Below, in pieces: positions 1-64,000 of a DNA stretch of 64,000 bases. The notes beneath the pieces are model-generated. The model worked only from the letters and a program-made list of their open reading frames with translations. It did not search any database and was not told where the DNA came from. Position 1 is the stretch's first letter. Each line of letters opens with the position of its first letter. Source of the DNA: Gammaproteobacteria bacterium (lineage in GTDB: Bacteria > Pseudomonadota > Gammaproteobacteria > Pseudomonadales > Porticoccaceae); the NCBI GenBank assembly GCA_016191205.1, contig JACPPB010000074.1, positions 1 through 64,000 on the forward strand. Reading direction: 5' to 3'. Position numbers and translations under genes: made by a program.

Positions 1-502
1 GTTGTTCGAACCCATCAGTTTTCAGGGCGTGCCCGACATCCGGGTCATCGTGTTTCGCGGGGTACCGGTGGCGGCCATGGTGCGCCTGCCGACGCGGGCT
101 TCCGGCGGCAGGGCCAATCTGCACCAGGGCGCCATGGGTATCGGCATCGATCTGGCAACGGGTATCAGCCGCGACGGTGTCTTGCGCAACCGCTCCTGCG
201 ACACGCATCCGGACACCGGCCACTCCACGCTGAACATCGTCATCCCCCACTGGCAACAGATCCTGCGTCTGGCGATTGAGTGCGCCGACACCGTGGGGCT
301 GGGCTACCTGGGCGCCGATATCGTCATGGACCGCGAGCTGGGCCCGCTGATGCTGGAGCTCAACGCGCGCCCCGGACTGACGGTGCAGGTCGCCAATCAG
401 CGCGGCCTGCTGCTCAACCTGCAACGGGTGCAGGCCATGGAACACCTGCCGGAAAGTGTCGAGGCAAGGCTCGCACTGGCGCAGTCACTGGCGGGTTGCT
501 GA
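1..502 (+). CDS. RimK-like ATP-grasp ligase, C-terminal part (5' end outside window)
   Basis: The reading frame is open from the first base and ends at a TGA at 500-502, so this is only the last 166 residues or so of a longer gene. It contains the C-terminal half of an ATP-grasp fold: a Gly-rich loop with an Asn-Leu-His-Gln-Gly stretch, then a metal-binding segment ending in ELNARPGL, the Glu-x-Asn signature of RimK/glutathione-synthetase-like ligases. The closest family I recognise is the alpha-L-glutamate ligase-like protein usually encoded beside a 7TM transglutaminase-like protein. That fits the transglutaminase and ATP-grasp cluster starting at 3.5 kb. Substrate unknown. The stop codon lies inside a short repeated sequence (494-507) that recurs inverted at 13170-13183. 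Confidence 0.75.
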   Translation, partial: LFEPISFQGVPDIRVIVFRGVPVAAMVRLPTRASGGRANLHQGAMGIGIDLATGISRDGVLRNRSCDTHPDTGHSTLNIVIPHWQQILRLAIECADTVGLGYLGADIVMDRELGPLMLELNARPGLTVQVANQRGLLLNLQRVQAMEHLPESVEARLALAQSLAGC

Positions 503-532
503 AAAACTGCTGGCCACCGAAAAACCCCGGAC

Positions 533-1063
533 TCAACCCCGCAGCATGCGCACCAGAGTCTTGTCCCGATCGATGAAGTGATGCTTGAGGGCAGCGGCGA
601 CATGCCCCGCCACCGCCACCGCCAGCACAATCCAGACGGTCTCGTGAACTTCTTCGAGGATTTCTTTCAGCGCCGTGTTTTCGGCGATCAGCCGGGGCAC
701 CTCGAACGCACCGAACAGCATGAGGCTGCGCCCGGCGGCCTGCACCTGCACCAGACCCGAGAGCGGCTGCGCGATCATCAGTCCGTACAGCAACCAGTGC
801 ATGAGCGACGCCAGCCGCTGCGTCCGGGGATTGCCGATGGGCTGCGGCACCGGATTCACCAGCCGCCAGGCGAGCCGCAGCGCGACCAGCACCAGCACCA
901 CCGTGCCGAACGACTGGTGCCAGTTCATCAGACCGGCACGCTCCGGCCCCTTGGGCATGTCCTCCACCACCAGACCGAGGATCATCACCCCCAGGATCAG
1001 CACCGCCAAAAACCAGTGCAGCGCCCGACTCATCAACCCGTAGCCATCGACCGTATTGCGCAT
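533..1063 (-). CDS. Cytochrome b561 family membrane protein
   Basis: A 176-residue integral membrane protein of the CybB/b561 type, expected to carry two haems b between four helices and to pass electrons between quinol and periplasmic acceptors. His residues sit where the family needs them: the first helix begins with RALHWFL, a second has NWHQSFG, a third LMHWLLYG, and the C-terminal helix GHVAAALKHH. The ATG at 1061-1063 is chosen because a GGAGGG ribosome-binding site lies just upstream; the longer frame (to 1222) adds an unrelated N-terminus. It is transcribed opposite to the small gene at 1194. Confidence 0.85.
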   Translation of the reverse strand: MRNTVDGYGLMSRALHWFLAVLILGVMILGLVVEDMPKGPERAGLMNWHQSFGTVVLVLVALRLAWRLVNPVPQPIGNPRTQRLASLMHWLLYGLMIAQPLSGLVQVQAAGRSLMLFGAFEVPRLIAENTALKEILEEVHETVWIVLAVAVAGHVAAALKHHFIDRDKTLVRMLRG

Positions 1064-1193
1064 TCCGCGGACCCTCCGAAAAATACCGCAATCATACGTC
1101 AGGTATCCGGATGCCATGACCCGGGGCATGGCGAAGATCACCATTCTGCGCATAATGGACGCCTTACCCGACTTCTCATCAGGAGCACCCGCC

Positions 1194-1544
1194 ATGGCAC
1201 TTTCCGGTACCGATCTCATCAACCAGTTCGAGCTCTATTTCGACGGCGCGGACAAGAACAACTCCAGTCTCTACCTGTGCGTGGACGATACCCTCGGCGA
1301 CGCCGGCGCGCAGCGCATCATCGCCGCGCTGCGCCACGCCGGGCTGTGGTCGGACGCCGCCGCCAAGACGGTGCCCGCCGAACAGAAACCCATGTATGCC
1401 GAGCAGATGAAATTCATCGGCCAGCGTCCCGGCCACTTCGAGGGGGAGACCTTTCACATCGCCGCCTACGACCATCCCAAGTTTCCATCGAATCCGCAGC
1501 GCTGGCAGGCCTGGCAGGACTTTGTCGCCAAGACCTATTGCTGA
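1194..1544 (+). CDS. Conserved-looking hypothetical protein, 116 aa
   Basis: A soluble 116-residue protein I cannot assign. It begins at an ATG with AGGAGC about 8 bases upstream; the frame is open further upstream, but that part overlaps the b561 promoter region. No membrane segment, signal peptide or metal-binding cluster is visible. It is acidic in the first half (DGADKNNSS, DDTLGDAG) and aromatic near the C-terminus (QRWQAWQDF). It precedes the CoA-transferase gene by 57 bases on the same strand and may share its transcript. Confidence 0.6.
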   Translation: MALSGTDLINQFELYFDGADKNNSSLYLCVDDTLGDAGAQRIIAALRHAGLWSDAAAKTVPAEQKPMYAEQMKFIGQRPGHFEGETFHIAAYDHPKFPSNPQRWQAWQDFVAKTYC

Positions 1545-1601
1545 CGCGCGTCGGCGCGGGCCAGCGCTTCACCACCAACGATAACGACAAGGAGAACACT
1601 G

Positions 1602-2825
1602 ATGGCCAAACGACACGTCCTCGACGGCGTGCGCGTGCTCGATTTCTCGCAGCACGTCGCCGGCCCCGCCTGCACCCGCATGATGGCGGAGATGGGCGCC
1701 GAAATAATCAAGCTCGAACTGGCGCCCTTCGGCGAGCAGATCCGCAACGTGGGCTTCAAGGTCAACGGCCGCGGGGTTTATTTCATCCAGCAGAATCGCG
1801 GCAAGAAAAGCGTCTGCGTGGACATGAAATCCGCCGCCGGGCTGGCGCTCATCCACGATCTGGTCAAGCAGGTGGACGTGGTGATCGAGAACTTCGCCCC
1901 CGGCGCGATTCGTCGCCTCGGCCTGCCCTGGGAGACAGTCCGCGAACTCAATCCCAAGGCCATCATGTGCTCGATCTCGACTTTTGGTCAGGACGGGCCG
2001 TTGGCCGGGCTGCCCGGCTATGACTTCATCGGCCAGGCCTACGCGGGCATCACCGGCATGATCGGCGACCAGGAGAACGGTCCCTACATCCCCATCGCCG
2101 CGCTCGGCGACACCACCACCGGCGCCCACGCGCTGGCCGCGATCAACGCCGCGCTGTATCACCGCGCCACCTCGGGGGACGGCGGCCAGTATCTCGACAT
2201 CTCGCTGCTCGACTGCTATTTCCACAGCCACGAAATGAACGTCGGCGCCATCAGCGCCAGCCAGGGCGCGATCAATCCCTACCTGCCCGGCCGCTACCAT
2301 CAGGCGGTGGCGCCGCTCGGGGTGTACAAGAGCAAGGACGGCTACCTGATCCTGATCGCAATCCTGGGCCGCTGGAAGGACTTCTGTAATGCCATCGGCC
2401 GGCCGGAACTCGCCACCGATCCGCGCTACATCGACGACCCGGCCCGGGTCGCCCATCACGCCGAACTCAAGGTGCTGATCGAGGACTGGCTGCAAGCCCA
2501 GGAGAGCGACGCCGCCACCATCCGCCTGCTCGGCGAGCATCATGTGCCGGTGGCACCGATCCTCTCCATCCAGCAGGTGATGAACCACCCCCACATGAAA
2601 TACCGCGGCACCGTGCGCACCATCACCGACCGCGGCGCCGGCAGCTTCGAGATGCCCGGCATGCCGCTGCGGTTTTCGGCCTTCGCCAACGACCTCGACC
2701 TGCAGGCGCCCTATCTGGGCGAGCACAACGGCGCGGTGCTGGGCGGCCTGCTCGGCCTCTCGGCGCAGCGCATCGCCGCGCTCACCGCGGACGGCGTGCT
2801 GGTCAGCGAGCCGGTTCCAACCTGA
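1602..2825 (+). CDS. CaiB/BaiF family (class III) CoA transferase
   Basis: A 407-residue protein matching family III CoA-transferases (formyl-CoA transferase, CaiB, BaiF), which move CoA between carboxylic acids through an aspartyl-CoA thioester. The N-terminal Rossmann part (LDGVRVLDFSQHVAGP, MGAEIIKLE) is typical. Asp170 in the ALGDTTTG motif is the expected catalytic aspartate, and the helical FNAL-type linker and GxYHxVAP region follow. Length is normal. The start has an AAGGAG site 8 bases upstream. The acid substrate cannot be read from the sequence. A carboxymuconolactone-decarboxylase-like gene lies convergently downstream. Confidence 0.92.
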   Translation: MAKRHVLDGVRVLDFSQHVAGPACTRMMAEMGAEIIKLELAPFGEQIRNVGFKVNGRGVYFIQQNRGKKSVCVDMKSAAGLALIHDLVKQVDVVIENFAPGAIRRLGLPWETVRELNPKAIMCSISTFGQDGPLAGLPGYDFIGQAYAGITGMIGDQENGPYIPIAALGDTTTGAHALAAINAALYHRATSGDGGQYLDISLLDCYFHSHEMNVGAISASQGAINPYLPGRYHQAVAPLGVYKSKDGYLILIAILGRWKDFCNAIGRPELATDPRYIDDPARVAHHAELKVLIEDWLQAQESDAATIRLLGEHHVPVAPILSIQQVMNHPHMKYRGTVRTITDRGAGSFEMPGMPLRFSAFANDLDLQAPYLGEHNGAVLGGLLGLSAQRIAALTADGVLVSEPVPT

Positions 2826-2845
2826 CCCGGCTCGCGACGCGGGAG

Positions 2846-3397
2846 TCAGAAACCCTTGACGCCCGCGTCGAGCTGCACGCCGAACGAATTCAGCGCCATC
2901 GACACCAGGTGGTACTGACCCACCGCGAATACCACATCCATCATCTGCAGATCGTCGTAACGCGCGGCCAGGGTTTTCCAGGTCGCGTCGCCGATGCAGG
3001 AATCGCGATGCAGTTCATCGGCGGCGCGCAGCAGTGCCGCCTCGAACGGCGTCCAGCCCGGCGCGTCCGGCCCCGCCTTGATACGCGCGATCTCGACATC
3101 CGTAAGGCCGGCTTCGCGCGCGAAGATCACATGCTGACCCCATTCGTACTCGGCCTGGCACAACCAGCCCACGCGCAGAATGAGAATTTCGCGCTCGCGC
3201 GGCGCGATGCGCGACGTCTCCCCCATCACATGATAGGCCCAGACCGTGAATTTCTGCGCCGCGTCCCAGTGCCGGGACAGGGTGCCCAGCACGTTGTAGA
3301 ACGGCTGCGAGGCCTTGATCGGCGCCAGCACCTTGCGCTGCTCCGCGCTCCATTCGCTCTCGGCCAGGGGTGGGATACGGGGTTGGGAAAGTTTCAT
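2846..3397 (-). CDS. Carboxymuconolactone decarboxylase-like (CMD family) protein
   Basis: An all-helical protein of 183 residues with the CMD/AhpD-like core: SREWEI-type stretch (APREREILILRVGWLCQAEYEW) followed by GQHVIFAREAGLTDVEI. AhpD peroxidase members need a CxxC; only one Cys is present in this segment, so a peroxidase role is unlikely and a decarboxylase or lyase role, or an unknown one, is more probable. The start at 3395-3397 is supported by a GGAG site 8 bases upstream. The gene runs towards the CoA-transferase gene, with only 20 bases between the stops. Confidence 0.82.
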   Translation of the reverse strand: MKLSQPRIPPLAESEWSAEQRKVLAPIKASQPFYNVLGTLSRHWDAAQKFTVWAYHVMGETSRIAPREREILILRVGWLCQAEYEWGQHVIFAREAGLTDVEIARIKAGPDAPGWTPFEAALLRAADELHRDSCIGDATWKTLAARYDDLQMMDVVFAVGQYHLVSMALNSFGVQLDAGVKGF

Positions 3398-3499
3398 GGT
3401 GAACTCCAAGGCAATGGTCTTGTTGTTGTGGTTTGCACTGTGTCGGTCGCGCTGTTGGCGCCACCCAACGTATTCTGCCGGGGATCCGCGCGCAGCGCC

Positions 3500-4381
3500 C
3501 TATACCCGCTCCACATCCACCCCCACCGTCATCTCCTGACAGTCGCCGCCGTCGAAGATGACGCCGCGCAGGGGGGTTACGTCGGAGTAGTCGCGGCCCC
3601 AGGCGGTGGTAATGTGCTGGGCGCCCGGCATGTTGTCGTTGGTGGGATCGAATTCCACCCAGCCTTCCCCGGGCGCATAGACCGCGAACCAGGCGTGGGA
3701 GGCATCGGCGCCGACCAGGCGCGTCTGGCCCGGCGCGGGCTGAGTCTCCACATAGCCGCTCACATAGCGCGCCGGAAACCCCAGCGCGCGCAGGCAGCCG
3801 ACCGCGAGGTGGGCGAAGTCCTGGCAGACGCCGCGCCGGTTTTCCAGCACCTCTTCCAGGGGCGTCGCGACGGTGGTGAATTCCGGGTCGTAGGCAAAAT
3901 CGCCGAAGATGCGGCTGGTGAGCTCGCGCACCGCCGACAGCAGCGGCCGGCTGTCGGCAAACAACGGCGCGGCATAGTCCCGCAGCGCGGCGCCGGTTTT
4001 TATCATGGGGGAATCCAGCAGGAATTCCCGCGCCTGTAGGTGATTTTCATCGCCTTCCCGCCACAGGCGCTCGCGTGCCTCGGCGCAGGTCGCGCCCAGA
4101 TCCAGCACCGGGGTTCCGTTGCGGTCCAGATCGACCTCGACCTGACTGAGGACGCTGACTTCCAGCTCGCGATGCGGAGTCTCCACCGAAAACCGGTAGA
4201 CCCGATTGCCGAAATAATCGCGCTCTTCCATCGCCGTCACCGGTGCGGGCGTGACCTGGATGCTGCTGTCCAGGCAGCGCTGATTGCGGGTGTCGCGGGG
4301 CAGCAGATGCGCCTGGTTGTGGCAGAGCGTGACCAGGCGCTCGTAGCGGTAGCGGGTGACATGGCGGACGCGGTAGATCAT
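3500..4381 (-). CDS. Transglutaminase-like cysteine protease-fold protein (short form)
   Basis: A protein of 293 residues with the bacterial transglutaminase N-terminal beta domain (IYRVRHVTRYRYERLV) and the papain-like transglutaminase core. The triad is visible: Cys in GVCQDFAHL, His in ASHAWFAVY and Asp in VEFDPTND. Proteins of this type are predicted to cleave or form isopeptide bonds. The gene follows the ATP-grasp/alpha-E fusion gene by 10 bases and is the last of a five-gene minus-strand cluster, so it is probably made from the same transcript. The substrate is unknown. Confidence 0.9.
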   Translation of the reverse strand: MIYRVRHVTRYRYERLVTLCHNQAHLLPRDTRNQRCLDSSIQVTPAPVTAMEERDYFGNRVYRFSVETPHRELEVSVLSQVEVDLDRNGTPVLDLGATCAEARERLWREGDENHLQAREFLLDSPMIKTGAALRDYAAPLFADSRPLLSAVRELTSRIFGDFAYDPEFTTVATPLEEVLENRRGVCQDFAHLAVGCLRALGFPARYVSGYVETQPAPGQTRLVGADASHAWFAVYAPGEGWVEFDPTNDNMPGAQHITTAWGRDYSDVTPLRGVIFDGGDCQEMTVGVDVERV

Positions 4382-4391
4382 GTGCGGCGGA

Positions 4392-6992
4392 TCATTGCCC
4401 GTAACCCCAGTCCGCCGCGATGAGCTGCTGCTGCGCGGCACGATGGTCGAAATAGCATTCGGCGAGCATATCCGCCGTCGCAATCAGCAGTGTCTCCAGC
4501 CGGCTCAACAGTTGATCGAGCGCCGCGCGGCCTGCTTCACCCGCGAGGGCGGCCAATTCCTCGGGCCGGCTCAGATGCAGCGCGGTAAGCGCTTCGAGGG
4601 CCAGGCGGCCGGCGCGCGACAGGCCGGGCCCGGACTCGACGGCCGGCAGCGCGGCGATGTGGCCGCCGAGCCGTTGCACCTGGTAGAGCAGCGCGCGCGG
4701 ATTGGTTTCGTCAAGCACCAGCAGTTCGAGCCCGTGGAGGATGTCGGGCTCGGCGCGATAACGCCGGCGGTAGGTGATCAGCGTCTCGCAGGTCAGCAGC
4801 ACGGACTCCACCACCACCGGAATATCGTTCTCGGCCAGATCGGGCACCAGCGTGGCGCGCAGCAGCGCGGCGAGCTGGAGTGCCTTTTCGATGCCGCGGC
4901 CGAGCTCCCAGAAGTGCCAGTTCATGCCCCGGAACATGCTCTCGTGGCGCAGCCCGGCGAGCGCGAGCAGCGACGTCACGAGCGGATCGAGTGCCTCTTC
5001 CGGCGCCACCAGTTGCTCCGTGCCAAGCTGCTCGGCCAGGGCTTCCAGCTCGTCGCGCAGGTCGTTCAACACGCGCTGGGTATCGGCGGAGAGCAGCTCT
5101 TTCACTTCCTCGCCCGCCTGCAACATGGCGCGCAGACTGCCCACCACCGAACCCGGACTGGCGGCATCCAGCACCACGGTTTTCAGTTCGCGTTCGGGCG
5201 TCGCGAAGGGCGCGTCCGCGACGGTGAAACCCGGCAGGGTATGGGTCACCCGGGTCACCGCGCCCAGCAGGACGCGGCGCGCGCCATCCGACAACGGCTC
5301 GACCCCGTTGAGCTGCAGGAACAGAGTGCGCAGCAGGCGCAGGGCCGCTTCCCCGCGCTCGGCGTAGCGGCCCATCCAGAACAGGTTTTCGACCACCCGG
5401 CTGGGCAGCACGCCGCGCTCCGACGGCGCGCCGGTCGGCGTGGATTCCCGCCGCAGGGAGAGCTGCTTCTCGGGCTCGGAGGCGAGCACCCAGGTGTCCT
5501 TGCTGTTGGACCCGGTAAGGTTGGTGACGACCCGGGTATCGCTGGCGCGCCCGATGCGGGTGAGGCCGCCGGGCATCACCGTATAGGAGGTTGGATTGGC
5601 GACCGCGAAGCTGCGCAGCACCATGGGCCGGGGCGTCAGCGCGCCGCGTTCCAGCGCCGGCATACGCGACGAGACCTGATAGCGCTGGGCCACGTAGTCG
5701 AGCGGCGCGTCCTGAATCCGCCGCCGCCAGAGCGCGAGTTCCGCTGCGCCCAGATCGCTGCCGAACACGCTGTGCTGGCCGTAGCGGCGAAATGCCGGCT
5801 TGATGACCAGTTGCGGGAGTTCCGCCAGCACCCGGGCGCGATCCGCCTCATCGCCGCACCAGAACGTCTCCACGGTGCGGATGCGGGGCTCGCGCCCGAA
5901 AAAGAATTTGCCGATGGCGGGCAGGTATTTGAACAGCGCGGGATTCTCGACAAACCCCGCGCCCAAAGGATTGGCGATCACGACGCGGCCGGCGCGCACC
6001 ACTTCGAGCAGCCCGGGCACGCCCAGTTGGGAGTCGCCGCGCAACTCCACCGGATCGCAGAAGAAATCGTCCACGCGCCGCAAAATGATGTCGATGCGGC
6101 GCAGGCCTTCGAGGGACTTCATCCACACCCGCCCGCCGCGCACGGTGAGATCGCCGCCCTGTACCAGGGGATAGCCCAGGTAGTTGGCCAGAAAAGCATG
6201 CTCGAAATAGGTCTCGCTGTAGGAGCCGGGTGTCAGTACCGCCACCTGGGGAATGGCGTCGCCAGGCGCCAGCGCCATCAGTTTCTGGCGCAACTGGTGA
6301 AAGAATCCCGACAGGCGATGCACATGACTGTCGCGGAACAGGCTGGGCAGCACCCGCGACATCACGGTGCGATTTTCGAGCGCATAGCCGACGCCGCTGG
6401 GCGCCTGGGCGCGATCGCCGATGATGCACATGGCGCCGTCGGCCGCGCGCACCATGTCGGCGGCGTAGAGAATCAGGTGGTGTTCGCCGGGCACCCGGAT
6501 GCCCTGACACTGGCGCAGGAATCCCGGGTGGCTGTAGACCAGCTCGGGCGGCACGATGCCGTGGCGGATCAGTTCGCGCCCGCCGTAGATGTCCTTGAGC
6601 ACCAGATCCAGCAGTTCCGCCCGTTCGATCAGGCCCGCCTCGATGTGGCTCCACTCCTCGCTCTCGATGAGCTGGGGGACCAGATCCAGCTCCCAGATGC
6701 GACTCGCCAGCGGCTCGCTGGAGACGTTGTAGGTGGCGCCGTCGTCGCGCAGGATGCGCCGCGCCTTGCGCTCGCGCTCCGCCAGCACCTCGGGTCCCAG
6801 GGCCGCCAGCCCTTCCAGCAGGTAGCGCCAGTGGGGGCGCACCGCGCCGCCGGCTTCATAGACTTCGTCGTGGCCGTCGGCAACGGCGGGACGGTAACCC
6901 GGCGCCGCGTTCAGGGCGGCCGTCGCCTGCCCGCCCTGCTGCAACTGGCTGGGGATGGGCTGAAACGGACGTCCGGAGTGAAAATCGGTCAT
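4392..6992 (-). CDS. Circularly permuted ATP-grasp domain fused to alpha-E domain
   Basis: An 866-residue fusion. Roughly residues 80-490 form a circularly permuted type 2 ATP-grasp domain (former DUF404/DUF407; motifs include LVLKDIYGG, VVIANPLGAGFVENPAL and VIKPAFRRYG). The last 310 or so residues form an alpha-E domain (former DUF403; VVENLFWMGRYAERGEAALRLLRT). The two domains occur separately in the genes at 11481 and 10552, so the cluster holds one fused and one split version. ATP-grasp members ligate carboxylates to amines. The family is associated with predicted peptide or amide-bond synthesis, without a known product. The ATG at 6990-6992 has only a weak ribosome-binding site. Confidence 0.9.
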   Translation of the reverse strand: MTDFHSGRPFQPIPSQLQQGGQATAALNAAPGYRPAVADGHDEVYEAGGAVRPHWRYLLEGLAALGPEVLAERERKARRILRDDGATYNVSSEPLASRIWELDLVPQLIESEEWSHIEAGLIERAELLDLVLKDIYGGRELIRHGIVPPELVYSHPGFLRQCQGIRVPGEHHLILYAADMVRAADGAMCIIGDRAQAPSGVGYALENRTVMSRVLPSLFRDSHVHRLSGFFHQLRQKLMALAPGDAIPQVAVLTPGSYSETYFEHAFLANYLGYPLVQGGDLTVRGGRVWMKSLEGLRRIDIILRRVDDFFCDPVELRGDSQLGVPGLLEVVRAGRVVIANPLGAGFVENPALFKYLPAIGKFFFGREPRIRTVETFWCGDEADRARVLAELPQLVIKPAFRRYGQHSVFGSDLGAAELALWRRRIQDAPLDYVAQRYQVSSRMPALERGALTPRPMVLRSFAVANPTSYTVMPGGLTRIGRASDTRVVTNLTGSNSKDTWVLASEPEKQLSLRRESTPTGAPSERGVLPSRVVENLFWMGRYAERGEAALRLLRTLFLQLNGVEPLSDGARRVLLGAVTRVTHTLPGFTVADAPFATPERELKTVVLDAASPGSVVGSLRAMLQAGEEVKELLSADTQRVLNDLRDELEALAEQLGTEQLVAPEEALDPLVTSLLALAGLRHESMFRGMNWHFWELGRGIEKALQLAALLRATLVPDLAENDIPVVVESVLLTCETLITYRRRYRAEPDILHGLELLVLDETNPRALLYQVQRLGGHIAALPAVESGPGLSRAGRLALEALTALHLSRPEELAALAGEAGRAALDQLLSRLETLLIATADMLAECYFDHRAAQQQLIAADWGYGQ

Positions 6993-7100
6993 GGGTAAAA
7001 AAAGCCTGCCCGGTGGTCGGCGAGCGGCGGATTCTGGCACAGTCGGGCGCTCCCGGCAGCAGGCGCGCGCCCCGCGGCCGCCGCCGGCGGCGCGACCGGC

Positions 7101-10100
7101 TCAGGCGCCGCGCCGCAAATCCAGCGTATGCGGGTATTCATTGCCGGGCTCTTCGGGGGGCGGCGCCATGGGCCGCGGAAACCGGTTACCGGGCACGAAC
7201 CGGCGCAGCACCGGCGGCAACGCGACCTCGGCCAGCTTGCCGGGCGTGTGCCCGAACGCCGTGAAGCGGCTGATCCGGCGCGCCTCGGCGGCGTTGGCGT
7301 TGACCGGAAAGTCGTCGTAGCTGCGCCCGCCCGGATGCACCACATGGTAGGTGCAGCCGCCGACCGCGAGGCCGTTCCAGGTATCGATCAGGTCGAACAC
7401 CAGGGGCGCCTGTACCCCGATGGTCGGATGCAGTGCCGACGGCGGAGCCCAGGCGCGATAGCGCACCCCGGCGACGTATTCGCCGTGACGGCCGGTGTTG
7501 CGCAGGGGTACCCGGCGGCCATTGCAGGCCAGCACATAGCGGCTGTCGGTGAGTCCGTCCACCTTGACCTGGACCCGCTCCACGGAGGAATCCACATAGC
7601 GGGCGGTGCCGAAGCTTCCCACTTCCTCGCCCAGGACATGCCAGGGTTCGATGGCCCAGCGCAGTTCGATGCTGATATCGCCGATCCGCACTTCGCCGTA
7701 ATGGGGATAGCGGAATTCGGCGAAGGGCGCGAGCCAGTCGAGCTGAAACGGCAGCTCGTGGGCGTTCAGATCCGCCACCACGTCGCGCAGATCCGCCCAG
7801 GCATGGTGCGGCAGCATGAAGCGGTCGTGCAGCGCCGTGCCCCAGCGCACCAGTGGCTGCGCATAGGGCGTCCGCCACAGCCGCGCCACCAGACTGCGCA
7901 GCAGCAGCGCCTGCACCAGCGCCATATGGGCATGGGGCGGCATTTCGAAACCCCGGAATTCCAGGATCCCCTGGCGCCCGCTGGCGCTGCCCGGCGCATA
8001 CAGCTTGTCGATGCAGAACTCGGACCTGTGGGTATTGCCGGTGATATCGGTGAGCAGATTGCGCAGCAACCGATCCACCAGCCAGGGTTGCGCGATCTCC
8101 CCGGAAGGCATCTGCTGGAAGGCGATTTCCAGCTCGTAGAGCGTTTCGGCGCGACCTTCATCGACCCGCGGCGACTGGCTGGTGGGACCGATGAACATGC
8201 CGGAAAACGCATAGGACAGCCCGGGATGGTGCTGCCAGTAGGTGATCAGGCTGCGCAGCAGGTCGGGGCGGCGCAGCAGGGGGCTGTCGGCCGGGGTGGC
8301 GCCGCCGAGCGTCACATGGTTGCCGCCGCCGGTGCCGGTGTGGCGGCCATCGTGCAGGAATTTTTCGGTGCCCAGCCGCGCCTGGTGCGCCTCGGCGTAG
8401 AGCGCGAGCGTGTTGTCGCGCAGTTCGCGCCAACTGCCGGCGGGATGGATGTTCACCTCGATCACTCCCGGATCGGGCGTCACCAGCAGGCGCAGCAGCC
8501 GCGGATCGCGGGGCGGCTCGTAGCCCTCGATCACCACCGGCAGGCGCAGATCCGCGGCGCAGGCTTCCACCGCCCCCACGAGCGCCAGATAGTGTTCCAG
8601 GTGCTGCAACGGCGGCAGAAAGACATGCAGGGTGCCGGCGCGGGGTTCGACGCACAACGCCGTGCGCACCAGGGGCGCCGGTTTTTTCGCGTCGGGTTCA
8701 GGATCGGCGGGTTCGGCCATGGTCAGGCGGCGATCGGCGGCCGCTTCCAGCACCGCCTGGGCGTACTGGTGGTAGTCCGCATCCAGGGGCTTGTCGGGCG
8801 CGAAGGGATCGCGCTCCGCTTCGCGCGCCTCGGCCTCCGTCGCCAGCGGCAGCGAGTCCAGCGGCAGCCGGTAGCCCATGGGCGAATCGCCCGGCACCAG
8901 TATCAACTGGCCGCGCCGCAGCGGCCAGGGCGAGCTGCGCCAGCGTTCCGCAACCGGATCCCAGCCCAGCGGCAACGCCAGACCGGTCGGCGCGTGCAAT
9001 CCCTGTTGCAGCAGTCGCGCCAGGCGGCGGCGCTCCAGACTGTCATCCAGCGCGGCGGTCTGGGGATCGAGATGCTCCGGGAGTTCCTGTTCGCGCCACA
9101 GGTAGTGAAAAGCGTCTTCGCGGGCGATCAGCAGACGCGCGGGATCGAGCCCCAACGCCACGCACAGGTGGCTGGCGAAACGGTCGGCCGCGGCGAAGTC
9201 GTGGCCCTGATCCGCGCCCACCGGCGCGAGCCATCGGGGATCGCGCCACACGGGTTCGCCGTCGCCGCGCCAGAAACAGCCGAGCGCCCAGCGCGGCAGC
9301 TCCTCGCCCGGGTACCACTTGCCCTGGCCGTGGTGCAGCAGACCGCCGCGGGCGAAGCGGTCACGCAGGCGCAGCAGCAAATCCCGGGCGAGGCGGAGCT
9401 TGTCCGCGCCGAGCGCCGTGGTGTTCCACTGCGCGGACTCCATGTCGTCGATGGACACGAACGTCGGCTCGCCGCCCTGGGTAAGGCGCACATCCATGGC
9501 GTCCAGACGCGCGTCCACCGCCGCGCCCAGGGCGTCGATCAGCGCCCACTGCGCTTCGCTGTAGGGTTTGGTGACGCGGGGATCCTCGTGAATGCGCAGC
9601 ACTTCGTTGTGGTGGTGAAACTCCACCTCGCAGGTATCGGTGAAGCCTTCGATGGGCGCCGCCGACACCGGATCCGGGGTGCAGGCGAGCGGGATGTGAC
9701 CCTCGCCCGCGAACAGCCCGGAAGTGGGATCGAGCCCGACCCAGCCGGCGCCGGGCAGATACACCTCGCACCAGGCGTGCAGATCGGTGAAGTCCGCTAC
9801 CGGTCCCGAAGGGCCGTCGAGCGCCGCCACATCGGCCTTGAGCTGCACCAGATAGCCCGACACAAAGCGCGCGGCGAGCCCCAGATGACGGCAGATCTGC
9901 ACCAGCAGCCAGGCGCTGTCGCGGCAGGAGCCGCGCGCCAGCGCCAGCGTCTGCTCGCAGCTCTGGACGCCGGGCTCCATGCGGATGTTGTAGGCAATGT
10001 CGCGCTGCAAACGCTGGTTGAGCGCGACCAGGAAGTCGTTGGTGGGGATGGGCGCGCGCGCCACGCTGGCCAGCCAGCGCCGCAACAGCGGTCCGGCGGG

Positions 10101-10463
10101 CTCGCACACCAGATAGGGTGCCAGCTCATGGCGGTCGCGTTCGCGATAGTCGAACGGAAACTGCTCGGCACCTTCATCGAGAAAGAAGTCGAACGGATTG
10201 ATCACCGTCATCTCGGCGATGACTTCGACCGTGATCGAGAGATGATCGCTGCGCTCGGGAAATACCAGCCGCGCCAGATAATTGCCGCAGGGGTCCTGCT
10301 GCCAGTTGAGAAAATGCGTGGCCGGGCTCACCCGCAGTGAATAGCCGCGAATCGGCGTGCGGCAGTGGGCCGCGGGCCGCAGGCGCAGCACATGGGGCGA
10401 CAGGTTCACCAGCCGGTCGAAGCGATATTCGGTGACATGGAGCAGCTTGACGCGAATGGTCAT
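7101..10463 (-). CDS. Large transglutaminase-like / DUF2126 protein
   Basis: At 1120 residues this is the largest gene in the window. The first 300 residues are a transglutaminase-like module (N-terminal beta domain TIRVKLLHVTEYRF; catalytic Cys in RGSCRDSAWLL, His in DLHAWCEVY, Asp in LDPTSG). The remaining 800 residues match the DUF2126 region, which always accompanies this type of transglutaminase and has a glutamine-synthetase/GCS-like look (ELREGGEP-like TQGGEPTFVS; RHTGTGGGNHVTLGG). The prediction from the amidoligase literature is a protease fused to a COOH-NH2 ligase. Intact, start at ATG 10461-10463. It lies between the alpha-E gene and the fused gene. Confidence 0.9.
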   Translation of the reverse strand: MTIRVKLLHVTEYRFDRLVNLSPHVLRLRPAAHCRTPIRGYSLRVSPATHFLNWQQDPCGNYLARLVFPERSDHLSITVEVIAEMTVINPFDFFLDEGAEQFPFDYRERDRHELAPYLVCEPAGPLLRRWLASVARAPIPTNDFLVALNQRLQRDIAYNIRMEPGVQSCEQTLALARGSCRDSAWLLVQICRHLGLAARFVSGYLVQLKADVAALDGPSGPVADFTDLHAWCEVYLPGAGWVGLDPTSGLFAGEGHIPLACTPDPVSAAPIEGFTDTCEVEFHHHNEVLRIHEDPRVTKPYSEAQWALIDALGAAVDARLDAMDVRLTQGGEPTFVSIDDMESAQWNTTALGADKLRLARDLLLRLRDRFARGGLLHHGQGKWYPGEELPRWALGCFWRGDGEPVWRDPRWLAPVGADQGHDFAAADRFASHLCVALGLDPARLLIAREDAFHYLWREQELPEHLDPQTAALDDSLERRRLARLLQQGLHAPTGLALPLGWDPVAERWRSSPWPLRRGQLILVPGDSPMGYRLPLDSLPLATEAEAREAERDPFAPDKPLDADYHQYAQAVLEAAADRRLTMAEPADPEPDAKKPAPLVRTALCVEPRAGTLHVFLPPLQHLEHYLALVGAVEACAADLRLPVVIEGYEPPRDPRLLRLLVTPDPGVIEVNIHPAGSWRELRDNTLALYAEAHQARLGTEKFLHDGRHTGTGGGNHVTLGGATPADSPLLRRPDLLRSLITYWQHHPGLSYAFSGMFIGPTSQSPRVDEGRAETLYELEIAFQQMPSGEIAQPWLVDRLLRNLLTDITGNTHRSEFCIDKLYAPGSASGRQGILEFRGFEMPPHAHMALVQALLLRSLVARLWRTPYAQPLVRWGTALHDRFMLPHHAWADLRDVVADLNAHELPFQLDWLAPFAEFRYPHYGEVRIGDISIELRWAIEPWHVLGEEVGSFGTARYVDSSVERVQVKVDGLTDSRYVLACNGRRVPLRNTGRHGEYVAGVRYRAWAPPSALHPTIGVQAPLVFDLIDTWNGLAVGGCTYHVVHPGGRSYDDFPVNANAAEARRISRFTAFGHTPGKLAEVALPPVLRRFVPGNRFPRPMAPPPEEPGNEYPHTLDLRRGA

Positions 10464-10551
10464 GAGTTCAATGCTCCGGATTCAGTGCGGTTGGTTCGAT
10501 CTTCCAGATTCAACATTTCAAATTCAAGATTTCAAACTCAAGAGGACGGAT

Positions 10552-11481
10552 TCAGCGCTGTGCAAACCAGGCATCGCGGATACGCTCGTGCATGGTGCCG
10601 ATGCGAATCTGGATTTCGTTCAGATAGTCGCGAAACGCCTGCCCGAGATCTTCGATCGACGCGATCGGGTAATACACCGCCGCCACTTCTTCCAGCGCGC
10701 CCAGCATCGACTCACTCCCGGGCAGCAACCGGATGGCGCTCGCCACCTGTTCGCGGCAGAAGCGGATGGTGCGGGGAAAATACGGATCGTTGAGCAGGAA
10801 GTTCGCCACTTCCGGACCCGCCACCCGCACCCGCACCGCGCGGCGGTAGGCGAGCTCCGCGCTCAGCGAACGCAGCACATGGCCCCACACGATCTGGCCC
10901 AGGTTCACCTGCGCGCGCTCCGCCGACTGCAACAGCGCGACGGCGCCGGCATCGAGAATGCGCGTGGTCATGTCGGCGCGCTCCAGATGCCGGCCGAGCT
11001 GGATGAACTGCCAGGGCGCGTCGCGGCTGGTGGTGGCGGCGATCTGGCCGTTCACCTGCTCGCAGCCGCGAATGATGCCGCCGGTGAACTGGTGGCGCAG
11101 CTTGCGCCCCGTTCCCTGCGCCACATTGTCGGTCGCGAAATAAAACAGATCATTGACGAATTCCCACACCTCGGGCGCAAACACATCGCGGGTGGTGCGC
11201 AGGTTCTCGCGCACCATGCGCAGCGAGTTGACCAGCGCGCCGGCGTGATCGGCATCGGCCAGCAGGAACTTCACCACATTGCGCTCGTCCCGCACCCGGT
11301 AGTGCTCGGCGAAGGCTTCGGTGGCGCTGTTGAGTTCCACCAGGTTGTACCAGCTGATATCGATGCCCCGCGGCAGATCCAGCAGCAGGCTGTCGTAGAC
11401 GCTGACCAGGCGCGCGGTGTTCTCGGCGCGTTCGAGATAGCGCGCCGCCCAGTAGATGCGTTCAGCGACGGACGACAGCAT
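10552..11481 (-). CDS. Alpha-E domain protein
   Basis: A helical protein of 309 residues equivalent to the C-terminal alpha-E part of the fusion at 4392. The family signature is near the N-terminus (VAERIYWAARYLERAENTARLV). Its ATG shares a base with the TGA of the upstream ATP-grasp gene (TGATG), so the two are translationally coupled. A GTG one codon earlier is also possible. The split pair 11481/10552 mirrors the domain order of the fusion gene. The biochemical role of alpha-E is unknown; it probably acts with the ATP-grasp ligase. Confidence 0.9.
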   Translation of the reverse strand: MLSSVAERIYWAARYLERAENTARLVSVYDSLLLDLPRGIDISWYNLVELNSATEAFAEHYRVRDERNVVKFLLADADHAGALVNSLRMVRENLRTTRDVFAPEVWEFVNDLFYFATDNVAQGTGRKLRHQFTGGIIRGCEQVNGQIAATTSRDAPWQFIQLGRHLERADMTTRILDAGAVALLQSAERAQVNLGQIVWGHVLRSLSAELAYRRAVRVRVAGPEVANFLLNDPYFPRTIRFCREQVASAIRLLPGSESMLGALEEVAAVYYPIASIEDLGQAFRDYLNEIQIRIGTMHERIRDAWFAQR

Positions 11482-12935
11482 CACTTCGCATCCGTGTCGA
11501 CGATCCAGGTGTCCTTGCTGCCGCCGCCCTGGGAGGAGTTCACCACCAGACTGCCCTTGCGCAGCGCCACCCGGGTGAGCCCGCCGGTGGTGACGTACAT
11601 GTCCTCGGCCTGCAACACGAAGGGTCGCAGATCCAGATGCCGCGGCTCCAGGCGGCCGCCGTCCACCAGGGTCGGCGCCACCGACAGCTTGAGCGTGGGC
11701 TGGGCGATGTAGTTGCGCGGATCGGCCTGGATGCGGCGCGCGAACTCGGCGCGCTCCTTGCGGGTCGCGTGCGGGCCGACCAGCATGCCGTAGCCGCCGG
11801 ATTCGTTGGCGGGCTTCACCACCAGCTCGTCGAGATGGTCGAGCACATAGGCGCGCTGCGCGGGATCGGCGCAGAGAAACGTCTCGACGTTGGCGAGCAG
11901 GGGTTTTTCGCCCAGGTAGTATTCGATCATTTGCGGCACATAGGCGTAGACCACCTTGTCGTCCGCCACGCCCGCGCCGGGCGCGTTGGCGAGCGCCACC
12001 TGACCCGCGCGCCAGGCGCGCATCAGGCCCGGCACGCCGAGCGTGGATTCCGGATTGAAGACTTCCGGGTCCAGAAACAGGTCGTCGATGCGCCGGTAGA
12101 TCACATCCACCCGCTCGCGCCCGGCGATGGTGCGCATGTACACGCAGTCGTCGTCGCCCACCACCAGGTCGCGACCCTCGACCAGCTCCACCCCCATCTG
12201 CTGGGCGAGGTAGGCGTGTTCGAAATAGGCGGAGTTGTAGATGCCGGGGGTGAGCACCACGATGCCCGGATTGCTCAGCTTGCGCGGCGACAGCGCGGCG
12301 AGCATGTCGAACAGGCGCGCGGGATAGTCGCTGACCGGCAGAATGGCATCGCTCTCGAACAGCTCCGGCAGCACGCGCTTGGTGATGGCGCGGTTCTCCA
12401 GCATGTAGGCGACGCCCGAGGGCACCCGCAGGTTGTCTTCCAGCACGAAGAAGCGGCCGCGCTCATCGCGCACCAGATCGGTGCCGCAGATGTGCGCCCA
12501 GACCCCAAAAGGAGGCGATGCGCCGACGCATTCGGGGCGGAAATTCTTCGACTGCGCCAGCACCTCGGCGGGAAACACGCCGTCGGCGATGATGCGCTGG
12601 TCGTGGTAGATGTCGTCGATAAAGCGATTGAGCGCGCGCAGGCGTTGCTTGAGGCCGGCCTCGACCTCGCGCCACTGCCGCGCCGCAATGGTGCGCGGAA
12701 TGATGTCGAAGGGCCAGGCGCGATCGATGTTGCCCTCCTCCGAATACACGGTGAAGGTAACCCCCATCTGGCGGATGGTGGCCTCCGCCATGCGCCGGCG
12801 CGATTCGATCTCGGCATCGTTGAGCGACGCCAGATAAGCCACCAGCCGTCGCGCCGGCGCCCGCGCATTGCCGGGACTGCTGATCAGTTCGTCGAACAGC
12901 GCGCCGCTGTCGTAGTGTTTCCAGTCCAGCGCCAT
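11481..12935 (-). CDS. Circularly permuted ATP-grasp type 2 protein
   Basis: A protein of 484 residues, the first gene of the minus-strand cluster. It begins MALDWKHYDSG and has the family's usual N-terminal linker (RRMAEATIRQMGVTFTVY), the glycine-rich and nucleotide-binding motifs (VLEDNLRVPSGVAYMLENR, VALANAPGAGVADDK, VVKPANESGGYGM) and the C-terminal GSKDTW segment also seen in the gene at 4392. The frame is open for another 82 codons upstream, but family alignment by eye favours the ATG at 12933-12935. Predicted carboxylate-amine ligase of unknown substrate, coupled to the alpha-E gene. Confidence 0.9.
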   Translation of the reverse strand: MALDWKHYDSGALFDELISSPGNARAPARRLVAYLASLNDAEIESRRRMAEATIRQMGVTFTVYSEEGNIDRAWPFDIIPRTIAARQWREVEAGLKQRLRALNRFIDDIYHDQRIIADGVFPAEVLAQSKNFRPECVGASPPFGVWAHICGTDLVRDERGRFFVLEDNLRVPSGVAYMLENRAITKRVLPELFESDAILPVSDYPARLFDMLAALSPRKLSNPGIVVLTPGIYNSAYFEHAYLAQQMGVELVEGRDLVVGDDDCVYMRTIAGRERVDVIYRRIDDLFLDPEVFNPESTLGVPGLMRAWRAGQVALANAPGAGVADDKVVYAYVPQMIEYYLGEKPLLANVETFLCADPAQRAYVLDHLDELVVKPANESGGYGMLVGPHATRKERAEFARRIQADPRNYIAQPTLKLSVAPTLVDGGRLEPRHLDLRPFVLQAEDMYVTTGGLTRVALRKGSLVVNSSQGGGSKDTWIVDTDAK

Positions 12936-13144
12936 TTCACCCGTCCGGGGCTGCGGAGCCGGAGCGGCCCTGCCGTCAGCCGATGCTACACCAGAAAGCG
13001 GCCAGCCCGGCCGCCGCGCGTCACTGCCGAGGCGAAGATGGGTGAAATTGCCGGCTTCGCGGATTTCCATAAGCACTCGTCGTCGGGAAGAATACTTCTG
13101 GAACTCGCAATATGTGGGCCAGAAAAATGCGCTGCGCACCGTGC

Positions 13145-13185
13145 GCCTCGCATCTGGCCCCCTCGCGACGTTTTTCAGCAACCTG
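13145..13185 (-). repeat. Dispersed intergenic repeat, copy 1
   Basis: Read on the minus strand, this stretch starts GGTTGCTGAAAAACGTCGCG and continues to CAGATGCGAGG. A close relative lies on the plus strand at about 27655-27692, beside the integron remnant (AAAAACGTCGCG, then CAGATGCGAGG). The first 14 bases also occur at 494-507. Apart from this element, the 260-base gap 12936-13196 shows nothing I can name. Confidence 0.5.
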
Positions 13186-13196
13186 TTAGCGGACGA

Positions 13197-13865
13197 TCAG
13201 CCGGCGCGCAGCAGCGACCAACCGAACGCCATGGCGGCGAGTGCCACCAGCAGCCGCAGTCCGGCTGCCACGCCCAGCCGCCAGCGGCGCAGGCGTCGCA
13301 ACCCTTCTCCCAGCAGGCCGCCGCACGCCAGCATGGCAGTCAGCACCCCAGCAGCGAACAGGAGCAGATAGGCCATGCCGACCCAGGGATTGGCAGCTGC
13401 CGCGATGGGTGCCAATGCCAGCAGGGAAGCGGAGCCGGCGGTACCGTGCAGCAGCCCCACCAGCAGCGCCCGGCGGCCCTGGTGCGCGGGCAGTCCCGCC
13501 ACATGCAGATGCGTGCCATCAATGCCATGGCAATGCAATTGCAGCGGCGCCTCGCCCGCCCAGAGCCGCCACAGCGTCGTCACCCCCAGCGCGATCAGCA
13601 CCCACCCCACCAGATGTTCGGCCCCTGCGCTGAGGTCGCTCGGCACCGCCATGCCGGCCAGCAGCACCAGGGCGCCGATGACCAGCAGCGCCAGGCCATG
13701 GCCCAGCGCCCAGCGCCCGCAGAAGCCCAGGGTAGCGCGACGCCCGGCGCTTGCATCGCCCAGATTCGCCACCGCCAGCACATGATCCGGGTCGAGCGCG
13801 TGCAACAGACCGAGCCCAAAACCCATCGTCAGCAGGCTCAGCGTCTGGGTCGGCAGGGCGATCAT
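13197..13865 (-). CDS. Nickel/cobalt permease-like membrane protein (NicO/NiCoT type)
   Basis: A protein of 222 residues with about six hydrophobic helices. The first helix carries GLLHALDPDHVLAV, the His-x4-Asp-His type signature of nickel/cobalt permeases. A His-rich loop (LHCHGIDGTHLH) and a second helix motif GLLHGTAGSAS follow. Its ATG lies one base after the stop of the guanidine-hydrolase gene, so it is part of the riboswitch-controlled operon. The guanidine-hydrolase family needs Ni2+, so import of nickel for that enzyme is the natural reading. Metal specificity cannot be proved from sequence. Confidence 0.8.
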   Translation of the reverse strand: MIALPTQTLSLLTMGFGLGLLHALDPDHVLAVANLGDASAGRRATLGFCGRWALGHGLALLVIGALVLLAGMAVPSDLSAGAEHLVGWVLIALGVTTLWRLWAGEAPLQLHCHGIDGTHLHVAGLPAHQGRRALLVGLLHGTAGSASLLALAPIAAAANPWVGMAYLLLFAAGVLTAMLACGGLLGEGLRRLRRWRLGVAAGLRLLVALAAMAFGWSLLRAG

Positions 13866-13866
13866 C

Positions 13867-15051
13867 TCAGGCGCCCCAGCCGCGAATGATCGACTTGTGC
13901 GATCCCAGCTTGCCGTGGGCCACCAGGGTGCCCAGCACATCGACGATGGCGCGGGTGGCGAGCAGCGCGGTGATCTCGGATTGGTCGTAAGGCGGCGAGA
14001 CCTCCACCACCTCCATGCCGCAGATGCCTTCCTTCGCCACCGCGCCGAGCAGATAGAGAATCTCGCGGGGCAGGAAGCCGCCCGGCTCCGGCCAGCCGGT
14101 ACCCGGCACGAAACCGCAATCCACGGCGTCGATGTCGAACGACAGGTACACGGCATCGGTGCCGTCCCAGGCGGTTTCCAGCGCGATCTCGGCGGTCTTC
14201 TCCAGGCCCAGTTCGGCCACGTCGTTCATGGTCAGAATGGTGGTGCCGCGCTTGCGCGCCTCCTTGACCGCCGGACGCGGCACCTGCCAGCCGCCGATGC
14301 CGACCTGCACCAGGTTTTTGGCCAAGACGTTGGGCAGATTGGTGGCGTGGAACCAGGGCGTTGTGTGCATGCGCTCGTCGAGGTCCTTTTCCTGGATGTC
14401 GGCGTGGCGGTCGAAATGGATGATGCCGATCTTCCTGTCGGTGTTCTCCGCGATGCCGCGCACCGTGGCGAAGCCGATCGAATGATCGCCGCCGAGCACG
14501 ATGGGCAGCGCGCCGGAAGCGAAGATATGACCCACGCCGCGACTGATCTGATCGAACGTCTTCTCGATATTGGCGGGAATCACGAACACGTCGCCGGCGT
14601 CGCACAGATTCATCTGTTCGCGCAGGTCGACACCCAGTTCGTAGTTGTAAGGCGTGTAGAGCGCGCTGATCTTGCGGATGCCCTGGGGTCCGAAGCGGGT
14701 GCCGGGACGATAGGTGGTGCCGCCGTCGAAAGGCACACCGAGGATCGCCGCATCGTACTGGCCGATGTTGTGGACGTTCTCGCAGAACGGCGCCTTCATG
14801 AAGGTATTGATGCCGGCGAAGTGGGGCAACTCGCCGCGCACGAAGGTGGAGATGCCGCGATCCTGGACGCTGGCGGCGGCGGTCAGGCCGTTGTCGAGGC
14901 CGTGCTGCACATGCGCTTTCCAGGCGTCGGTGGGCAGGTCTTTTTCCTTTTGCAGCGATTTCCAGCCTTGCAGCTGGGTTTTGTCGAACATTGGATGGTG
15001 GTCGAGGCCGCGGCTGAGCGCCCCGGTGGCGTTAAAGCGTTGCAGACGCAT
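13867..15051 (-). CDS. gdmH: Agmatinase-family ureohydrolase, probable Ni-dependent guanidine hydrolase
   Basis: A protein of 394 residues with the ureohydrolase metal site complete: GGDHS, HFDRHAD and SFDIDAVD supply the His and Asp ligands. It is about 90 residues longer than typical agmatinase (about 305), mainly at the N-terminus, which matches cyanobacterial guanidine hydrolase Sll1077 (about 390) and not SpeB. Its operon starts with a guanidine-I riboswitch and contains an ABC importer and a nickel permease. Together these support the reaction guanidine + H2O to urea + ammonia. Substrate assignment is inference; another guanidino compound is possible. The ATG at 15049-15051 is preferred over an upstream TTG because GAGGAG lies 10 bases before it. 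Confidence 0.8.
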   Translation of the reverse strand: MRLQRFNATGALSRGLDHHPMFDKTQLQGWKSLQKEKDLPTDAWKAHVQHGLDNGLTAAASVQDRGISTFVRGELPHFAGINTFMKAPFCENVHNIGQYDAAILGVPFDGGTTYRPGTRFGPQGIRKISALYTPYNYELGVDLREQMNLCDAGDVFVIPANIEKTFDQISRGVGHIFASGALPIVLGGDHSIGFATVRGIAENTDRKIGIIHFDRHADIQEKDLDERMHTTPWFHATNLPNVLAKNLVQVGIGGWQVPRPAVKEARKRGTTILTMNDVAELGLEKTAEIALETAWDGTDAVYLSFDIDAVDCGFVPGTGWPEPGGFLPREILYLLGAVAKEGICGMEVVEVSPPYDQSEITALLATRAIVDVLGTLVAHGKLGSHKSIIRGWGA

Positions 15052-15065
15052 GAATGGCAATCTCC

Positions 15066-15949
<884 letters not shown>

Positions 15950-15953
<4 letters not shown>

Positions 15954-16744
15954 CGCAGATGCAGCCAGGGAAAGGCGCGCCGGTGCACCAGCCGGAAGCC
16001 CTGGTCCATCAACAGACCGAGCAGGCCGATCAACAGGATGCCGACGAAGATCTTGTCGGTCTGCAAAAAGCGTTGGGCGCGCAGGATGGCGTAGCCGATA
16101 CCGGAATTGGCGGCCACCAGTTCCGCCACGACCAGATAGGTCCAGGCCCAGCCGAGCGTGACGCGCAGGGTATCGACGATGCCGGGCAGGGCCGACTTGA
16201 ACACCACCAGCGACACCACTTCGCCGCGGTTCGCGCCGAGCGTCTGGGCCGCCTCGATCTGCGCCATGGGCACCTGACGGATGTTGTCCGACACCATCAG
16301 GACCATCTGGAAAAAAGTCCCGATCCAGATCAGCGTGATCTTGGCGCCCTCCCCGATCCCCACCCAGAGCAGCACCAGGGGCACAAAAGCCACCGCCGGC
16401 AGATAGCGCGCGAACTCCATCAGCGGCTCGAAAAACGCCTGCACCGGGCGGAAGCTGCCGATGTAGATCCCGAGTGGCACCGCCATCAGCACCGCGAGCA
16501 CAAAACCGCCCAGCACCCGGCCAATACTGATCTTGATGTCGGCGAACAGGCTGCCGTCGGCATACCAGCCGAGCAGACGGCGCGCGACGGCAACCGGTTC
16601 CGGCAGGAACACGGCGTCCACCAGCCCACTGCCGGCCAGCAACCACCAGCCACCCAGGAAGCTCGCGAACCCGACCCCGGCGATGGCGAGATAACGCACG
16701 CCGCCCAGCGTCCCGCGGATTGACCACAACCGATCGGCCGCCAT
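15950..16744 (-). CDS. ABC transporter permease, NitT/TauT type
   Basis: An inner-membrane permease of 264 residues with about six helices. The cytoplasmic coupling motif is QIEAAQTLGANRGEVVSLVVFKSALPG (EAA loop), typical of TauC/SsuC/NrtB proteins. It lies 9 bases after the substrate-binding protein gene and overlaps the ATPase gene. It would form the channel of the importer whose transcription is controlled by the guanidine-I riboswitch. Confidence 0.9.
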
Positions 16745-16753
16745 GGTTCGGAC

Positions 16754-17746
16754 TCAATCGGCGGACGGCTTGCCGGCAACCTCGCGCACCAGGCCCGGAT
16801 CTATCGCGGCGCCGAAATCGACCTTGCCTTCCAGCAGTTTGTTCTCGGTCAGGAACGCCGCGATGGTCGGTCCCACACCCACCAGGGATTCGGGCCGTGC
16901 GGGCTCTCCGAGCGCGATCAGATTTTCCTTCGGACCGAAAAAGCGGGTGCCCGGCAGGTAGGTGGCGTATTCCTCGGGCGGCAGCCCCACGACCTTGGCC
17001 ATGATGACCGCGGCTTCCTGCGGGTGCGCGCCGATGAACGCCACAGTGTCGTACCACGCCCGCACCATGCCGACAAAGATCGCGCGCTTTTTCGCATCGG
17101 CGAGCGCCGGTGCGCGCGCCACCAGCAGATCGGGAATCAAGCCGGGCATATCCTTCGAGGTAAACAGCGCCTTGCCCTTGCCGCTGGACTGGATCTGGTT
17201 CACCCAGGGATTCCAGACCACCACCGCCGGCACCCGACCGCCGAGAAACGCGGCCGCCGCGTCGCCGGCGGCGAGATTCACCACCTGCACGTCAGCGGGC
17301 GTCATGCCGTTGTGGGCCAGCGCGGTCGCCAGCACGAAATGGGACACACTGTATTGTTCGAGGGCGATCGATTTGCCTTTCAGATCGGCAAATCCGGTGA
17401 TCGACGGCGCCACCATCAGGGCGTCGTTACCCGCCGAATTATCGTTGGCCAGAATGATCTTGAGCGGCACACCCGCCGCCAGCGGCGCCAGGGTGTCGCT
17501 CCAGGTCTGGGAGTTGGCATCGAGTTGGCCGGCGGACAGCGCCTGAATCGAATCCGTATAGTTGGGGAACCACACCAGTTCGACATCGGCGGCGTATTTC
17601 TTGAAAAATCCCTTTTCCTTGGCGACGTACCAAGCCACCCAGCCGGGCCAGTCGCTGACGCCGACGCGGACGGGTGCGGCCTCGACCGCGGTGGTAAACA
17701 GGAATGCAACAGCGAGCAGGACAGCGTGCGACAGGCGGTGGAACAT
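16754..17746 (-). CDS. ABC transporter substrate-binding protein, NitT/TauT type
   Basis: A protein of 330 residues with a Sec signal peptide (hydrophobic LLAVAFLFTTAVEA, likely cut before APVRVG) and a periplasmic type II binding fold (SDWPGWVAWYVAKEKGFFKKY; QLDANSQTWSD; NDNSAGNDAL; NPWVNQI). It is the first gene of the operon and has a strong GGAGG site 7 bases before its ATG, just downstream of the riboswitch. Related proteins in cyanobacterial guanidine-hydrolase loci bind guanidine; here that ligand is inferred from context only. Confidence 0.88.
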   Translation of the reverse strand: MFHRLSHAVLLAVAFLFTTAVEAAPVRVGVSDWPGWVAWYVAKEKGFFKKYAADVELVWFPNYTDSIQALSAGQLDANSQTWSDTLAPLAAGVPLKIILANDNSAGNDALMVAPSITGFADLKGKSIALEQYSVSHFVLATALAHNGMTPADVQVVNLAAGDAAAAFLGGRVPAVVVWNPWVNQIQSSGKGKALFTSKDMPGLIPDLLVARAPALADAKKRAIFVGMVRAWYDTVAFIGAHPQEAAVIMAKVVGLPPEEYATYLPGTRFFGPKENLIALGEPARPESLVGVGPTIAAFLTENKLLEGKVDFGAAIDPGLVREVAGKPSAD

Positions 17747-17770
17747 GGTCGATCCTCCAATGGGTACCAA

Positions 17771-17800
17771 CGGGACGCGGGAGAGCCAACTGGTCCTCCC
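17771..17800 (-). promoter_or_regulatory. Probable expression platform of the guanidine riboswitch
   Basis: Just 3' of the aptamer on the minus strand, CTCCCG and GTCCCG can pair with CGGGAG and CGGGAC, which belong to the 3' conserved domain of the aptamer. This would make a two-part hairpin mutually exclusive with the ligand-bound fold. No U-run follows it, so control may be translational or Rho-dependent. The mechanism is not decided by the sequence. Confidence 0.45.
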
Positions 17801-17880
17801 GGGCTTTTGTCCCGCCGGTGTAACCCCACTGGGGCCGACAACCCTCGGACCAGTCACCCCCGAGGAGGCCGGAACCCTAG
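17795..17880 (-). promoter_or_regulatory. Guanidine-I (ykkC subtype 1) riboswitch aptamer
   Basis: All three hallmark blocks of the guanidine-I aptamer are present in order on the minus strand: CTAGGGTTCCG (17880-17870), ACTGGTCCGAGGG (17854-17842) and CGGCGGGACAAAAGCCCGGGAGG (beginning at about 17817). They are separated by P1/P2-type paired segments. This class binds guanidinium and turns on genes for guanidine export or breakdown. It lies about 50 bases upstream of the ribosome-binding site of the substrate-binding protein gene and heads the whole five-gene operon. Confidence 0.96.
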
Positions 17881-18100
17881 TTGTCTTCGTGTGATCGCGT
17901 GGGAAAATGGCCGCGACGCCAAACCCTCCCGTATCACCATGCAGTCAAGCACGGCCCGTGCCACCAGCCGCCACACCACCGCGCACAGGGATTGCACCCG
18001 TGCCGCCCAGTCTCCGTGGCCGCGAGTTGCGCTGGCAGCCTTGACCGCGCCCCTTTGCAGCGCACCGTTCCAGGGCGGCGCGCCCCATGAGTGAGCACTG

Positions 18101-19216
18101 ATGGAGCATCATGGGCCGGCACTCCAGCAGCGTCTCGCCAACGGCCTCGAACTCCATGCCCGTCCGATCGCCGCTCGCGCGACGGCGGCCGTTGCACTCT
18201 GGTGGCACGCGGGGCGGCTGCACGAAAGCCCGGACGAGGTCGGGGCGGCGCACCTGCTCGAACACCTGGTCTGTGAAGCGTTGCCGGCCGCTGGACACGC
18301 CCGCTGGGGCGGCGCGGTGAACGGCCAGAGCGGACGCGAATGGACGGTCTGGCACGCCCTGCTGCCGGCCGCGGCCGCGCCGGATTTTCTGCGGACCCTG
18401 GTGCGGACACTGCGCGCGCCGCTGCCGCCGGACGCGCACATCCAGCGCGAATCCCGCGTGCTCGCCACGGAGATCGGCGTGGAGACAGCCCAGGATCACT
18501 GGGAACGGCAAGCCCTGCGCGCCTGCTTCGGCGCCCATCCCGTCGCCCGTCCGCTCGCGGTTTTGCCGCACCTGGACCGGGCCGGGCTCACCGCGTTTCG
18601 CGCGCGTCTGCTGACCGGGCCGCGGCTGCGGGTGACCGCCGCGGGCGGGATGGATCCGGACGCGCTCGCGGCGGCTGTCCGGCCCCTGGAAGAACTGCCG
18701 GACAGCCATATCCCGGAACCGGCCGCGCCGGCGCTGCCCATCCAACCCTGTCACCGGCGTCTGGACGCCGCGGGCGCGCTCTGGCTGCTCCCTTTCGCGC
18801 CGACCGAAGCTGCCGCGGTTGCGGAACTCGCGCTCCTGCTTGCCGACCCGCTGGTGGGAGAGTTGCCCCGGCAGTTGCGCGACGCGGCCGAGCCCCTGTA
18901 CGGGCTGCACTGCGAACTGGAGTTCTGCGCCGGTATCGGGCTCTGGTGGCTGCGGATTGACGCTGGCCGGTTGGCCGCCGTACTCGAAGCCGGCATCGAG
19001 CAACGCATCGTCACCGGCTTTACCGCCGCCGAGCTGGCGCGCGTGCGCGCATTGCGCCACGCACGGCAGGTGCTGGAACGGGAGGATCTGCTGGGTCAGC
19101 TGGAAGTGCTGGCCGGCGCGCGTCCCGCGCCTCCCGCGCGCTCAGCGTCGGCCGCCACGCTGGCGCGGGTGCTCGCGGCCTGCTGGCAACGCCGCTGTCG
19201 GGTACTCGGCGACTGA
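18101..19216 (+). CDS. M16 (pitrilysin/insulinase-like) peptidase, single-unit form
   Basis: A protein of 371 residues with the inverted zinc motif HLLEH (HxxEH) at about residues 51-55 within GAAHLLEHLVCEAL, followed about 70 residues later by a Glu-rich helix (ESRVLATEIGVE) where the third zinc ligand is expected. This places it in peptidase family M16, although the rest is divergent and shorter than the usual 420-450. No signal peptide is seen. No second M16 gene is adjacent. An open frame of about 50 codons ends just before it (17939-18091), with no recognisable content. Function unknown. Confidence 0.65.
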   Translation: MEHHGPALQQRLANGLELHARPIAARATAAVALWWHAGRLHESPDEVGAAHLLEHLVCEALPAAGHARWGGAVNGQSGREWTVWHALLPAAAAPDFLRTLVRTLRAPLPPDAHIQRESRVLATEIGVETAQDHWERQALRACFGAHPVARPLAVLPHLDRAGLTAFRARLLTGPRLRVTAAGGMDPDALAAAVRPLEELPDSHIPEPAAPALPIQPCHRRLDAAGALWLLPFAPTEAAAVAELALLLADPLVGELPRQLRDAAEPLYGLHCELEFCAGIGLWWLRIDAGRLAAVLEAGIEQRIVTGFTAAELARVRALRHARQVLEREDLLGQLEVLAGARPAPPARSASAATLARVLAACWQRRCRVLGD

Positions 19217-19232
19217 GCGCGTCGGAACAACC

Positions 19233-21071
19233 TCAGGCGGGCACGATCTCCACCAGAATCTCGTTGGGATTGACCGCATCGCCCTTGCGCACCAGCACCT
19301 GGGTCACGGTCCCGGCGATGGGCGCCTGGATCTCGGTCTCCATTTTCATGGCTTCGGTGACCAGCACGGGCTGCCCGGCGGCGACCACATCGCCCTCCTT
19401 CACCAGCACCGCCACGATGTTGCCCGGCATGGAGGTGGCGACATGGCCCGGCGCCGTGGGGCGCGGGCGCCGCCCGGCGATGGTGGTGGGGATGGCGCCT
19501 TCCGCCCCGCCGCTCAGCACCAGTTCGTCGAGGGTCTCCACCAGGACTTCCTCGGGCACGCCATCCAGATCGAGATAAAAATGGCGTTCGGGCTGTCCTT
19601 TATGACCGCTGCCGGTGACTTTGACGTGATAGGTCTCGCCGTGCAGCGTGATATTGAATTCGGTCGGCGCCCGCGTTTGTCCGTCCGCCGTGTCGAGGTT
19701 GATCGCCACCGGCGCGGTCAGTGCTTCCGGCTCCAGCTTGCCGTCGCGCCGCGCCTGCAGGAATTGCCGCCCGATCTCCGGGAACATGGCATAGCTCAGC
19801 ACGTCTTCGGCGCTCGTGGCCAGTTCGCCGATGTCGGTCCGCAACTGCTCCAGTTCGGGTTCGAGCAGATCGGCCGGACGCCCCTCGATGAATTCGGCGT
19901 TGCCCACCGCGCGCACCCGCACTTCGGCATCGATCGCGGCGGGCGGCTGGCCGTAGCCGCCCTGAAGGTAACGCTTCACCTCGTTGGTGACGCTCTGGTA
20001 GCGCTGGCCGGTCAGCACATTGAGCGCCGCCTGGGTGCCGACGATCTGGGACGTGGGCGTCACCAGCGGCGGATAGCCGAGATCGGCGCGCACGCGGGGA
20101 ATCTCGGCGAACACCGCGTCCATGCGATCCAGCGCATTCTGCTCGCGCAACTGGTTGGCGAGGTTGGAGATCATCCCGCCCGGCACTTGATTGACCTGCA
20201 CCCGGGTATCGACGCCGGTGTAGTCGCTCTCGAACTGGTGGTATTTCTTGCGCACTTCGCGGAAATAGGCAGCGATGTCCTGCAGCCGCTCCAGGTCGAG
20301 CCCGGTGTCGTGAGTCGTGCCGCGCAGCGCCGCCACCATGCTCTCGGTGGGCGGATGGCTGGTGCCGCCCGCGAAGCTGGAAATCGCGGTGTCGATGTGC
20401 CGGCAACCCGCCTCGATGGCCTTGAGCTGGCACATCTCCGCCAGTCCCGAGGTGGCGTGGGAATGCAGATGCACCGGCAGCGCCACCGCGTCCAGCAGAC
20501 CCTTGACCAGGGCTTCGGTGGCGGTGGGCGTGAGCAGGCCGGCCATGTCCTTGATCGCGATGCTGGCGCAGCCCATGGCCGCCAGTTCGCGCCCCTGGGC
20601 GACGAAGCCAGCGGTATTGTGTACCGGGCTGGTGGTGTAGCAGATGGTGCCCTGGGCGTGTTTGCCCGCCTCCCGGGTGGCTTCGATCGCGGTCCGCAAA
20701 TTGCGCAGATCGTTCAGCGCATCGAAAATGCGGAACACATCCATGCCGTGGTCGGCGGCGCGCAGCACGAAGGCGCGCACCACGTCGTCGGCGTAGTGGC
20801 GATAGCCGAGCAGATTCTGTCCGCGCAGCAGCATTTGCAGACGCGTATTGGGCAACGCCGCGCGCAGCGCGCGCAGACGCTCCCAGGGATCTTCCTTCAG
20901 AAAGCGCAGACAGGCGTCATAGGTTGCACCGCCCCAGGCTTCCAGCGACCAGTAGCCGACCGCGTCCAGCTCGGCGCAGATGGGCAGCATGTCCGCCGTG
21001 CGCATCCGCGTCGCGATCAGCGACTGGTGGCCATCGCGCAGCACGGTATCGGTGATATGAACCTTGTCCAT
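19233..21071 (-). CDS. pycB: Pyruvate carboxylase subunit B / oxaloacetate decarboxylase alpha-like
   Basis: A protein of 612 residues with an N-terminal carboxyltransferase domain (HITDTVLRDGHQS; metal ligands in LRDGHQ and HLHSHATSG), a PYC/OADA conserved middle region and a C-terminal biotinyl domain with the biotinylation site EAMKME. It transfers the carboxyl group from biotin to pyruvate (or the reverse). The gene for the biotin carboxylase subunit is immediately upstream in the same operon, and no OadB/OadG genes are nearby. That favours a two-subunit, anaplerotic pyruvate carboxylase of the Pseudomonas type over a sodium-pumping decarboxylase. Confidence 0.92.
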   Translation of the reverse strand: MDKVHITDTVLRDGHQSLIATRMRTADMLPICAELDAVGYWSLEAWGGATYDACLRFLKEDPWERLRALRAALPNTRLQMLLRGQNLLGYRHYADDVVRAFVLRAADHGMDVFRIFDALNDLRNLRTAIEATREAGKHAQGTICYTTSPVHNTAGFVAQGRELAAMGCASIAIKDMAGLLTPTATEALVKGLLDAVALPVHLHSHATSGLAEMCQLKAIEAGCRHIDTAISSFAGGTSHPPTESMVAALRGTTHDTGLDLERLQDIAAYFREVRKKYHQFESDYTGVDTRVQVNQVPGGMISNLANQLREQNALDRMDAVFAEIPRVRADLGYPPLVTPTSQIVGTQAALNVLTGQRYQSVTNEVKRYLQGGYGQPPAAIDAEVRVRAVGNAEFIEGRPADLLEPELEQLRTDIGELATSAEDVLSYAMFPEIGRQFLQARRDGKLEPEALTAPVAINLDTADGQTRAPTEFNITLHGETYHVKVTGSGHKGQPERHFYLDLDGVPEEVLVETLDELVLSGGAEGAIPTTIAGRRPRPTAPGHVATSMPGNIVAVLVKEGDVVAAGQPVLVTEAMKMETEIQAPIAGTVTQVLVRKGDAVNPNEILVEIVPA

Positions 21072-21086
21072 GAACGTTCCTCGAAA

Positions 21087-22505
21087 TCAGTTGCCGGTGT
21101 GGGCGGCGATGGCGACCGCGAGCACGGCGGCGATTTCCTCCGGGCGGCGCTTGTTGGAGTAATTGACGAGCTGCGGGTTGGCGTCGACGAAGCCCGTATT
21201 GAAGACACCGCTGCGGAACACCGGTGAATCGAGAATCTGCAGGTAATAGGGAATCGTGGTCTTGATGCCGAACACCGCCACGTCGTTGAGCGCCCGCCGC
21301 GAACGCGCCACCGCGTCCTCCCAGGTCAGCGCCCACACGATCACCTTGGCCAGCATGGAATCGTAATAGGGCGGTACCGCGTAGCCGGTGTAAATCGCCG
21401 CGTCGGTGCGCACCCCGGGGCCGCCCGGCGCGTAGTACCGGGTGATGCGGCCGAAGCTCGGCAGAAAGCCGTTCTTGGGATCTTCCGCGTTGATGCGAAA
21501 CTGCAAGGCGAAACCGCGTATGGCGATCTCATCCTGCGCGTAGCGCAACGGCAGCCCGGCGGCGATGCGGATCTGCTCTTCGACGATGTCCACCCCGGTG
21601 ATGCTCTCGGTGATGGTGTGCTCCACCTGGATGCGGGTGTTCATCTCCATGAAATAGAAAGTGCCGTCGGCATCGAGCAGAAATTCCACGGTGCCGGCGT
21701 TTTCGTAGTTGACCGCCCGGGCCGCGCGCACCGCGAGCGCGCCGATGTGCGTCCGCTGCTCGGCGCTCAGTTGCGGGGAGGGCGCGATCTCGATGAGCTT
21801 CTGGTTGCGGCGCTGGATCGAACAGTCGCGCTCGAACAGATGGATGGTGTTGCCGTGGCGGTCGGCGAGGATCTGCACCTCGATGTGACGCGGCTCGATG
21901 ATGCACTTTTCCAGAAACACCTCGGCGCTGCCGAACGCCTTGGTCGCCTCGGAGATCACCCGGTCGTAGTTGCGCGACAGATCCTCGGGGTTGTCGCAGC
22001 GGCGGATGCCGCGCCCGCCGCCGCCGGAAGTCGCCTTCAGCATCACCGGGTAGCCCAGGGTGGCGGCCACCGCCAGCGCGTGCTCGAGGTTGTCGAGATT
22101 GCCGTCGCTGCCCGGCGTCACCGGAATCCCCGCCCGCTGCATGGCAAGGCGCGCCTCGGTCTTGTCGCCCATGCGCCGGATCACCTCGGCATCGGGTCCG
22201 ATGAACGCCAGTCCGCGCGCGCGGCAGGCCGCCGCAAAGTCGCCGTTCTCGGACAGGAAACCGTAACCGGGATGGATGGCGTCGCAGCCGGTCTGCGCGG
22301 CCAGATTGACGATCCGGTGAATATCGAGATAACCCGCCACCGGATCGGCGCCGATGGAATGCGCCTCGTCCGCCTTCTTGACGTGCAGGGCGTGGCGGTC
22401 GGCGTCGGCATAGATCGCCACCGAGCGAATGCCCATCTCCGCACAGGCGCGGATGATGCGGACGGCAATCTCGCCGCGATTGGCAATCAGGATCTTGCGC
22501 AGCAT
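21087..22505 (-). CDS. pycA: Biotin carboxylase subunit (pyruvate carboxylase subunit A)
   Basis: A biotin carboxylase of 472 residues with the ATP-grasp core and family motifs: MLRKILIANRGEIAVRI at the start, MLKATSGGGGRGIR (glycine-rich ATP loop), CSIQRRNQKLIEIAPS, and FYFMEMNTRIQVEHTITE. It carboxylates biotin on its partner with bicarbonate and ATP. It is 15 bases upstream of the carboxyltransferase/biotinyl subunit gene. AccC is very similar, but pairing with pycB decides the call. The start is set by family alignment; nine codons upstream are open. Confidence 0.9.
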   Translation of the reverse strand: MLRKILIANRGEIAVRIIRACAEMGIRSVAIYADADRHALHVKKADEAHSIGADPVAGYLDIHRIVNLAAQTGCDAIHPGYGFLSENGDFAAACRARGLAFIGPDAEVIRRMGDKTEARLAMQRAGIPVTPGSDGNLDNLEHALAVAATLGYPVMLKATSGGGGRGIRRCDNPEDLSRNYDRVISEATKAFGSAEVFLEKCIIEPRHIEVQILADRHGNTIHLFERDCSIQRRNQKLIEIAPSPQLSAEQRTHIGALAVRAARAVNYENAGTVEFLLDADGTFYFMEMNTRIQVEHTITESITGVDIVEEQIRIAAGLPLRYAQDEIAIRGFALQFRINAEDPKNGFLPSFGRITRYYAPGGPGVRTDAAIYTGYAVPPYYDSMLAKVIVWALTWEDAVARSRRALNDVAVFGIKTTIPYYLQILDSPVFRSGVFNTGFVDANPQLVNYSNKRRPEEIAAVLAVAIAAHTGN

Positions 22506-22599
22506 GGAGCGACTCTCAAAGGACGACCGCAACGGATTCCGGCGGCATTATATCGTCGCGCGCCGCCGGATTTGGCGGCGGCGCCCGCAACCGCCGCGG

Positions 22600-23052
22600 T
22601 CACACCAGATCCGGCGCCAGCGCGGCGCGCAGCAGCGTCTCCCGCGCGCCGCCGCGCTCCCGGCTGCGGAACCACCAGAGCGCGCCCTTGCGGATGCTCC
22701 AGTCCGCTTCGACGCCGGTCAGCAACAGCGCCGCGAGCCGTCCCAGCGTGGGCTGATGGCCCACCAGCAGGCAGGGCCGCTCGGCCGCGGGCCAGCCGCT
22801 CGCGACGAGCAGATCGCGGGCACCGCCGCCCGGACTCAGCACGGGGACCTGCGCGAAGTCGCGGGTGAACGCGGCCGCGGTCTGGCAGGTGCGGGTGGCG
22901 GGACTGGCGAGCACCCGCAGTCCCTCGGGCCCGTGCCGGGCGAGCCAGCGCGCCATCCGCCGCGCCTGTTCCTCTCCCCGCGCGCTGAGCTCGCGCTCGT
23001 GATCGGGGCTGCCGTCGACGGCCTCCGCATGACGCCACAACAGAAGATCCAT
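22600..23052 (-). CDS. sixA: SixA-like phosphohistidine phosphatase
   Basis: A 150-residue member of the histidine phosphatase superfamily: catalytic RHA motif at the N-terminus (MDLLLWRHAEA), then SPATRTCQTA and the second catalytic His in LLVGHQPTLGRL. Length and motifs match SixA, which dephosphorylates phosphohistidine on HPt or PTS proteins. It lies 26 bases downstream of the CYTH/CHAD gene in the same direction, a pairing common in proteobacteria that links polyphosphate and phosphate metabolism. Confidence 0.9.
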   Translation of the reverse strand: MDLLLWRHAEAVDGSPDHERELSARGEEQARRMARWLARHGPEGLRVLASPATRTCQTAAAFTRDFAQVPVLSPGGGARDLLVASGWPAAERPCLLVGHQPTLGRLAALLLTGVEADWSIRKGALWWFRSRERGGARETLLRAALAPDLV

Positions 23053-23078
23053 GGGTTTGGCTCCGGCGAATGGGAGAT

Positions 23079-24644
23079 TCAGCGCCGCCAGGGCGGCGTT
23101 GCGGCGAGCAGTGCCTCGGTGTTCCGCAACGCACCCTTGCAGCGTTTTCGACAGCAGGGAGCGTGCCAGTCGAGCACCAGCGCCGCCGCTGCCGCGAGCT
23201 CGGGGACAGCGCCGGCCACGGCCGGGAGCCGCTGCCGCGCCACCTCCACATCGTGGAGATAGCCGAGCTTGTTCTGCACCTTGACGAGCGTTTTCAGGTA
23301 ACGCGCCGCCGCCTTGCGCCGCAGCAGCGGCGCGCAAAAGTCGAGGCCGTAGCGCAACTGCTTGCAGGCGATGCGCAGCCTGTGCAGCCGCGCCGGATCG
23401 CCCCCCCGCGCCGCCGCGAGGCGCCGGGCGACCCGGGTCAGGGCGCGGTCCAGGCGCCGCTCAGTCAGCGCGGCCAGCGCCCCGCGCCGCCGCGCATCGG
23501 CTTCCGGGAGGCTGTGGAGCGCCGCCATGAAACCCAGCAGCAGGCGCCCCTGGGCGGCCAGATCCAGATGCCGCAACGCCTCCACCCGGGCCGTGCCCCG
23601 CGCAGTTTCCAGCGCCGCGCTCAGGCGCGCGAGCCCCTCGTGGTCCGCGCCGCAAGCGGCAAGCACCGGCGCCAGCACGGCATCGCACAGCACATCGAGA
23701 TCGCGGGCGCCGCCCAGGCTGCGCGCATTGTCGCCCAGGCGCCGCCGCCAGATCGCGGCAAAAGTCTCCGGCAACGCCGGCGCGAACAGGCGCAGCAGCG
23801 CGCGCAGGCGGCGCAAGCCCACCCGCAACTGATGGATGTATTCGGGATCGGGAGTGGCGTCGGGATCGGTGCCGGAAGCGGGATCGCACAGCGCACCCCG
23901 CACATTGGCCTGCCACTGGCGCACGCAGGATTCCGCCAGGTCGCGGAACGCCGCCACCGGCGTCTGCTTGCGGCCAAGGGTTACGGCTTCCGCCCGCGCG
24001 GGTCCGCGCTCCAAGGTCGCGCCAGCGCAGAGCCAGTAGCCGCGCGCGGCCTTGCTGCGATCGTCGGGAAACAGCGGCAGCGTCGCGGCCAACTGCCCGG
24101 CGAGGCGGAACAGATCGGCGGGCGTACCCGCGTCGAGTTCCAGCTCCAGTTCGCACAGGGGTTCGCTGCGCTCGCCGGCGAGGATCGCGCCGGTGTCGAG
24201 CATGAGGCGGATGCACACGCCCGCGCCGCTGTGGCAACGGGTCTCGCGGTGAAAGCGGGTGTTGAACACGGGCGTCAACCGCGCCGCGTTATCGACCAGA
24301 AAGGTGCGCACCCGGGCGTCGGTGACGCCGGAGAAGTCGAAGTGCCCGCTCCAGCCCTGCTCCCACTCGGGCCGCGCCGCCAGCCCGCCAGTGGACGGCG
24401 CGGCGCATTTCACCGTCTGCTGCCGGATGTCGCCGGCGCGCCGCAGGCGCAGCGCGATCCCGCAGGCACGCAGGGCGAAATCGGGGGTGTCGTAATAGGT
24501 GCTTTCGACTTCCGCCGCCCCCCGGAGCTCGGCGGCGACGAACAGGGGATGTTGCCGCAGTGCCGCGAGCGCGGTGGGCGGCAGACTCAGCTTGAGCTCG
24601 ACTTCCCGGTTTTCGATTGCCCGGTTCTGGATTTCCAGGTTCAT
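23079..24644 (-). CDS. CYTH-CHAD domain protein (YgiF-like inorganic triphosphatase)
   Basis: A protein of 521 residues. The N-terminal CYTH domain has the metal-binding ExExK motif (EVELKLSL), followed by STYYDTPDFALRACGIALRLR, where the basic residues line a triphosphate tunnel. The C-terminal half is a helical, Arg/His-rich CHAD domain (IHQLRVGLRRLRALLRLF; RLHRLRIACKQLRYGLDF) known to bind polyphosphate. The expected activity is tripolyphosphate hydrolysis. The ATG at 24642-24644 is chosen by the family start. SixA follows in the same operon. Confidence 0.9.
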   Translation of the reverse strand: MNLEIQNRAIENREVELKLSLPPTALAALRQHPLFVAAELRGAAEVESTYYDTPDFALRACGIALRLRRAGDIRQQTVKCAAPSTGGLAARPEWEQGWSGHFDFSGVTDARVRTFLVDNAARLTPVFNTRFHRETRCHSGAGVCIRLMLDTGAILAGERSEPLCELELELDAGTPADLFRLAGQLAATLPLFPDDRSKAARGYWLCAGATLERGPARAEAVTLGRKQTPVAAFRDLAESCVRQWQANVRGALCDPASGTDPDATPDPEYIHQLRVGLRRLRALLRLFAPALPETFAAIWRRRLGDNARSLGGARDLDVLCDAVLAPVLAACGADHEGLARLSAALETARGTARVEALRHLDLAAQGRLLLGFMAALHSLPEADARRRGALAALTERRLDRALTRVARRLAAARGGDPARLHRLRIACKQLRYGLDFCAPLLRRKAAARYLKTLVKVQNKLGYLHDVEVARQRLPAVAGAVPELAAAAALVLDWHAPCCRKRCKGALRNTEALLAATPPWRR

Positions 24645-24761
24645 GGCACCGCCACCCGACCCCGGTGTCGCTTGGTGGCGACGCCCGGTTAGACCGGTCC
24701 GCATTGTAACCGGGCGACGACTGCCGCGGCCCGACTGGACCCCTGCCCGAGCCCGGCCGGT

Positions 24762-25268
24762 TCAATCCACGGCAATGGCGATCTTGCGCGGCTCACTCTC
24801 CACGGCCTTGGGCAGCTCGACCCGCAACACGCCATTGCGATAGCTCGCCTTGGCCTGATCAGACAGCACGCCGGCCGGCAGCGGCACGACGCGGCGAAAA
24901 CTGCCGTAGGCACATTGCAGCAGCCGATAGCGCCCCTCGGTGCTCTCACCCTCGAAGCGCTTCTCACCCTGCACGACCAGCACGTTGTCGCGCACCTCGA
25001 TATCGAAATCAGCCTTGTCCATACCCGGCACTTCGATCCGCACCACCAGACGGTGCGCGTCCTCGAACAGGTCACCACCCAGCAGCGACCAGGTCTGCGC
25101 AGGCCAGTAAAAGGTGTCGTCAACCTCACCCTTGGCGGGCATGGCACCGTGTTCGCCGGGCCGGAAACGCGTGAGCGCGCCCACGGTACCGTCGCGCAGG
25201 CGCTGCCAGCCGTCCGCCACCGAATCCCAAAGGGAACTGAACCCGTGCCTTACATCGTCAAGTTTCAT
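24762..25268 (-). CDS. Hsp20-type small heat-shock protein (third of the minus-strand trio)
   Basis: A protein of 168 residues. The alpha-crystallin core runs from about residue 75 (LFEDAHRLVVRIEVPGMDKADFDIEV) to ASYRNGVLRVELPK, the family's A-x-x-x-n-G-v-L motif. The N-terminal 70 residues are longer than in the two genes upstream and tryptophan-rich. The C-terminal extension (ESEPRKIAIAVD) supplies the I-x-I/V anchor that links dimers into oligomers. ATP-independent holdase. It is separated from the middle hsp20 by a 13-bp perfect hairpin, which may set its expression level. Confidence 0.92.
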   Translation of the reverse strand: MKLDDVRHGFSSLWDSVADGWQRLRDGTVGALTRFRPGEHGAMPAKGEVDDTFYWPAQTWSLLGGDLFEDAHRLVVRIEVPGMDKADFDIEVRDNVLVVQGEKRFEGESTEGRYRLLQCAYGSFRRVVPLPAGVLSDQAKASYRNGVLRVELPKAVESEPRKIAIAVD

Positions 25269-25306
25269 CGTTCGCTCTCCGTTACCGGTTGAACCTGGAA
25301 ACTACC

Positions 25307-25336
25307 GCGGACGTCCCGCTCGTGCGGGACGTCCGC
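25307..25336 (-). repeat. Perfect 13-bp hairpin between two hsp20 genes
   Basis: GCGGACGTCCCGC and its exact complement are separated by four bases, directly after the stop of the middle hsp20 gene. There is no T-run on the minus-strand 3' side, so it is not a standard intrinsic terminator. An RNA-stabilising or attenuating structure within the operon is more likely. Confidence 0.6.
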
Positions 25337-25341
25337 ACAGT

Positions 25342-25728
25342 TCAGCCCCGTACCTCGATCTTGCGCGGCTGTGCGTGCGCAGCCTTGGGAAGGCGCAACT
25401 TCAGCACACCCTGATGCATCTCCGCACTCACCTTTTCCGTATCCAGCTCGCGGGACAAGGTGAACACGCGCCGGTAGCGCGGCACCGTAATTTCAGCATG
25501 GCTCGCCTCGAGATCTCCGGGCAGATCCAGTTGTGCCTCGCCCTCGATGGTCAGGGTGTCGGCATCGATCTCGAGATGAAGTTTGTCTTTGGGTACGCCG
25601 GGCAGGTCCGCGTAGAGCGTGATGCCGGTAGCGTCCTCGAACACATCCACCGGCGGCAGCAGGGCCGATTCCGCAGGCGTCGGAGCCGCACTGGCGGTTT
25701 TGGTAGCGACAGCAGTGGTGTCATTCAT
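25342..25728 (-). CDS. Hsp20-type small heat-shock protein (second of trio)
   Basis: A protein of 128 residues made almost entirely of an alpha-crystallin domain: VDVFEDATGITLYADLPGVPKDKLHLEID and ending AEMHQGVLKLRLPKAAHAQPRKIEV with an I-x-V C-terminal anchor. The N-terminal arm is short and Ala/Thr-rich. The ATG at 25726-25728 has a GGAGG site 8 bases upstream. It follows the first hsp20 gene by 24 bases and should share its heat-shock transcript. Confidence 0.92.
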   Translation of the reverse strand: MNDTTAVATKTASAAPTPAESALLPPVDVFEDATGITLYADLPGVPKDKLHLEIDADTLTIEGEAQLDLPGDLEASHAEITVPRYRRVFTLSRELDTEKVSAEMHQGVLKLRLPKAAHAQPRKIEVRG

Positions 25729-25752
25729 GGCTAAATCCTCCAAGGCTAAAAT

Positions 25753-26205
25753 TCACTGAACCGCAATGCGCCGCGGCTGAGCTTCGGCGAGGCGCTTCAC
25801 CGAGACATGCAGAACGCCCTCGCGATAATCCGCGCTGACGGCCTCCGGGTCGATACCGTCCGGCAGGCTCACCGCGCGCCGAAAGCGCCCGGCGAAGCGT
25901 TCGTTGATATGCACCACTGCCTTCTCGTCACCCTCCGGCAGGGCGGAGACACGCTCGCCGGCAACCGTGAGGGTGCCCCGCTCGAGATTGACCTCAATGC
26001 TGGCCGGATCCAGCCCGGGGGCATAGGCAAAGATTTCAATGGCCTGCGGAGTACTGCCGATATTGAGCGCAGGAAAGCCTCCGCGCGCCAGCCCGCGAAT
26101 GCTGGGACCGCCGCCGAAGGTCTGCTGAAGCTCGCGGCGCAGACGCTCCAGATCGGAAAACATGTCCCTGGAAGACATATCTCTGGAAAACAATGAAAAA
26201 CTCAT
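25753..26205 (-). CDS. Hsp20-type small heat-shock protein (first of trio)
   Basis: A protein of 150 residues, first gene downstream of a sigma-32-type promoter. The N-terminal arm is Phe/Ser/Arg-rich (SFSLFSRDMSSRDMF), followed by an alpha-crystallin domain (IEIFAYAPGLDPASIEVNLERGTLTV ... ADYREGVLHVSVKR) and a C-terminal RRIAVQ anchor. The ATG at 26203-26205 has a GGAGGAG site. That site is predicted to be paired with an upstream CUUCCA in the mRNA, a possible RNA thermometer. The protein binds unfolding clients without ATP. Confidence 0.92.
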   Translation of the reverse strand: MSFSLFSRDMSSRDMFSDLERLRRELQQTFGGGPSIRGLARGGFPALNIGSTPQAIEIFAYAPGLDPASIEVNLERGTLTVAGERVSALPEGDEKAVVHINERFAGRFRRAVSLPDGIDPEAVSADYREGVLHVSVKRLAEAQPRRIAVQ

Positions 26206-26213
26206 CACTTGCT

Positions 26214-26233
26214 CCTCCATATAACAGTGGAAG
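26214..26233 (-). promoter_or_regulatory. Candidate RNA-thermometer hairpin masking the hsp20 ribosome-binding site
   Basis: On the minus strand, CTTCCA pairs with TGGAGG across an 8-base loop (one G-U pair), so the Shine-Dalgarno sequence of the first hsp20 gene is inside a weak 6-bp stem. Just upstream, 26241-26260 forms a strong 8-bp stem (CGTGGCGC/GCGCCACG, 4-base loop). A stable upstream stem followed by a weak stem covering the ribosome-binding site is the layout of known heat-shock thermometers. Confidence 0.45.
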
Positions 26234-26266
26234 CGACCGTGGCGCGGCGGCGCCACGCAACGACAG

Positions 26267-26294
26267 ATATTGTGTACGCGAGAAAAATTTCAAG
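26267..26294 (-). promoter_or_regulatory. Sigma-32-type promoter for the hsp20 trio
   Basis: Read on the minus strand: CTTGAAA (26294-26288), a 13-base spacer, then CACAATAT (26274-26267), a 6 of 8 match to the CCCCATNT heat-shock -10 element. The spacing is the sigma-32 optimum. It faces away from the promoter at 26297. Confidence 0.65.
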
Positions 26295-26296
26295 AA

Positions 26297-26324
26297 CTTG
26301 ACATCAAGCCACCCGACCCCATTA
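26297..26324 (+). promoter_or_regulatory. Sigma-32-type promoter for cbpA-cbpM
   Basis: CTTGACA (26297-26303), a 13-base spacer and CCCCATTA (26317-26324) are close to the heat-shock consensus CTTGAAA-N13-CCCCATNT. Only two bases separate its -35 from the -35 of the divergent hsp20 promoter, so the two polymerases would compete or be co-ordinated. Confidence 0.75.
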
Positions 26325-26389
26325 GTTGGTATGGTGGCGCAGACCGGAGTCGCCGGAGATCGCGCCAGACCGGAATGAGAGGTGACTGC

Positions 26390-27322
26390 GTGCAATTCAA
26401 GGATTACTACCAGATCCTGGGCGTGTCCCGGGACGCCAGCGCCGAGGCGATCAAGAAAGCCTTCCGCAAACTGGCGCGCAAGTACCATCCCGACGTGTCG
26501 AAGGAGCCGGACGCCGAAGCGCGGATGAGGGAAGTCAACGAAGCCTACGCGGTGCTCGCGGACACCGAAAAGCGCGCGGCCTACGATCAACTGGGGCACG
26601 ATTACCACGCCGGGCAGGATTTCCGGCCGCCGCCGGACTGGGATGCGGGCTTCGAATTCACCGGGCGCGGTTTCTCCGGGGCGGAATCCGCCGAATTCAG
26701 CGATTTCTTTTCCCAACTGTTCGGCCGCATGGGCGGCCAGGGCGGCGGCTTCCGGGCGCGCGGCGAAGATCATCACGCCAAGATCCTGCTCGATCTGGAA
26801 GTCGCCTACCGGGGCGGCAAGCGCGCCATCACCCTGCGGGTGCCGCGCCAGGACGCCCAGGGCCGGGTCGCGCTCGCCGACCATACCCTCAACGTGCGCA
26901 TCCCCAAGGGCGTCCACGCCGGCCAGGTGATCCGCCTCGCCGGCCAGGGCGCCCCCGGCGTGGGCGGTGCCCCGGCCGGCGATCTCTATCTGGAAGTGCA
27001 TTTCGAGCCCCACCGGCGCTACCGGGTCGAGGATCGCGATGTCTACGCCACCTTGCCGGTGACGCCCTGGGAGGCGGCGCTCGGCGCCACCGTGAAGGCA
27101 CCGGTGCCGGATGGCGCGGTGGAAGTGCGGATTCCCGCCGGATCGCGCAGCGGCGGCAAACTGCGCCTGAGGCGGCGCGGCATTCCGGGCGAACCGCCGG
27201 GCGATCTCTATCTGGTGCTCGAAATCCACACCCCGCCCGCCGACACCCCGCGCGCCCGCGAGCTGTACGAGACCATGGCGAGCGAACTCGCTTTCGACCC
27301 GCGCCAGCACCAAGGAGGCTGA
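26390..27322 (+). CDS. cbpA: CbpA-type DnaJ co-chaperone
   Basis: A protein of 310 residues with an N-terminal J domain ([35 protein letters not shown]; the HPD triplet needed to stimulate DnaK is intact), a Gly/Phe linker and two C-terminal beta domains ([11 protein letters not shown] ... [19 protein letters not shown]). No zinc-finger CxxCxGxG repeats are present, which marks CbpA and not DnaJ. A GTG start with AGAGGTG 6 bases upstream is preferred over an ATG five codons earlier. It is driven by the sigma-32-type promoter and followed 3 bases later by its modulator gene. Confidence 0.92.
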
Positions 27323-27325
27323 ACC

Positions 27326-27637
27326 ATGAGCGATGAACTCGAAGCCCTGCTCCTGGAGCGCGCGGCGCTCACCCTGGAGGAACTGGCCGCCGGCTGTTGC
27401 GTCGAGGTCGAATGGGTGGTCGCCCGGGTACAGGCCGAGGTGCTGCACGACAAGCCGCCGCCCGATCCCGCGCTGTGGAGTTTCAGCGGCCGCGACCTGC
27501 TGCGCCTGCGCCGCATCCGCGCCCTGGAAAGAGACTTCGATGCGAGCCCCGAACTCGCCGCCCTGGTGGCCGACCTGGTGGAGGAACTGGACCGCCTGCG
27601 GGTGCGGCTGAGCCGCGCCGGATTGGCGGCGGACTGA
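27326..27637 (+). CDS. cbpM: CbpM-type chaperone modulator
   Basis: A protein of 103 residues with a MerR-like helical region (LTLEELAAGCCVEVEWVVARVQ ... FSGRDLLRLRRIRALERDFDAS) and a C-terminal coiled segment (LVADLVEELDRLRVRL). It matches CbpM, which binds the J domain of CbpA and blocks its interaction with DnaK. Its ATG is three bases after the cbpA stop, the usual arrangement. Confidence 0.88.
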   Translation: MSDELEALLLERAALTLEELAAGCCVEVEWVVARVQAEVLHDKPPPDPALWSFSGRDLLRLRRIRALERDFDASPELAALVADLVEELDRLRVRLSRAGLAAD

Positions 27638-27684
27638 AGAACGCTTGGCCGCTTTGTTCAAAAACGTCGCGCGGACGGACAGAT

Positions 27685-27991
27685 GCGAGGTAGCCCAACC
27701 AGAGCAGATCGATTCCCAGCGCCTCGCGGTACAAAAAAACAGCGGTGCACTCCTGGCCTGATTCCGCGTGGAAGCCGACACCTCGCCGACTACCGCGAGA
27801 TGCGTCAGAAACGTTTCGATCTCGGTCGCGCCCATGTCGCGCGGGTGGCGCTTGGAGTGGAACAGGACAAACCGCCGCTCCCAATCAGCGCAGGTGTCCT
27901 CGATGCGGATCCTGTAATTCAGCCGCCGGATGCGGGTGCGCACCTTGTCGAGCAGCTTTGACGCGTTCGGGTGTGTTGCCATGTTTGACAT
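27685..27991 (-). pseudogene. Integron-type integrase remnant (N-terminal part, frameshifted)
   Basis: The minus-strand frame starting at 27991 or 27982 encodes the SAM-like N-terminal domain of an IntI-type tyrosine recombinase: KLLDKVRTRIRRLNYRIRIEDTCADWERRFVLFHSKRHPRDMG and TEIETFLTHLAVVGEVSASTRNQA. Near 27750 the match moves to another frame (AVFLYREALGIDLLWLG), a frameshift. Sequence similarity ends near 27685, so the whole catalytic domain (R-H-R-Y) is missing. The gene points away from the cassettes at 28.1 kb, which is the standard integron layout. The rest of the gap 27638-27684 holds a copy of the repeat also found at 13145. Confidence 0.8.
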
Positions 27992-28081
27992 GGCGGCAAG
28001 CTACTGTGTAGCCTCGATCCGGGAAATAGCAGGCGCCCACGAGGTGCAATACAAGACGCCTTTTGGGGTGTCTAATTATAG

Positions 28082-28088
28082 GTTGGGT
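28082..28088 (+). other. attI-like recombination core
   Basis: GTTGGGT fits the integrase core GTTRRRY exactly. It lies between the integrase remnant and the first cassette ORF, where an attI site is expected. The first cassette begins after the G, 12-18 bases before the ATG at 28101. Confidence 0.55.
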
Positions 28089-28100
28089 GCGCAAAACTCC

Positions 28101-28643
28101 ATGACTGATACCAAGAGTTCCTGGGAAAAATTTCTTCATCCAGAAACCTTGCGGGGCAATCTGATCGCGATTGCTCTATTTATATCGGCATTCGAAATGT
28201 TCAAAGACCGTGTTATTGAAAAGCCGGAAACGTTCTTTTCAAACGGCTTCGATCAAAACGGACTTATTGTCGATGAGAAGTACAAAACTGAAGTACTGTC
28301 AAAATCGAAAAGTCGGCTTTATGCATCGTTGCTGTGGTTCAAAGAAATGGAAGCAATCGATGACAAGGATATAGAATCATTCGACATCATTCGAAAATAC
28401 AGAAACGAAGTAACGCATGAGCTGACAGATTTCTTATCAAACGCTAATCGCAATCTCGATCCAACAGCTTTCCAAAGGCTTATTGCTCTACTGTCCAAGA
28501 TTGAGAAATGGTGGCTCATCAATTTTGAAATGGCAATTAACCCGGAAATGCTGCCTGACTCTGTGAACGTTGATGATGTAATACCGGGTCCTATATGGAG
28601 TCTCCAGTTAATGCTGGATATAGCGTTGGGAAATGAGCCATAA
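28101..28643 (+). CDS. Cassette 1: unknown protein with a HEPN-like RNxxxH motif
   Basis: A protein of 180 residues from AT-rich DNA. I do not recognise the family by name. It is helical, with RKYRNEVTHE at about 99-108: R101-N-x3-H106 is the R-N-x3-H motif of HEPN ribonucleases found in abortive-infection and toxin systems. A Trp-rich helix (IEKWWLINFEM) follows. No signal peptide; one moderately hydrophobic helix (IAIALFISAFEMF). Hardly any ribosome-binding site is seen, as is common for first cassette genes. It is followed 36 bases later by an attC site. A nuclease role is inference from one motif. Confidence 0.6.
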   Translation: MTDTKSSWEKFLHPETLRGNLIAIALFISAFEMFKDRVIEKPETFFSNGFDQNGLIVDEKYKTEVLSKSKSRLYASLLWFKEMEAIDDKDIESFDIIRKYRNEVTHELTDFLSNANRNLDPTAFQRLIALLSKIEKWWLINFEMAINPEMLPDSVNVDDVIPGPIWSLQLMLDIALGNEP

Positions 28644-28679
28644 GAAGGGTATTACTACAATGCGCTCAAAGAGAAGCGC

Positions 28680-28760
28680 ACCTAACAACGCCATCAACGC
28701 GGACTCGCAAAAGCGGCGCTTCGCGCCCCTTTTGCTCGCCGGTTATGGCGAACGTTAGCC
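28680..28760 (+). other. attC site of cassette 1
   Basis: It starts with ACCTAAC (RYYYAAC) and ends with GTTAGCC (GTTRRRY with one mismatch). Between them are complementary arms (AACGCCAT with ATGGCGAACGTT; GCAAAAG with CTTTTGC) and a terminal GGCGC/GCGCC stem, giving the imperfect folded hairpin expected of an attC. Length 81 bases. Confidence 0.8.
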
Positions 28761-28774
28761 ATTCAGAGAGCATT

Positions 28775-29635
28775 ATGAGCACTGCCACAATTTCAGAACC
28801 AATCTCTGGTGACAAGGCATATCAGGTACGTGCCCGCGCTGCGCTCCCCTTGCTTGTTCGGCAAGCACAGGCTGGCGCCCCCGTGTTCTATTCCGATCTC
28901 GCTGAAGAGTTGGGAATGCCCAATCCGCGCAATCTCAACTATGTGCTCGGAAGCATCGGGCGATCTCTGGAACTTCTCTCGAAGGCATGGAAGGCTAAGG
29001 TTCCACCGATTCAATGTCTTGTTGTCAATAAAAGCACCGGTTTACCTGGAGAGGGTATCGGTTTGTTTCTTGTAAAGAAAGAAGATTTCGCAGCGCTACC
29101 GCTTCGACAGAAACGAGCAATCGTTGAGGCAAAACTTCAGCATGTTTTCTCTTATCCCCGATGGGGAGAAGTCCTCAAAGCTCTTGCACTTGAACCAACA
29201 ACGTCCGACTTTTCGCCCATAGTTACAAAAGCCACTGGGGGCTTCGGCGGGGGTGAGAGCGAGGATCACAAAGCACTCAAAGAGTATGTCGCGCGGAATC
29301 CGAAAGCCATCGGGCTTAATTCAAACACTCAGGCCGGCGTCACTGAATATCCATTGCCGTCTGGCGACAGCCTAGATGTTTCGTTCAACGGCAAAGCCGT
29401 TTGGGTAGCTGCGGAGGTTAAGTCTGCTATATCGGCGGAAGCTGACATTGTCAGAGGCCTATTTCAATGCGTTAAGTACCGCGCTGTAATGGAGGCAGTA
29501 CTGCTCACCGAAGCGCGTCCACAAAACGCAAGAGCATTACTTGTGCTGGAATCGGTGTTCCCACAATCACTTATACCGCTGAGAAACACTCTCGGTGTTG
29601 AGGTGGTTGAAAGCATCACGCCGAAAGACGGCTAA
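28775..29635 (+). CDS. Cassette 2: unknown protein with PD-(D/E)xK nuclease-like C-terminus
   Basis: A protein of 286 residues. The first 130 residues look like a winged-helix or specificity module (APVFYSDLAEELGMPNPRNLNYVLGSIGRSLELL; LVVNKSTGLPGEG). The C-terminal part has the order of a restriction-type nuclease core: Glu-rich helix EDHKALKEYV (163-172), Asp201 in DSLDVSF, Glu214-x-Lys216 in VAAEVKS, then a helix with Gln231 and Lys234. The ATG at 28775 is preferred; an earlier in-frame ATG at 28745 lies inside the attC. It is bounded by attC sites on both sides, so it is a mobile gene cassette. A DNA-defence role is plausible but not shown. Confidence 0.65.
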   Translation: MSTATISEPISGDKAYQVRARAALPLLVRQAQAGAPVFYSDLAEELGMPNPRNLNYVLGSIGRSLELLSKAWKAKVPPIQCLVVNKSTGLPGEGIGLFLVKKEDFAALPLRQKRAIVEAKLQHVFSYPRWGEVLKALALEPTTSDFSPIVTKATGGFGGGESEDHKALKEYVARNPKAIGLNSNTQAGVTEYPLPSGDSLDVSFNGKAVWVAAEVKSAISAEADIVRGLFQCVKYRAVMEAVLLTEARPQNARALLVLESVFPQSLIPLRNTLGVEVVESITPKDG

Positions 29636-29692
29636 CATGGCGTTCGAGAGGGACGCGCCAAAAGCGGCGCGCCCCTCAACTCTACGTTAGAC
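29630..29692 (+). other. attC site of cassette 2
   Basis: The site runs from GGCTAAC (one mismatch to RYYYAAC) to GTTAGAC (perfect GTTRRRY). The middle holds CGCGCC/GGCGCG and GAGAGGG/CCCCTC complementary arms around an AAAAGC loop. At 63 bases it is short but normal. It overlaps the last codons of the cassette 2 gene. Confidence 0.75.
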
Positions 29693-29722
29693 GCCGGAGT
29701 GACCGCGCGAAGGAGAAGGCCG

Positions 29723-30364
29723 ATGTTCGCAACACTACTCGGAACGAACCGGGGAACCGAAGACCACAGGACGCTCTGCGCCAGCCTGAGCCAGCTCGCG
29801 GTCGGGAAGGGGTTCGCGCCGCCTGACACGACACTCCGCATCCGAGCGGACCAGACACCCCTGGACGGTTGGAAGCTTGAACAGCGCGGGCCTGCTGACA
29901 CAAACGCCGACTTCCTGCTTGCTGTGACGGCGCCGAAGGTACCGGGCATCTCCCCCATGCCGGTCAAAAAGACGGTTACCGGGCCCCTGTTCTCAGTGGT
30001 CGTCATGCCGGACTTTTTCGGAGTCTGGCGGGACGATCGCCGCGACTATTCCGAGTTCAAGGAGACCGCCCAAGTGATGGAAGCGTTTGTCGGGTTCCTT
30101 GGCTCCCTTGAACCCAAAACGACCGACATGGCGCCGGACGAGTTCAGCCTGTACATCGACTCTCTGTTCCTCGGAAGAATCGCGTGTTCGGGTTGCGGGT
30201 TGGAGTTTTCCCTTGGAGCCCGTCCGGTGCAAGACGACGCGACGTGGGCCGCTTCCGTCGCGCGCGAAGCGATTGAGGGTGGCTGGCGACTCAAGACCGG
30301 GGAAGGTTCCAAGCCCATCTGTCCGCGCTGTGCCAAAGGAAGCTCTGATTATTTCGCACGATAG
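29723..30364 (+). CDS. Cassette 3: unknown zinc-ribbon protein
   Basis: A protein of 213 residues starting at an ATG with a clear AAGGAG site. The family is not recognised. The C-terminal quarter has two Cys pairs, C155-SG-C158 and C200-PR-C203, consistent with a zinc ribbon. The middle region is mixed alpha/beta with FSVVVMPDFFGVW. No membrane segment. It follows the cassette 2 attC by 30 bases, but no attC was found after it; instead an IS5-type fragment begins at 30408, so the end of this cassette was probably lost. Confidence 0.55.
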   Translation: MFATLLGTNRGTEDHRTLCASLSQLAVGKGFAPPDTTLRIRADQTPLDGWKLEQRGPADTNADFLLAVTAPKVPGISPMPVKKTVTGPLFSVVVMPDFFGVWRDDRRDYSEFKETAQVMEAFVGFLGSLEPKTTDMAPDEFSLYIDSLFLGRIACSGCGLEFSLGARPVQDDATWAASVAREAIEGGWRLKTGEGSKPICPRCAKGSSDYFAR

Positions 30365-30407
30365 GCGATAATACGCGGATCGGAAACGGCCGATGAGGAT
30401 CGAGGAC

Positions 30408-30458
30408 ATGCGGCAACAAACCTTTGCTGAGGAAAGTTTCGAGAAATTTCGCAAGAGA
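30408..30458 (+). pseudogene. 5' fragment of an IS5-type transposase gene
   Basis: The frame from ATG 30408 reads MRQQTFAEESFEKFRKR, the well-conserved N-terminus of many IS5-group transposases. It then runs straight into a tandem GGACATAGGGGTCAAA repeat. No further transposase sequence or terminal repeats are visible, so this is a small remnant. Confidence 0.5.
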
Positions 30459-30541
30459 GGACATAGGGGTCAAAGGACATAGGGGTCAAAGGACATAGGG
30501 GTCAAAAGGACATAGGGGTCAAGTCTCTCTTTGTAACACTC
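30459..30541 (+). repeat. Tandem REP-like repeat, four 16-base units
   Basis: GGACATAGGGGTCAAA is repeated at 30459, 30475, 30491 and 30508 (last unit ends in AAG), then TCTCTCTTTGTAACAC. The block ATAGGGGTCAAGTCTCT plus TTGTAACA recurs at 34665-34693 directly upstream of the RAYT gene, linking this array to that transposase. The remaining gap to 30747 shows no gene. Confidence 0.75.
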
Positions 30542-30747
30542 TAACGCAAGGACCTCCGGGTTTTGGCCATGGCTGATCTGAACAACCGTCATGTCCGCGG
30601 AGGGGGCATCCGGAGGGCCCTGATATTCCTGGGTTCCCACATGCGCGGGAACGACGATCGGGTGGTTATTCAAGCTTCCCTAAACATGCCGGTAACGATG
30701 CTGGGTTCCAGTTGCCAGCGGGTCAAGAAGGCCTGAGCCCGACGAAC

Positions 30748-31047
30748 ATGGAATCCCAAGACCGCTGCTTACGTTGCCAGGTTTACAGCAGCAACGTGCT
30801 TATTGATCCTGACTTTGCGCCGGAAGAAATTGCGATTCTTGCCATGCAGGCAAGGCTTGTGGCCGATCCTCGGCAATGCATCGAGAGCAAACATCCGACG
30901 CAACACGAGGCGGCAGCGAAGTTTGGCATTGCGCAATCGCGCGTTTACGATCCTGTGCGCGGCAAGGATGGAAAATTCCGCCTGGAAATGCGCATTACGC
31001 TGGAAGGCCGTTTGGGTCGCAAGGTCAGTCTCAAGCTCGCAGCGTAA
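30748..31047 (+). CDS. XRE/HigA-like helix-turn-helix protein, possibly degenerate
   Basis: A protein of about 99 residues resembling the small XRE antitoxin-like family: SSNVLIDPDFAPEEIAILAMQARLV, then a helix-turn-helix HEAAAKFGIAQSRVYDPVRGKDGKFRLEM, and a C-terminal beta segment GRKVSLKLAA. In intact members the second half of the HTH reads closer to LTQxEAAxxFGVSQPRVSDLxRGK. Substitutions here (PTQHEAA, VYDPVRG) suggest erosion. No toxin gene is adjacent; the upstream side is the IS5 and repeat debris. It could still bind DNA. Confidence 0.5.
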   Translation: MESQDRCLRCQVYSSNVLIDPDFAPEEIAILAMQARLVADPRQCIESKHPTQHEAAAKFGIAQSRVYDPVRGKDGKFRLEMRITLEGRLGRKVSLKLAA

Positions 31048-31134
31048 GTGTTGGCGGCCAACCGTTCGCTGCGGGTACGATGGCCCTTGCGGGCCTCGGC
31101 TTGAGGCGATTTCCATCCGACGGAGTTTCTGAAG

Positions 31135-32256
31135 ATGCCTGTACCGCGCACTCCCCGGCGCCTTTTCATCTGGCCGGCGCTGGCTGCCATGCTCCTGATC
31201 GGCGCCGGATTTCTCGGCGACGTCCCGCGTGGACAGGGCGCCGTCGCGACGCCCCGCGCCGTCACCCCGCGCGGAGAACTCGCCGCCGACGAGACCAGCA
31301 CCATCGCCCTGTTCGAACGGGCGCGCGAGTCGGTGACCTATATCACCACCCGGGAACAGGTGCAGGATTTCTGGACCCGCAACGTGTTCTCGGTGCCGCG
31401 CGGCACCGGCTCGGGTTTCATCTGGGACGACGCTGGCCATGTCGTGACCAACTTCCATGTGATCAGCGATGCCTCCGAAGCCTGGGTGCGGCTCGCCGAC
31501 GGCAGCGATCACCGCGCCACCCTGGTGGGGGCCAGCCCGTCCCACGATATCGCTGTGTTGCGCATCAAGCTCGATAGCAGCCGGCCACCGGCGCTGCCCA
31601 TCGGTACCAGCGGCGATCTGAAAGTGGGCCAGAAGGTATTCGCCATCGGCAATCCCTTCGGGCTCGACTGGACCCTGACCACCGGCATCGTCTCGGCGCT
31701 CGACCGCTCGCTGCCCGGCGAGGGCGACAGCCTGGTGCAGCACCTGATCCAGACCGATGCCGCCATCAACCCGGGCAATTCCGGCGGCCCCCTGCTGGAT
31801 TCCGCCGGACGCCTGATCGGCGTCAACACCGCCATTTACAGCCCCAGCGGCGCCAGCGCGGGTATCGGCTTTGCGGTGCCCGTGGATACCCTGAACCGGG
31901 TGGTGCCGCAACTGATCGCCATCGGCCATTACCAGCGGCCGGCCCTGGGTATCGAAGCCGACGAAGACCTGAACCAACGCCTGCAGATCGCCTTCGGCGT
32001 CCGCGGCGTGGTGATCCTGCGCGTGGCGCGCGGCAGCAGCGCCGCCGCGGCGGGCCTGAAGGGCGTGAGCGTCGGTGCCAACGGCAGCATCGCGCCCGGC
32101 GACATCATCGTGGCCGTGGCGGGAAAGCCAGCCACTTCGGTTGCGGAACTGAATGGCCGCCTCGACGATCTGGCGGTGGGATCCCCCGTGATCATCACCC
32201 TGGTCCGCGACGGCCGGAAGATCGATATTCCGGTGACGCTCCAGGCCGGTAACTAA
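31135..32256 (+). CDS. degP: DegP/HtrA-type serine protease with one PDZ domain
   Basis: A protein of 373 residues. An N-terminal hydrophobic segment ([19 protein letters not shown]) directs or anchors it in the periplasm. The S1C trypsin-like domain has His108 (TNFHVIS), Asp138 (SHDIAVL) and Ser216 (GNSGGPL). A single C-terminal PDZ domain follows ([23 protein letters not shown] ... [11 protein letters not shown]), so it resembles DegS or stress-island DegP more than the two-PDZ housekeeping DegP. It removes misfolded envelope proteins. The ftsH-like gene starts 17 bases downstream, probably in one operon. Confidence 0.92.
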
Positions 32257-32273
32257 CTGAGGATAGAGACGCG

Positions 32274-33746
32274 ATGGAACCACGGGCTCGCTGGCATACC
32301 ACCTACTGGCTGTTGGCGCTGATGGCGCTGCTGTTTCTGCAAAGCTGGTGGCAGCAGAGCCAGCAACTGGAGCTGGTGCCGTACAGCGAATTCGAGCAGG
32401 CGCTGGCCGACGGCCGCATCGTCGAAGTCACCATCGCCGATCGCACCCTCACCGGGCGTTTGGCGGCGCCCGACAGCAACGGCAAAAAGGCGCTGGTCGC
32501 CACCCGTGTGGAGCCCGACCTCGTCGCGCGCCTCGACCGCTTCAAGGTGCCCTACTCCCGGGTGATCGAGAGCACCTTCCTGCGCGATCTGATGTCGTGG
32601 ATCGTACCGGTGCTGGTCTTCGCCGCCATCTGGCTGTTCGTGGTGCGCCGCCTCGCCGAACGCCAGCAGGGCATGGGCGGCTTCATGAGCGTCGGCAAGA
32701 GTCGCGCCAAGATCTATGTGGAAAAGGACACCGGCGTCACCTTCGCCGATGTCGCCGGCGTGGACGAGGCCAAGGGCGAACTTCAGGAAGTCGTGGGCTT
32801 TCTGAAAACGCCCGGCGACTACGGCCGCCTGGGCGCGCGCATTCCCAAGGGCGTGCTGCTGGTGGGACCGCCCGGCACCGGCAAGACGCTGCTGGCGCGC
32901 GCCGTCGCCGGCGAGGCCGGGGTACCCTTCTTCTCCATCTCCGGCTCCGAGTTCGTCGAAATGTTCGTGGGCGTCGGTGCCGCGCGGGTGCGCGACCTGT
33001 TCGAGCAGGCGCGGCAGCGCGCCCCCGCCCTCATCGAAGCGGCGCTGGCCGCCACCCGCCGCGGCGGCACCGACATCGGACTGGCGGACTTCACCACCGC
33101 CATCGAACGCATCGTCGCCGGGCTCGAAAAGAAAAGTCGCGTGCTCAACCCGCGCGAGCGCGACGTCATTGCCCACCACGAAATGGGCCACGCACTGGTG
33201 GCGCTGTCGCTGCCCGGCACCGACCCGGTGCACAAGGTGTCGATCATTCCGCGCGGCATCGGCGCGCTCGGCTACACCATCCAGCGCCCCACCGAAGACC
33301 GCTACCTGATGAGCCGCGCCGAACTGGAACACAAGATCGCGGTGCTCATGGGCGGGCGCGCGGCGGAGCATCTGGTGTTCGGCGAACTGTCCACCGGCGC
33401 CGCCGACGATCTCGCCAAGGCCACCGACATCGCCCACGACATGATCACCCGCTACGGCATGGACGAAGCACTGGGCTTCGTCGTCTACGACGCCCAGCCC
33501 CAGCGCTTTCTGGATACCCCCATGGGCCCCCCGCCCAGCGGCTGCCAGATCAGCGAAGCGACCCAGGGCCGCATCGACGCCGCGGTGCGCGATATCGTGA
33601 TGACCGCCTTCCACCGCGCCGAAGCCATCCTCGGCGGCAACCGGGAGATTCTCGAACGGGGCGCGCAGGAATTGCTGGTGCGGGAGACGCTGGATGAAAT
33701 GGCGTTGAAGGAGCTTACGAAGGAGTTGCGGCATGAAGTGGGGTGA
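32274..33746 (+). CDS. ftsH: FtsH-like membrane metalloprotease with internal deletion in the AAA domain
   Basis: A protein of 490 residues; FtsH is usually 610-650. Two N-terminal membrane helices (11-23, 108-124) flank the periplasmic domain, then comes the AAA module with Walker A GPPGTGKT (198-205) and pore motif [30 protein letters not shown]. At residue 252 the sequence jumps in frame to [12 protein letters not shown], which lies well after the AAA core in normal FtsH. Walker B, sensor 1, the second region of homology and arginine fingers (about 150 residues) are therefore absent. The peptidase domain is complete: zinc motif HEMGH (302-306) and the downstream Asp ligand region [16 protein letters not shown]-driven unfolding should be lost. 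A genuine deletion or an assembly artefact are both possible. Confidence 0.9.
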
Positions 33747-34010
33747 AGAACCGGGACGGGGCGATTCACTGAAGCCGGGCACAGCTGCCAACAAACAATT
33801 GTTATCAAAAATCACTGCGCGTAAATAAAGTTGCCGCCCTTTCGCGAACGGATTTAGGCTGAGATTGGCGGGCAAGAGATGGGGCGCGAAACCCGCTTAT
33901 CCTCGGCGTGGGAGCACAGGTCCTGTATCCTATGACCATATCAGGCTCAATTGTCGAGCACACATGCGTAGTAATCGTTTTCAGCTTCCATCAAACCGAA
34001 GGAGAACGAC

Positions 34011-34580
34011 ATGACCAGTATTCGACGCGGTTCCAGTGCTTTCACCCTCGCCGCCACCCTGATGCTGTGCGCCAGCATGCTCAGCGGAGTCGCCAAGGCG
34101 GACAACCCCAGTCCGGAAGATCTGAACAAGGACGCCAGACATGCGCTCCAGGTTTTGTATAAAACCAATCCAACAGCCCTCGATATTTCCAAGCACGCCA
34201 AAGCGATATTGGTATTCCCCAAGATCGTCAAAGCCGGCTTGATCTTCGGCGGTGCCTATGGCGAGGGCGTCTTGTTCAAGGGATCGACTGCTGCGGGCTA
34301 CTACAACTCCGTTTCCGCATCCTGGGGCCTGCAGGCAGGCGCTCAGACCTATGGCTACGCACTCTTTCTGATGAATGACAAGGCAGTCAACTATCTCGGC
34401 AAATCAGAGGGCTGGGAACTCGGTGTCGGACCTACGGTGGTTGCGGTAAATGAAGGGGTAGCCAAAAATCTGTCGACTTCGACGCTAAAAGACGATGCCT
34501 ACGCCTTTATCTTCGATCAACAGGGAATTATGGCCAGCCTGAGTATTGAAGGCACCAAAGTGACGCGCATCAAACGATAA
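34011..34580 (+). CDS. SYLF (Ysc84-type) lipid-binding protein, secreted
   Basis: A protein of 189 residues with a Sec signal peptide (SSAFTLAATLMLCASMLSGVAKA, cut before DNPS). The mature part is a SYLF domain: AKAILVFPKIVKAGLIFGGAYGEGVLF, then YYNSVSASWGLQAGAQTYGYALFLMND, and KDDAYAFIFDQQGIMASLSIEGTKVTRI. The family binds phospholipid and is often exported to the periplasm or outer membrane in stress conditions. A strong AAGGAGAACGAC site precedes the ATG. The 264 bases upstream (33747-34010) show no other gene. Confidence 0.9.
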   Translation: MTSIRRGSSAFTLAATLMLCASMLSGVAKADNPSPEDLNKDARHALQVLYKTNPTALDISKHAKAILVFPKIVKAGLIFGGAYGEGVLFKGSTAAGYYNSVSASWGLQAGAQTYGYALFLMNDKAVNYLGKSEGWELGVGPTVVAVNEGVAKNLSTSTLKDDAYAFIFDQQGIMASLSIEGTKVTRIKR

Positions 34581-34664
34581 TCAAGCTAGATAATCGGTTA
34601 CAGCGGATAGTTACGGCGGTATCGGGCGGAGTCCTGATCATCGAACTTGCGAACAAAGAGAAAA

Positions 34665-34693
34665 ATAGGGGTCAAGTCTCTTATTGTAACATA
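34665..34693 (+). repeat. REP-like element upstream of the RAYT gene
   Basis: ATAGGGGTCAAGTCTCT followed by TTGTAACA, nearly identical to 30512-30541. A small inverted repeat (ATACCAA/TTGGTAT, 34691-34708) lies between it and the start of the transposase gene. Such elements are the known partners of RAYT enzymes. Confidence 0.65.
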
Positions 34694-34719
34694 CCAACCA
34701 ATTGGTATATGCTTCCGCC

Positions 34720-35556
34720 ATGGCCAGACCCCTTCGCATAGAGTTTTCCGGAGCGCTTTATCACGTTACTTCGCGTGGTGATCGTCAGGAGCCGATTTTT
34801 GAGGATGACGAAGACCGCCTCGCCTTCCTGAAGATACTGGCGGAGGTGGTCAAGCGGTTCAACTGGCTATGTCATGCGTATTGCCTGATGACCAACCATT
34901 ACCACCTGGTGGTGGAAACGCCCGACGGAAACCTGTCCAAAGGCATGCGTCAGCTCAATGGCATGTATACGCAGGCATCGAATCGACGCCATGGACGAAT
35001 GGGGCATCTGTTTCAGGGCCGGTTCAAGGCGATACTGATCGACAAGGACAGCTATCTGCTTGAGCTGACACGTTATGTGGTACTGAATCCGGTTCGCGCC
35101 GGGATGGTTCGGCAGCCCGGAAAATACACCTGGAGCAGTTATGGTGCGATGGTGGGCGAAGCCCCCGCGCCTGACTGGCTGGCGACGGACGGATTGCTGA
35201 GCCAGTTTGGCAAGCGCCGTGCCGAAGCCAGGCAACGGTACGGCCGGTTTGTCGCGGAAGGAATTTCCATGGGGAGTATCTGGGAGAGCCTGCGGCAGCA
35301 GATTTACCTTGGCGACGAGAAGTTTGTGACGCGCATGCAACGAAAGGCCAGGGTGGAGGGCGACGAGCTGAGCATCCCGCGTGCGCAGCGACGGAAACCC
35401 GCGCCGTCACTGGCGGCGCTGGCGGCCAGACATCCCCATCGGGACGACGCGATTGTCGCGGCCTACGCCACCGGAACCTACAGCTACCGCGAGATCGCCG
35501 ATCATTTCGGCATACACCTGGCAACGGTCGGGCGGATCGTTCGTTCCCGAATGTAA
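34720..35556 (+). CDS. REP-associated tyrosine transposase (RAYT, Y1/HUH family)
   Basis: A protein of 278 residues. The Y1 transposase domain begins MARPLRIEFSGALYHVTSRGDR and carries the HUH metal motif in MTNHYHLVVETP and the presumed nucleophile Tyr in GMYTQASNRRHGRMGHLFQGRFKAI. A C-terminal helix-turn-helix (YSYREIADHFGIHLATVGRIVR) may recognise REP DNA. It is flanked by GGGGTCA-type repeats on both sides (34665 and 35568). RAYTs cut single-stranded REP hairpins and spread them through a genome. The gene is intact. Confidence 0.92.
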   Translation: MARPLRIEFSGALYHVTSRGDRQEPIFEDDEDRLAFLKILAEVVKRFNWLCHAYCLMTNHYHLVVETPDGNLSKGMRQLNGMYTQASNRRHGRMGHLFQGRFKAILIDKDSYLLELTRYVVLNPVRAGMVRQPGKYTWSSYGAMVGEAPAPDWLATDGLLSQFGKRRAEARQRYGRFVAEGISMGSIWESLRQQIYLGDEKFVTRMQRKARVEGDELSIPRAQRRKPAPSLAALAARHPHRDDAIVAAYATGTYSYREIADHFGIHLATVGRIVRSRM

Positions 35557-35567
35557 CAATGCGAGCA

Positions 35568-35636
35568 CTGACCCCCAGGCCTTGCTGACCCCCAGGCCTT
35601 GCGAGCACTGACCCCCAGGCCCCGGACCCCCAGGCC
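35568..35636 (+). repeat. Tandem CTGACCCCCAGGCC repeats downstream of RAYT
   Basis: Copies start at 35568, 35585 and 35608, with a fourth variant (CGGACCCCCAGGCC) at 35623. Read on the opposite strand the unit contains GGGGTCAG, related to the GGGGTCA core of the elements at 30459, 34665 and 62634. A single GACCCCCTGG also occurs near 36249. Confidence 0.65.
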
Positions 35637-35719
35637 CGTAACCACCGACCATATAACGTCTTGACGCCATAGCGTCACATCGCTAACCTGCCTGTTGCTC
35701 TATGCGAAGGTGATGGGTC

Positions 35720-35953
35720 ATGAGCGCAACATCCAAACGTTCCACAATTTATTTTGAGCCTGAGCTGCACGCTGCCTTGCGCCTCAAGGCGGCGCTCATG
35801 CATCGTTCCGTGTCCGAAATAGTCAGCGATGCGGTCAGGGCTTCGCTCGCGGAGGATCAGGACGATCTGTCCGCTTTCGCGCAACGGGTATCCGAACCCA
35901 CCATTTCTTATGAAGAGCTTCTGAACGACCTGAAGACTCATGGCAAGCTATAA
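35720..35953 (+). CDS. Ribbon-helix-helix antitoxin (RelB/CopG-like)
   Basis: A protein of 77 residues beginning with a ribbon-helix-helix DNA-binding unit (KRSTIYFEPELHAALRLKAALMHRSVSEIVSDAVRASL). The acidic C-terminal tail ([16 protein letters not shown]) would wrap the toxin. Its end overlaps the toxin start by 14 bases, giving translational coupling. The pair should repress its own promoter. Confidence 0.88.
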   Translation: MSATSKRSTIYFEPELHAALRLKAALMHRSVSEIVSDAVRASLAEDQDDLSAFAQRVSEPTISYEELLNDLKTHGKL

Positions 35954-36203
35954 GCTGGTCTTCAGAAAATCCGTTGCCAAGGATCTTCGTGACATTCCGA
36001 AGCGGGACGTAGCGCGCATCCTCAAGGGCATCGAATCCCTGGCGAAAGACCCGCGTCCCGTGGGGAGCGAAAAGTTGTCGGGGCTGGAAAGATATCGGTT
36101 GCGTCAGGGCAGGTACCGGATTATCTATGAGATCAAGGACGAGACACTGATCGTCACGGTCGTGAAAGTAGGTCACAGGCGAAATGTTTATCGGAGCAAC
36201 TGA
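35940..36203 (+). CDS. RelE/ParE-type toxin
   Basis: A protein of 87 residues with the RelE/ParE fold: [32 protein letters not shown], then [20 protein letters not shown] and [12 protein letters not shown]. The central RxRxGxYRIIYEI and the C-terminal GHRRxVYR favour a RelE-type ribosome-dependent mRNA endonuclease over a gyrase-directed ParE, although the two are hard to separate by eye. It is co-expressed with the antitoxin at 35720 and lies beside the mobile-element debris. Confidence 0.88.
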
Positions 36204-36291
36204 CAAGACTCCCATCCCCCGACCGCCGCCCGAGTTGAGGAAAATCCTGACCCCCTGGTCCGACACTGGCCCACGCAAAACAAGGTGCAAC

Positions 36292-36633
36292 ATGAGCAGT
36301 TTGCCGAAATGTCCAAAGTGCGGTTCCGAATACGCCTACGAGGACCGGAATATGTACATCTGCCCGGAATGCGCCCATGAATGGCCGCCAGGTGCGGCCA
36401 TCGAGAGCACGGACGAAACGAGCGTCGTGCGGGATGCCTACGGGAACGTGCTCAACGATGGCGATGCGGTAACGGTCATCAAGGATCTGAAAATCAAAGG
36501 CTCGTCAGCGGTAGTCAAAGTCGGAACCAAGGTGAAAAACATCCGCCTCGTCAGCGGCGACCACGATATCGACTGCAAAATTGACGGTATTGGCGCGATG
36601 CAGTTGAAATCGGAGTTTGTAAAAAAGACATAA
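36292..36633 (+). CDS. phnA: PhnA/YjdM-type zinc-ribbon protein
   Basis: A protein of 113 residues with an N-terminal zinc ribbon ([25 protein letters not shown]) and the PhnA C-terminal beta barrel ([41 protein letters not shown] ... [23 protein letters not shown]). The family is widely conserved. Its old link to phosphonate use is weak, and no phn genes are nearby. Full length. The ATG at 36292 lacks a strong ribosome-binding site. Confidence 0.9.
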
Positions 36634-36731
36634 CGCGGCTGGATCCGCTTCGGGCATCGGGCATATTTCCGTCAGCCCTGTGCGGGAGCCGCTCAACTCG
36701 CGTTTCATGCGATCACTCCGGACAACACGCC

Positions 36732-37115
36732 ATGTCGATATCTGAATCCGATCCGCGGGTATTCTTCGCCGCCGAGCGCACCCTGCTCGCGTGGCTGCGC
36801 ACGGGTCTCACGATCATTGCGCTCGGGTTTGTCGTGTCGCGCTTCGGGTTGTTCGTGCAGTTGCTCTCCATCCAGGCGCACGGCTCGCTGCCCCCCGCGC
36901 ACACGTCCATCTCGGCGCTGCTCGGCCTCGGGTTTGTGATCGTCGGCGCCCTGGCGATCGTACTGGCCGCGTTCCAGCATCGGCGCTTTGTGGCCACCCT
37001 GGAGCCTGGCGATCTGCCCCACGCCTATTCCAGAGGCTTTGCGGTCTGGCTCGCCTTCATGGTGGGAACCCTCGGCATGGTGCTCGCCGCCTATCTGTTC
37101 GCCACGCAACCCTGA
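36732..37115 (+). CDS. DUF202 (YidH-like) membrane protein
   Basis: A protein of 127 residues with three hydrophobic helices. The DUF202 signature AAERTLLAWLRTGLTIIALGFVVSRFGLF opens the protein, followed by a helix at about 65-82 and another near the C-terminus (FAVWLAFMVGTLGMVLAAYLFA). Function is unknown for the family. It lies in the stress island and directly upstream of another small membrane gene. Confidence 0.88.
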   Translation: MSISESDPRVFFAAERTLLAWLRTGLTIIALGFVVSRFGLFVQLLSIQAHGSLPPAHTSISALLGLGFVIVGALAIVLAAFQHRRFVATLEPGDLPHAYSRGFAVWLAFMVGTLGMVLAAYLFATQP

Positions 37116-37175
37116 CGGGCCAAATCCCACGAAAACAGCATTCAGACACTTCAACCTCGGGCGGACTGACGTTCC

Positions 37176-37520
37176 ATGTACGAGCGCAAAACACATCCAC
37201 CGCTTTCCCGCATTCGCTTCCTCAAACGCGTCCTGCTGCACGCTGCCGCTGCGCTCGCCCTGCTCCTGCTGTCGCTGCTCGCCGGTATGGCGGGCTACGC
37301 GTACTTCGAGCACCTCAACTGGCTGGACGCGTTCCTGAATTCCGCGATGCTGATGGGCGGCATGGGGCCGGTCGACCCACCGAAAACGGACGGCGGCAAG
37401 CTGTTTGCGGGTCTTTACGCGCTCTATGCGGGACTGGTATTTCTGATCGGGGCGGGCGTCATCTTCACGCCGGTGATTCATCGCATGCTCCACAAATTCC
37501 ATTGGGATTCCCGCGGATAG
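37176..37520 (+). CDS. Small membrane protein with potassium-channel-like 2TM/pore-loop layout
   Basis: A protein of 114 residues. Layout: TM1 (LLHAAAALALLLLSLLAGMAGYAYF), an amphipathic loop WLDAFLNSAMLMGGMGPVD, a linker with DPPKTDGGKLFAGLYALYAGLVF, then TM2 and a basic tail. Position for position this follows two-helix potassium channels (pore helix, selectivity filter, KTDxGKLFAxxYxLxG), but the TVGYG filter is replaced by GGMGP. It is therefore either a channel-derived protein with another role or another family of similar layout. The following 265 bases (37521-37785) hold nothing I can name. Confidence 0.6.
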   Translation: MYERKTHPPLSRIRFLKRVLLHAAAALALLLLSLLAGMAGYAYFEHLNWLDAFLNSAMLMGGMGPVDPPKTDGGKLFAGLYALYAGLVFLIGAGVIFTPVIHRMLHKFHWDSRG

Positions 37521-37785
37521 ATAATCTCCGCGCACATGCGGGTGATTCGCTGGATGAAAAACGGCGTTCCAGCTATCGGTAAATCGAGGGACGGTTGGAC
37601 CACCAAAATTTGCCCGATGGCGGCTGAGGCGTGGCCGTCGCTGCCATCAACCCTGCGCGCAAAAACGACACCCTGTGGAACCCGAAAATCGCCGCAACGG
37701 CGAAGACAGTTGCTGCCCCCCCTGTTCTCCCGTATCCCCCGCTCTCCCGGCGCAGCGAGGGGTCATCGGGGTCGCATCTTTTCAG

Positions 37786-40485
37786 TCAGCGTTTGCACCA
37801 CCACCGCAGCAGCGCCTTGCGCGTCTCCTCCGCCGCCACCATCACAAACGGGAACGGCAGCGCGAACAGCCACGCCGGCCAGGACAGGGCAGCGGTGCCG
37901 AACACGCGCTGACCCCAGGGTGTGTAGACAATGGCCAGCAGCAGCATGAGTTCGACCACCACCCCCCACAGCAGCAGACGGTTGCCGCGCAGCCGCAGGC
38001 TCAACGTCGCGGCACGCGGATGGCGGCACACAAACAGGTTTGCCACCTGCATGAACACAATGGCGGCGAGACAGGCGGTGGTGGCCTGGAGATAGAGCGG
38101 ATCGTGCCAGTCGAGCACCGCGCCGTAGCGCCAGCCGCCGCTACCGAGCACAAAGAAAAACGCCGCCATGGCGGCCGCCGCTTCCAGCAGCCCGAGAAAA
38201 CCATAGGCGCGCAGCATCAGCGGCAGGTTCACCAGGCGCTCGCGGCGCGGACGCGGCGGCTGGCGCATCGCATCGGCGGCGGGCGGCTCGGCGCCCAGCG
38301 CCAGCGCCGGCAGCAGGTCGGTGCCGAGATCCACGGCGAGAATCTGCACCACGGTGAGCGGCAGCGGGATGCGGAACAGCACGAACGCCAGATAGGGCAC
38401 GATTTCCGGGACGTTCGAGGTCAGGATGTAGGTGAGAAACTTGCGGATGTTGGCGAATACCGCGCGGCCCTCCTCCACCGCCGCCACCACGCTGGCGAAG
38501 TTGTCGTCGAGCAGGACGATATCCGCCGCCGCCCGCGCCACATCGGTGCCGGTCTGTCCCATGGCGATGCCGATGTGCGCGCTGCGCAGCGCCGGGGCAT
38601 CGTTGACGCCGTCCCCGGTCACCGCCACCACCTCGTTCTTGGCCTTGAGTGCTTGCACGATGGCGAGCTTCTGGTCCGCGCCCACGCGGGCGAAGATGAG
38701 TTGCGGCTGATCCAGCAGCAACTGGAGTTGGGCGGGCAGCAGGTGGCGCAACTCATCGCCAGTCACCACTCGCGCGTCGCTGCCCCGCACCAGTCCGATT
38801 TCGCGGGCGATGGCGAGCGCCGTATGCGGATGATCGCCGGTGCACATGATGACGCGAATCCCGGCTTCGCGGCAGCGCCGCACGGCGTCGGGGACCTCCG
38901 GGCGCGGTGGATCTTCGAGGCCCACCAGTCCGGCGAAGACCAGATCCTGCTCCCAGCACTCCCGCTCCGTGTCCTGCGGGAGTGGCCGCCAGGCGAACGC
39001 CAGCACGCGCAGCCCCCGGTCCGCCAGGCGCTGCTCGGCAGCCGCGATCCGTGCCCGGTCGGCGTCGTTCAGCGCAACCGGCTCCCCGCCGCCGTGCAGA
39101 CGCTGGCACCGGGGCAGCACCGCCTCCAGGGCGCCCTTGCAGTGCAGCCGGCGCCGCGCCCCGTCCCCACACACCACCGACTGGCGCCGGCGTTCGCTGT
39201 CGAAGGGCAGCGTGTCGCTTCTTGCTTCCGCCTGCCAGGTGCCGAGCAGCGGCTGCGCCATCTCGACCAAGGCGACTTCGGTGGGATCGCCGCGCCAGCG
39301 CGGGCCATTGTCGCCCTGCACCTCATGCAGTTCGTGACAGCAGAGCGCCGTTTCGAGCAGCGGGCGCGCGGCGGCGCGCAGCCCGGCGGAGCCGGCCAGT
39401 TGATCGAGGTCGCACTCCCCGTCATCCGCCACACGGTCGTCCGGTAGATACAGCCGCCGCGCCGCCATCCGGTTGCAGGTGAGCGTACCCGTCTTGTCGG
39501 TGAGGATGACGGTGGCGGCACCGAGGGTCTCGATCGCCGGCAGGTGGCGCACCAGCGCGTTGCGCCGCGCCATGCGTTGCGTCGCCATGGCCAGCGCCAG
39601 GGTCACGGTGGGCAGCAGCCCCTCGGGCACATTGGCCACGATGATACCGATGGCAAAGGAAAAATTGGCCCAGAACGGCAGGCCGAGCACCACCCCGACG
39701 GCAAAGAACACGACCCCCAAACCGGTGGCCAGCGCCGCGATCCAGCGCGACAGGCGGCGGATTTCCCGTTGCAGCGGCGACAGCACCGCAGCGGTGCTCT
39801 GGGTGAGACGGGCGATCTTGCCGAACTCGGTGCGCATGCCGGTGGCGAACACCACCGCCATGCCCTCGCCGGCAACCAACGTGGTGCCGGCCAGCACCAG
39901 ATTGGCGGCACGCAGCGGATCGTCCGCCGGCGTGGCTGCGGCAGTGCGCGGCTGGGGAACGGATTCGCCGGTCAGGGTCGCGTTGTCGACGCGCAGCGCG
40001 AACGCCTCTATGAGCCGACAGTCGGCGGGCACCGCGTCGCCATCCCCGAGCAGGACGAGATCGCCCGGCACCAGTTCAGCCGCCGCCACTTCCCACACCT
40101 TGCCCGCCCGCCGCACCCGCACCTGGGGCGGCAGCAGCGCGCGCAGCGCCGCCAGCGCACGCTCGGCGCGGTACTCCTGCCAGAAGGAAAACCCGGCGTT
40201 GAGCAGGATCACCGCAACGATGGCATAACCCAGCATGGCCATGCCCTGCCCGGGCTGGCGCCACTCGGCGAAAAAGGCGAGCGCCGCGGCAACCCACAGC
40301 ACCAGCGCGAAGAAATGCCCGAGTTCGCGCGCAAAACGCCACCACAGCCGTTCCCGCGCTACCGCTTCGAGCACATTGGGTCCGTATTCGGCAAGACGGC
40401 GGCCGGCTTCGGTCATGTTCAGACCGTCGCGGCCGCTGCCGAGACTGGCAAGCGCCGCGTCAGGGTCGAGATGCGGCAGTTTCAC
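37786..40485 (-). CDS. P-type cation-transporting ATPase (type II-like)
   Basis: A protein of 899 residues with a cation-ATPase N-terminal domain, actuator TGES (NATLTGES), membrane motif NVPEGLLPTVTLALA (PEGL replaces the PEGLP of calcium pumps and resembles Na/K-ATPase), phosphorylation site DKTGTLT, and the hinge VTGDGVNDAPAL. About ten helices. This suggests Na+, K+, Ca2+ or H+ transport; heavy-metal CPx is absent, so it is not a P1B pump. Full length. It is transcribed towards the DUF202 genes and divergently from groEL. Confidence 0.9.
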   Translation of the reverse strand: MKLPHLDPDAALASLGSGRDGLNMTEAGRRLAEYGPNVLEAVARERLWWRFARELGHFFALVLWVAAALAFFAEWRQPGQGMAMLGYAIVAVILLNAGFSFWQEYRAERALAALRALLPPQVRVRRAGKVWEVAAAELVPGDLVLLGDGDAVPADCRLIEAFALRVDNATLTGESVPQPRTAAATPADDPLRAANLVLAGTTLVAGEGMAVVFATGMRTEFGKIARLTQSTAAVLSPLQREIRRLSRWIAALATGLGVVFFAVGVVLGLPFWANFSFAIGIIVANVPEGLLPTVTLALAMATQRMARRNALVRHLPAIETLGAATVILTDKTGTLTCNRMAARRLYLPDDRVADDGECDLDQLAGSAGLRAAARPLLETALCCHELHEVQGDNGPRWRGDPTEVALVEMAQPLLGTWQAEARSDTLPFDSERRRQSVVCGDGARRRLHCKGALEAVLPRCQRLHGGGEPVALNDADRARIAAAEQRLADRGLRVLAFAWRPLPQDTERECWEQDLVFAGLVGLEDPPRPEVPDAVRRCREAGIRVIMCTGDHPHTALAIAREIGLVRGSDARVVTGDELRHLLPAQLQLLLDQPQLIFARVGADQKLAIVQALKAKNEVVAVTGDGVNDAPALRSAHIGIAMGQTGTDVARAAADIVLLDDNFASVVAAVEEGRAVFANIRKFLTYILTSNVPEIVPYLAFVLFRIPLPLTVVQILAVDLGTDLLPALALGAEPPAADAMRQPPRPRRERLVNLPLMLRAYGFLGLLEAAAAMAAFFFVLGSGGWRYGAVLDWHDPLYLQATTACLAAIVFMQVANLFVCRHPRAATLSLRLRGNRLLLWGVVVELMLLLAIVYTPWGQRVFGTAALSWPAWLFALPFPFVMVAAEETRKALLRWWCKR

Positions 40486-40635
40486 GGGCGCAGCCGTTGC
40501 GGCCGGATGAGCCGGCCATTACAAAAGGTGGGAGCCCCCCTCACTTGTCGCAAGTCACAGTATTGCACTGGCAGCTTTCCCGATCCTTCGTCATAGTCGG
40601 CTAGCGTATTCCTCCAACCCAGGGTGGAGAACCAT

Positions 40636-42255
<1,620 letters not shown>

Positions 42256-42561
42256 GCGCCGGGCATGGCGATCACTGGCAACGACCCCGGCGTCCGGGAC
42301 TCGAGGACGGCTTTGCCTGGCGAAAAGATTTCGCGCCTGGTCTTGATGCAGATCAAGCCGTGGTTCGACCTCGGCCCGGCGGTGTGTGGGTAATCAATCA
42401 ATTGCCCTAACATCGGGCGGCGCAATTGGTGGTTGGCAAGCGCTTTTTTGCAGCAGCCGCGTATTGATGTGTTGATGTGTTGATGTGTTGATGTGTTGAT
42501 GTGTTGATCTAGAATCGGGGCGCGTTGTCCGTGTTCTTCACAATTGACGAGGAGACTCACC
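42256..42561 (+). other. Intergenic region between groEL and hsp20 with an octamer repeat
   Basis: No gene is supported in these 306 bases. The octamer TTGATGTG is repeated five times without change at 42464-42503, followed by TTGATCT, about 60 bases before the hsp20 start. No clear sigma-32 promoter was found. Confidence 0.5.
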
Positions 42562-43077
42562 ATGGCCGAAGCAAACAAAAAACAGGAAGTACAGGAAGCA
42601 GGCAAGAAGCAGGAAGTACAAAAGACTTCTCCGACGCGAGCCATCCGCCCGTTCGAGGAGATGGAGCGCCTGTTCGATCAGTTCTTGCGCCGCAACTGGA
42701 TGCGGCCCTGGCATCTGGACTGGCCGGCACTTCCCGAAGTGTCACTGCCGGAACTGAAAGTGCCGAAGGTTGATGTACTCGACCGCGAAAGCGAAATCGT
42801 GGTGAAAGCCGAAATTCCCGGCGTCGACAAAAAGGACATCGACATTTCCGTCGGCGAAGACTCCGTCACCATCAAGGGCGAAACGCGCAAGGAAGAGAAA
42901 GAGGAAAAAGGCGACTATTACCGCTGTGAAATCTCAAGCGGCAGTTTCAGTCGCACCGTCGCCCTGCCGGCCGCAGTCGATGGCGCCAAGGCGACGGCGA
43001 GCTTCAAGGACGGCGTCCTGGAGCTGACCTTGCCGAAGGTGAAGGCTATCAAGCGGCACAGGATCAGCGTCAAGTAA
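42562..43077 (+). CDS. Hsp20-type small heat-shock protein (fourth copy)
   Basis: A protein of 171 residues with an unusual charged N-terminal arm (repeated KKQEVQ, at about 6-28) before the typical PFEEMERLFDQFLRRNWMRPW helix and an alpha-crystallin domain (VDVLDRESEIVVKAEIPGVDKKDIDISV ... ASFKDGVLELTLPK). The C-terminus is short (KAIKRHRISVK), with a weak I-x-V anchor. It is only distantly like the trio at 24.7-26.2 kb and closer to Hsp20 proteins of stress islands. GGAG lies 9 bases before the ATG. Confidence 0.92.
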   Translation: MAEANKKQEVQEAGKKQEVQKTSPTRAIRPFEEMERLFDQFLRRNWMRPWHLDWPALPEVSLPELKVPKVDVLDRESEIVVKAEIPGVDKKDIDISVGEDSVTIKGETRKEEKEEKGDYYRCEISSGSFSRTVALPAAVDGAKATASFKDGVLELTLPKVKAIKRHRISVK

Positions 43078-43144
43078 CCGGGTGCAGGCCATGCCGGGAC
43101 GCCTGGCGTCCCGGTGCGGTCGGTACGCGGTCAGCGTCCCAATT

Positions 43145-43195
43145 CCATGACGAGAGTTCCGTGACGAGGGTTCCGTGACGCAGAGTTCCGTGACA
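43145..43195 (+). repeat. Three near-identical GAGTTCCGTGAC repeats
   Basis: GAGTTCCGTGAC-like units occur at about 43153, 43167 and 43183 (the second reads GGGTTCCGTGAC), just before the ribosome-binding site of the next small gene. Purpose unknown. Confidence 0.5.
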
Positions 43196-43209
43196 CCAGG
43201 AGGTCCGCA

Positions 43210-43416
43210 ATGATGCATGAATTCTATTTCGCCCACTTGCTGTGGGTTGGGGTGTGGATCCTGCTGATCCTGCCGCCGTTCTGGACAATTTTCGCCAAGG
43301 CCGGCTTCTCGCCCTGGCTTTCACTGCTGATGTTGGTCCCGCTGGTCAATCTCGTGGTGCTCTACATGGTCGCGTTCTCACGCTGGCCGACGCAGAGCCG
43401 CCAGCGCGATCTGTAA
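43210..43416 (+). CDS. Small two-helix membrane protein
   Basis: A protein of 68 residues with two hydrophobic helices (LLWVGVWILLILPPFWTIFAKAG and SLLMLVPLVNLVVLYMVAF) and a short basic tail. An excellent AGGAGGTCC site precedes tandem ATGs. No family is recognised with certainty. A partial, broken copy of its first half lies beyond the Fic gene at 44960-45030, so the sequence was duplicated in this locus. Confidence 0.65.
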   Translation: MMHEFYFAHLLWVGVWILLILPPFWTIFAKAGFSPWLSLLMLVPLVNLVVLYMVAFSRWPTQSRQRDL

Positions 43417-43466
43417 CTCGGTATCCTCCAGGCCTTGCTGAGTCAAACCGGCTTTGAAAGCCGTTG

Positions 43467-43553
43467 CGCGCCACTTAAAGTGGCGCGACAATCATATCGC
43501 GCCATATAAACTCTCTGTTTGTGCGCATTATTTTTATCGCGCCACAACGGAGA
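43467..43553 (+). promoter_or_regulatory. Operator-like CGCGCCA repeats upstream of the Fic gene
   Basis: A near-perfect palindrome CGCGCCACTT-A-AAGTGGCGCG sits at 43467-43487. Two further half-sites, TATCGCGCCA, lie at about 43496-43505 and 43540-43549, the last just before the ribosome-binding site. The array suggests binding by a dimeric repressor. The winged-helix N-terminus of the Fic protein itself is the obvious candidate. Confidence 0.55.
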
Positions 43554-43557
43554 GGCC

Positions 43558-44952
43558 ATGCCCAAGCAAGTTCCCCAAGCCGAACTCGATGCCGTCCTGC
43601 AAGTGGTGGATCGATTTCCCGAGGGGGCATCCATCGTGGATATCAGTGGCGCGCTCGCGGCCAAATTGCCGCGCCGCACCTTGCAACGCCGCCTGGCATT
43701 GCTGGTCGAGCAGGAGCGACTGACCGTCGAAGGCCGCTCGCGGGGCAGTCGTTACCGGCTGCCCGTCATTGCGGGCACGGGCGCCGTTGTCGCGGGTCCC
43801 GCAACGGTGCAGGGACGCGGCGAGGTCTATATTCCGATCTCGCCGGAAGGCGAGGCCATCAAGCAAGTTGTTCGCGCGCCGATCCAGAACCGCCGTCCGG
43901 TCGGATACAACCGACGGTTCCTCGATTCCTACCGCCCCAACGTTACTTTCTATCTTTCGCCTGAAACCCGGCAGCGTCTCCTCGAAATGGGACGCTCGAC
44001 GGATCGGCAACGTCCAGCTGGAACCTATGCGCGGCAGGTTTACCGCCGTTTGCTGATCGATCTGTCCTGGAACTCCAGCCGTCTGGAGGGCAACACCTAC
44101 TCGCTGCTCGAAACGGAACGTCTGTTCGAACTGGGCGAGACCGCCGAAGGCAAGGAGGCCCTGGAAGCGCAGATGATCCTGAACCACAGGGGTGCCATCG
44201 AACTGCTGGTCGAGCACGCCGCCGAGGTCGGCTTCAATCGTTACACCATTTTGAACCTGCATGCCTTACTGTCGGATAACCTGCTGGCCGATCCGCAGGC
44301 CTGCGGACGGTTGCGCACTGTTCCGGTGGGAATCGCCAGGACCGTTTATCATCCTCCGGAAGTGCCGCAAATAATCGACGAATGCTTCCAGCAACTGCTC
44401 GATACCGCCGCGGCGATTGCCGATCCGTTCGAGCAGGCCTTTTTCGCCATGGTGCAGTTGCCGTATTTGCAACCGTTCGAGGATGTGAACAAACGCGTTT
44501 CGCGCCTCGCCGCGAACCTGCCGCTCATCCGCGACAACCTGAGCCCGTTATCGTTCGTGGACGTGCCCGACCGGGCCTATATCGACGGAACCCTCGGTGT
44601 GTACGAACTGAATCGTATCGAGTTGCTGCGCGATGTCTTCATCTGGGCCTATGAGCGTTCGTGCGCGCGCTACGCGGCAGTGCGCCAGTCGCTGGGGGAA
44701 CCCGATCCCTTCCGCCTGCGCTATCGCGTACCGCTGGCCGAGGCCGTAGCCGAGATTGTCACCGGCGGCATGGACAAGAAAACCGCCGCTGGCTTCATCA
44801 AGCGGCGCGCGGCCGAAGGCATACCGCGGGAGGATCAGGCGCGCTTCATCGAGGTGGTGGAAACGGCGGTGATGCATCTGCACGAGGGAAATATCGCCCG
44901 CTACCGCGTGCGACCATCGCACTATCAAAAATGGAAGGCAACGTGGCGTTGA
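43558..44952 (+). CDS. Fic-domain protein with N-terminal winged helix and degenerate Fic motif
   Basis: A protein of 464 residues. Residues 1-70 look like a winged helix (GASIVDISGALAAKLPRRTLQRRLALLVEQERLTVEGRSRGSRYRL). The Fic core includes the self-inhibitory motif SSRLEGN (S173-x3-E177-G/N) on the N-terminal side, as in class II Fic proteins. The active-site loop reads QPFEDVNKRVSR (305-316): the catalytic His of HPFxDGNKRTSR is Gln and the Gly is Val. Classical AMP transfer therefore looks disabled or altered. A strong GGAGAGG site precedes the ATG. Operator-like repeats upstream suggest self-regulation. Confidence 0.85.
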   Translation: MPKQVPQAELDAVLQVVDRFPEGASIVDISGALAAKLPRRTLQRRLALLVEQERLTVEGRSRGSRYRLPVIAGTGAVVAGPATVQGRGEVYIPISPEGEAIKQVVRAPIQNRRPVGYNRRFLDSYRPNVTFYLSPETRQRLLEMGRSTDRQRPAGTYARQVYRRLLIDLSWNSSRLEGNTYSLLETERLFELGETAEGKEALEAQMILNHRGAIELLVEHAAEVGFNRYTILNLHALLSDNLLADPQACGRLRTVPVGIARTVYHPPEVPQIIDECFQQLLDTAAAIADPFEQAFFAMVQLPYLQPFEDVNKRVSRLAANLPLIRDNLSPLSFVDVPDRAYIDGTLGVYELNRIELLRDVFIWAYERSCARYAAVRQSLGEPDPFRLRYRVPLAEAVAEIVTGGMDKKTAAGFIKRRAAEGIPREDQARFIEVVETAVMHLHEGNIARYRVRPSHYQKWKATWR

Positions 44953-44959
44953 TCCGCGT

Positions 44960-45030
44960 TTGTTCTGGGTCGTGCTGATCCTGCCGCCGTTCGGGACAAT
45001 CTTCGGCAAGGCTGGCTTTTCGCACTGGCC
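44960..45030 (+). pseudogene. Partial copy of the small membrane gene at 43210
   Basis: Translated, this stretch reads VVLILPPFGTIFGKAGFSHW, against ILLILPPFWTIFAKAGFSPW in the intact gene, and the DNA is strongly similar over about 60 bases. It lacks a start region and the second helix. It may mark the right edge of a duplication made when the Fic gene arrived. Confidence 0.6.
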
Positions 45031-45073
45031 AGATAAGGTCGCGACCACCGCCGGCCTGCTACAGCAGAGTTCG

Positions 45074-45571
45074 CTACAGCACCACCGGTTGGTCCGACAG
45101 TTCATTGCGATCCGCGCCGGACGCGGGAAAATGCCGCGTCAAATGCTGCGTCACGGCGGCAATACCGCTGACCACGCCGCCGGCGTAGTTACCCAGCCCG
45201 AAGGCGGTCTCCATCGTGCCGCAGATCGTTTCCCATTCCGGTGCGCCCACCTTCGCGTGAATGCCGCGATCGGCAACAATCTCGACATCCCGATCGGCCA
45301 GCAATAAATAAATCAGCACGCCGTTGTTGTGTTCGGTATCCCAGATCCGCAATTGCGAAAATACGTCGATGGCGCGGTCGCGCGCGGATTGCCCGCGCAA
45401 CAAGGGTGCGACGTCCAGTGCGCCTTCCACGACAAAACGCAGCTCTCCGACGTGCGCGGTCTCGCTCGCTTTGATCGCCTGTTCAATGGCGCTCAAGGCT
45501 TCCCGGGGGAAAGCCCGCCTGACCTGCCAGTGGGTCATCAGCAAATGTCTGACAATGCGTTTGATGTCCAT
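45074..45571 (-). CDS. TPM-domain protein, short form
   Basis: A protein of 165 residues with a TPM (thylakoid/phosphatase-like) domain: AIEQAIKASETAHVGELRFVVEGALD ... FSQLRIWDTEHNNGVLIYLLLADRDVEIVADRGIHAKVG. No signal peptide or membrane helix. It is encoded right after the secreted TPM protein at 45574, with starts and stops nearly touching. This LemA-TPM-TPM arrangement is common in proteobacteria, function unsettled. Confidence 0.85.
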   Translation of the reverse strand: MDIKRIVRHLLMTHWQVRRAFPREALSAIEQAIKASETAHVGELRFVVEGALDVAPLLRGQSARDRAIDVFSQLRIWDTEHNNGVLIYLLLADRDVEIVADRGIHAKVGAPEWETICGTMETAFGLGNYAGGVVSGIAAVTQHLTRHFPASGADRNELSDQPVVL

Positions 45572-45573
45572 GG

Positions 45574-46425
45574 CTACCACCGCCCCGACGCGCCGCCGCC
45601 GCCAAAGCCACCACCGCCGCCACTGAAACCGCCGCCGCCCAGACCGCCGCCGAAACCACCGCGGCCGAATCCTCCCAGCGGGCCGCCCATGCCGCCGCCA
45701 AACAGGGTAAACAGAAACGCGATGACGCCCGCGACCACCCCGATGACCACTGTTCCAACCAGCAGCCAGGCGATAACCGCGATGATGCCGCCAGTGGCGA
45801 GCGCGCCGGGAAAGCTGCCCAGTACCGCGCGCAGAAACCCACCCACCACCAGCGCCAGGATAAAAATGACGGGAAGATATTGCTGGATGTCTGCCGTGCC
45901 GCCGGCGGGCCGGCCACTGGGTTCCGGCAAGGGCTCGCCGTCGATGACGCGGATCATCTGCTCGACTCCGGCCGCGATGCCGCCCGGGAAATCGCCCTGC
46001 CGAAAGCGCGGCACGATGATATCGCTGATGATGCGCTTGCTGGTGGCATCGTTGAGCGCCCCTTCGAGCCCGTAGCCCACTTCGATGCGCAGCGCGCGGT
46101 CGTCCCTCGCGACAAGGAGAATCGCCCCGTCATCCACTTGCTTGCGGCCCAGCTTCCATTGCTCCGCCACGCGCAGAGCATACTGCTCGATCGTTTCCGG
46201 CGCGGTGGTGGGCACGATGAGCACCGCGATCTGACTGCCTTTTCGCGCCTCGAACGCCTGCAGGGTCTGCTCCAGTTCCGCCTGTTGCGCCGGAGTGAGC
46301 GTGGCGGTCTGGTCGGTGACGTGACCGCGCAAGGGCGGCACCGCGACCTCGGCGCCGACCAGGAAAGACCAGCCCAGGGTCAAGGCAAGCGTCGCCGCGA
46401 GCAGAGCCCCTCGCGCCCGGTGCAT
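45574..46425 (-). CDS. YgcG-type TPM-domain membrane protein with Gly-rich tail
   Basis: A protein of 283 residues: signal peptide (ALLAATLALTLGWSFLVGAEVA), a TPM domain (LRGHVTDQTATLTPAQQAELEQTLQAFEARKGSQIAVLIVPTT ... VDDGAILLVARDDRALRIEVGYGLEGAL), two C-terminal helices (FILALVVGGFLRAVLG; IIAVIAWLLVGTVVIGVVAGVIAFLF), and a low-complexity Gly/Phe-rich end. The TPM domain should face the periplasm. It lies 6 bases downstream of the lemA fragment and 3 bases before the short TPM gene. The ATG at 46425 is preferred over a GTG three codons upstream. Confidence 0.88.
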   Translation of the reverse strand: MHRARGALLAATLALTLGWSFLVGAEVAVPPLRGHVTDQTATLTPAQQAELEQTLQAFEARKGSQIAVLIVPTTAPETIEQYALRVAEQWKLGRKQVDDGAILLVARDDRALRIEVGYGLEGALNDATSKRIISDIIVPRFRQGDFPGGIAAGVEQMIRVIDGEPLPEPSGRPAGGTADIQQYLPVIFILALVVGGFLRAVLGSFPGALATGGIIAVIAWLLVGTVVIGVVAGVIAFLFTLFGGGMGGPLGGFGRGGFGGGLGGGGFSGGGGGFGGGGASGRW

Positions 46426-46430
46426 TGCTG

Positions 46431-46680
46431 TCACTGTGTGGCGCCTTGCGGCTTGGCGGACGGCGCGCTGAAATCGACACTCGGCGGCCGGGCGATTTCC
46501 TGCTCGTTTTCCACCGTGAAATTGGGTTTGATCTGATAACCGAACAGCTTCGCGGTCAGGTTGGAGGGGAAGGAGCGCACCGTGACGTTGTATTCCTGCA
46601 CCGCCTTGATGTAACGGTTGCGCGCCACCGTAATGCGGTTTTCGGTGCCTTCCAATTGAGCCTGCACGCCACGTATTATC
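46431..46680 (-). pseudogene. lemA: lemA, 3' fragment
   Basis: The last 78 or so residues of LemA are clear: LEGTENRITVARNRYIKAVQEYNVTVRSFPSNLTAKLFGYQIKPNFTVENE. Intact LemA is about 190 residues with an N-terminal membrane helix, and here that half is absent: upstream of about 46675 the sequence is unrelated. It is followed by the two TPM genes that normally accompany it, so the operon lost its first gene's promoter and 5' half, probably when the adjacent DUF6629-type gene arrived. Confidence 0.8.
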
Positions 46681-46724
46681 GGTCGGATCGCCACCCGTCG
46701 GTCATGCGCGCTCCGCTACCGACC

Positions 46725-47372
46725 TCATGCCGTAACCAAACGGCTGTGGCTGCGTTTTCTGAAATACAGATAAATTACTCCGCTCAGTATCGCAGCAAAA
46801 AAGCACCAGACGGATATGAACCACAACGTATAGAACCCATAAGCCGCGACGAAGGACAGCAACGCGACGACGCCAAACGTCACCACAACTTTATGGCTGG
46901 AAAAAAACAGGCTGATGCAGGTCGCCGCCAAATAACCTCCCATCACGACCGGAACGTAATAATGCGGGGACACATACAGGATATGCCCGCCGACCGCTTC
47001 GGCCCGGATCGGAAACCGGACCAAGATATAAAACAGATACAACCCGGTTGCCGCCCCGACCCACAGGAATGCCGACAGCGTCTTTCTGCGCCAGGGTACC
47101 GGCTCCAGCAACAGCACCGCAAACGGCATGTAGATCGGCCACAGCACATGGGAAAACAGCGAATAGACCTGCGCCATGAGCGCATTGGGCAGCGGCGCGT
47201 CGAACCGGAAGCCGAGCCAGATAACACCTTCGATGATCTGCTGGATTCCGAACAACAGCGGGATCATCGCGAACGGCAGTTCGGCCTTGCGGGCCGCTTT
47301 GCTCAGGGTTACCGCGCCGACGGCGAGCAGGGATGTTCCAGCGATGAAATTTGCTGAGGCAGAGAAACACAT
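46725..47372 (-). CDS. DUF6629-type integral membrane protein
   Basis: A protein of 215 residues with about seven helices. It opens with the family hallmark MCFSASANFIAGTSLLAVGAVTL, then ELPFAMIPLLFGIQQIIEGVIWLGF. Function unknown; distant relatives include membrane proteins of unknown transport or enzyme role. The ATG at 47370-47372 fits the family start. The downstream end abuts the broken lemA gene. Confidence 0.75.
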   Translation of the reverse strand: MCFSASANFIAGTSLLAVGAVTLSKAARKAELPFAMIPLLFGIQQIIEGVIWLGFRFDAPLPNALMAQVYSLFSHVLWPIYMPFAVLLLEPVPWRRKTLSAFLWVGAATGLYLFYILVRFPIRAEAVGGHILYVSPHYYVPVVMGGYLAATCISLFFSSHKVVVTFGVVALLSFVAAYGFYTLWFISVWCFFAAILSGVIYLYFRKRSHSRLVTA

Positions 47373-47516
47373 GGCGCTGGCCCGAGTTTGGGAATGTCCG
47401 ACCCGGGTCGGATGCAGTGTCGGCACAGGCGCAGCATAGCAGGCAATATCCCGTCTGCTGGCGGCGCCTCGAAACGGGCGCACCGGCGCGCTCTTCCGGG
47501 CGGATGCTGGCACGCA

Positions 47517-49874
<2,358 letters not shown>

Positions 49875-49913
49875 CATGTACTGCCTCGTCTCGGCGGCTG
49901 CCAGCGATTATGA

Positions 49914-49926
49914 ACCTGGAACAGGT
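49914..49926. promoter_or_regulatory. Small palindrome between the copper ATPase and regulator genes
   Basis: ACCTG-GAA-CAGGT lies 40 bases upstream of the ATPase start in the 228-base divergent region. It could be part of an operator for a copper-responsive regulator, but it is short and unsupported by further copies. No other gene is seen in this gap. Confidence 0.25.
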
Positions 49927-50102
49927 CCGGTGTCCGATCCTGGAGGCGCGGACGCCGCATGGCCATGGCGCGATTGCGCACGATGATAGACTCACGGACA
50001 AGGCCAGGTTGTAGCGGCCCCCGAAACACTGTAGTCCGCACGGGAACCACCGCTCAGCGCAGGGCTCCCCCGCGCGCCACGCGAACCTGTCGAGCGGTGA
50101 AC

Positions 50103-50780
50103 ATGCGTATCTTGCTGGTTGAGGACGACCCCATCATCGCCATGGGGCTGCGCGAAGGTCTGCTGCGCGAGCGCATGCAGGTGGATCACGTGGTGGCCGC
50201 CGAGCCGGCCGAGCAGGCGCTGCTGCTGACGGCCTACGATCTCGCCATCGTGGATATCGGCCTGCCCGCCATGGACGGTCTGGAGCTGATCCGCCGGGTG
50301 CGGCGCGCCGAAGTCAGGATACCCATCATGATTCTGACCGCCCGGGATGCGCTGGACGACCGCATCGTCGGCCTGGATATCGGCGCCGACGACTATCTGG
50401 TCAAGCCGTTTCCCCTGCCCGAACTCCTGGCCCGCATCCGCGCGCTGATCCGGCGCGGCTGCTTCGCCGCGGGCTCGGAGCTCACCTATGGGCGGCTCAG
50501 TCTGAATCTGGCCACGCGCCAGGCAATGTTTGCCGAGCAGGCGCTGGAGCTCAGCGGGCGCGAGTGGGCGGTGCTCGAACATCTGATGCTGGCCGCGCCC
50601 CGGGTGATGCTCAAAAACAAGCTGGTCGAAAGTCTCAGCAGCTGGGACAGTGAGCTGACCGCCAACGCCGTGGAAATCTATGTGTCGCGGCTGCGCACAA
50701 AACTGAGCGCGTGCGGGATGCATATCCGCACGGTGCGCGGCGTGGGCTATCGCCTGGAAGAGTCTGAACGTGCCTCGTAG
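50103..50780 (+). CDS. OmpR/PhoB-family response regulator
   Basis: A protein of 225 residues: receiver domain with acidic pocket (VEDDP), phosphoacceptor Asp in LAIVDIGLPAMDG (about residue 51), LTARDA and Lys in DDYLVKPF, followed by a winged-helix domain (LSGREWAVLEHLMLAAPRVMLKNKLVESL ... VEIYVSRLRTKL ... IRTVRGVGYRL). The overall look is TctD/QseB/PmrA-like. The ATG at 50103 is set by the family start. It overlaps the kinase gene by 11 bases. Likely targets are the divergent copper ATPase or the downstream cytochrome genes. Confidence 0.92.
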   Translation: MRILLVEDDPIIAMGLREGLLRERMQVDHVVAAEPAEQALLLTAYDLAIVDIGLPAMDGLELIRRVRRAEVRIPIMILTARDALDDRIVGLDIGADDYLVKPFPLPELLARIRALIRRGCFAAGSELTYGRLSLNLATRQAMFAEQALELSGREWAVLEHLMLAAPRVMLKNKLVESLSSWDSELTANAVEIYVSRLRTKLSACGMHIRTVRGVGYRLEESERAS

Positions 50781-52182
50781 CGCCAGGGTGATGCGCACCT
50801 TGAGGCGCCGGCTGCTCCTCGCGCTTGGCGTTCCCCTGCTCGCCCTGCTGGCGTTCAGCATGTGGCTGGACTACCGCACCGCCGCGTTGCTGGCCGACGA
50901 CATCAACGATCACAACCTGAACGCCGTCGCGGTGACGCTGGCAGAGCATCTTGAAGAATCCGGCGGCGGTCAGGAAATCGAACTCGAAGTGCCGGAGATC
51001 AACCCGCTCACCGATGACTCACCGATCCCCGACCAGACCGCCTTTGCCCTGGTCGCTACGTCGGGTCGCCTGATCGCCGGGGATCCGGCCATGGCCGCGC
51101 TTGCCGACAGCGCGGGGACTGCTGATGGCCGCCACCACGATGCGCTATTTCAGGGCCGGATGTTCCGTGTCGCCAGCTATCGAGCGCACCTCTCCCGGGA
51201 GGAAGCCACGCTTGCCGTCGCCCAGACGACGGCGAGCCGCGATGCCGCCATCATGCCCATCTTCATGCGCAGTCTGTGGCCGAATATCCTGCAACTCTTC
51301 ACCACGCTCGCGATCATTTATTACGGCGTACAACGCAGCCTGCGGCCGTTGGCGACACTGGGCGCGCGGATCGCCGAGCACCCGGTAACGGATTTACAGC
51401 CGTTATCCATGCACGATGTTCCCGACGAAGTCGCACCCCTGGTGGAATCCATCAACCAGCTGATTGGCGACCTGCGCCACAAGGGCGAATCCCAGCAGGC
51501 ATTGCTCGCCAACGCATCGCACCAGTTGCGCACCCCGCTGACCCGGCTCCAGACCCAGCTCGAACTCCTCGCCGACACGCTTGGCGAGGACGCGCGTCAA
51601 CGCTTCGTACCGCTCATGGAAACCAGCCGTCAGCTCAGTCATTTCACCCATCAGATGCTGGTTCTGACGCGTTCGGCGCGGGACGCTGACCCGTTCCACG
51701 AATTCCAGCCGACCGATCTCGCCGCGTTGCTGGAAGAGGCCGCTTCGCATTTTCTGGATGCGGCACTGGCCAAGGACATCGACCTCGGCTTTGAACCCGC
51801 TACCGCCGTGGTTCCGGGCTCGGCCTGGCTGTTGCGTGAGTTGCTGGCCAATCTGCTCGACAACGCCATCGTCTATGCGCCCGTGGCGGGCCATGTCACG
51901 GCGCGCTGCGGCACGCAGGTGTCCGGCGAGGTCATGTTGGAGGTCGAGGACGACGGCCCCGTGATTGCGCCCGAGGTACGCGAACGGATTTTTGAGCGCT
52001 TCGTGCGCGGCGCCGATACGGGAACGCCCGGCACCGGCCTGGGACTCGCCATCGTCGCCGAAATCGCCAAACGCCACGGCGCCGAAGTGCGCTTGATACA
52101 AAACTACTCAACCGGCATCGGCAAACGTTTTCAGGTGGTGTTTCCAACGCCACGCCGCGGCCATCGTCACGCCGAAGCATAA
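50770..52182 (+). CDS. Sensor histidine kinase, TctE-like
   Basis: A protein of 470 residues with a GTG start (an ATG seven codons later is possible). Two membrane helices (LLLALGVPLLALLAFSMWL; SLWPNILQLFTTLAIIYYGV) border a periplasmic 2CSK_N-type sensor region of about 130 residues. The kinase core has the H-box NASHQLRTPLTRL, N-box ELLANLLDNAIVYAP, and GTGLGLAIV. In the G1 box, EVEDDGPVIAPEVR replaces the usual DxGxGI with DDGPVI, a modest deviation. It is coupled to the response regulator gene. Confidence 0.9.
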   Translation: MPRSARVMRTLRRRLLLALGVPLLALLAFSMWLDYRTAALLADDINDHNLNAVAVTLAEHLEESGGGQEIELEVPEINPLTDDSPIPDQTAFALVATSGRLIAGDPAMAALADSAGTADGRHHDALFQGRMFRVASYRAHLSREEATLAVAQTTASRDAAIMPIFMRSLWPNILQLFTTLAIIYYGVQRSLRPLATLGARIAEHPVTDLQPLSMHDVPDEVAPLVESINQLIGDLRHKGESQQALLANASHQLRTPLTRLQTQLELLADTLGEDARQRFVPLMETSRQLSHFTHQMLVLTRSARDADPFHEFQPTDLAALLEEAASHFLDAALAKDIDLGFEPATAVVPGSAWLLRELLANLLDNAIVYAPVAGHVTARCGTQVSGEVMLEVEDDGPVIAPEVRERIFERFVRGADTGTPGTGLGLAIVAEIAKRHGAEVRLIQNYSTGIGKRFQVVFPTPRRGHRHAEA

Positions 52183-52429
52183 CTTCGTTGCCCGGATTTC
52201 ACCTTTGTCAGGTTGTTGAAAGGTAACTTCGGCGAGTCTGCCCGCGGGTCCGCACACGGACGGCGTCACAACCCCGTTCGTACGAAGATCCTGCACCGCG
52301 GGCAGACTGCCAAAACGCGGTCAGCAATGGCAACTGTCTGGTCACGACCTGCCCATGAACCTGTTCCACGCGCCGCCTTCGCCCCCCGCTCCCACCGCCC
52401 AAACCCGTCCGGCCGTCAAGGAGAACAAC

Positions 52430-53821
52430 ATGGTATTTCCGTCACCGAAACCGTTTCACCCACAGGGCCGGCGAAAAGCGTTCCTGCTCGGGGTGTGTCG
52501 CGCCCTGGCGGTACTGGCCCTGGTCGAAGTGTCGGTTCCGACGGCACACGCCGTGCCGTCCTTTGCACGTCAAACGGGTGAGGAATGCGCCTCCTGTCAC
52601 GTCGGCAGCTTCGGCCCCCAGCTCACGCCGCGCGGCCGCCAGTTCAAGCTGACCGGGTACACCGACAGCGACGGCAAGGCGGGCAAGATACCGCTGGCGG
52701 CAATGTTTCTCGGCTCCTGGACCCAAACCGACAAGGACCAGGCGGGCGACGCCGGCCCCCATGCGGGATCCAACAACAATGCGTCGCTGGATCAGGCATC
52801 GCTGTTTGTGGCCGGGCGCCTAACCGACAATCTGGGCTCCTTTACCCAGATCACCTATTCCGGCGTTGATCGCAACACCGCGCTGGACAACATGGATATC
52901 CGTTACGCCCAGCGGCTGAAACTGGACGATAAAAATCTGGTCGTCGGCGTCTCGCTGAACAACAACCCCACCGTGACCGACCCGTTCAACACCGTACCGG
53001 CATGGCGGTTTCCCTATATTTCATCGGAGCTGGCGCCCGGCGGGGCCGCCTCGCCCCTGATCGTCGACGGCCTCGGTCAGCAGGTGCTCGGCGCCTCGAC
53101 CTACGCCCTCTGGAACGACATGCTGTACGTCGAACTCGGCGGCTATCAGGCGCTCGCTCGCCCGGTCCTGAACGCTACCGGTGCCAAAGCCGATCTCGGC
53201 AATACGCCGGGGCTCATCACCTACTGGCGCATGGCGTACATGAACGACATGCACAAGCAGAACTTCCACGCCGGGCTCTTTGGGCTGAATTCACGCATCC
53301 AGCCCCGCGAGTTCGATGGCCCCAGCAACAAGGCAAACGATCTGGGCGTGGATGCTTCCTATCAGTTTCTGGGCACCCGCAAGCACATCGCGAGTGTCTA
53401 CGGCAGTTACATCCGCGAAAACCAGACGCTCAGTGCCAGCTTTGCCAGCGGTGACGCAGCATCACGCAGCGGAAATCTCAGCGAGCTGATGCTGAACGCC
53501 TCGTATTACTACGATCAAACCTGGGGACTGACCCTGGGTCGCTTCGACACCAAGGGCAGCCGCGACGTCAATCTGTACCCCGGCGAACCCGATAGCGGCA
53601 GCCGTCTGGCCTCGCCGAACACGGCCGGGTACAGCCTGCAAGCCGACTGGACGCCCTGGGGCAAGGAGGATTCCTGGCAGGCGCCCTGGGCCAACGTGCG
53701 CGTCGGGGCGCAGTACGTGATGTACCAGCACTTCAACGGCGCATCGCACAATTACGACGGCTCGGGCCGCGATGCAAGCAACAACGACACCCTGTTCCTG
53801 TTCGTGTGGACAGCGTTCTAG
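52430..53821 (+). CDS. Outer-membrane beta-barrel protein with an N-terminal haem c motif
   Basis: A protein of 463 residues: signal peptide (to about AHA, residue 45), then a single CxxCH motif (EECASCHVGSFGPQLTPRGRQFKLTGYT) and a long region of alternating amphipathic strands ending in an aromatic residue (LFLFVWTAF), as in outer-membrane porins. Mature cytochrome-porin fusions of this kind are found near electron-transport genes, but I know no assigned function. The ATG at 52430 has AAGGAG 8 bases upstream. The cytochrome c gene follows after 21 bases, so the two are probably partners. Confidence 0.8.
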   Translation: MVFPSPKPFHPQGRRKAFLLGVCRALAVLALVEVSVPTAHAVPSFARQTGEECASCHVGSFGPQLTPRGRQFKLTGYTDSDGKAGKIPLAAMFLGSWTQTDKDQAGDAGPHAGSNNNASLDQASLFVAGRLTDNLGSFTQITYSGVDRNTALDNMDIRYAQRLKLDDKNLVVGVSLNNNPTVTDPFNTVPAWRFPYISSELAPGGAASPLIVDGLGQQVLGASTYALWNDMLYVELGGYQALARPVLNATGAKADLGNTPGLITYWRMAYMNDMHKQNFHAGLFGLNSRIQPREFDGPSNKANDLGVDASYQFLGTRKHIASVYGSYIRENQTLSASFASGDAASRSGNLSELMLNASYYYDQTWGLTLGRFDTKGSRDVNLYPGEPDSGSRLASPNTAGYSLQADWTPWGKEDSWQAPWANVRVGAQYVMYQHFNGASHNYDGSGRDASNNDTLFLFVWTAF

Positions 53822-53842
53822 ACTGAAATGGGGGCTATCGCC

Positions 53843-54253
53843 ATGAAACTCGTTCGTCTCCGCAAACGCGGTCAATCTGCCTGGTTATCGCTCGCCGGTG
53901 CACTGTTCGTCAGCCTCGCCGGCGTTGGCAACGCGCATGCCGATGGCGACGCGGGCCGCGGCGCCGACGTCTTCGCGCAGGAGTGCGCCGGCTGCCACAG
54001 CGTGAAGGAAAACAAGAACAAGATGGGACCCAGCCTGTTTGCCGTGGTCGGCCGCCATTGCGGGAGCATTCCCGACTTCGCCTATTCCGATGCGCTCAAA
54101 CAGGCCGGATTCACCTGGACGCCGAGCCAACTCGATGCCTACATCGCCAAACCGCAAAAGACTGTGCCGGGCGTCAAGATGCCCTATGGCGGGCTGGACG
54201 ATGACAAAGCGCGCATCGACCTGATCGCGTATCTGGCGTCAATTCGCAAATAG
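53843..54253 (+). CDS. Class I c-type cytochrome, periplasmic
   Basis: A protein of 136 residues with a signal peptide (ends AHA before DGDAG) and one haem site CAGCH in VFAQECAGCHSVKENKNKMGPSLFAVVG. The distal Met is expected in GVKMPYGGL, and the fold matches mitochondrial-type cytochrome c. The ATG at 53843 has GGGGG upstream; an ATG five codons earlier is less well placed. It would carry electrons to or from the barrel protein encoded just upstream. Confidence 0.9.
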   Translation: MKLVRLRKRGQSAWLSLAGALFVSLAGVGNAHADGDAGRGADVFAQECAGCHSVKENKNKMGPSLFAVVGRHCGSIPDFAYSDALKQAGFTWTPSQLDAYIAKPQKTVPGVKMPYGGLDDDKARIDLIAYLASIRK

Positions 54254-54466
54254 CCGGAGCGGCGGATTCAGGCTCGCCAACCGGCGTCTCGACAGCGGCG
54301 CGACCCAGCAGATGGCCGCCACGGAAAAATCGTCGCCCGACGACTGACGCGCACGCACAACGGCGGCAACGCCGCTGTGCCTGTTTGCTCGGGCATCGCT
54401 ACTGGGCTGATGGTGCGCGGAGCGGTCTTCCACCGGCTTGGCCGTCCCGCCGGTCTGATCGCCCAT

Positions 54467-54817
54467 TCATTCCTTCGTGCCGCCACCCATCATGCCGCCA
54501 CCCATCATTCCCATACCCCCGCCCATCATGCCCATACCGCCACCCATCATGCCCATGCCACCCATCATCTCCATGCACGTTTGCATCTGCGCGCGCATTT
54601 TCTCGCGGTCGCTGGCATCGATGACGCCGTCCTTGTTGACATCCATGCGGGCAAAGCGGGCTTCCGAGCGTTTCAGGAACTCCTCCTTGGTAATCTTGGC
54701 GTCGCCGTCACCCATCATGCCCATACCCATACCCATGCCTTTGCCATCCTGAGCCAGGGTGGCGCCTGACAGCATCAGGGAACCCATCGCTACCCATACC
54801 AGACGTCGTGGTTTCAT
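54467..54817 (-). CDS. Secreted EF-hand protein with Met/Gly-rich tail
   Basis: A protein of 116 residues: signal peptide ([15 protein letters not shown]), a Met/Gly patch, one canonical EF-hand ([12 protein letters not shown]) preceded by a degenerate one ([11 protein letters not shown]), and a tail of GMMGGGM repeats. The EF-hand should bind Ca2+, and the many Met residues could bind Cu+ in the periplasm, which fits the neighbouring copper pump and cytochromes. AAGGAG precedes the ATG. It is convergent with the cytochrome gene; the gap 54254-54466 shows no gene. Confidence 0.75.
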
Positions 54818-55084
54818 CGCGCTACTCTCCTTGCGGGGCCCTTGGCCCCTTTGTGGTTGCGAAGCAGAATCCGGCACCTGCCTCGATGAACCTGCGCCAA
54901 CGCCGGATGGCGCGGATCTTCTGTCGATCCGACCTTTTTACACCCTGCGGGAGAAGGCCGCACACGAAACCCCGCTTTCCTGTGTACGCGAACGCCGGTC
55001 CGACCGGGTTGATCCAGGTCAAGTCATCCGGGGTCTCGACCGGGATGGCCCAGGGGCACGGGCGGCGGCCGCGCCGATCCCGGC

Positions 55085-55750
55085 TCAGCGCATCGCGCGC
55101 GCCAACATCCTGGTTACGATCTGGCGATGGGCTTCGAGCACGCGAGCGAATGGCTCGGCGGCGAACTGGCGGGCGAGATACCCGGCGAGCCGGGGCCAGC
55201 AGGCGGGGTCGGGCGATTCGTCGCCGAAGGATGCGTTCATGAACTGGGATACCACCGCGATATCGGCGAGTGTCAGGCGGTTGCCGACCAGATAGGTCTG
55301 GTCGCCGATCTGCTCGTCCAGATAGTGATACAGGGGCGGTGCCTTCTCCTCCAGAGTGGCCGCGACCGCGGCCTCGTCATAGGCGGCTCCCATGGATTTC
55401 AGTACCACACGGTTGCGAAAGGCGGTGGCAGTGATCACCGGCGCGAGCTCGTAGTCGGCGAATTTCTCGAGCCAGCTCGTACGCGCCTTGAGCCAGGGAT
55501 CGGCGGGAATCAGCGACGGTTCCGGATACAGGTCCTCGAGAAAGCGGCAGATCACGGCAGAGTCGGCCAGATACTGACCATCCACTTCCAGCGCCGGAAT
55601 CCGCTTGAGCGGATTGATCTGTTCATAGCCTTCGGGCAGCGCGAAGGGGGACACCGGGTTGCGCTCGCAATGAATGCCTTTGATCGTCAGCACCAACTCG
55701 ACTTTGCGCACAAAGGGTGACAGCGGGGCGCCAAACAGGGTCATGGTCAT
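55085..55750 (-). CDS. Glutathione S-transferase family protein
   Basis: A protein of 221 residues with an N-terminal thioredoxin-like domain (MTLFGAPLSPFVRKVELVLTIKGI; Ser near residue 11 is the probable catalytic hydroxyl; NPLKRIPALEVDG and LADSAVICRFLED complete the glutathione site) and a helical C-terminal domain (LTLADIAVVSQFMN). Full length. An ATG two codons downstream is an alternative start. Substrate unknown. Nothing is seen in the 267-base gap between this gene and the EF-hand gene. Confidence 0.92.
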   Translation of the reverse strand: MTMTLFGAPLSPFVRKVELVLTIKGIHCERNPVSPFALPEGYEQINPLKRIPALEVDGQYLADSAVICRFLEDLYPEPSLIPADPWLKARTSWLEKFADYELAPVITATAFRNRVVLKSMGAAYDEAAVAATLEEKAPPLYHYLDEQIGDQTYLVGNRLTLADIAVVSQFMNASFGDESPDPACWPRLAGYLARQFAAEPFARVLEAHRQIVTRMLARAMR

Positions 55751-55905
55751 GGATTGAACTCGGTCAGGGATGAAATGGGTAGCCGGATGCTAGCAACGGG
55801 CCCCGCGGAGCACAATCGCGCCGCCGACATTGCGCTGCTGACGGTGGCAGTTTCAGCCGGTGCGGTTATCATCCCAGGACGTGCGCGCTTTGCGGGAGAA
55901 ACGGT

Positions 55906-56349
55906 ATGGGAAAGCTGTTGGGAATCGCCTATCGCGACGGCTCGCGCCAACCGATGCGTGAAATCGACGCCACCAAAATCAGCCTGACCGCCGGGGTCGC
56001 CAGCGACTTTCGCGGTAGGAAGCCGGGGCCGCGTCAGGTGACGGTGCTGTGCGCGGAGAAATGGCGCGCTGCCTGCGACGAGTTGGGTGCGCAATTGCCC
56101 TGGACGACGCGGCGCGCCAACCTGCTGGTGAACGGCCTGTCGATCGGCCCGGAATGTGTCGGCCGCACCCTGCGTGTGGGCACGGCATTGTTGCGCATCA
56201 CCATCGAAACCGACCCCTGCTCGCGCATGGACGAACAATACCGGGGGCTAAAGCGCGCCTTGACGCCGGATTGGCGCGGCGGCGCCTGCTGCGAGGTGGT
56301 GCAGGACGGCGACATCGCGGTCGGCGATGCGGTTCAGTTCGTCAACTGA
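55906..56349 (+). CDS. MOSC-domain protein
   Basis: A protein of 147 residues forming a stand-alone MOSC domain: GVASDFRGRKPGPRQVTVLCAEKW, then RRANLLVNGLSIGPECVGRTLRVGTALLRITIETDPCSRMDE with the conserved Cys that carries or transfers sulfur, and a final GDIAVGDAVQF. MOSC proteins reduce N-hydroxylated compounds or transfer sulfur with a molybdenum cofactor. GGGAG lies 9 bases before the ATG. Context gives no more specific role. Confidence 0.9.
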   Translation: MGKLLGIAYRDGSRQPMREIDATKISLTAGVASDFRGRKPGPRQVTVLCAEKWRAACDELGAQLPWTTRRANLLVNGLSIGPECVGRTLRVGTALLRITIETDPCSRMDEQYRGLKRALTPDWRGGACCEVVQDGDIAVGDAVQFVN

Positions 56350-56547
56350 GCCAAGGGCGTCACCTGTATCAGCACCTCCCCGCGTCTCCGGCGGTGCCCG
56401 CGTGTCCCGCCGCGGTCGGTGGAATCCTTCCGGGAAAACCCGCCCTCATAAAATATAATGTGACCGTCGCGCTACGGACGCAGGTGTTTTGCTGACCTGC
56501 GTTCCCGCCATTTCCGCCCTATGCCTCGCGGCGACCGGAGTAACCCA

Positions 56548-57609
56548 ATGCCCACCACCGAAACTGCTCCGCCGCCACCCGCCCGGCGGCGCCTCCTCCG
56601 GCGAGTGGTGCTGTTGGTGGTGATCCCGGTGCTGGCGTTGGTAACCGGCATCGCGATTTACCTCCATGGCGGCCGCTATGTCGAAACCGAAAATGCCTAT
56701 CTCAAGGCCACCAAGACGCCTTTGAGCAGTGAGGTGTCCGCGCCCGTTACCGCCGTGCTGGTGCGTGAAAACGAAACGGTCAAGGCCGGGCAGGTGCTGT
56801 TGCGCCTGGACGATGCCACTTTCCGGGTGGAGGTCGCGCGCGCGCAGGCGCGACTCGATGCGGTCGCCGCCGAGCTCGCCGCGCTGCAGGCGAGTTACCG
56901 GGAAATCCAGGCGCGCATCGCCCTCGCCCGCACCGACTACGACTATGCGCTGCGCGAACGCCAGCGCCAGCTCGATCTGGTGCAAAAGCATTTTGTGTCC
57001 GAATCGAAGCTGGATGAAGTGCGTCACACAGTCGACTCCGCTCGCCAGGGTATCGCCACCCTGGAGCAGGAACTCGGTCGAGTCGCCGCATCCCTGGCCG
57101 GAGAACCCGGCCGGCCGGTCACCCAGCACCCCAGTTATCTGGCGGCCCAGGCCGAATTGCAGCGCGCCCAGATAGATCTGGCGCACACGGTCATTCAGGC
57201 CCCGATGGCTGGCCTGGTGACCAAGGTCCCCGACCCGGGTGAATATCTCACGGCGGGCGCCATCGCCCTCGTACTGGTGGCGGAAAGCAATCTCTGGGTG
57301 GAAGCCAATTTCAACGAAGGCGACCTCACCTATGTGCGCACAGGACAGCCGGCGAAAGTGCGGATCGACACTTTTCCCGGTGTCGAATGGGCCGGCGAAG
57401 TGGAAAGCCTGAGTCCCGCCAGCGGTGCCGAATTTGCCATCCTGCCGCCCCAAAACGCCACCGGAAACTGGGTCAAGATCGTACAACGGGTGCCGGTGCG
57501 CATCCGCCTTACCGAGGTTCGCGAGTATCTCCCACTGCGCGCGGGACTGAGCGCCTGGGTGAAGATCGATACCGGGCACCAGCGCGAGCTGCCCCGGAAG
57601 CACCGATGA
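56548..57609 (+). CDS. emrA: HlyD/EmrA-type membrane fusion protein
   Basis: A protein of 353 residues: one N-terminal membrane helix (VVLLVVIPVLALVTGIAIYL), a lipoyl/barrel-sandwich domain (VSAPVTAVLVRENETVKAGQVLLRLDD), a long periplasmic helical hairpin (about 80-180) and a beta-barrel part (LWVEANFNEGDLTYVRTGQPAKVRIDTFPG). It links the inner-membrane pump to an outer-membrane channel. A TATAAT lies at 56454-56459 without a clear -35. The stop lies inside the first of two 33-base direct repeats shared with the next gene's start region. Confidence 0.92.
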   Translation: MPTTETAPPPPARRRLLRRVVLLVVIPVLALVTGIAIYLHGGRYVETENAYLKATKTPLSSEVSAPVTAVLVRENETVKAGQVLLRLDDATFRVEVARAQARLDAVAAELAALQASYREIQARIALARTDYDYALRERQRQLDLVQKHFVSESKLDEVRHTVDSARQGIATLEQELGRVAASLAGEPGRPVTQHPSYLAAQAELQRAQIDLAHTVIQAPMAGLVTKVPDPGEYLTAGAIALVLVAESNLWVEANFNEGDLTYVRTGQPAKVRIDTFPGVEWAGEVESLSPASGAEFAILPPQNATGNWVKIVQRVPVRIRLTEVREYLPLRAGLSAWVKIDTGHQRELPRKHR

Positions 57610-57667
57610 CGGGACGGCGGTGGGTACCGGAAGCACCGATGACGGGACGGCGGTGGGTACCGGAAGC
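57594..57667 (+). repeat. 33-base direct repeat across the emrA-emrB junction
   Basis: Two exact 33-base units (57594-57626 and 57627-57659) and eight bases of a third. The unit begins CCGGAAGCACCGATGACGGG. The first unit holds the emrA stop. The repeat length is a multiple of three, so the emrB frame stays open through it. Confidence 0.85.
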
Positions 57668-57670
57668 GCC

Positions 57671-59194
57671 ATGAATGCCACGCTAGCGACGCCGGCGGAG
57701 CCGGTGCGGAGCCGGCGCTGGATAACCCTGTCGGTGATGCTGGCCACCATCATGCAGGGGGTCGATACCACCATCGCCAATGTCGCCCTGCCCCACATGC
57801 AGGGTAGCCTGTCGGCCACCCAGGACCAGATCTCCTGGGTGCTGACCTCCTATATCGTCGCCGCCGCGATCTTCATGCCGCTCACCGGCTTCATTACCGC
57901 CCGCTTCGGTCGCAAGCGGATCTTCATGATCGGCGTGATCGGCTTCACGGTCGCCTCCATGCTGTGCGGCGCGGCGCAGAGCCTGGACCAGATTGTCCTG
58001 TTCCGGCTGCTGCAAGGCATTTTCGGCGCCAGTCTGGTGCCGCTTTCGCAGGCGGTGCTGCTGGACACGTACCCGATCGAGAAACACGGCTCGGCCATGG
58101 CGCTCTGGGGCGTGGGGGTGATGGTGGGGCCGATCCTCGGACCCAGCCTCGGCGGCTATCTCACCGAATACTACAACTGGCGCTGGGTGTTCTATATCAA
58201 CCTGCCGGTGGGCCTGCTGGCCTGGGTCGGTCTGGCCTTGTTCGCGCAGGAAACCCCCATCGACCGCAAGCGCCGCTTCGATGGCCTGGGTTTCGGCCTG
58301 CTCGCGCTCGGCATCGGCGCGCTGCAGATGCTGCTCGACCGGGGCGAAATCCTCGGGTGGCTCCAGAGCGGGGAAATCCTGATCGAGGCGATCCTGGCCA
58401 CCGCCTGCCTGTATCTCTTTGTCGCCCACATGTTTACCCACGACCATCCCTTCTTCGAGGCGAATCTGTTCCGCGATCGCAACTTCGTGGTAGGACTTGC
58501 CTTCATTTTCAATTTCGGCGGAATTCTGTACGCAACCCTGGCGCTGCTGCCACCGTTTCTCCACAACCTGCTCGGCTATCCCATCGTGGATGTGGGCCTC
58601 ATCCTGGCGCCGCGTGGTATCGGCACCATGGTGGCGATGACGCTGGTGGGGCGGCTGAGCGGGCGCATCGACATCCGGTATTTCATTGGCGCCGGTCTGG
58701 CGCTCACCACCGCGGCGCTTTGGGAAATGAGCCACTTTACCCAGGATATCGGCATCCTTGATGTCATCCGCACCGGGGTGGTCCAGGGCGTCGGACTTGG
58801 CTTTGCATTCGTGCCGCTGTCCACCATTTCCTTTTCGACCCTGGCTGCCCGCTATCGCAACGAGGCGGCCGGGGTTTACAGTCTGCTGCGCAATCTGGGC
58901 GGCAGCATCGGCATTTCGGTGGTGGTGAGCCGGCTGAGCGAGAACATTCAGGCCAACCACGCCGCCTTTGCCAATTACATTCAGCCGTTCAACCTGGGCC
59001 TGCGCGCGGCGATCGAACAGGGGCCGCTGTCCCTCGCCACGCCCGGCGGGTTGGCCCTGCTCGATGCCATGGTCACCCGCGAGGCCGCGTTGCTGTCCTA
59101 TTTGCAGGATTTCCGCTTCATGATGTGGATGTCGCTGTTGTCCTTTCCTTTTCTGTTCCTGCTGCGCACCCCCCGGCATCTGGGCGGTCGCTGA
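57671..59194 (+). CDS. emrB: DHA2-family (EmrB/QacA type) MFS drug:H+ antiporter
   Basis: A protein of 507 residues with about 14 membrane helices. Motif C and the N-terminal signature are present: LATIMQGVDTTIANVALPHMQGSL, then WVLTSYIVAAAIFMPLTGFITARFGRKRIFM (motif A) and GVGVMVGPILGPSLGGYL. With the upstream EmrA-type protein it should form a tripartite exporter; no outer-membrane factor gene is adjacent. The ATG at 57671 is chosen. An in-frame GTG at 57620 would add residues encoded by the direct repeat. Confidence 0.92.
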   Translation: MNATLATPAEPVRSRRWITLSVMLATIMQGVDTTIANVALPHMQGSLSATQDQISWVLTSYIVAAAIFMPLTGFITARFGRKRIFMIGVIGFTVASMLCGAAQSLDQIVLFRLLQGIFGASLVPLSQAVLLDTYPIEKHGSAMALWGVGVMVGPILGPSLGGYLTEYYNWRWVFYINLPVGLLAWVGLALFAQETPIDRKRRFDGLGFGLLALGIGALQMLLDRGEILGWLQSGEILIEAILATACLYLFVAHMFTHDHPFFEANLFRDRNFVVGLAFIFNFGGILYATLALLPPFLHNLLGYPIVDVGLILAPRGIGTMVAMTLVGRLSGRIDIRYFIGAGLALTTAALWEMSHFTQDIGILDVIRTGVVQGVGLGFAFVPLSTISFSTLAARYRNEAAGVYSLLRNLGGSIGISVVVSRLSENIQANHAAFANYIQPFNLGLRAAIEQGPLSLATPGGLALLDAMVTREAALLSYLQDFRFMMWMSLLSFPFLFLLRTPRHLGGR

Positions 59195-59228
59195 GCCCTG
59201 ACTTCCGCCCGCCCATGAGGAATACCCG

Positions 59229-59705
59229 TTGATCCATTTCGCCAGACTGCCGAGCCCGGTAGGCGAGCTGACCATTGGCGCCGATGCCACCGGAATTACC
59301 GCCATTGCCTTTCCCGGCGAAATGCTCGCAGCCCAAGGCGCGGACAACCCGAGTCCGCTGATCCGCGAAGCCGTGAGACAGTTGCGCGCCTATTTCGCCG
59401 GTCGACTCACGCGCTTCGAACTGCCGCTGAATCCGGCTGGCACGGCGTTCCAGAAGTCGGTATGGCAGGCGCTGCTCGCCGTGCCCCATGGCGCGACCGC
59501 GAGCTACGGCGAAATTGCCGCCGCCGTCGGCAATCCCAGGGCCTCGCGGGCCGTCGGCCTCGCGAACGGCCGCAACCCCATTGCCATCGTGGTGCCCTGT
59601 CATCGCATCATCGGACGCGACGGCTCCCTGACCGGCTATGGCGGCGGACTCGATCGCAAGCGCTGGCTGCTGGCGCACGAGCAGTGCCGGAGACCGTCGG
59701 GCTGA
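59229..59705 (+). CDS. ogt: Methylated-DNA-protein cysteine methyltransferase (Ogt/MGMT)
   Basis: A protein of 158 residues starting at TTG with GAGGA upstream. It has the helix-turn-helix (GATASYGEIAAAVGNPRASRAVGLANGRNP) and the acceptor site IVVPCHRIIGRDGSLTGYGGG, whose Cys takes the alkyl group from O6-alkylguanine in a single-turnover reaction. Full length. It follows the MFS gene by 34 bases and may be cotranscribed. Confidence 0.92.
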   Translation: MIHFARLPSPVGELTIGADATGITAIAFPGEMLAAQGADNPSPLIREAVRQLRAYFAGRLTRFELPLNPAGTAFQKSVWQALLAVPHGATASYGEIAAAVGNPRASRAVGLANGRNPIAIVVPCHRIIGRDGSLTGYGGGLDRKRWLLAHEQCRRPSG

Positions 59706-59773
59706 CCGACCGACCCCGCCGCCCTGCCGGGTCCGCGCGCCGGGGACGGGCCGCGGCCGCAAAACGCGCCCAC

Positions 59774-59797
59774 AAAAAAGGGGCCTCACGGCCCCTT
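59774..59797 (-). terminator. Intrinsic terminator of the FKBP gene
   Basis: On the minus strand, AAGGGGCC and GGCCCCTT pair perfectly around a 4-base loop and are followed by a run of six T. It lies 18 bases after the stop of the gene at 59815. Confidence 0.9.
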
Positions 59798-59814
59798 CGC
59801 ACACTGATCCGCGG

Positions 59815-60570
59815 TCACTCGGCGGCAGCCGGCTCCGCAGCGGACGCATCGGCAGCACCTTTCTTGATCACCTTGATCAACTCCACATCAAACAGCAGCA
59901 CCTGGTTGGGGCCGATGGCGCTACCCGAACCGCCGGGTCCGTAGGCGAGATCGGGCGGAATGGCCAACGCCCATTTGTCGCCTTCCTTCATCAGTTGCAG
60001 CGCTTCAACCCAGCCCGGGATGACCTGGCTGACACCGAAGGTCTCGGTCTTGTTGCGCGCGTAGGAACTGTCGAACTCGGTGCCGTCGAGCAGGGTGCCC
60101 TTGTAATGCACTTCCACGGTATCGTCCGCGGCCGGCGTAGCGCCGGTGCCCGCCGTGATGACCCGGTACTGCATGCCGCTCGCCGTTACCTTGACGCCCT
60201 CCTTCTTGGCGTTTTCCGCCAGGTATTGCTGGCCGTCCTTGAGATTCTTTTCAGCGGCCAGTTTGTGCGCCTCTTCTTTTTGCGCCTGCTGCTTTTCCTG
60301 ATAGCTTTTCACGATGGTCATGGCTTCTTCATCGCTCAGCCTGGGTTTTTTACCCGCCCTGATGTCTTCAATACCGCCAATGAACGCGGATGTATCCAGC
60401 TTGAAGTCATCGGCTTTCATCTGGGAGCCCACATTGACGCCCATGATGTAGCTGATTTTCTGCTCGTCGGTCGCGAGCGCGCTGGCGTCCTGCTTCTCCG
60501 CCGGCTTGGGGCCACAGGCTGCCAGCAGGATGCCGGCGGCAACGGCCAGCGAGGTCAGGGATCGATTCAT
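59815..60570 (-). CDS. FKBP-type peptidyl-prolyl isomerase, lipoprotein
   Basis: A protein of 251 residues. The N-terminus is a lipoprotein signal (SLAVAAGILLAAC, lipobox LAAC). A dimerising helical domain follows (ALATDEQKISYIMGVNVGSQMK ... AENAKKEGVKVTASGMQYRVI), then a complete FKBP domain (DDTVEVHYKGTLLDGTEFDSSYARN ... VIPGWVEALQLMKEGDKWALAIPPDLAYGPGG ... LLFDVELIKV). It is of the FkpA/Mip type, assisting periplasmic folding. The C-terminal tail is Ala/Glu-rich. The ATG at 60570 has AAAGGA upstream. Confidence 0.93.
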   Translation of the reverse strand: MNRSLTSLAVAAGILLAACGPKPAEKQDASALATDEQKISYIMGVNVGSQMKADDFKLDTSAFIGGIEDIRAGKKPRLSDEEAMTIVKSYQEKQQAQKEEAHKLAAEKNLKDGQQYLAENAKKEGVKVTASGMQYRVITAGTGATPAADDTVEVHYKGTLLDGTEFDSSYARNKTETFGVSQVIPGWVEALQLMKEGDKWALAIPPDLAYGPGGSGSAIGPNQVLLFDVELIKVIKKGAADASAAEPAAAE

Positions 60571-60958
60571 ATCCGGTTTCCTTTGTGGTGGCGAACGGTG
60601 GCCCATGGTAACCCAATCCAGTGTGTGGCCCCAGTCGGGGGGAATTGGCAATCTGCCGGGGGCCGGGTTAGGCTGCAACGCATTGACTTGGCAGGGATTG
60701 CAAGCCGCCGGCGTGTTCGGCATGGCGCCGGGGAAGAAGGGCGGCCTTGCGGGGTCTGCGGGAAAATTCCGGAATTTCGCCGCGGATGGCTTGAGCCGGG
60801 GCGTGTGGGGGAGTGGCGACGGAGGAGGTAGGTGGTTGTCCACGGAGCGGTTTTGACAGAGAGACTGCTCGATCCGGCACACGTGAACCCGCCAAGGTTC
60901 GTGCGGGATATGCGGAAATCTTCCGTGGTTAAATACAGAAGATTTCCAGATATTCGAT
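60571..60958. other. Intergenic region upstream of the second cassette cluster
   Basis: No gene is supported here. It contains a 9-bp inverted repeat GGAAATCTT/AAGATTTCC at 60914-60922 and 60939-60947 with a 16-base spacer, and a GTTAGGC at 60667-60673 that matches an integrase core but has no partner. Base composition changes from GC-rich to mixed near 60900. Confidence 0.45.
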
Positions 60959-60965
60959 GTTAGAC
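60959..60965 (+). other. attC-type core at the left end of the second cassette cluster
   Basis: GTTAGAC is a perfect GTTRRRY, 20 bases before the first cassette ORF. The RYYYAAC partner expected 60-100 bases upstream was not found, so the site is either an attI-like end or the remaining half of an attC. Confidence 0.45.
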
Positions 60966-60985
60966 GTGGAGCGCAGCATTAGCAA

Positions 60986-61516
60986 ATGAACGAAGAGCAG
61001 CTCTTCCAACTCTACGAGAAGCTGTATTTCCACGAGCTGGATCGTCGGGAGAAAATAAGTGCTCGGTTGAACATGCCCTTGGCGGTCTTGGTAGCGGTCA
61101 CTGGCTTCCTCTCGTACATGCTGCAGAATCAGCCCGAGCGCCTGGAGGGATGGTTCGAACTGGCATTTTGGGTGATGTACATCTCAGCAGCTATTGCCGC
61201 TGGTTCTTCTGCATGGTTCTTCCGAAAGGCCTGGTTTGGACACACGGACAAACTATTGCCAACAGCTAACGAGACGGAAGGGTACCGTCGCCAGTGTATC
61301 GACCTGTACGCTGAGTACGACGAGTGCGACACATTGGTCGCGCAGGCGATGAAGCAGTACCTCTACGACTACTATATGCGCTTCTCTACAGAGAATACGA
61401 TCAACAATGACTCCCGGGCATACAGCCTGTACCGGGCGACAGCATCGGTCACCGGTGCCGTTCTGCTGGCATTTGCAGCGTTCGTGCCTTTCTTTCTTTG
61501 CGACCACTTGGTTTAA
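60986..61516 (+). CDS. Cassette membrane protein with three predicted helices, unknown
   Basis: A protein of 176 residues that I do not recognise. An N-terminal charged helix (LFQLYEKLYFHELDRREKISARL) leads into TM1 (about 30-46), TM2 (about 58-79), a cytoplasmic or periplasmic helical stretch rich in Tyr and acidic residues, and a C-terminal TM3 (about 152-172). The layout loosely recalls SLATT-like effectors, though those have their helices together at the N-terminus. Moderate GC and placement between an attC core and a full attC mark it as a gene cassette. Its stop is coupled to the polyproline micro-ORF. Confidence 0.6.
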   Translation: MNEEQLFQLYEKLYFHELDRREKISARLNMPLAVLVAVTGFLSYMLQNQPERLEGWFELAFWVMYISAAIAAGSSAWFFRKAWFGHTDKLLPTANETEGYRRQCIDLYAEYDECDTLVAQAMKQYLYDYYMRFSTENTINNDSRAYSLYRATASVTGAVLLAFAAFVPFFLCDHLV

Positions 61517-61524
61517 GGTGCTAC

Positions 61525-61626
61525 ATGAGCAAAAAGCCTCCACCACCGCCGCCACCACCACCGCCAAGGAGTGTTAGAGGGAGCGTACCGAAGCCCCCGC
61601 CACCTCCTCGGCCACCGAAGAGATAG
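61525..61626 (+). CDS. Polyproline micro-ORF (33 aa) in the same cassette
   Basis: ATG at 61525 opens a 33-codon frame ending TAG at 61624-61626. It encodes Met-Ser-Lys-Lys, ten consecutive prolines, a short RSVRGSVPK linker and a second PPPPPRPPKR block. An AAGGTG site overlaps the stop of the membrane-protein gene 8 bases upstream, so coupled translation is likely. Ten prolines in a row would stall ribosomes without EF-P. The peptide is strongly basic. The ORF ends exactly at the first base of the attC. No known family. Confidence 0.5.
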   Translation: MSKKPPPPPPPPPPRSVRGSVPKPPPPPRPPKR

Positions 61627-61700
61627 TCTAACAATGCGCTGGAGGGCTACCGGCCAACCCGCTACGAGGCTTGTCCGGCGCTTCAGCGCCAGCGTTAGGC
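61626..61700 (+). other. attC site in the second cassette cluster
   Basis: It runs from GTCTAAC (perfect RYYYAAC) to GTTAGGC (perfect GTTRRRY), 75 bases. The inner arms GCGCTGG and CCAGCG/GCGCC can pair, with a central loop region ending in GGCGCTTCAGCGCC, which is itself a hairpin. This is the best attC in the window. Confidence 0.85.
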
Positions 61701-61739
61701 CTAAAGAAAATCGCGCATCACAAGATGAGGGGAATCACG

Positions 61740-62522
61740 ATGAGTTCATTGCTAAAGATACTGGGTGTACTCGGCATAACCATAGTTGCTTGCTCCCAGG
61801 CGATGGCCGCTGGCTATTCTTCGCTCACACACTATTACGCCGTTGAGTACCTAAAGCCGAATACGAGCATGGGCGATGTGTCCATCATAAACATAACGGT
61901 AAATCGGAAAATTACATCGAGCGAAGCCGAGCGTTTACTCAAGGAAGAAATTCAAAGAGCCACTGCTCTATTTCCACCCAAGGGCGAGCTGATGGCTTAC
62001 AGTTGGCTTGAAACTAATCCTGCTGCGGGTTCCGAGGAGATGATTAAGCTTCCAGACGGCTCAAATTTCCTCATCTACTCGCCGAAAACCAAAACAGTGC
62101 AAACAGAGAAGCAATACGACACCTCGAAACAGAAACCGCCACAAGCAGGCAAAGGAATCAAGGTCGATGTGTCGCTTGAGTTGGAGCGAGGGGCCGATGG
62201 CCGAGTGCGCATTCTTGGAGCAACGAATCTTCCTCAGGGTATGACCTTAATGATTGGCCTTCGTAAAGTTGGCGCCAAATACCTTGTGCAAGACAAGGTC
62301 GAAGTTATCAATGGTCGTATTTCGACCACTTGGTTTAGTGATGGCGGCAAGGCACTACCGTCTGGCGCGTACGAAGTGAGCATCTCTAGCCCGCTTCCAG
62401 CATTGCAGCCGGCCGGTGTACGCGCTGTCATTGGCCAGACAGGAGAAAATCTTTCAGGTCCAATTGGAACGTCAATGGGTTCAAAGATGGTTGATCTCAC
62501 TGTCAAGAAAACTATCCCCTGA
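61740..62522 (+). CDS. Cassette-encoded secreted protein, unknown
   Basis: A protein of 260 residues with a signal peptide (LKILGVLGITIVACSQAMA, cut before AGYSS). The mature protein is beta-rich and unrecognised, with VEYLKPNTSMGDVSIINITV, a Lys/Gln-rich middle, and a C-terminal beta domain (GATNLPQGMTLMIGLRK ... LPSGAYEVSIS) that resembles bacterial periplasmic Ig-like or DUF domains. AGGGGAA precedes the ATG. It follows a complete attC, and the start of its own attC (ACCCAAC at 62557) is visible, but the 3' half of that site is lost to repeats. Confidence 0.6.
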   Translation: MSSLLKILGVLGITIVACSQAMAAGYSSLTHYYAVEYLKPNTSMGDVSIINITVNRKITSSEAERLLKEEIQRATALFPPKGELMAYSWLETNPAAGSEEMIKLPDGSNFLIYSPKTKTVQTEKQYDTSKQKPPQAGKGIKVDVSLELERGADGRVRILGATNLPQGMTLMIGLRKVGAKYLVQDKVEVINGRISTTWFSDGGKALPSGAYEVSISSPLPALQPAGVRAVIGQTGENLSGPIGTSMGSKMVDLTVKKTIP

Positions 62523-62556
62523 CGCTTGAAAAAAACCTGATAAGTCGGTGAGCAAG

Positions 62557-62666
62557 ACCCAACCAAGCGCTCCAGCCGACCCACGTGGAACTTCGCGGAA
62601 CTTCGCGGAACTTCGGGAACTTCGGGAACTTCGGGGTCAGTTCTGGGGAACTTCGGGGTCAGTTCT
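62557..62666 (+). repeat. Broken attC start and GGAACTTCG tandem array
   Basis: ACCCAAC at 62557-62563 is a perfect RYYYAAC, but no matching GTTRRRY follows. From 62587 a tandem array begins: GGAACTTCGC twice, GGAACTTCG three times, then GGGTCAGTTCT, a sixth GGAACTTCG and another GGGTCAGTTCT. The GGGGTCAG core matches the elements near the RAYT gene. The following stretch 62667-62941 has short open frames but nothing recognisable. Confidence 0.6.
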
Positions 62667-62941
62667 CGCATTGTTGCATGCATCGATATGCCCACAGAAG
62701 CGAGCATCCGTACGGTGATTTGAGCGGGCTGGAATTGGACTGGGTTGATGGGCAACATTGATCAGCTTCCGAGAGCCGAATTACGCTGCAACCCGCTGGC
62801 TCAACAGGGCCAACCGGCCGCAGATGCCTTCGTTTTCGCGCCGGAGAATGGATGGACCGTTGAAAACCTTCCCCATGCCCGGCCTGGAACGAATCAAGAC
62901 GGGTGATGCGGAGTTTGACGCGCAAAAGTTGATCCGGCTGA

Positions 62942-63451
62942 TCAACGTCGCGTCGAATCCGTTGGAAACGACAAGACGTCAAACGGCCCGTGAGTGAGCA
63001 GCGGGTTATCGCGTTCGAGCGCCACACCCAACGCAGCGCAGTAGCGGTCCAGATTCGCCCGCGCGCAAGCTGCGCCGTCTCCGGCAGCGATCAGGGGCAC
63101 TGGTCCGCAATCTTCCAGCCATTGCACCAGCAGCGCCTGTTCGTGCCGTTCGGCGGTCAGCTCCTCCGCCAACAGGCGCTGTTTTTCGGCGGGTGCAATG
63201 CCGGCGGTGCGTCGCCGCGCGCGCAGGGGGCGCAGCACCCGGACTTGCCAGTCTTCAATCACGGTCGCTGCCGCGTCCAACGCTTTCGCATCCAGCAGCA
63301 CGCCGCGCCGGCCGGTCCAGCAGCAGAACAACAGCAAATTGACGTTGGCGCCGGCGTCATCCTGGAGTCGCAGACAGTATTCGGCGACACCGGGTTGTGA
63401 ATACAGCGCGAGGGAAAATTCCCAGAATTCGTCTGCCGACTCGCCGTTCAT
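62942..63451 (-). CDS. TIGR02444 family protein
   Basis: A protein of 169 residues matching the TIGR02444 (DUF2390) family of gammaproteobacteria: DEFWEFSLALYSQPGVAEYCLRLQDDAGANVNLLLFCCWTGRRG, then WQVRVLRPLRARRR. It is helical and soluble, function unknown. The start is 6 bases after the trmB stop, so the two genes are transcribed together. Confidence 0.85.
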   Translation of the reverse strand: MNGESADEFWEFSLALYSQPGVAEYCLRLQDDAGANVNLLLFCCWTGRRGVLLDAKALDAAATVIEDWQVRVLRPLRARRRTAGIAPAEKQRLLAEELTAERHEQALLVQWLEDCGPVPLIAAGDGAACARANLDRYCAALGVALERDNPLLTHGPFDVLSFPTDSTRR

Positions 63452-63457
63452 CGCCGG

Positions 63458-64000
63458 TCAATCGCTGCGGCGAAACAGCAGGTCCAGCACCCGGTGGCCG
63501 AGGCGTTCGCCACGGCGCTCGAATTTGGTGGCGGGGCGAAACGCCGGGCGCTCCACATAGGGCGTGCCGAGATTCACCAGTCCGGTATCGGCGCTGAGCA
63601 CTTCGAGCATGTGTTCGGCGTAAGGCTCCCAATCGGTGGCGAGGTGCAGCAGTCCTCCGGACGCCAGCTTGGCGCGCAGCCGGCGCACCAGGGAGGGTTG
63701 CACCAGACGCCGCTTGTGGTGCTTTTTCTTGGGCCAGGGATCGGGAAAATAGATCTGAATACGCGCCAGACTCCCGTCGGGAATACATTCGTCCAGCACA
63801 TCCTCGGCATCCGCGAGGTAGATGCGCAGGTTTTTCAGCGCCCGCTGCGCGGCGCCGTGCGCCAGGCGGCCGGCACCGGGCGGATGCACTTCGACGCCGA
63901 CAAAATCGGTATCCGGGTCGGCTTCCGCCATGGCGAGCAGGGAGTCGCCCATGCCAAAGCCGATCTCCAGCACCACGGGGCTGTGCCGTCCAAATACCTC
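63458..64000 (-). CDS. trmB: tRNA (guanine-N7-)-methyltransferase, C-terminal part (start outside window)
   Basis: At least 181 residues of TrmB, with the frame open to the window edge. The SAM-binding fold is seen in [17 protein letters not shown] and [10 protein letters not shown]; the catalytic and tRNA-binding signature is [21 protein letters not shown], with the conserved [11 protein letters not shown] near the end. The enzyme methylates G46 in the variable loop of tRNA. The N-terminal part of about 50 residues lies beyond 64000. Confidence 0.93.

Follow-up and report, generated by a model that had tools for sequence, protein, structure and literature searches.

What does a lone gene in an integron gene cassette do, and is it a defence gene? 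The question is raised by a gene at positions 28775-29635 (forward strand) of the window, the 64,000-nucleotide stretch of DNA from a member of the Porticoccaceae that was analysed here, which an earlier note had described as the second cassette of an array, encoding a winged-helix-like region followed by a nuclease core of the restriction fold. Here, we set out the reading that this gene is a single-gene mobile defence nuclease, in which an alkyltransferase-like (ATL-like) domain that reads DNA modification is joined to a PD-(D/E)xK cutter, a reading to which we give a probability of about one half, and weigh it against other functions that the same architecture could serve.

The cassette setting held up, with attC sites on both sides of the gene and, upstream on the opposite strand, what is left of intI, the gene for the integron integrase. 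The remnant (27734-27955, minus strand), recognized from TIGR02249 and NF011946 matches and from its reading frames, corresponds to TIGR02249 positions 1-74 of 315 and scores below the cut-off of that model because the gene is truncated, a point absent from the earlier note. Some 35 further intI codons can be traced in another frame, with unrelated sequence beyond them, so that in place of the intact intI in cis that marks a complete integron only the initial part of the gene is kept. Across the genome no complete integron integrase was found, only two N-terminus fragments, the one described here and another at G000:C6:119413-119649. A candidate attI recombination point (GTTGGGT, 28082-28088, forward strand), read from the sequence alone, lies 5' of the first cassette. 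The attC between cassettes 1 and 2 (CCTAAC ... GTTAGCC, 28681-28760, forward strand), identified by its inverted repeats and fold, has a bottom strand that folds at -27.7 kcal/mol (z -5.2 against shuffled sequence), and the attC of cassette 2 (GGCTAAC ... GTTAGAC, 29630-29692, forward strand) folds likewise on its bottom strand (z -4.3 against shuffled sequence) and overlaps the gene, whose TAA stop codon falls within the R'' box (GGCTAAC). Cassette 2 is thus an integron gene cassette in the usual sense, a single open reading frame between attC sites. A scan of 27900-29800 gave no sigma-70-like promoter, and Rfam returned nothing relevant in the integron region.

Cassette 1 (28101-28643, forward strand) is possibly another defence-type cassette. 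Its product of 180 residues is HEPN/DUF4145-like by weak Pfam matches, both below their cut-offs (DUF4145, E 0.007; HEPN_Cthe2314, E 0.03). The protein also carries an RNEVTH motif; motifs of this R-x4-H form are typical of HEPN RNases.

That cassette 2 holds a coding gene is certain, since its dN/dS against close relatives is 0.035-0.070 (pairs with unsaturated dS). The open reading frame begins with an ATG at 28775 and ends with a stop codon at 29633-29635, encoding 286 residues; although there is another in-frame ATG at 28745, relatives share both the length of this protein and its MSTA start at 28775. A sequence search of the PDB with the protein and two profiles gave chance matches only.

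The C-terminal half of the protein is the better defined, and the evidence that it has a PD-(D/E)xK nuclease fold, drawn from sequence conservation and structure prediction, is strong. Residues ~160-286 (29252-29632, forward strand) align with the C-terminal nuclease domains of the EndoMS/NucS endonucleases (5gke, Z 13.0, rmsd 2.5 over 111 residues; 2vld, Z 12.8; both by VIA-align), with lower-ranking structures scoring clearly less and being mostly other PD-(D/E)xK proteins. The earlier note had placed D201, E214-x-K216 and Q231 in the order and spacing of a restriction-fold nuclease and had staked its claim on a restriction-fold core being present in a structure model; the core is there, in a full-length model of medium confidence (mean pLDDT 70), and the residues, correctly numbered from 28775, are in the order D...(D/E)xK expected of the superfamily. 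All four belong to a set of 12 that are invariant in 14 of 14 family members (E161, H165, S196, D198, D201, E214, K216, D224, R227, Q231, K234 and Y235), a set that comprises intact members only and reaches down to ~26% identity. Catalytically deficient forms of SisEndoMS were made by mutation of D159, E173 and K175 (PMC7736090), residues with a spacing of 14 and 2 where the cassette 2 protein has 13 and 2. The likeness to EndoMS/NucS extends over ~110 residues; the two show no significant sequence match, the aligned part of the cassette 2 protein starts at residue 162, and the model of its N-terminal half matches a different fold. A protein that had lost its catalytic function and kept the fold as a relic might be suspected in an array whose integrase is dead and whose gene has pseudogene relatives, a suspicion made very improbable by catalytic residues that are all invariant across ~26-88% identity and by a dN/dS of ~0.05.

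The N-terminal half, for which a winged-helix-like region had been proposed, can be described more closely as resembling the DNA-binding fold of the alkyltransferases (MGMT and OGT) and of the ATL proteins. This module (residues ~13-141, 28811-29197, forward strand) was delimited from a model together with structure and profile matches; when residues 1-141 were modelled separately with 13 diverse sequences, the prediction reached a pLDDT of 89 and a pTM of 0.85 and supported the winged-helix-like reading. The best 18 of 18 structural alignments of the module were all to MGMT, OGT or ATL proteins, with Z of only 5.0-6.5, and the top 31 Foldseek rows were again all MGMT, OGT or ATL, with weak E-values above 0.2. 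As Z values of 5-6.5 can reflect merely a common arrangement of elements, profiles were compared as well: the module matched an MGMT/ATL profile at E 2.4e-5, against 0.18 for MarR and 0.28 for DpnI_C, with MarR against MGMT at E 0.01 as a control, the MGMT/ATL profile having been built from 25 sequences from relatives of the host and the DpnI_C and MarR controls from 4 sequences each, which makes them weaker. A MarR-type assignment was set aside on that E of 0.18 with its 4-sequence control, and so was a winged helix of the DpnI type (PF17726), for which there was no Pfam match and an hhalign probability of 0.2-0.3% against the 4-sequence DpnI_C profile.

Individual residues qualify the resemblance. 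The alignment pairs the invariant Y39 with the tyrosine conserved in the helix-turn-helix of MGMT; R52 falls on the helix arginine with which MGMT flips bases, and is kept in the nearer branch of the family only, not being conserved in the distant one. In place of the PCHR motif of MGMT or the PWHR motif of ATL proteins, the module has P, L or H after P77; C81 varies, no cysteine is conserved, and the nucleophile is missing. PF01035, which describes the MGMT DNA-binding domain, does not recognize the cassette 2 protein and reaches one homologue at E 0.1 only. The module, whose predicted fold over residues 8-126 is like that of the PF01035 domain and which shares its helix-turn-helix tyrosine, is thus at best a relative by fold, not a family member, because both motifs are absent; it also differs from the ATL proteins in being fused to a nuclease, a fusion for which a literature search taking in few subscription papers gave no precedent. 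On sequence and model together, we hold with moderate confidence that the N-terminal domain is an ATL-like reader.

Since the nearest folds of both halves belong to DNA-repair proteins, the protein might instead be a repair endonuclease, its ATL-like domain finding alkylated or damaged bases and its EndoMS/NucS-like domain incising host DNA there, and one distant homologue does lie a few kb from a Vsr gene and a Dcm-type methylase gene. A housekeeping repair gene would scarcely be expected to show so patchy a distribution (a homologue is present in 4 of 298 other genomes in a sample of the phylum), to move in cassettes and prophages, to be frameshifted so often or to keep defence genes as neighbours, and we regard this explanation as unlikely.

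The reader half also occurs apart from the PD-(D/E)xK domain. Four loci of the HNH or standalone kind came to light with a profile of the N-terminal module. This module is fused to HNH-type nucleases at L027, L059, L060 and L061 and forms short standalone proteins at L048 and L062, with a profile match between the PD-(D/E)xK-linked modules and the HNH-linked or standalone group at E 1e-15. A long frame at L056, seemingly a fusion, was left out because its N-terminal part reads as non-coding sequence, and viral contigs queried with one HNH protein yielded no relatives of the HNH-fused kind. Both Rhizobium and Alloyangia have the module as a gene of its own, immediately ahead of an annotated exonuclease gene. 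Module-only genes at L022:12552-12884 and L047:5803-6477 directly precede annotated exonucleases (UvrD-helicase/3'-5' exonuclease, RNase_T) and possibly form with them a two-gene system built on the same reader.

Such exchange of partners has a parallel among type IV enzymes, where winged-helix readers of the DpnI type are combined variously with PD-(D/E)xK or HNH nucleases, as in DpnI, FcyTI, Psp4BI and HhiV4I (PMC11037411). The plan of the cassette 2 protein is the same, a small winged-helix reader plus a nuclease, but its reader is of another type than DpnI_C and is placed N-terminally, ahead of the PD-(D/E)xK domain.

Full-length relatives at 77-88% identity are spread over Rhodoferax, another betaproteobacterium, Pseudomonas, Pseudidiomarina, Halomonas, Acidithiobacillus, a member of the Desulfuromonadaceae and Geobacter, and several of them (L003, L004, L005, L010, L011 and L014) occupy cassette arrays where the upstream or downstream attC sites clearly differ, so that the same gene is found in other arrays next to other attC sites. 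In the Acidithiobacillus locus (L011), the attC after the gene is near-identical to that at 29630-29692. Neither the phage records nor the E. coli genomes searched contained a counterpart, in the first case a homologue and in the second similar DNA. The gene is frameshifted at 4 of the 13 close-relative loci (L010, L011, L012 and L014), as would be expected if it were costly to its host, and one distant relative adjoins AbiD. Both observations would suit abortive infection, in which the nuclease, triggered on infection, would destroy host and phage DNA alike; with no sensor or partner gene encoded alongside, and with frameshifts common in cassette arrays anyway, we consider this improbable.

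Plasmids, genomes and viral contigs all yielded more distant relatives, at ~26-60% identity, with phage-defence islands and prophages among their settings. Homologues in prophages adjoin tape-measure and tail-tube genes, and another lies downstream of a gene for a Ppl-like ATPase. In three genomes, a distant homologue is encoded between a restriction helicase subunit of the BPTD_3080 family and a type III adenine methyltransferase, that is, inside type III restriction-modification (RM) operons with a Res subunit of NF046055, and one of these lies in an island with Shedu. In Rhodovastum, the gene for a protein with the N-terminal module is the second one downstream of a gene for a DNA methyltransferase. 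At a further locus, L070 (G732:C58, ~1772-3302), two homologues stand in tandem, the second broken by a stop codon.

These operons raise the alternative that the protein is a conventional restriction nuclease, specific for a sequence or a structure, or that it serves an RM system as the nuclease subunit; a methyltransferase encoded elsewhere would then protect its target, the cassette form borrowing or avoiding the methylation of its host. Both the three operons and the Rhodovastum arrangement speak for such a role. The cassette 2 gene, on the other hand, is alone in its cassette, and a methyltransferase-free cassette under purifying selection in several bacterial classes could work in this way only if all its hosts had identical protective methylation; most of the sampled BPTD_3080 systems, moreover, have no homologue. 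A BPTD_3080 gene is adjoined by one in only 1 of the 13 sampled genomes that carry it, which rules out a fixed subunit of these systems, and the association is real but optional. We judge the conventional restriction role to be fairly unlikely for the cassette gene.

We return, then, to the single-gene defence nuclease, a reading suggested by the company that the relatives keep in RM operons, beside defence genes, in prophages and in mobile cassettes; the family is probably an undescribed one of this kind. In operation, the ATL-like domain, having no nucleophile, would scan DNA and bind a modified or damaged base, possibly flipping it out, and the PD-(D/E)xK domain would cut the DNA nearby with metal ions held by D201 and E214, together with K216. 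Self and non-self would be told apart by the protein itself, as a lone cassette works in hosts with differing methylation and without a partner methyltransferase; as the cassette brings no methyltransferase with it, discrimination would rest on a modification carried by the incoming phage or plasmid DNA, the logic of type IV restriction. On this indirect argument, and on the likeness of the reader half to domains that recognize altered bases, the nuclease is probably modification- or lesion-dependent and type IV-like. In cassette 2 the partner methyltransferase is indeed absent, as in type IV systems, although a methyltransferase does accompany the distant homologues in RM operons, which are more in keeping with conventional RM than with modification dependence. 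We infer the substrate and the anti-phage role of the protein, and likewise cleavage, modification dependence, base flipping and phage restriction.

Known readers in modification-dependent restriction form a limited set, namely domains of the PUA superfamily (SRA and EVE), DpnI-type winged helices and sulfur-binding domains. While the architecture of nuclease plus reader and the type IV logic are known already, the type of reader, the family and its life in cassettes appear to be undescribed in the literature and libraries examined. An alkyltransferase-type reader, if true, would suggest that bacteria restrict bases beyond the range of the known readers, and would be a testable reagent for detecting such bases. 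A wider proposal, which we advance tentatively and think doubtful, is that the ATL-like module without an alkyl-accepting cysteine is an undescribed and widely shared bacterial defence sensor, used with PD-(D/E)xK or HNH nucleases or with exonucleases, defining a new class of restriction against modified bases (perhaps guanine modified at O6, or bulky bases of phages) that has spread as integron cassettes. Integrons of both kinds, mobile and chromosomal, were reported in 2025 to carry anti-phage genes. With the present gene, the cassette pool gains a single-gene defence candidate, in a place where searches of defence islands miss such genes. None of the four family libraries consulted (Pfam, NCBIfam, PADLOC and PHROGs) has a match or a model for the 286-residue protein.

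Beyond the second attC, an open reading frame at 29699-30364 is GC-rich, has pairs of cysteines near its end and gives a weak match to PHROG 21667; it may not be a cassette, as no third attC was seen downstream of it. Just past this frame, at 30456-30522, a unit of 16-17 bases (AAAGGACATAGGGGTCAA) occurs four times in a head-to-tail row. Further along, at 32274-33746, lies an FtsH-like open reading frame of 490 residues in which a stretch within the AAA domain is seemingly missing, with RQRAP at the site, when it is set against ordinary FtsH.
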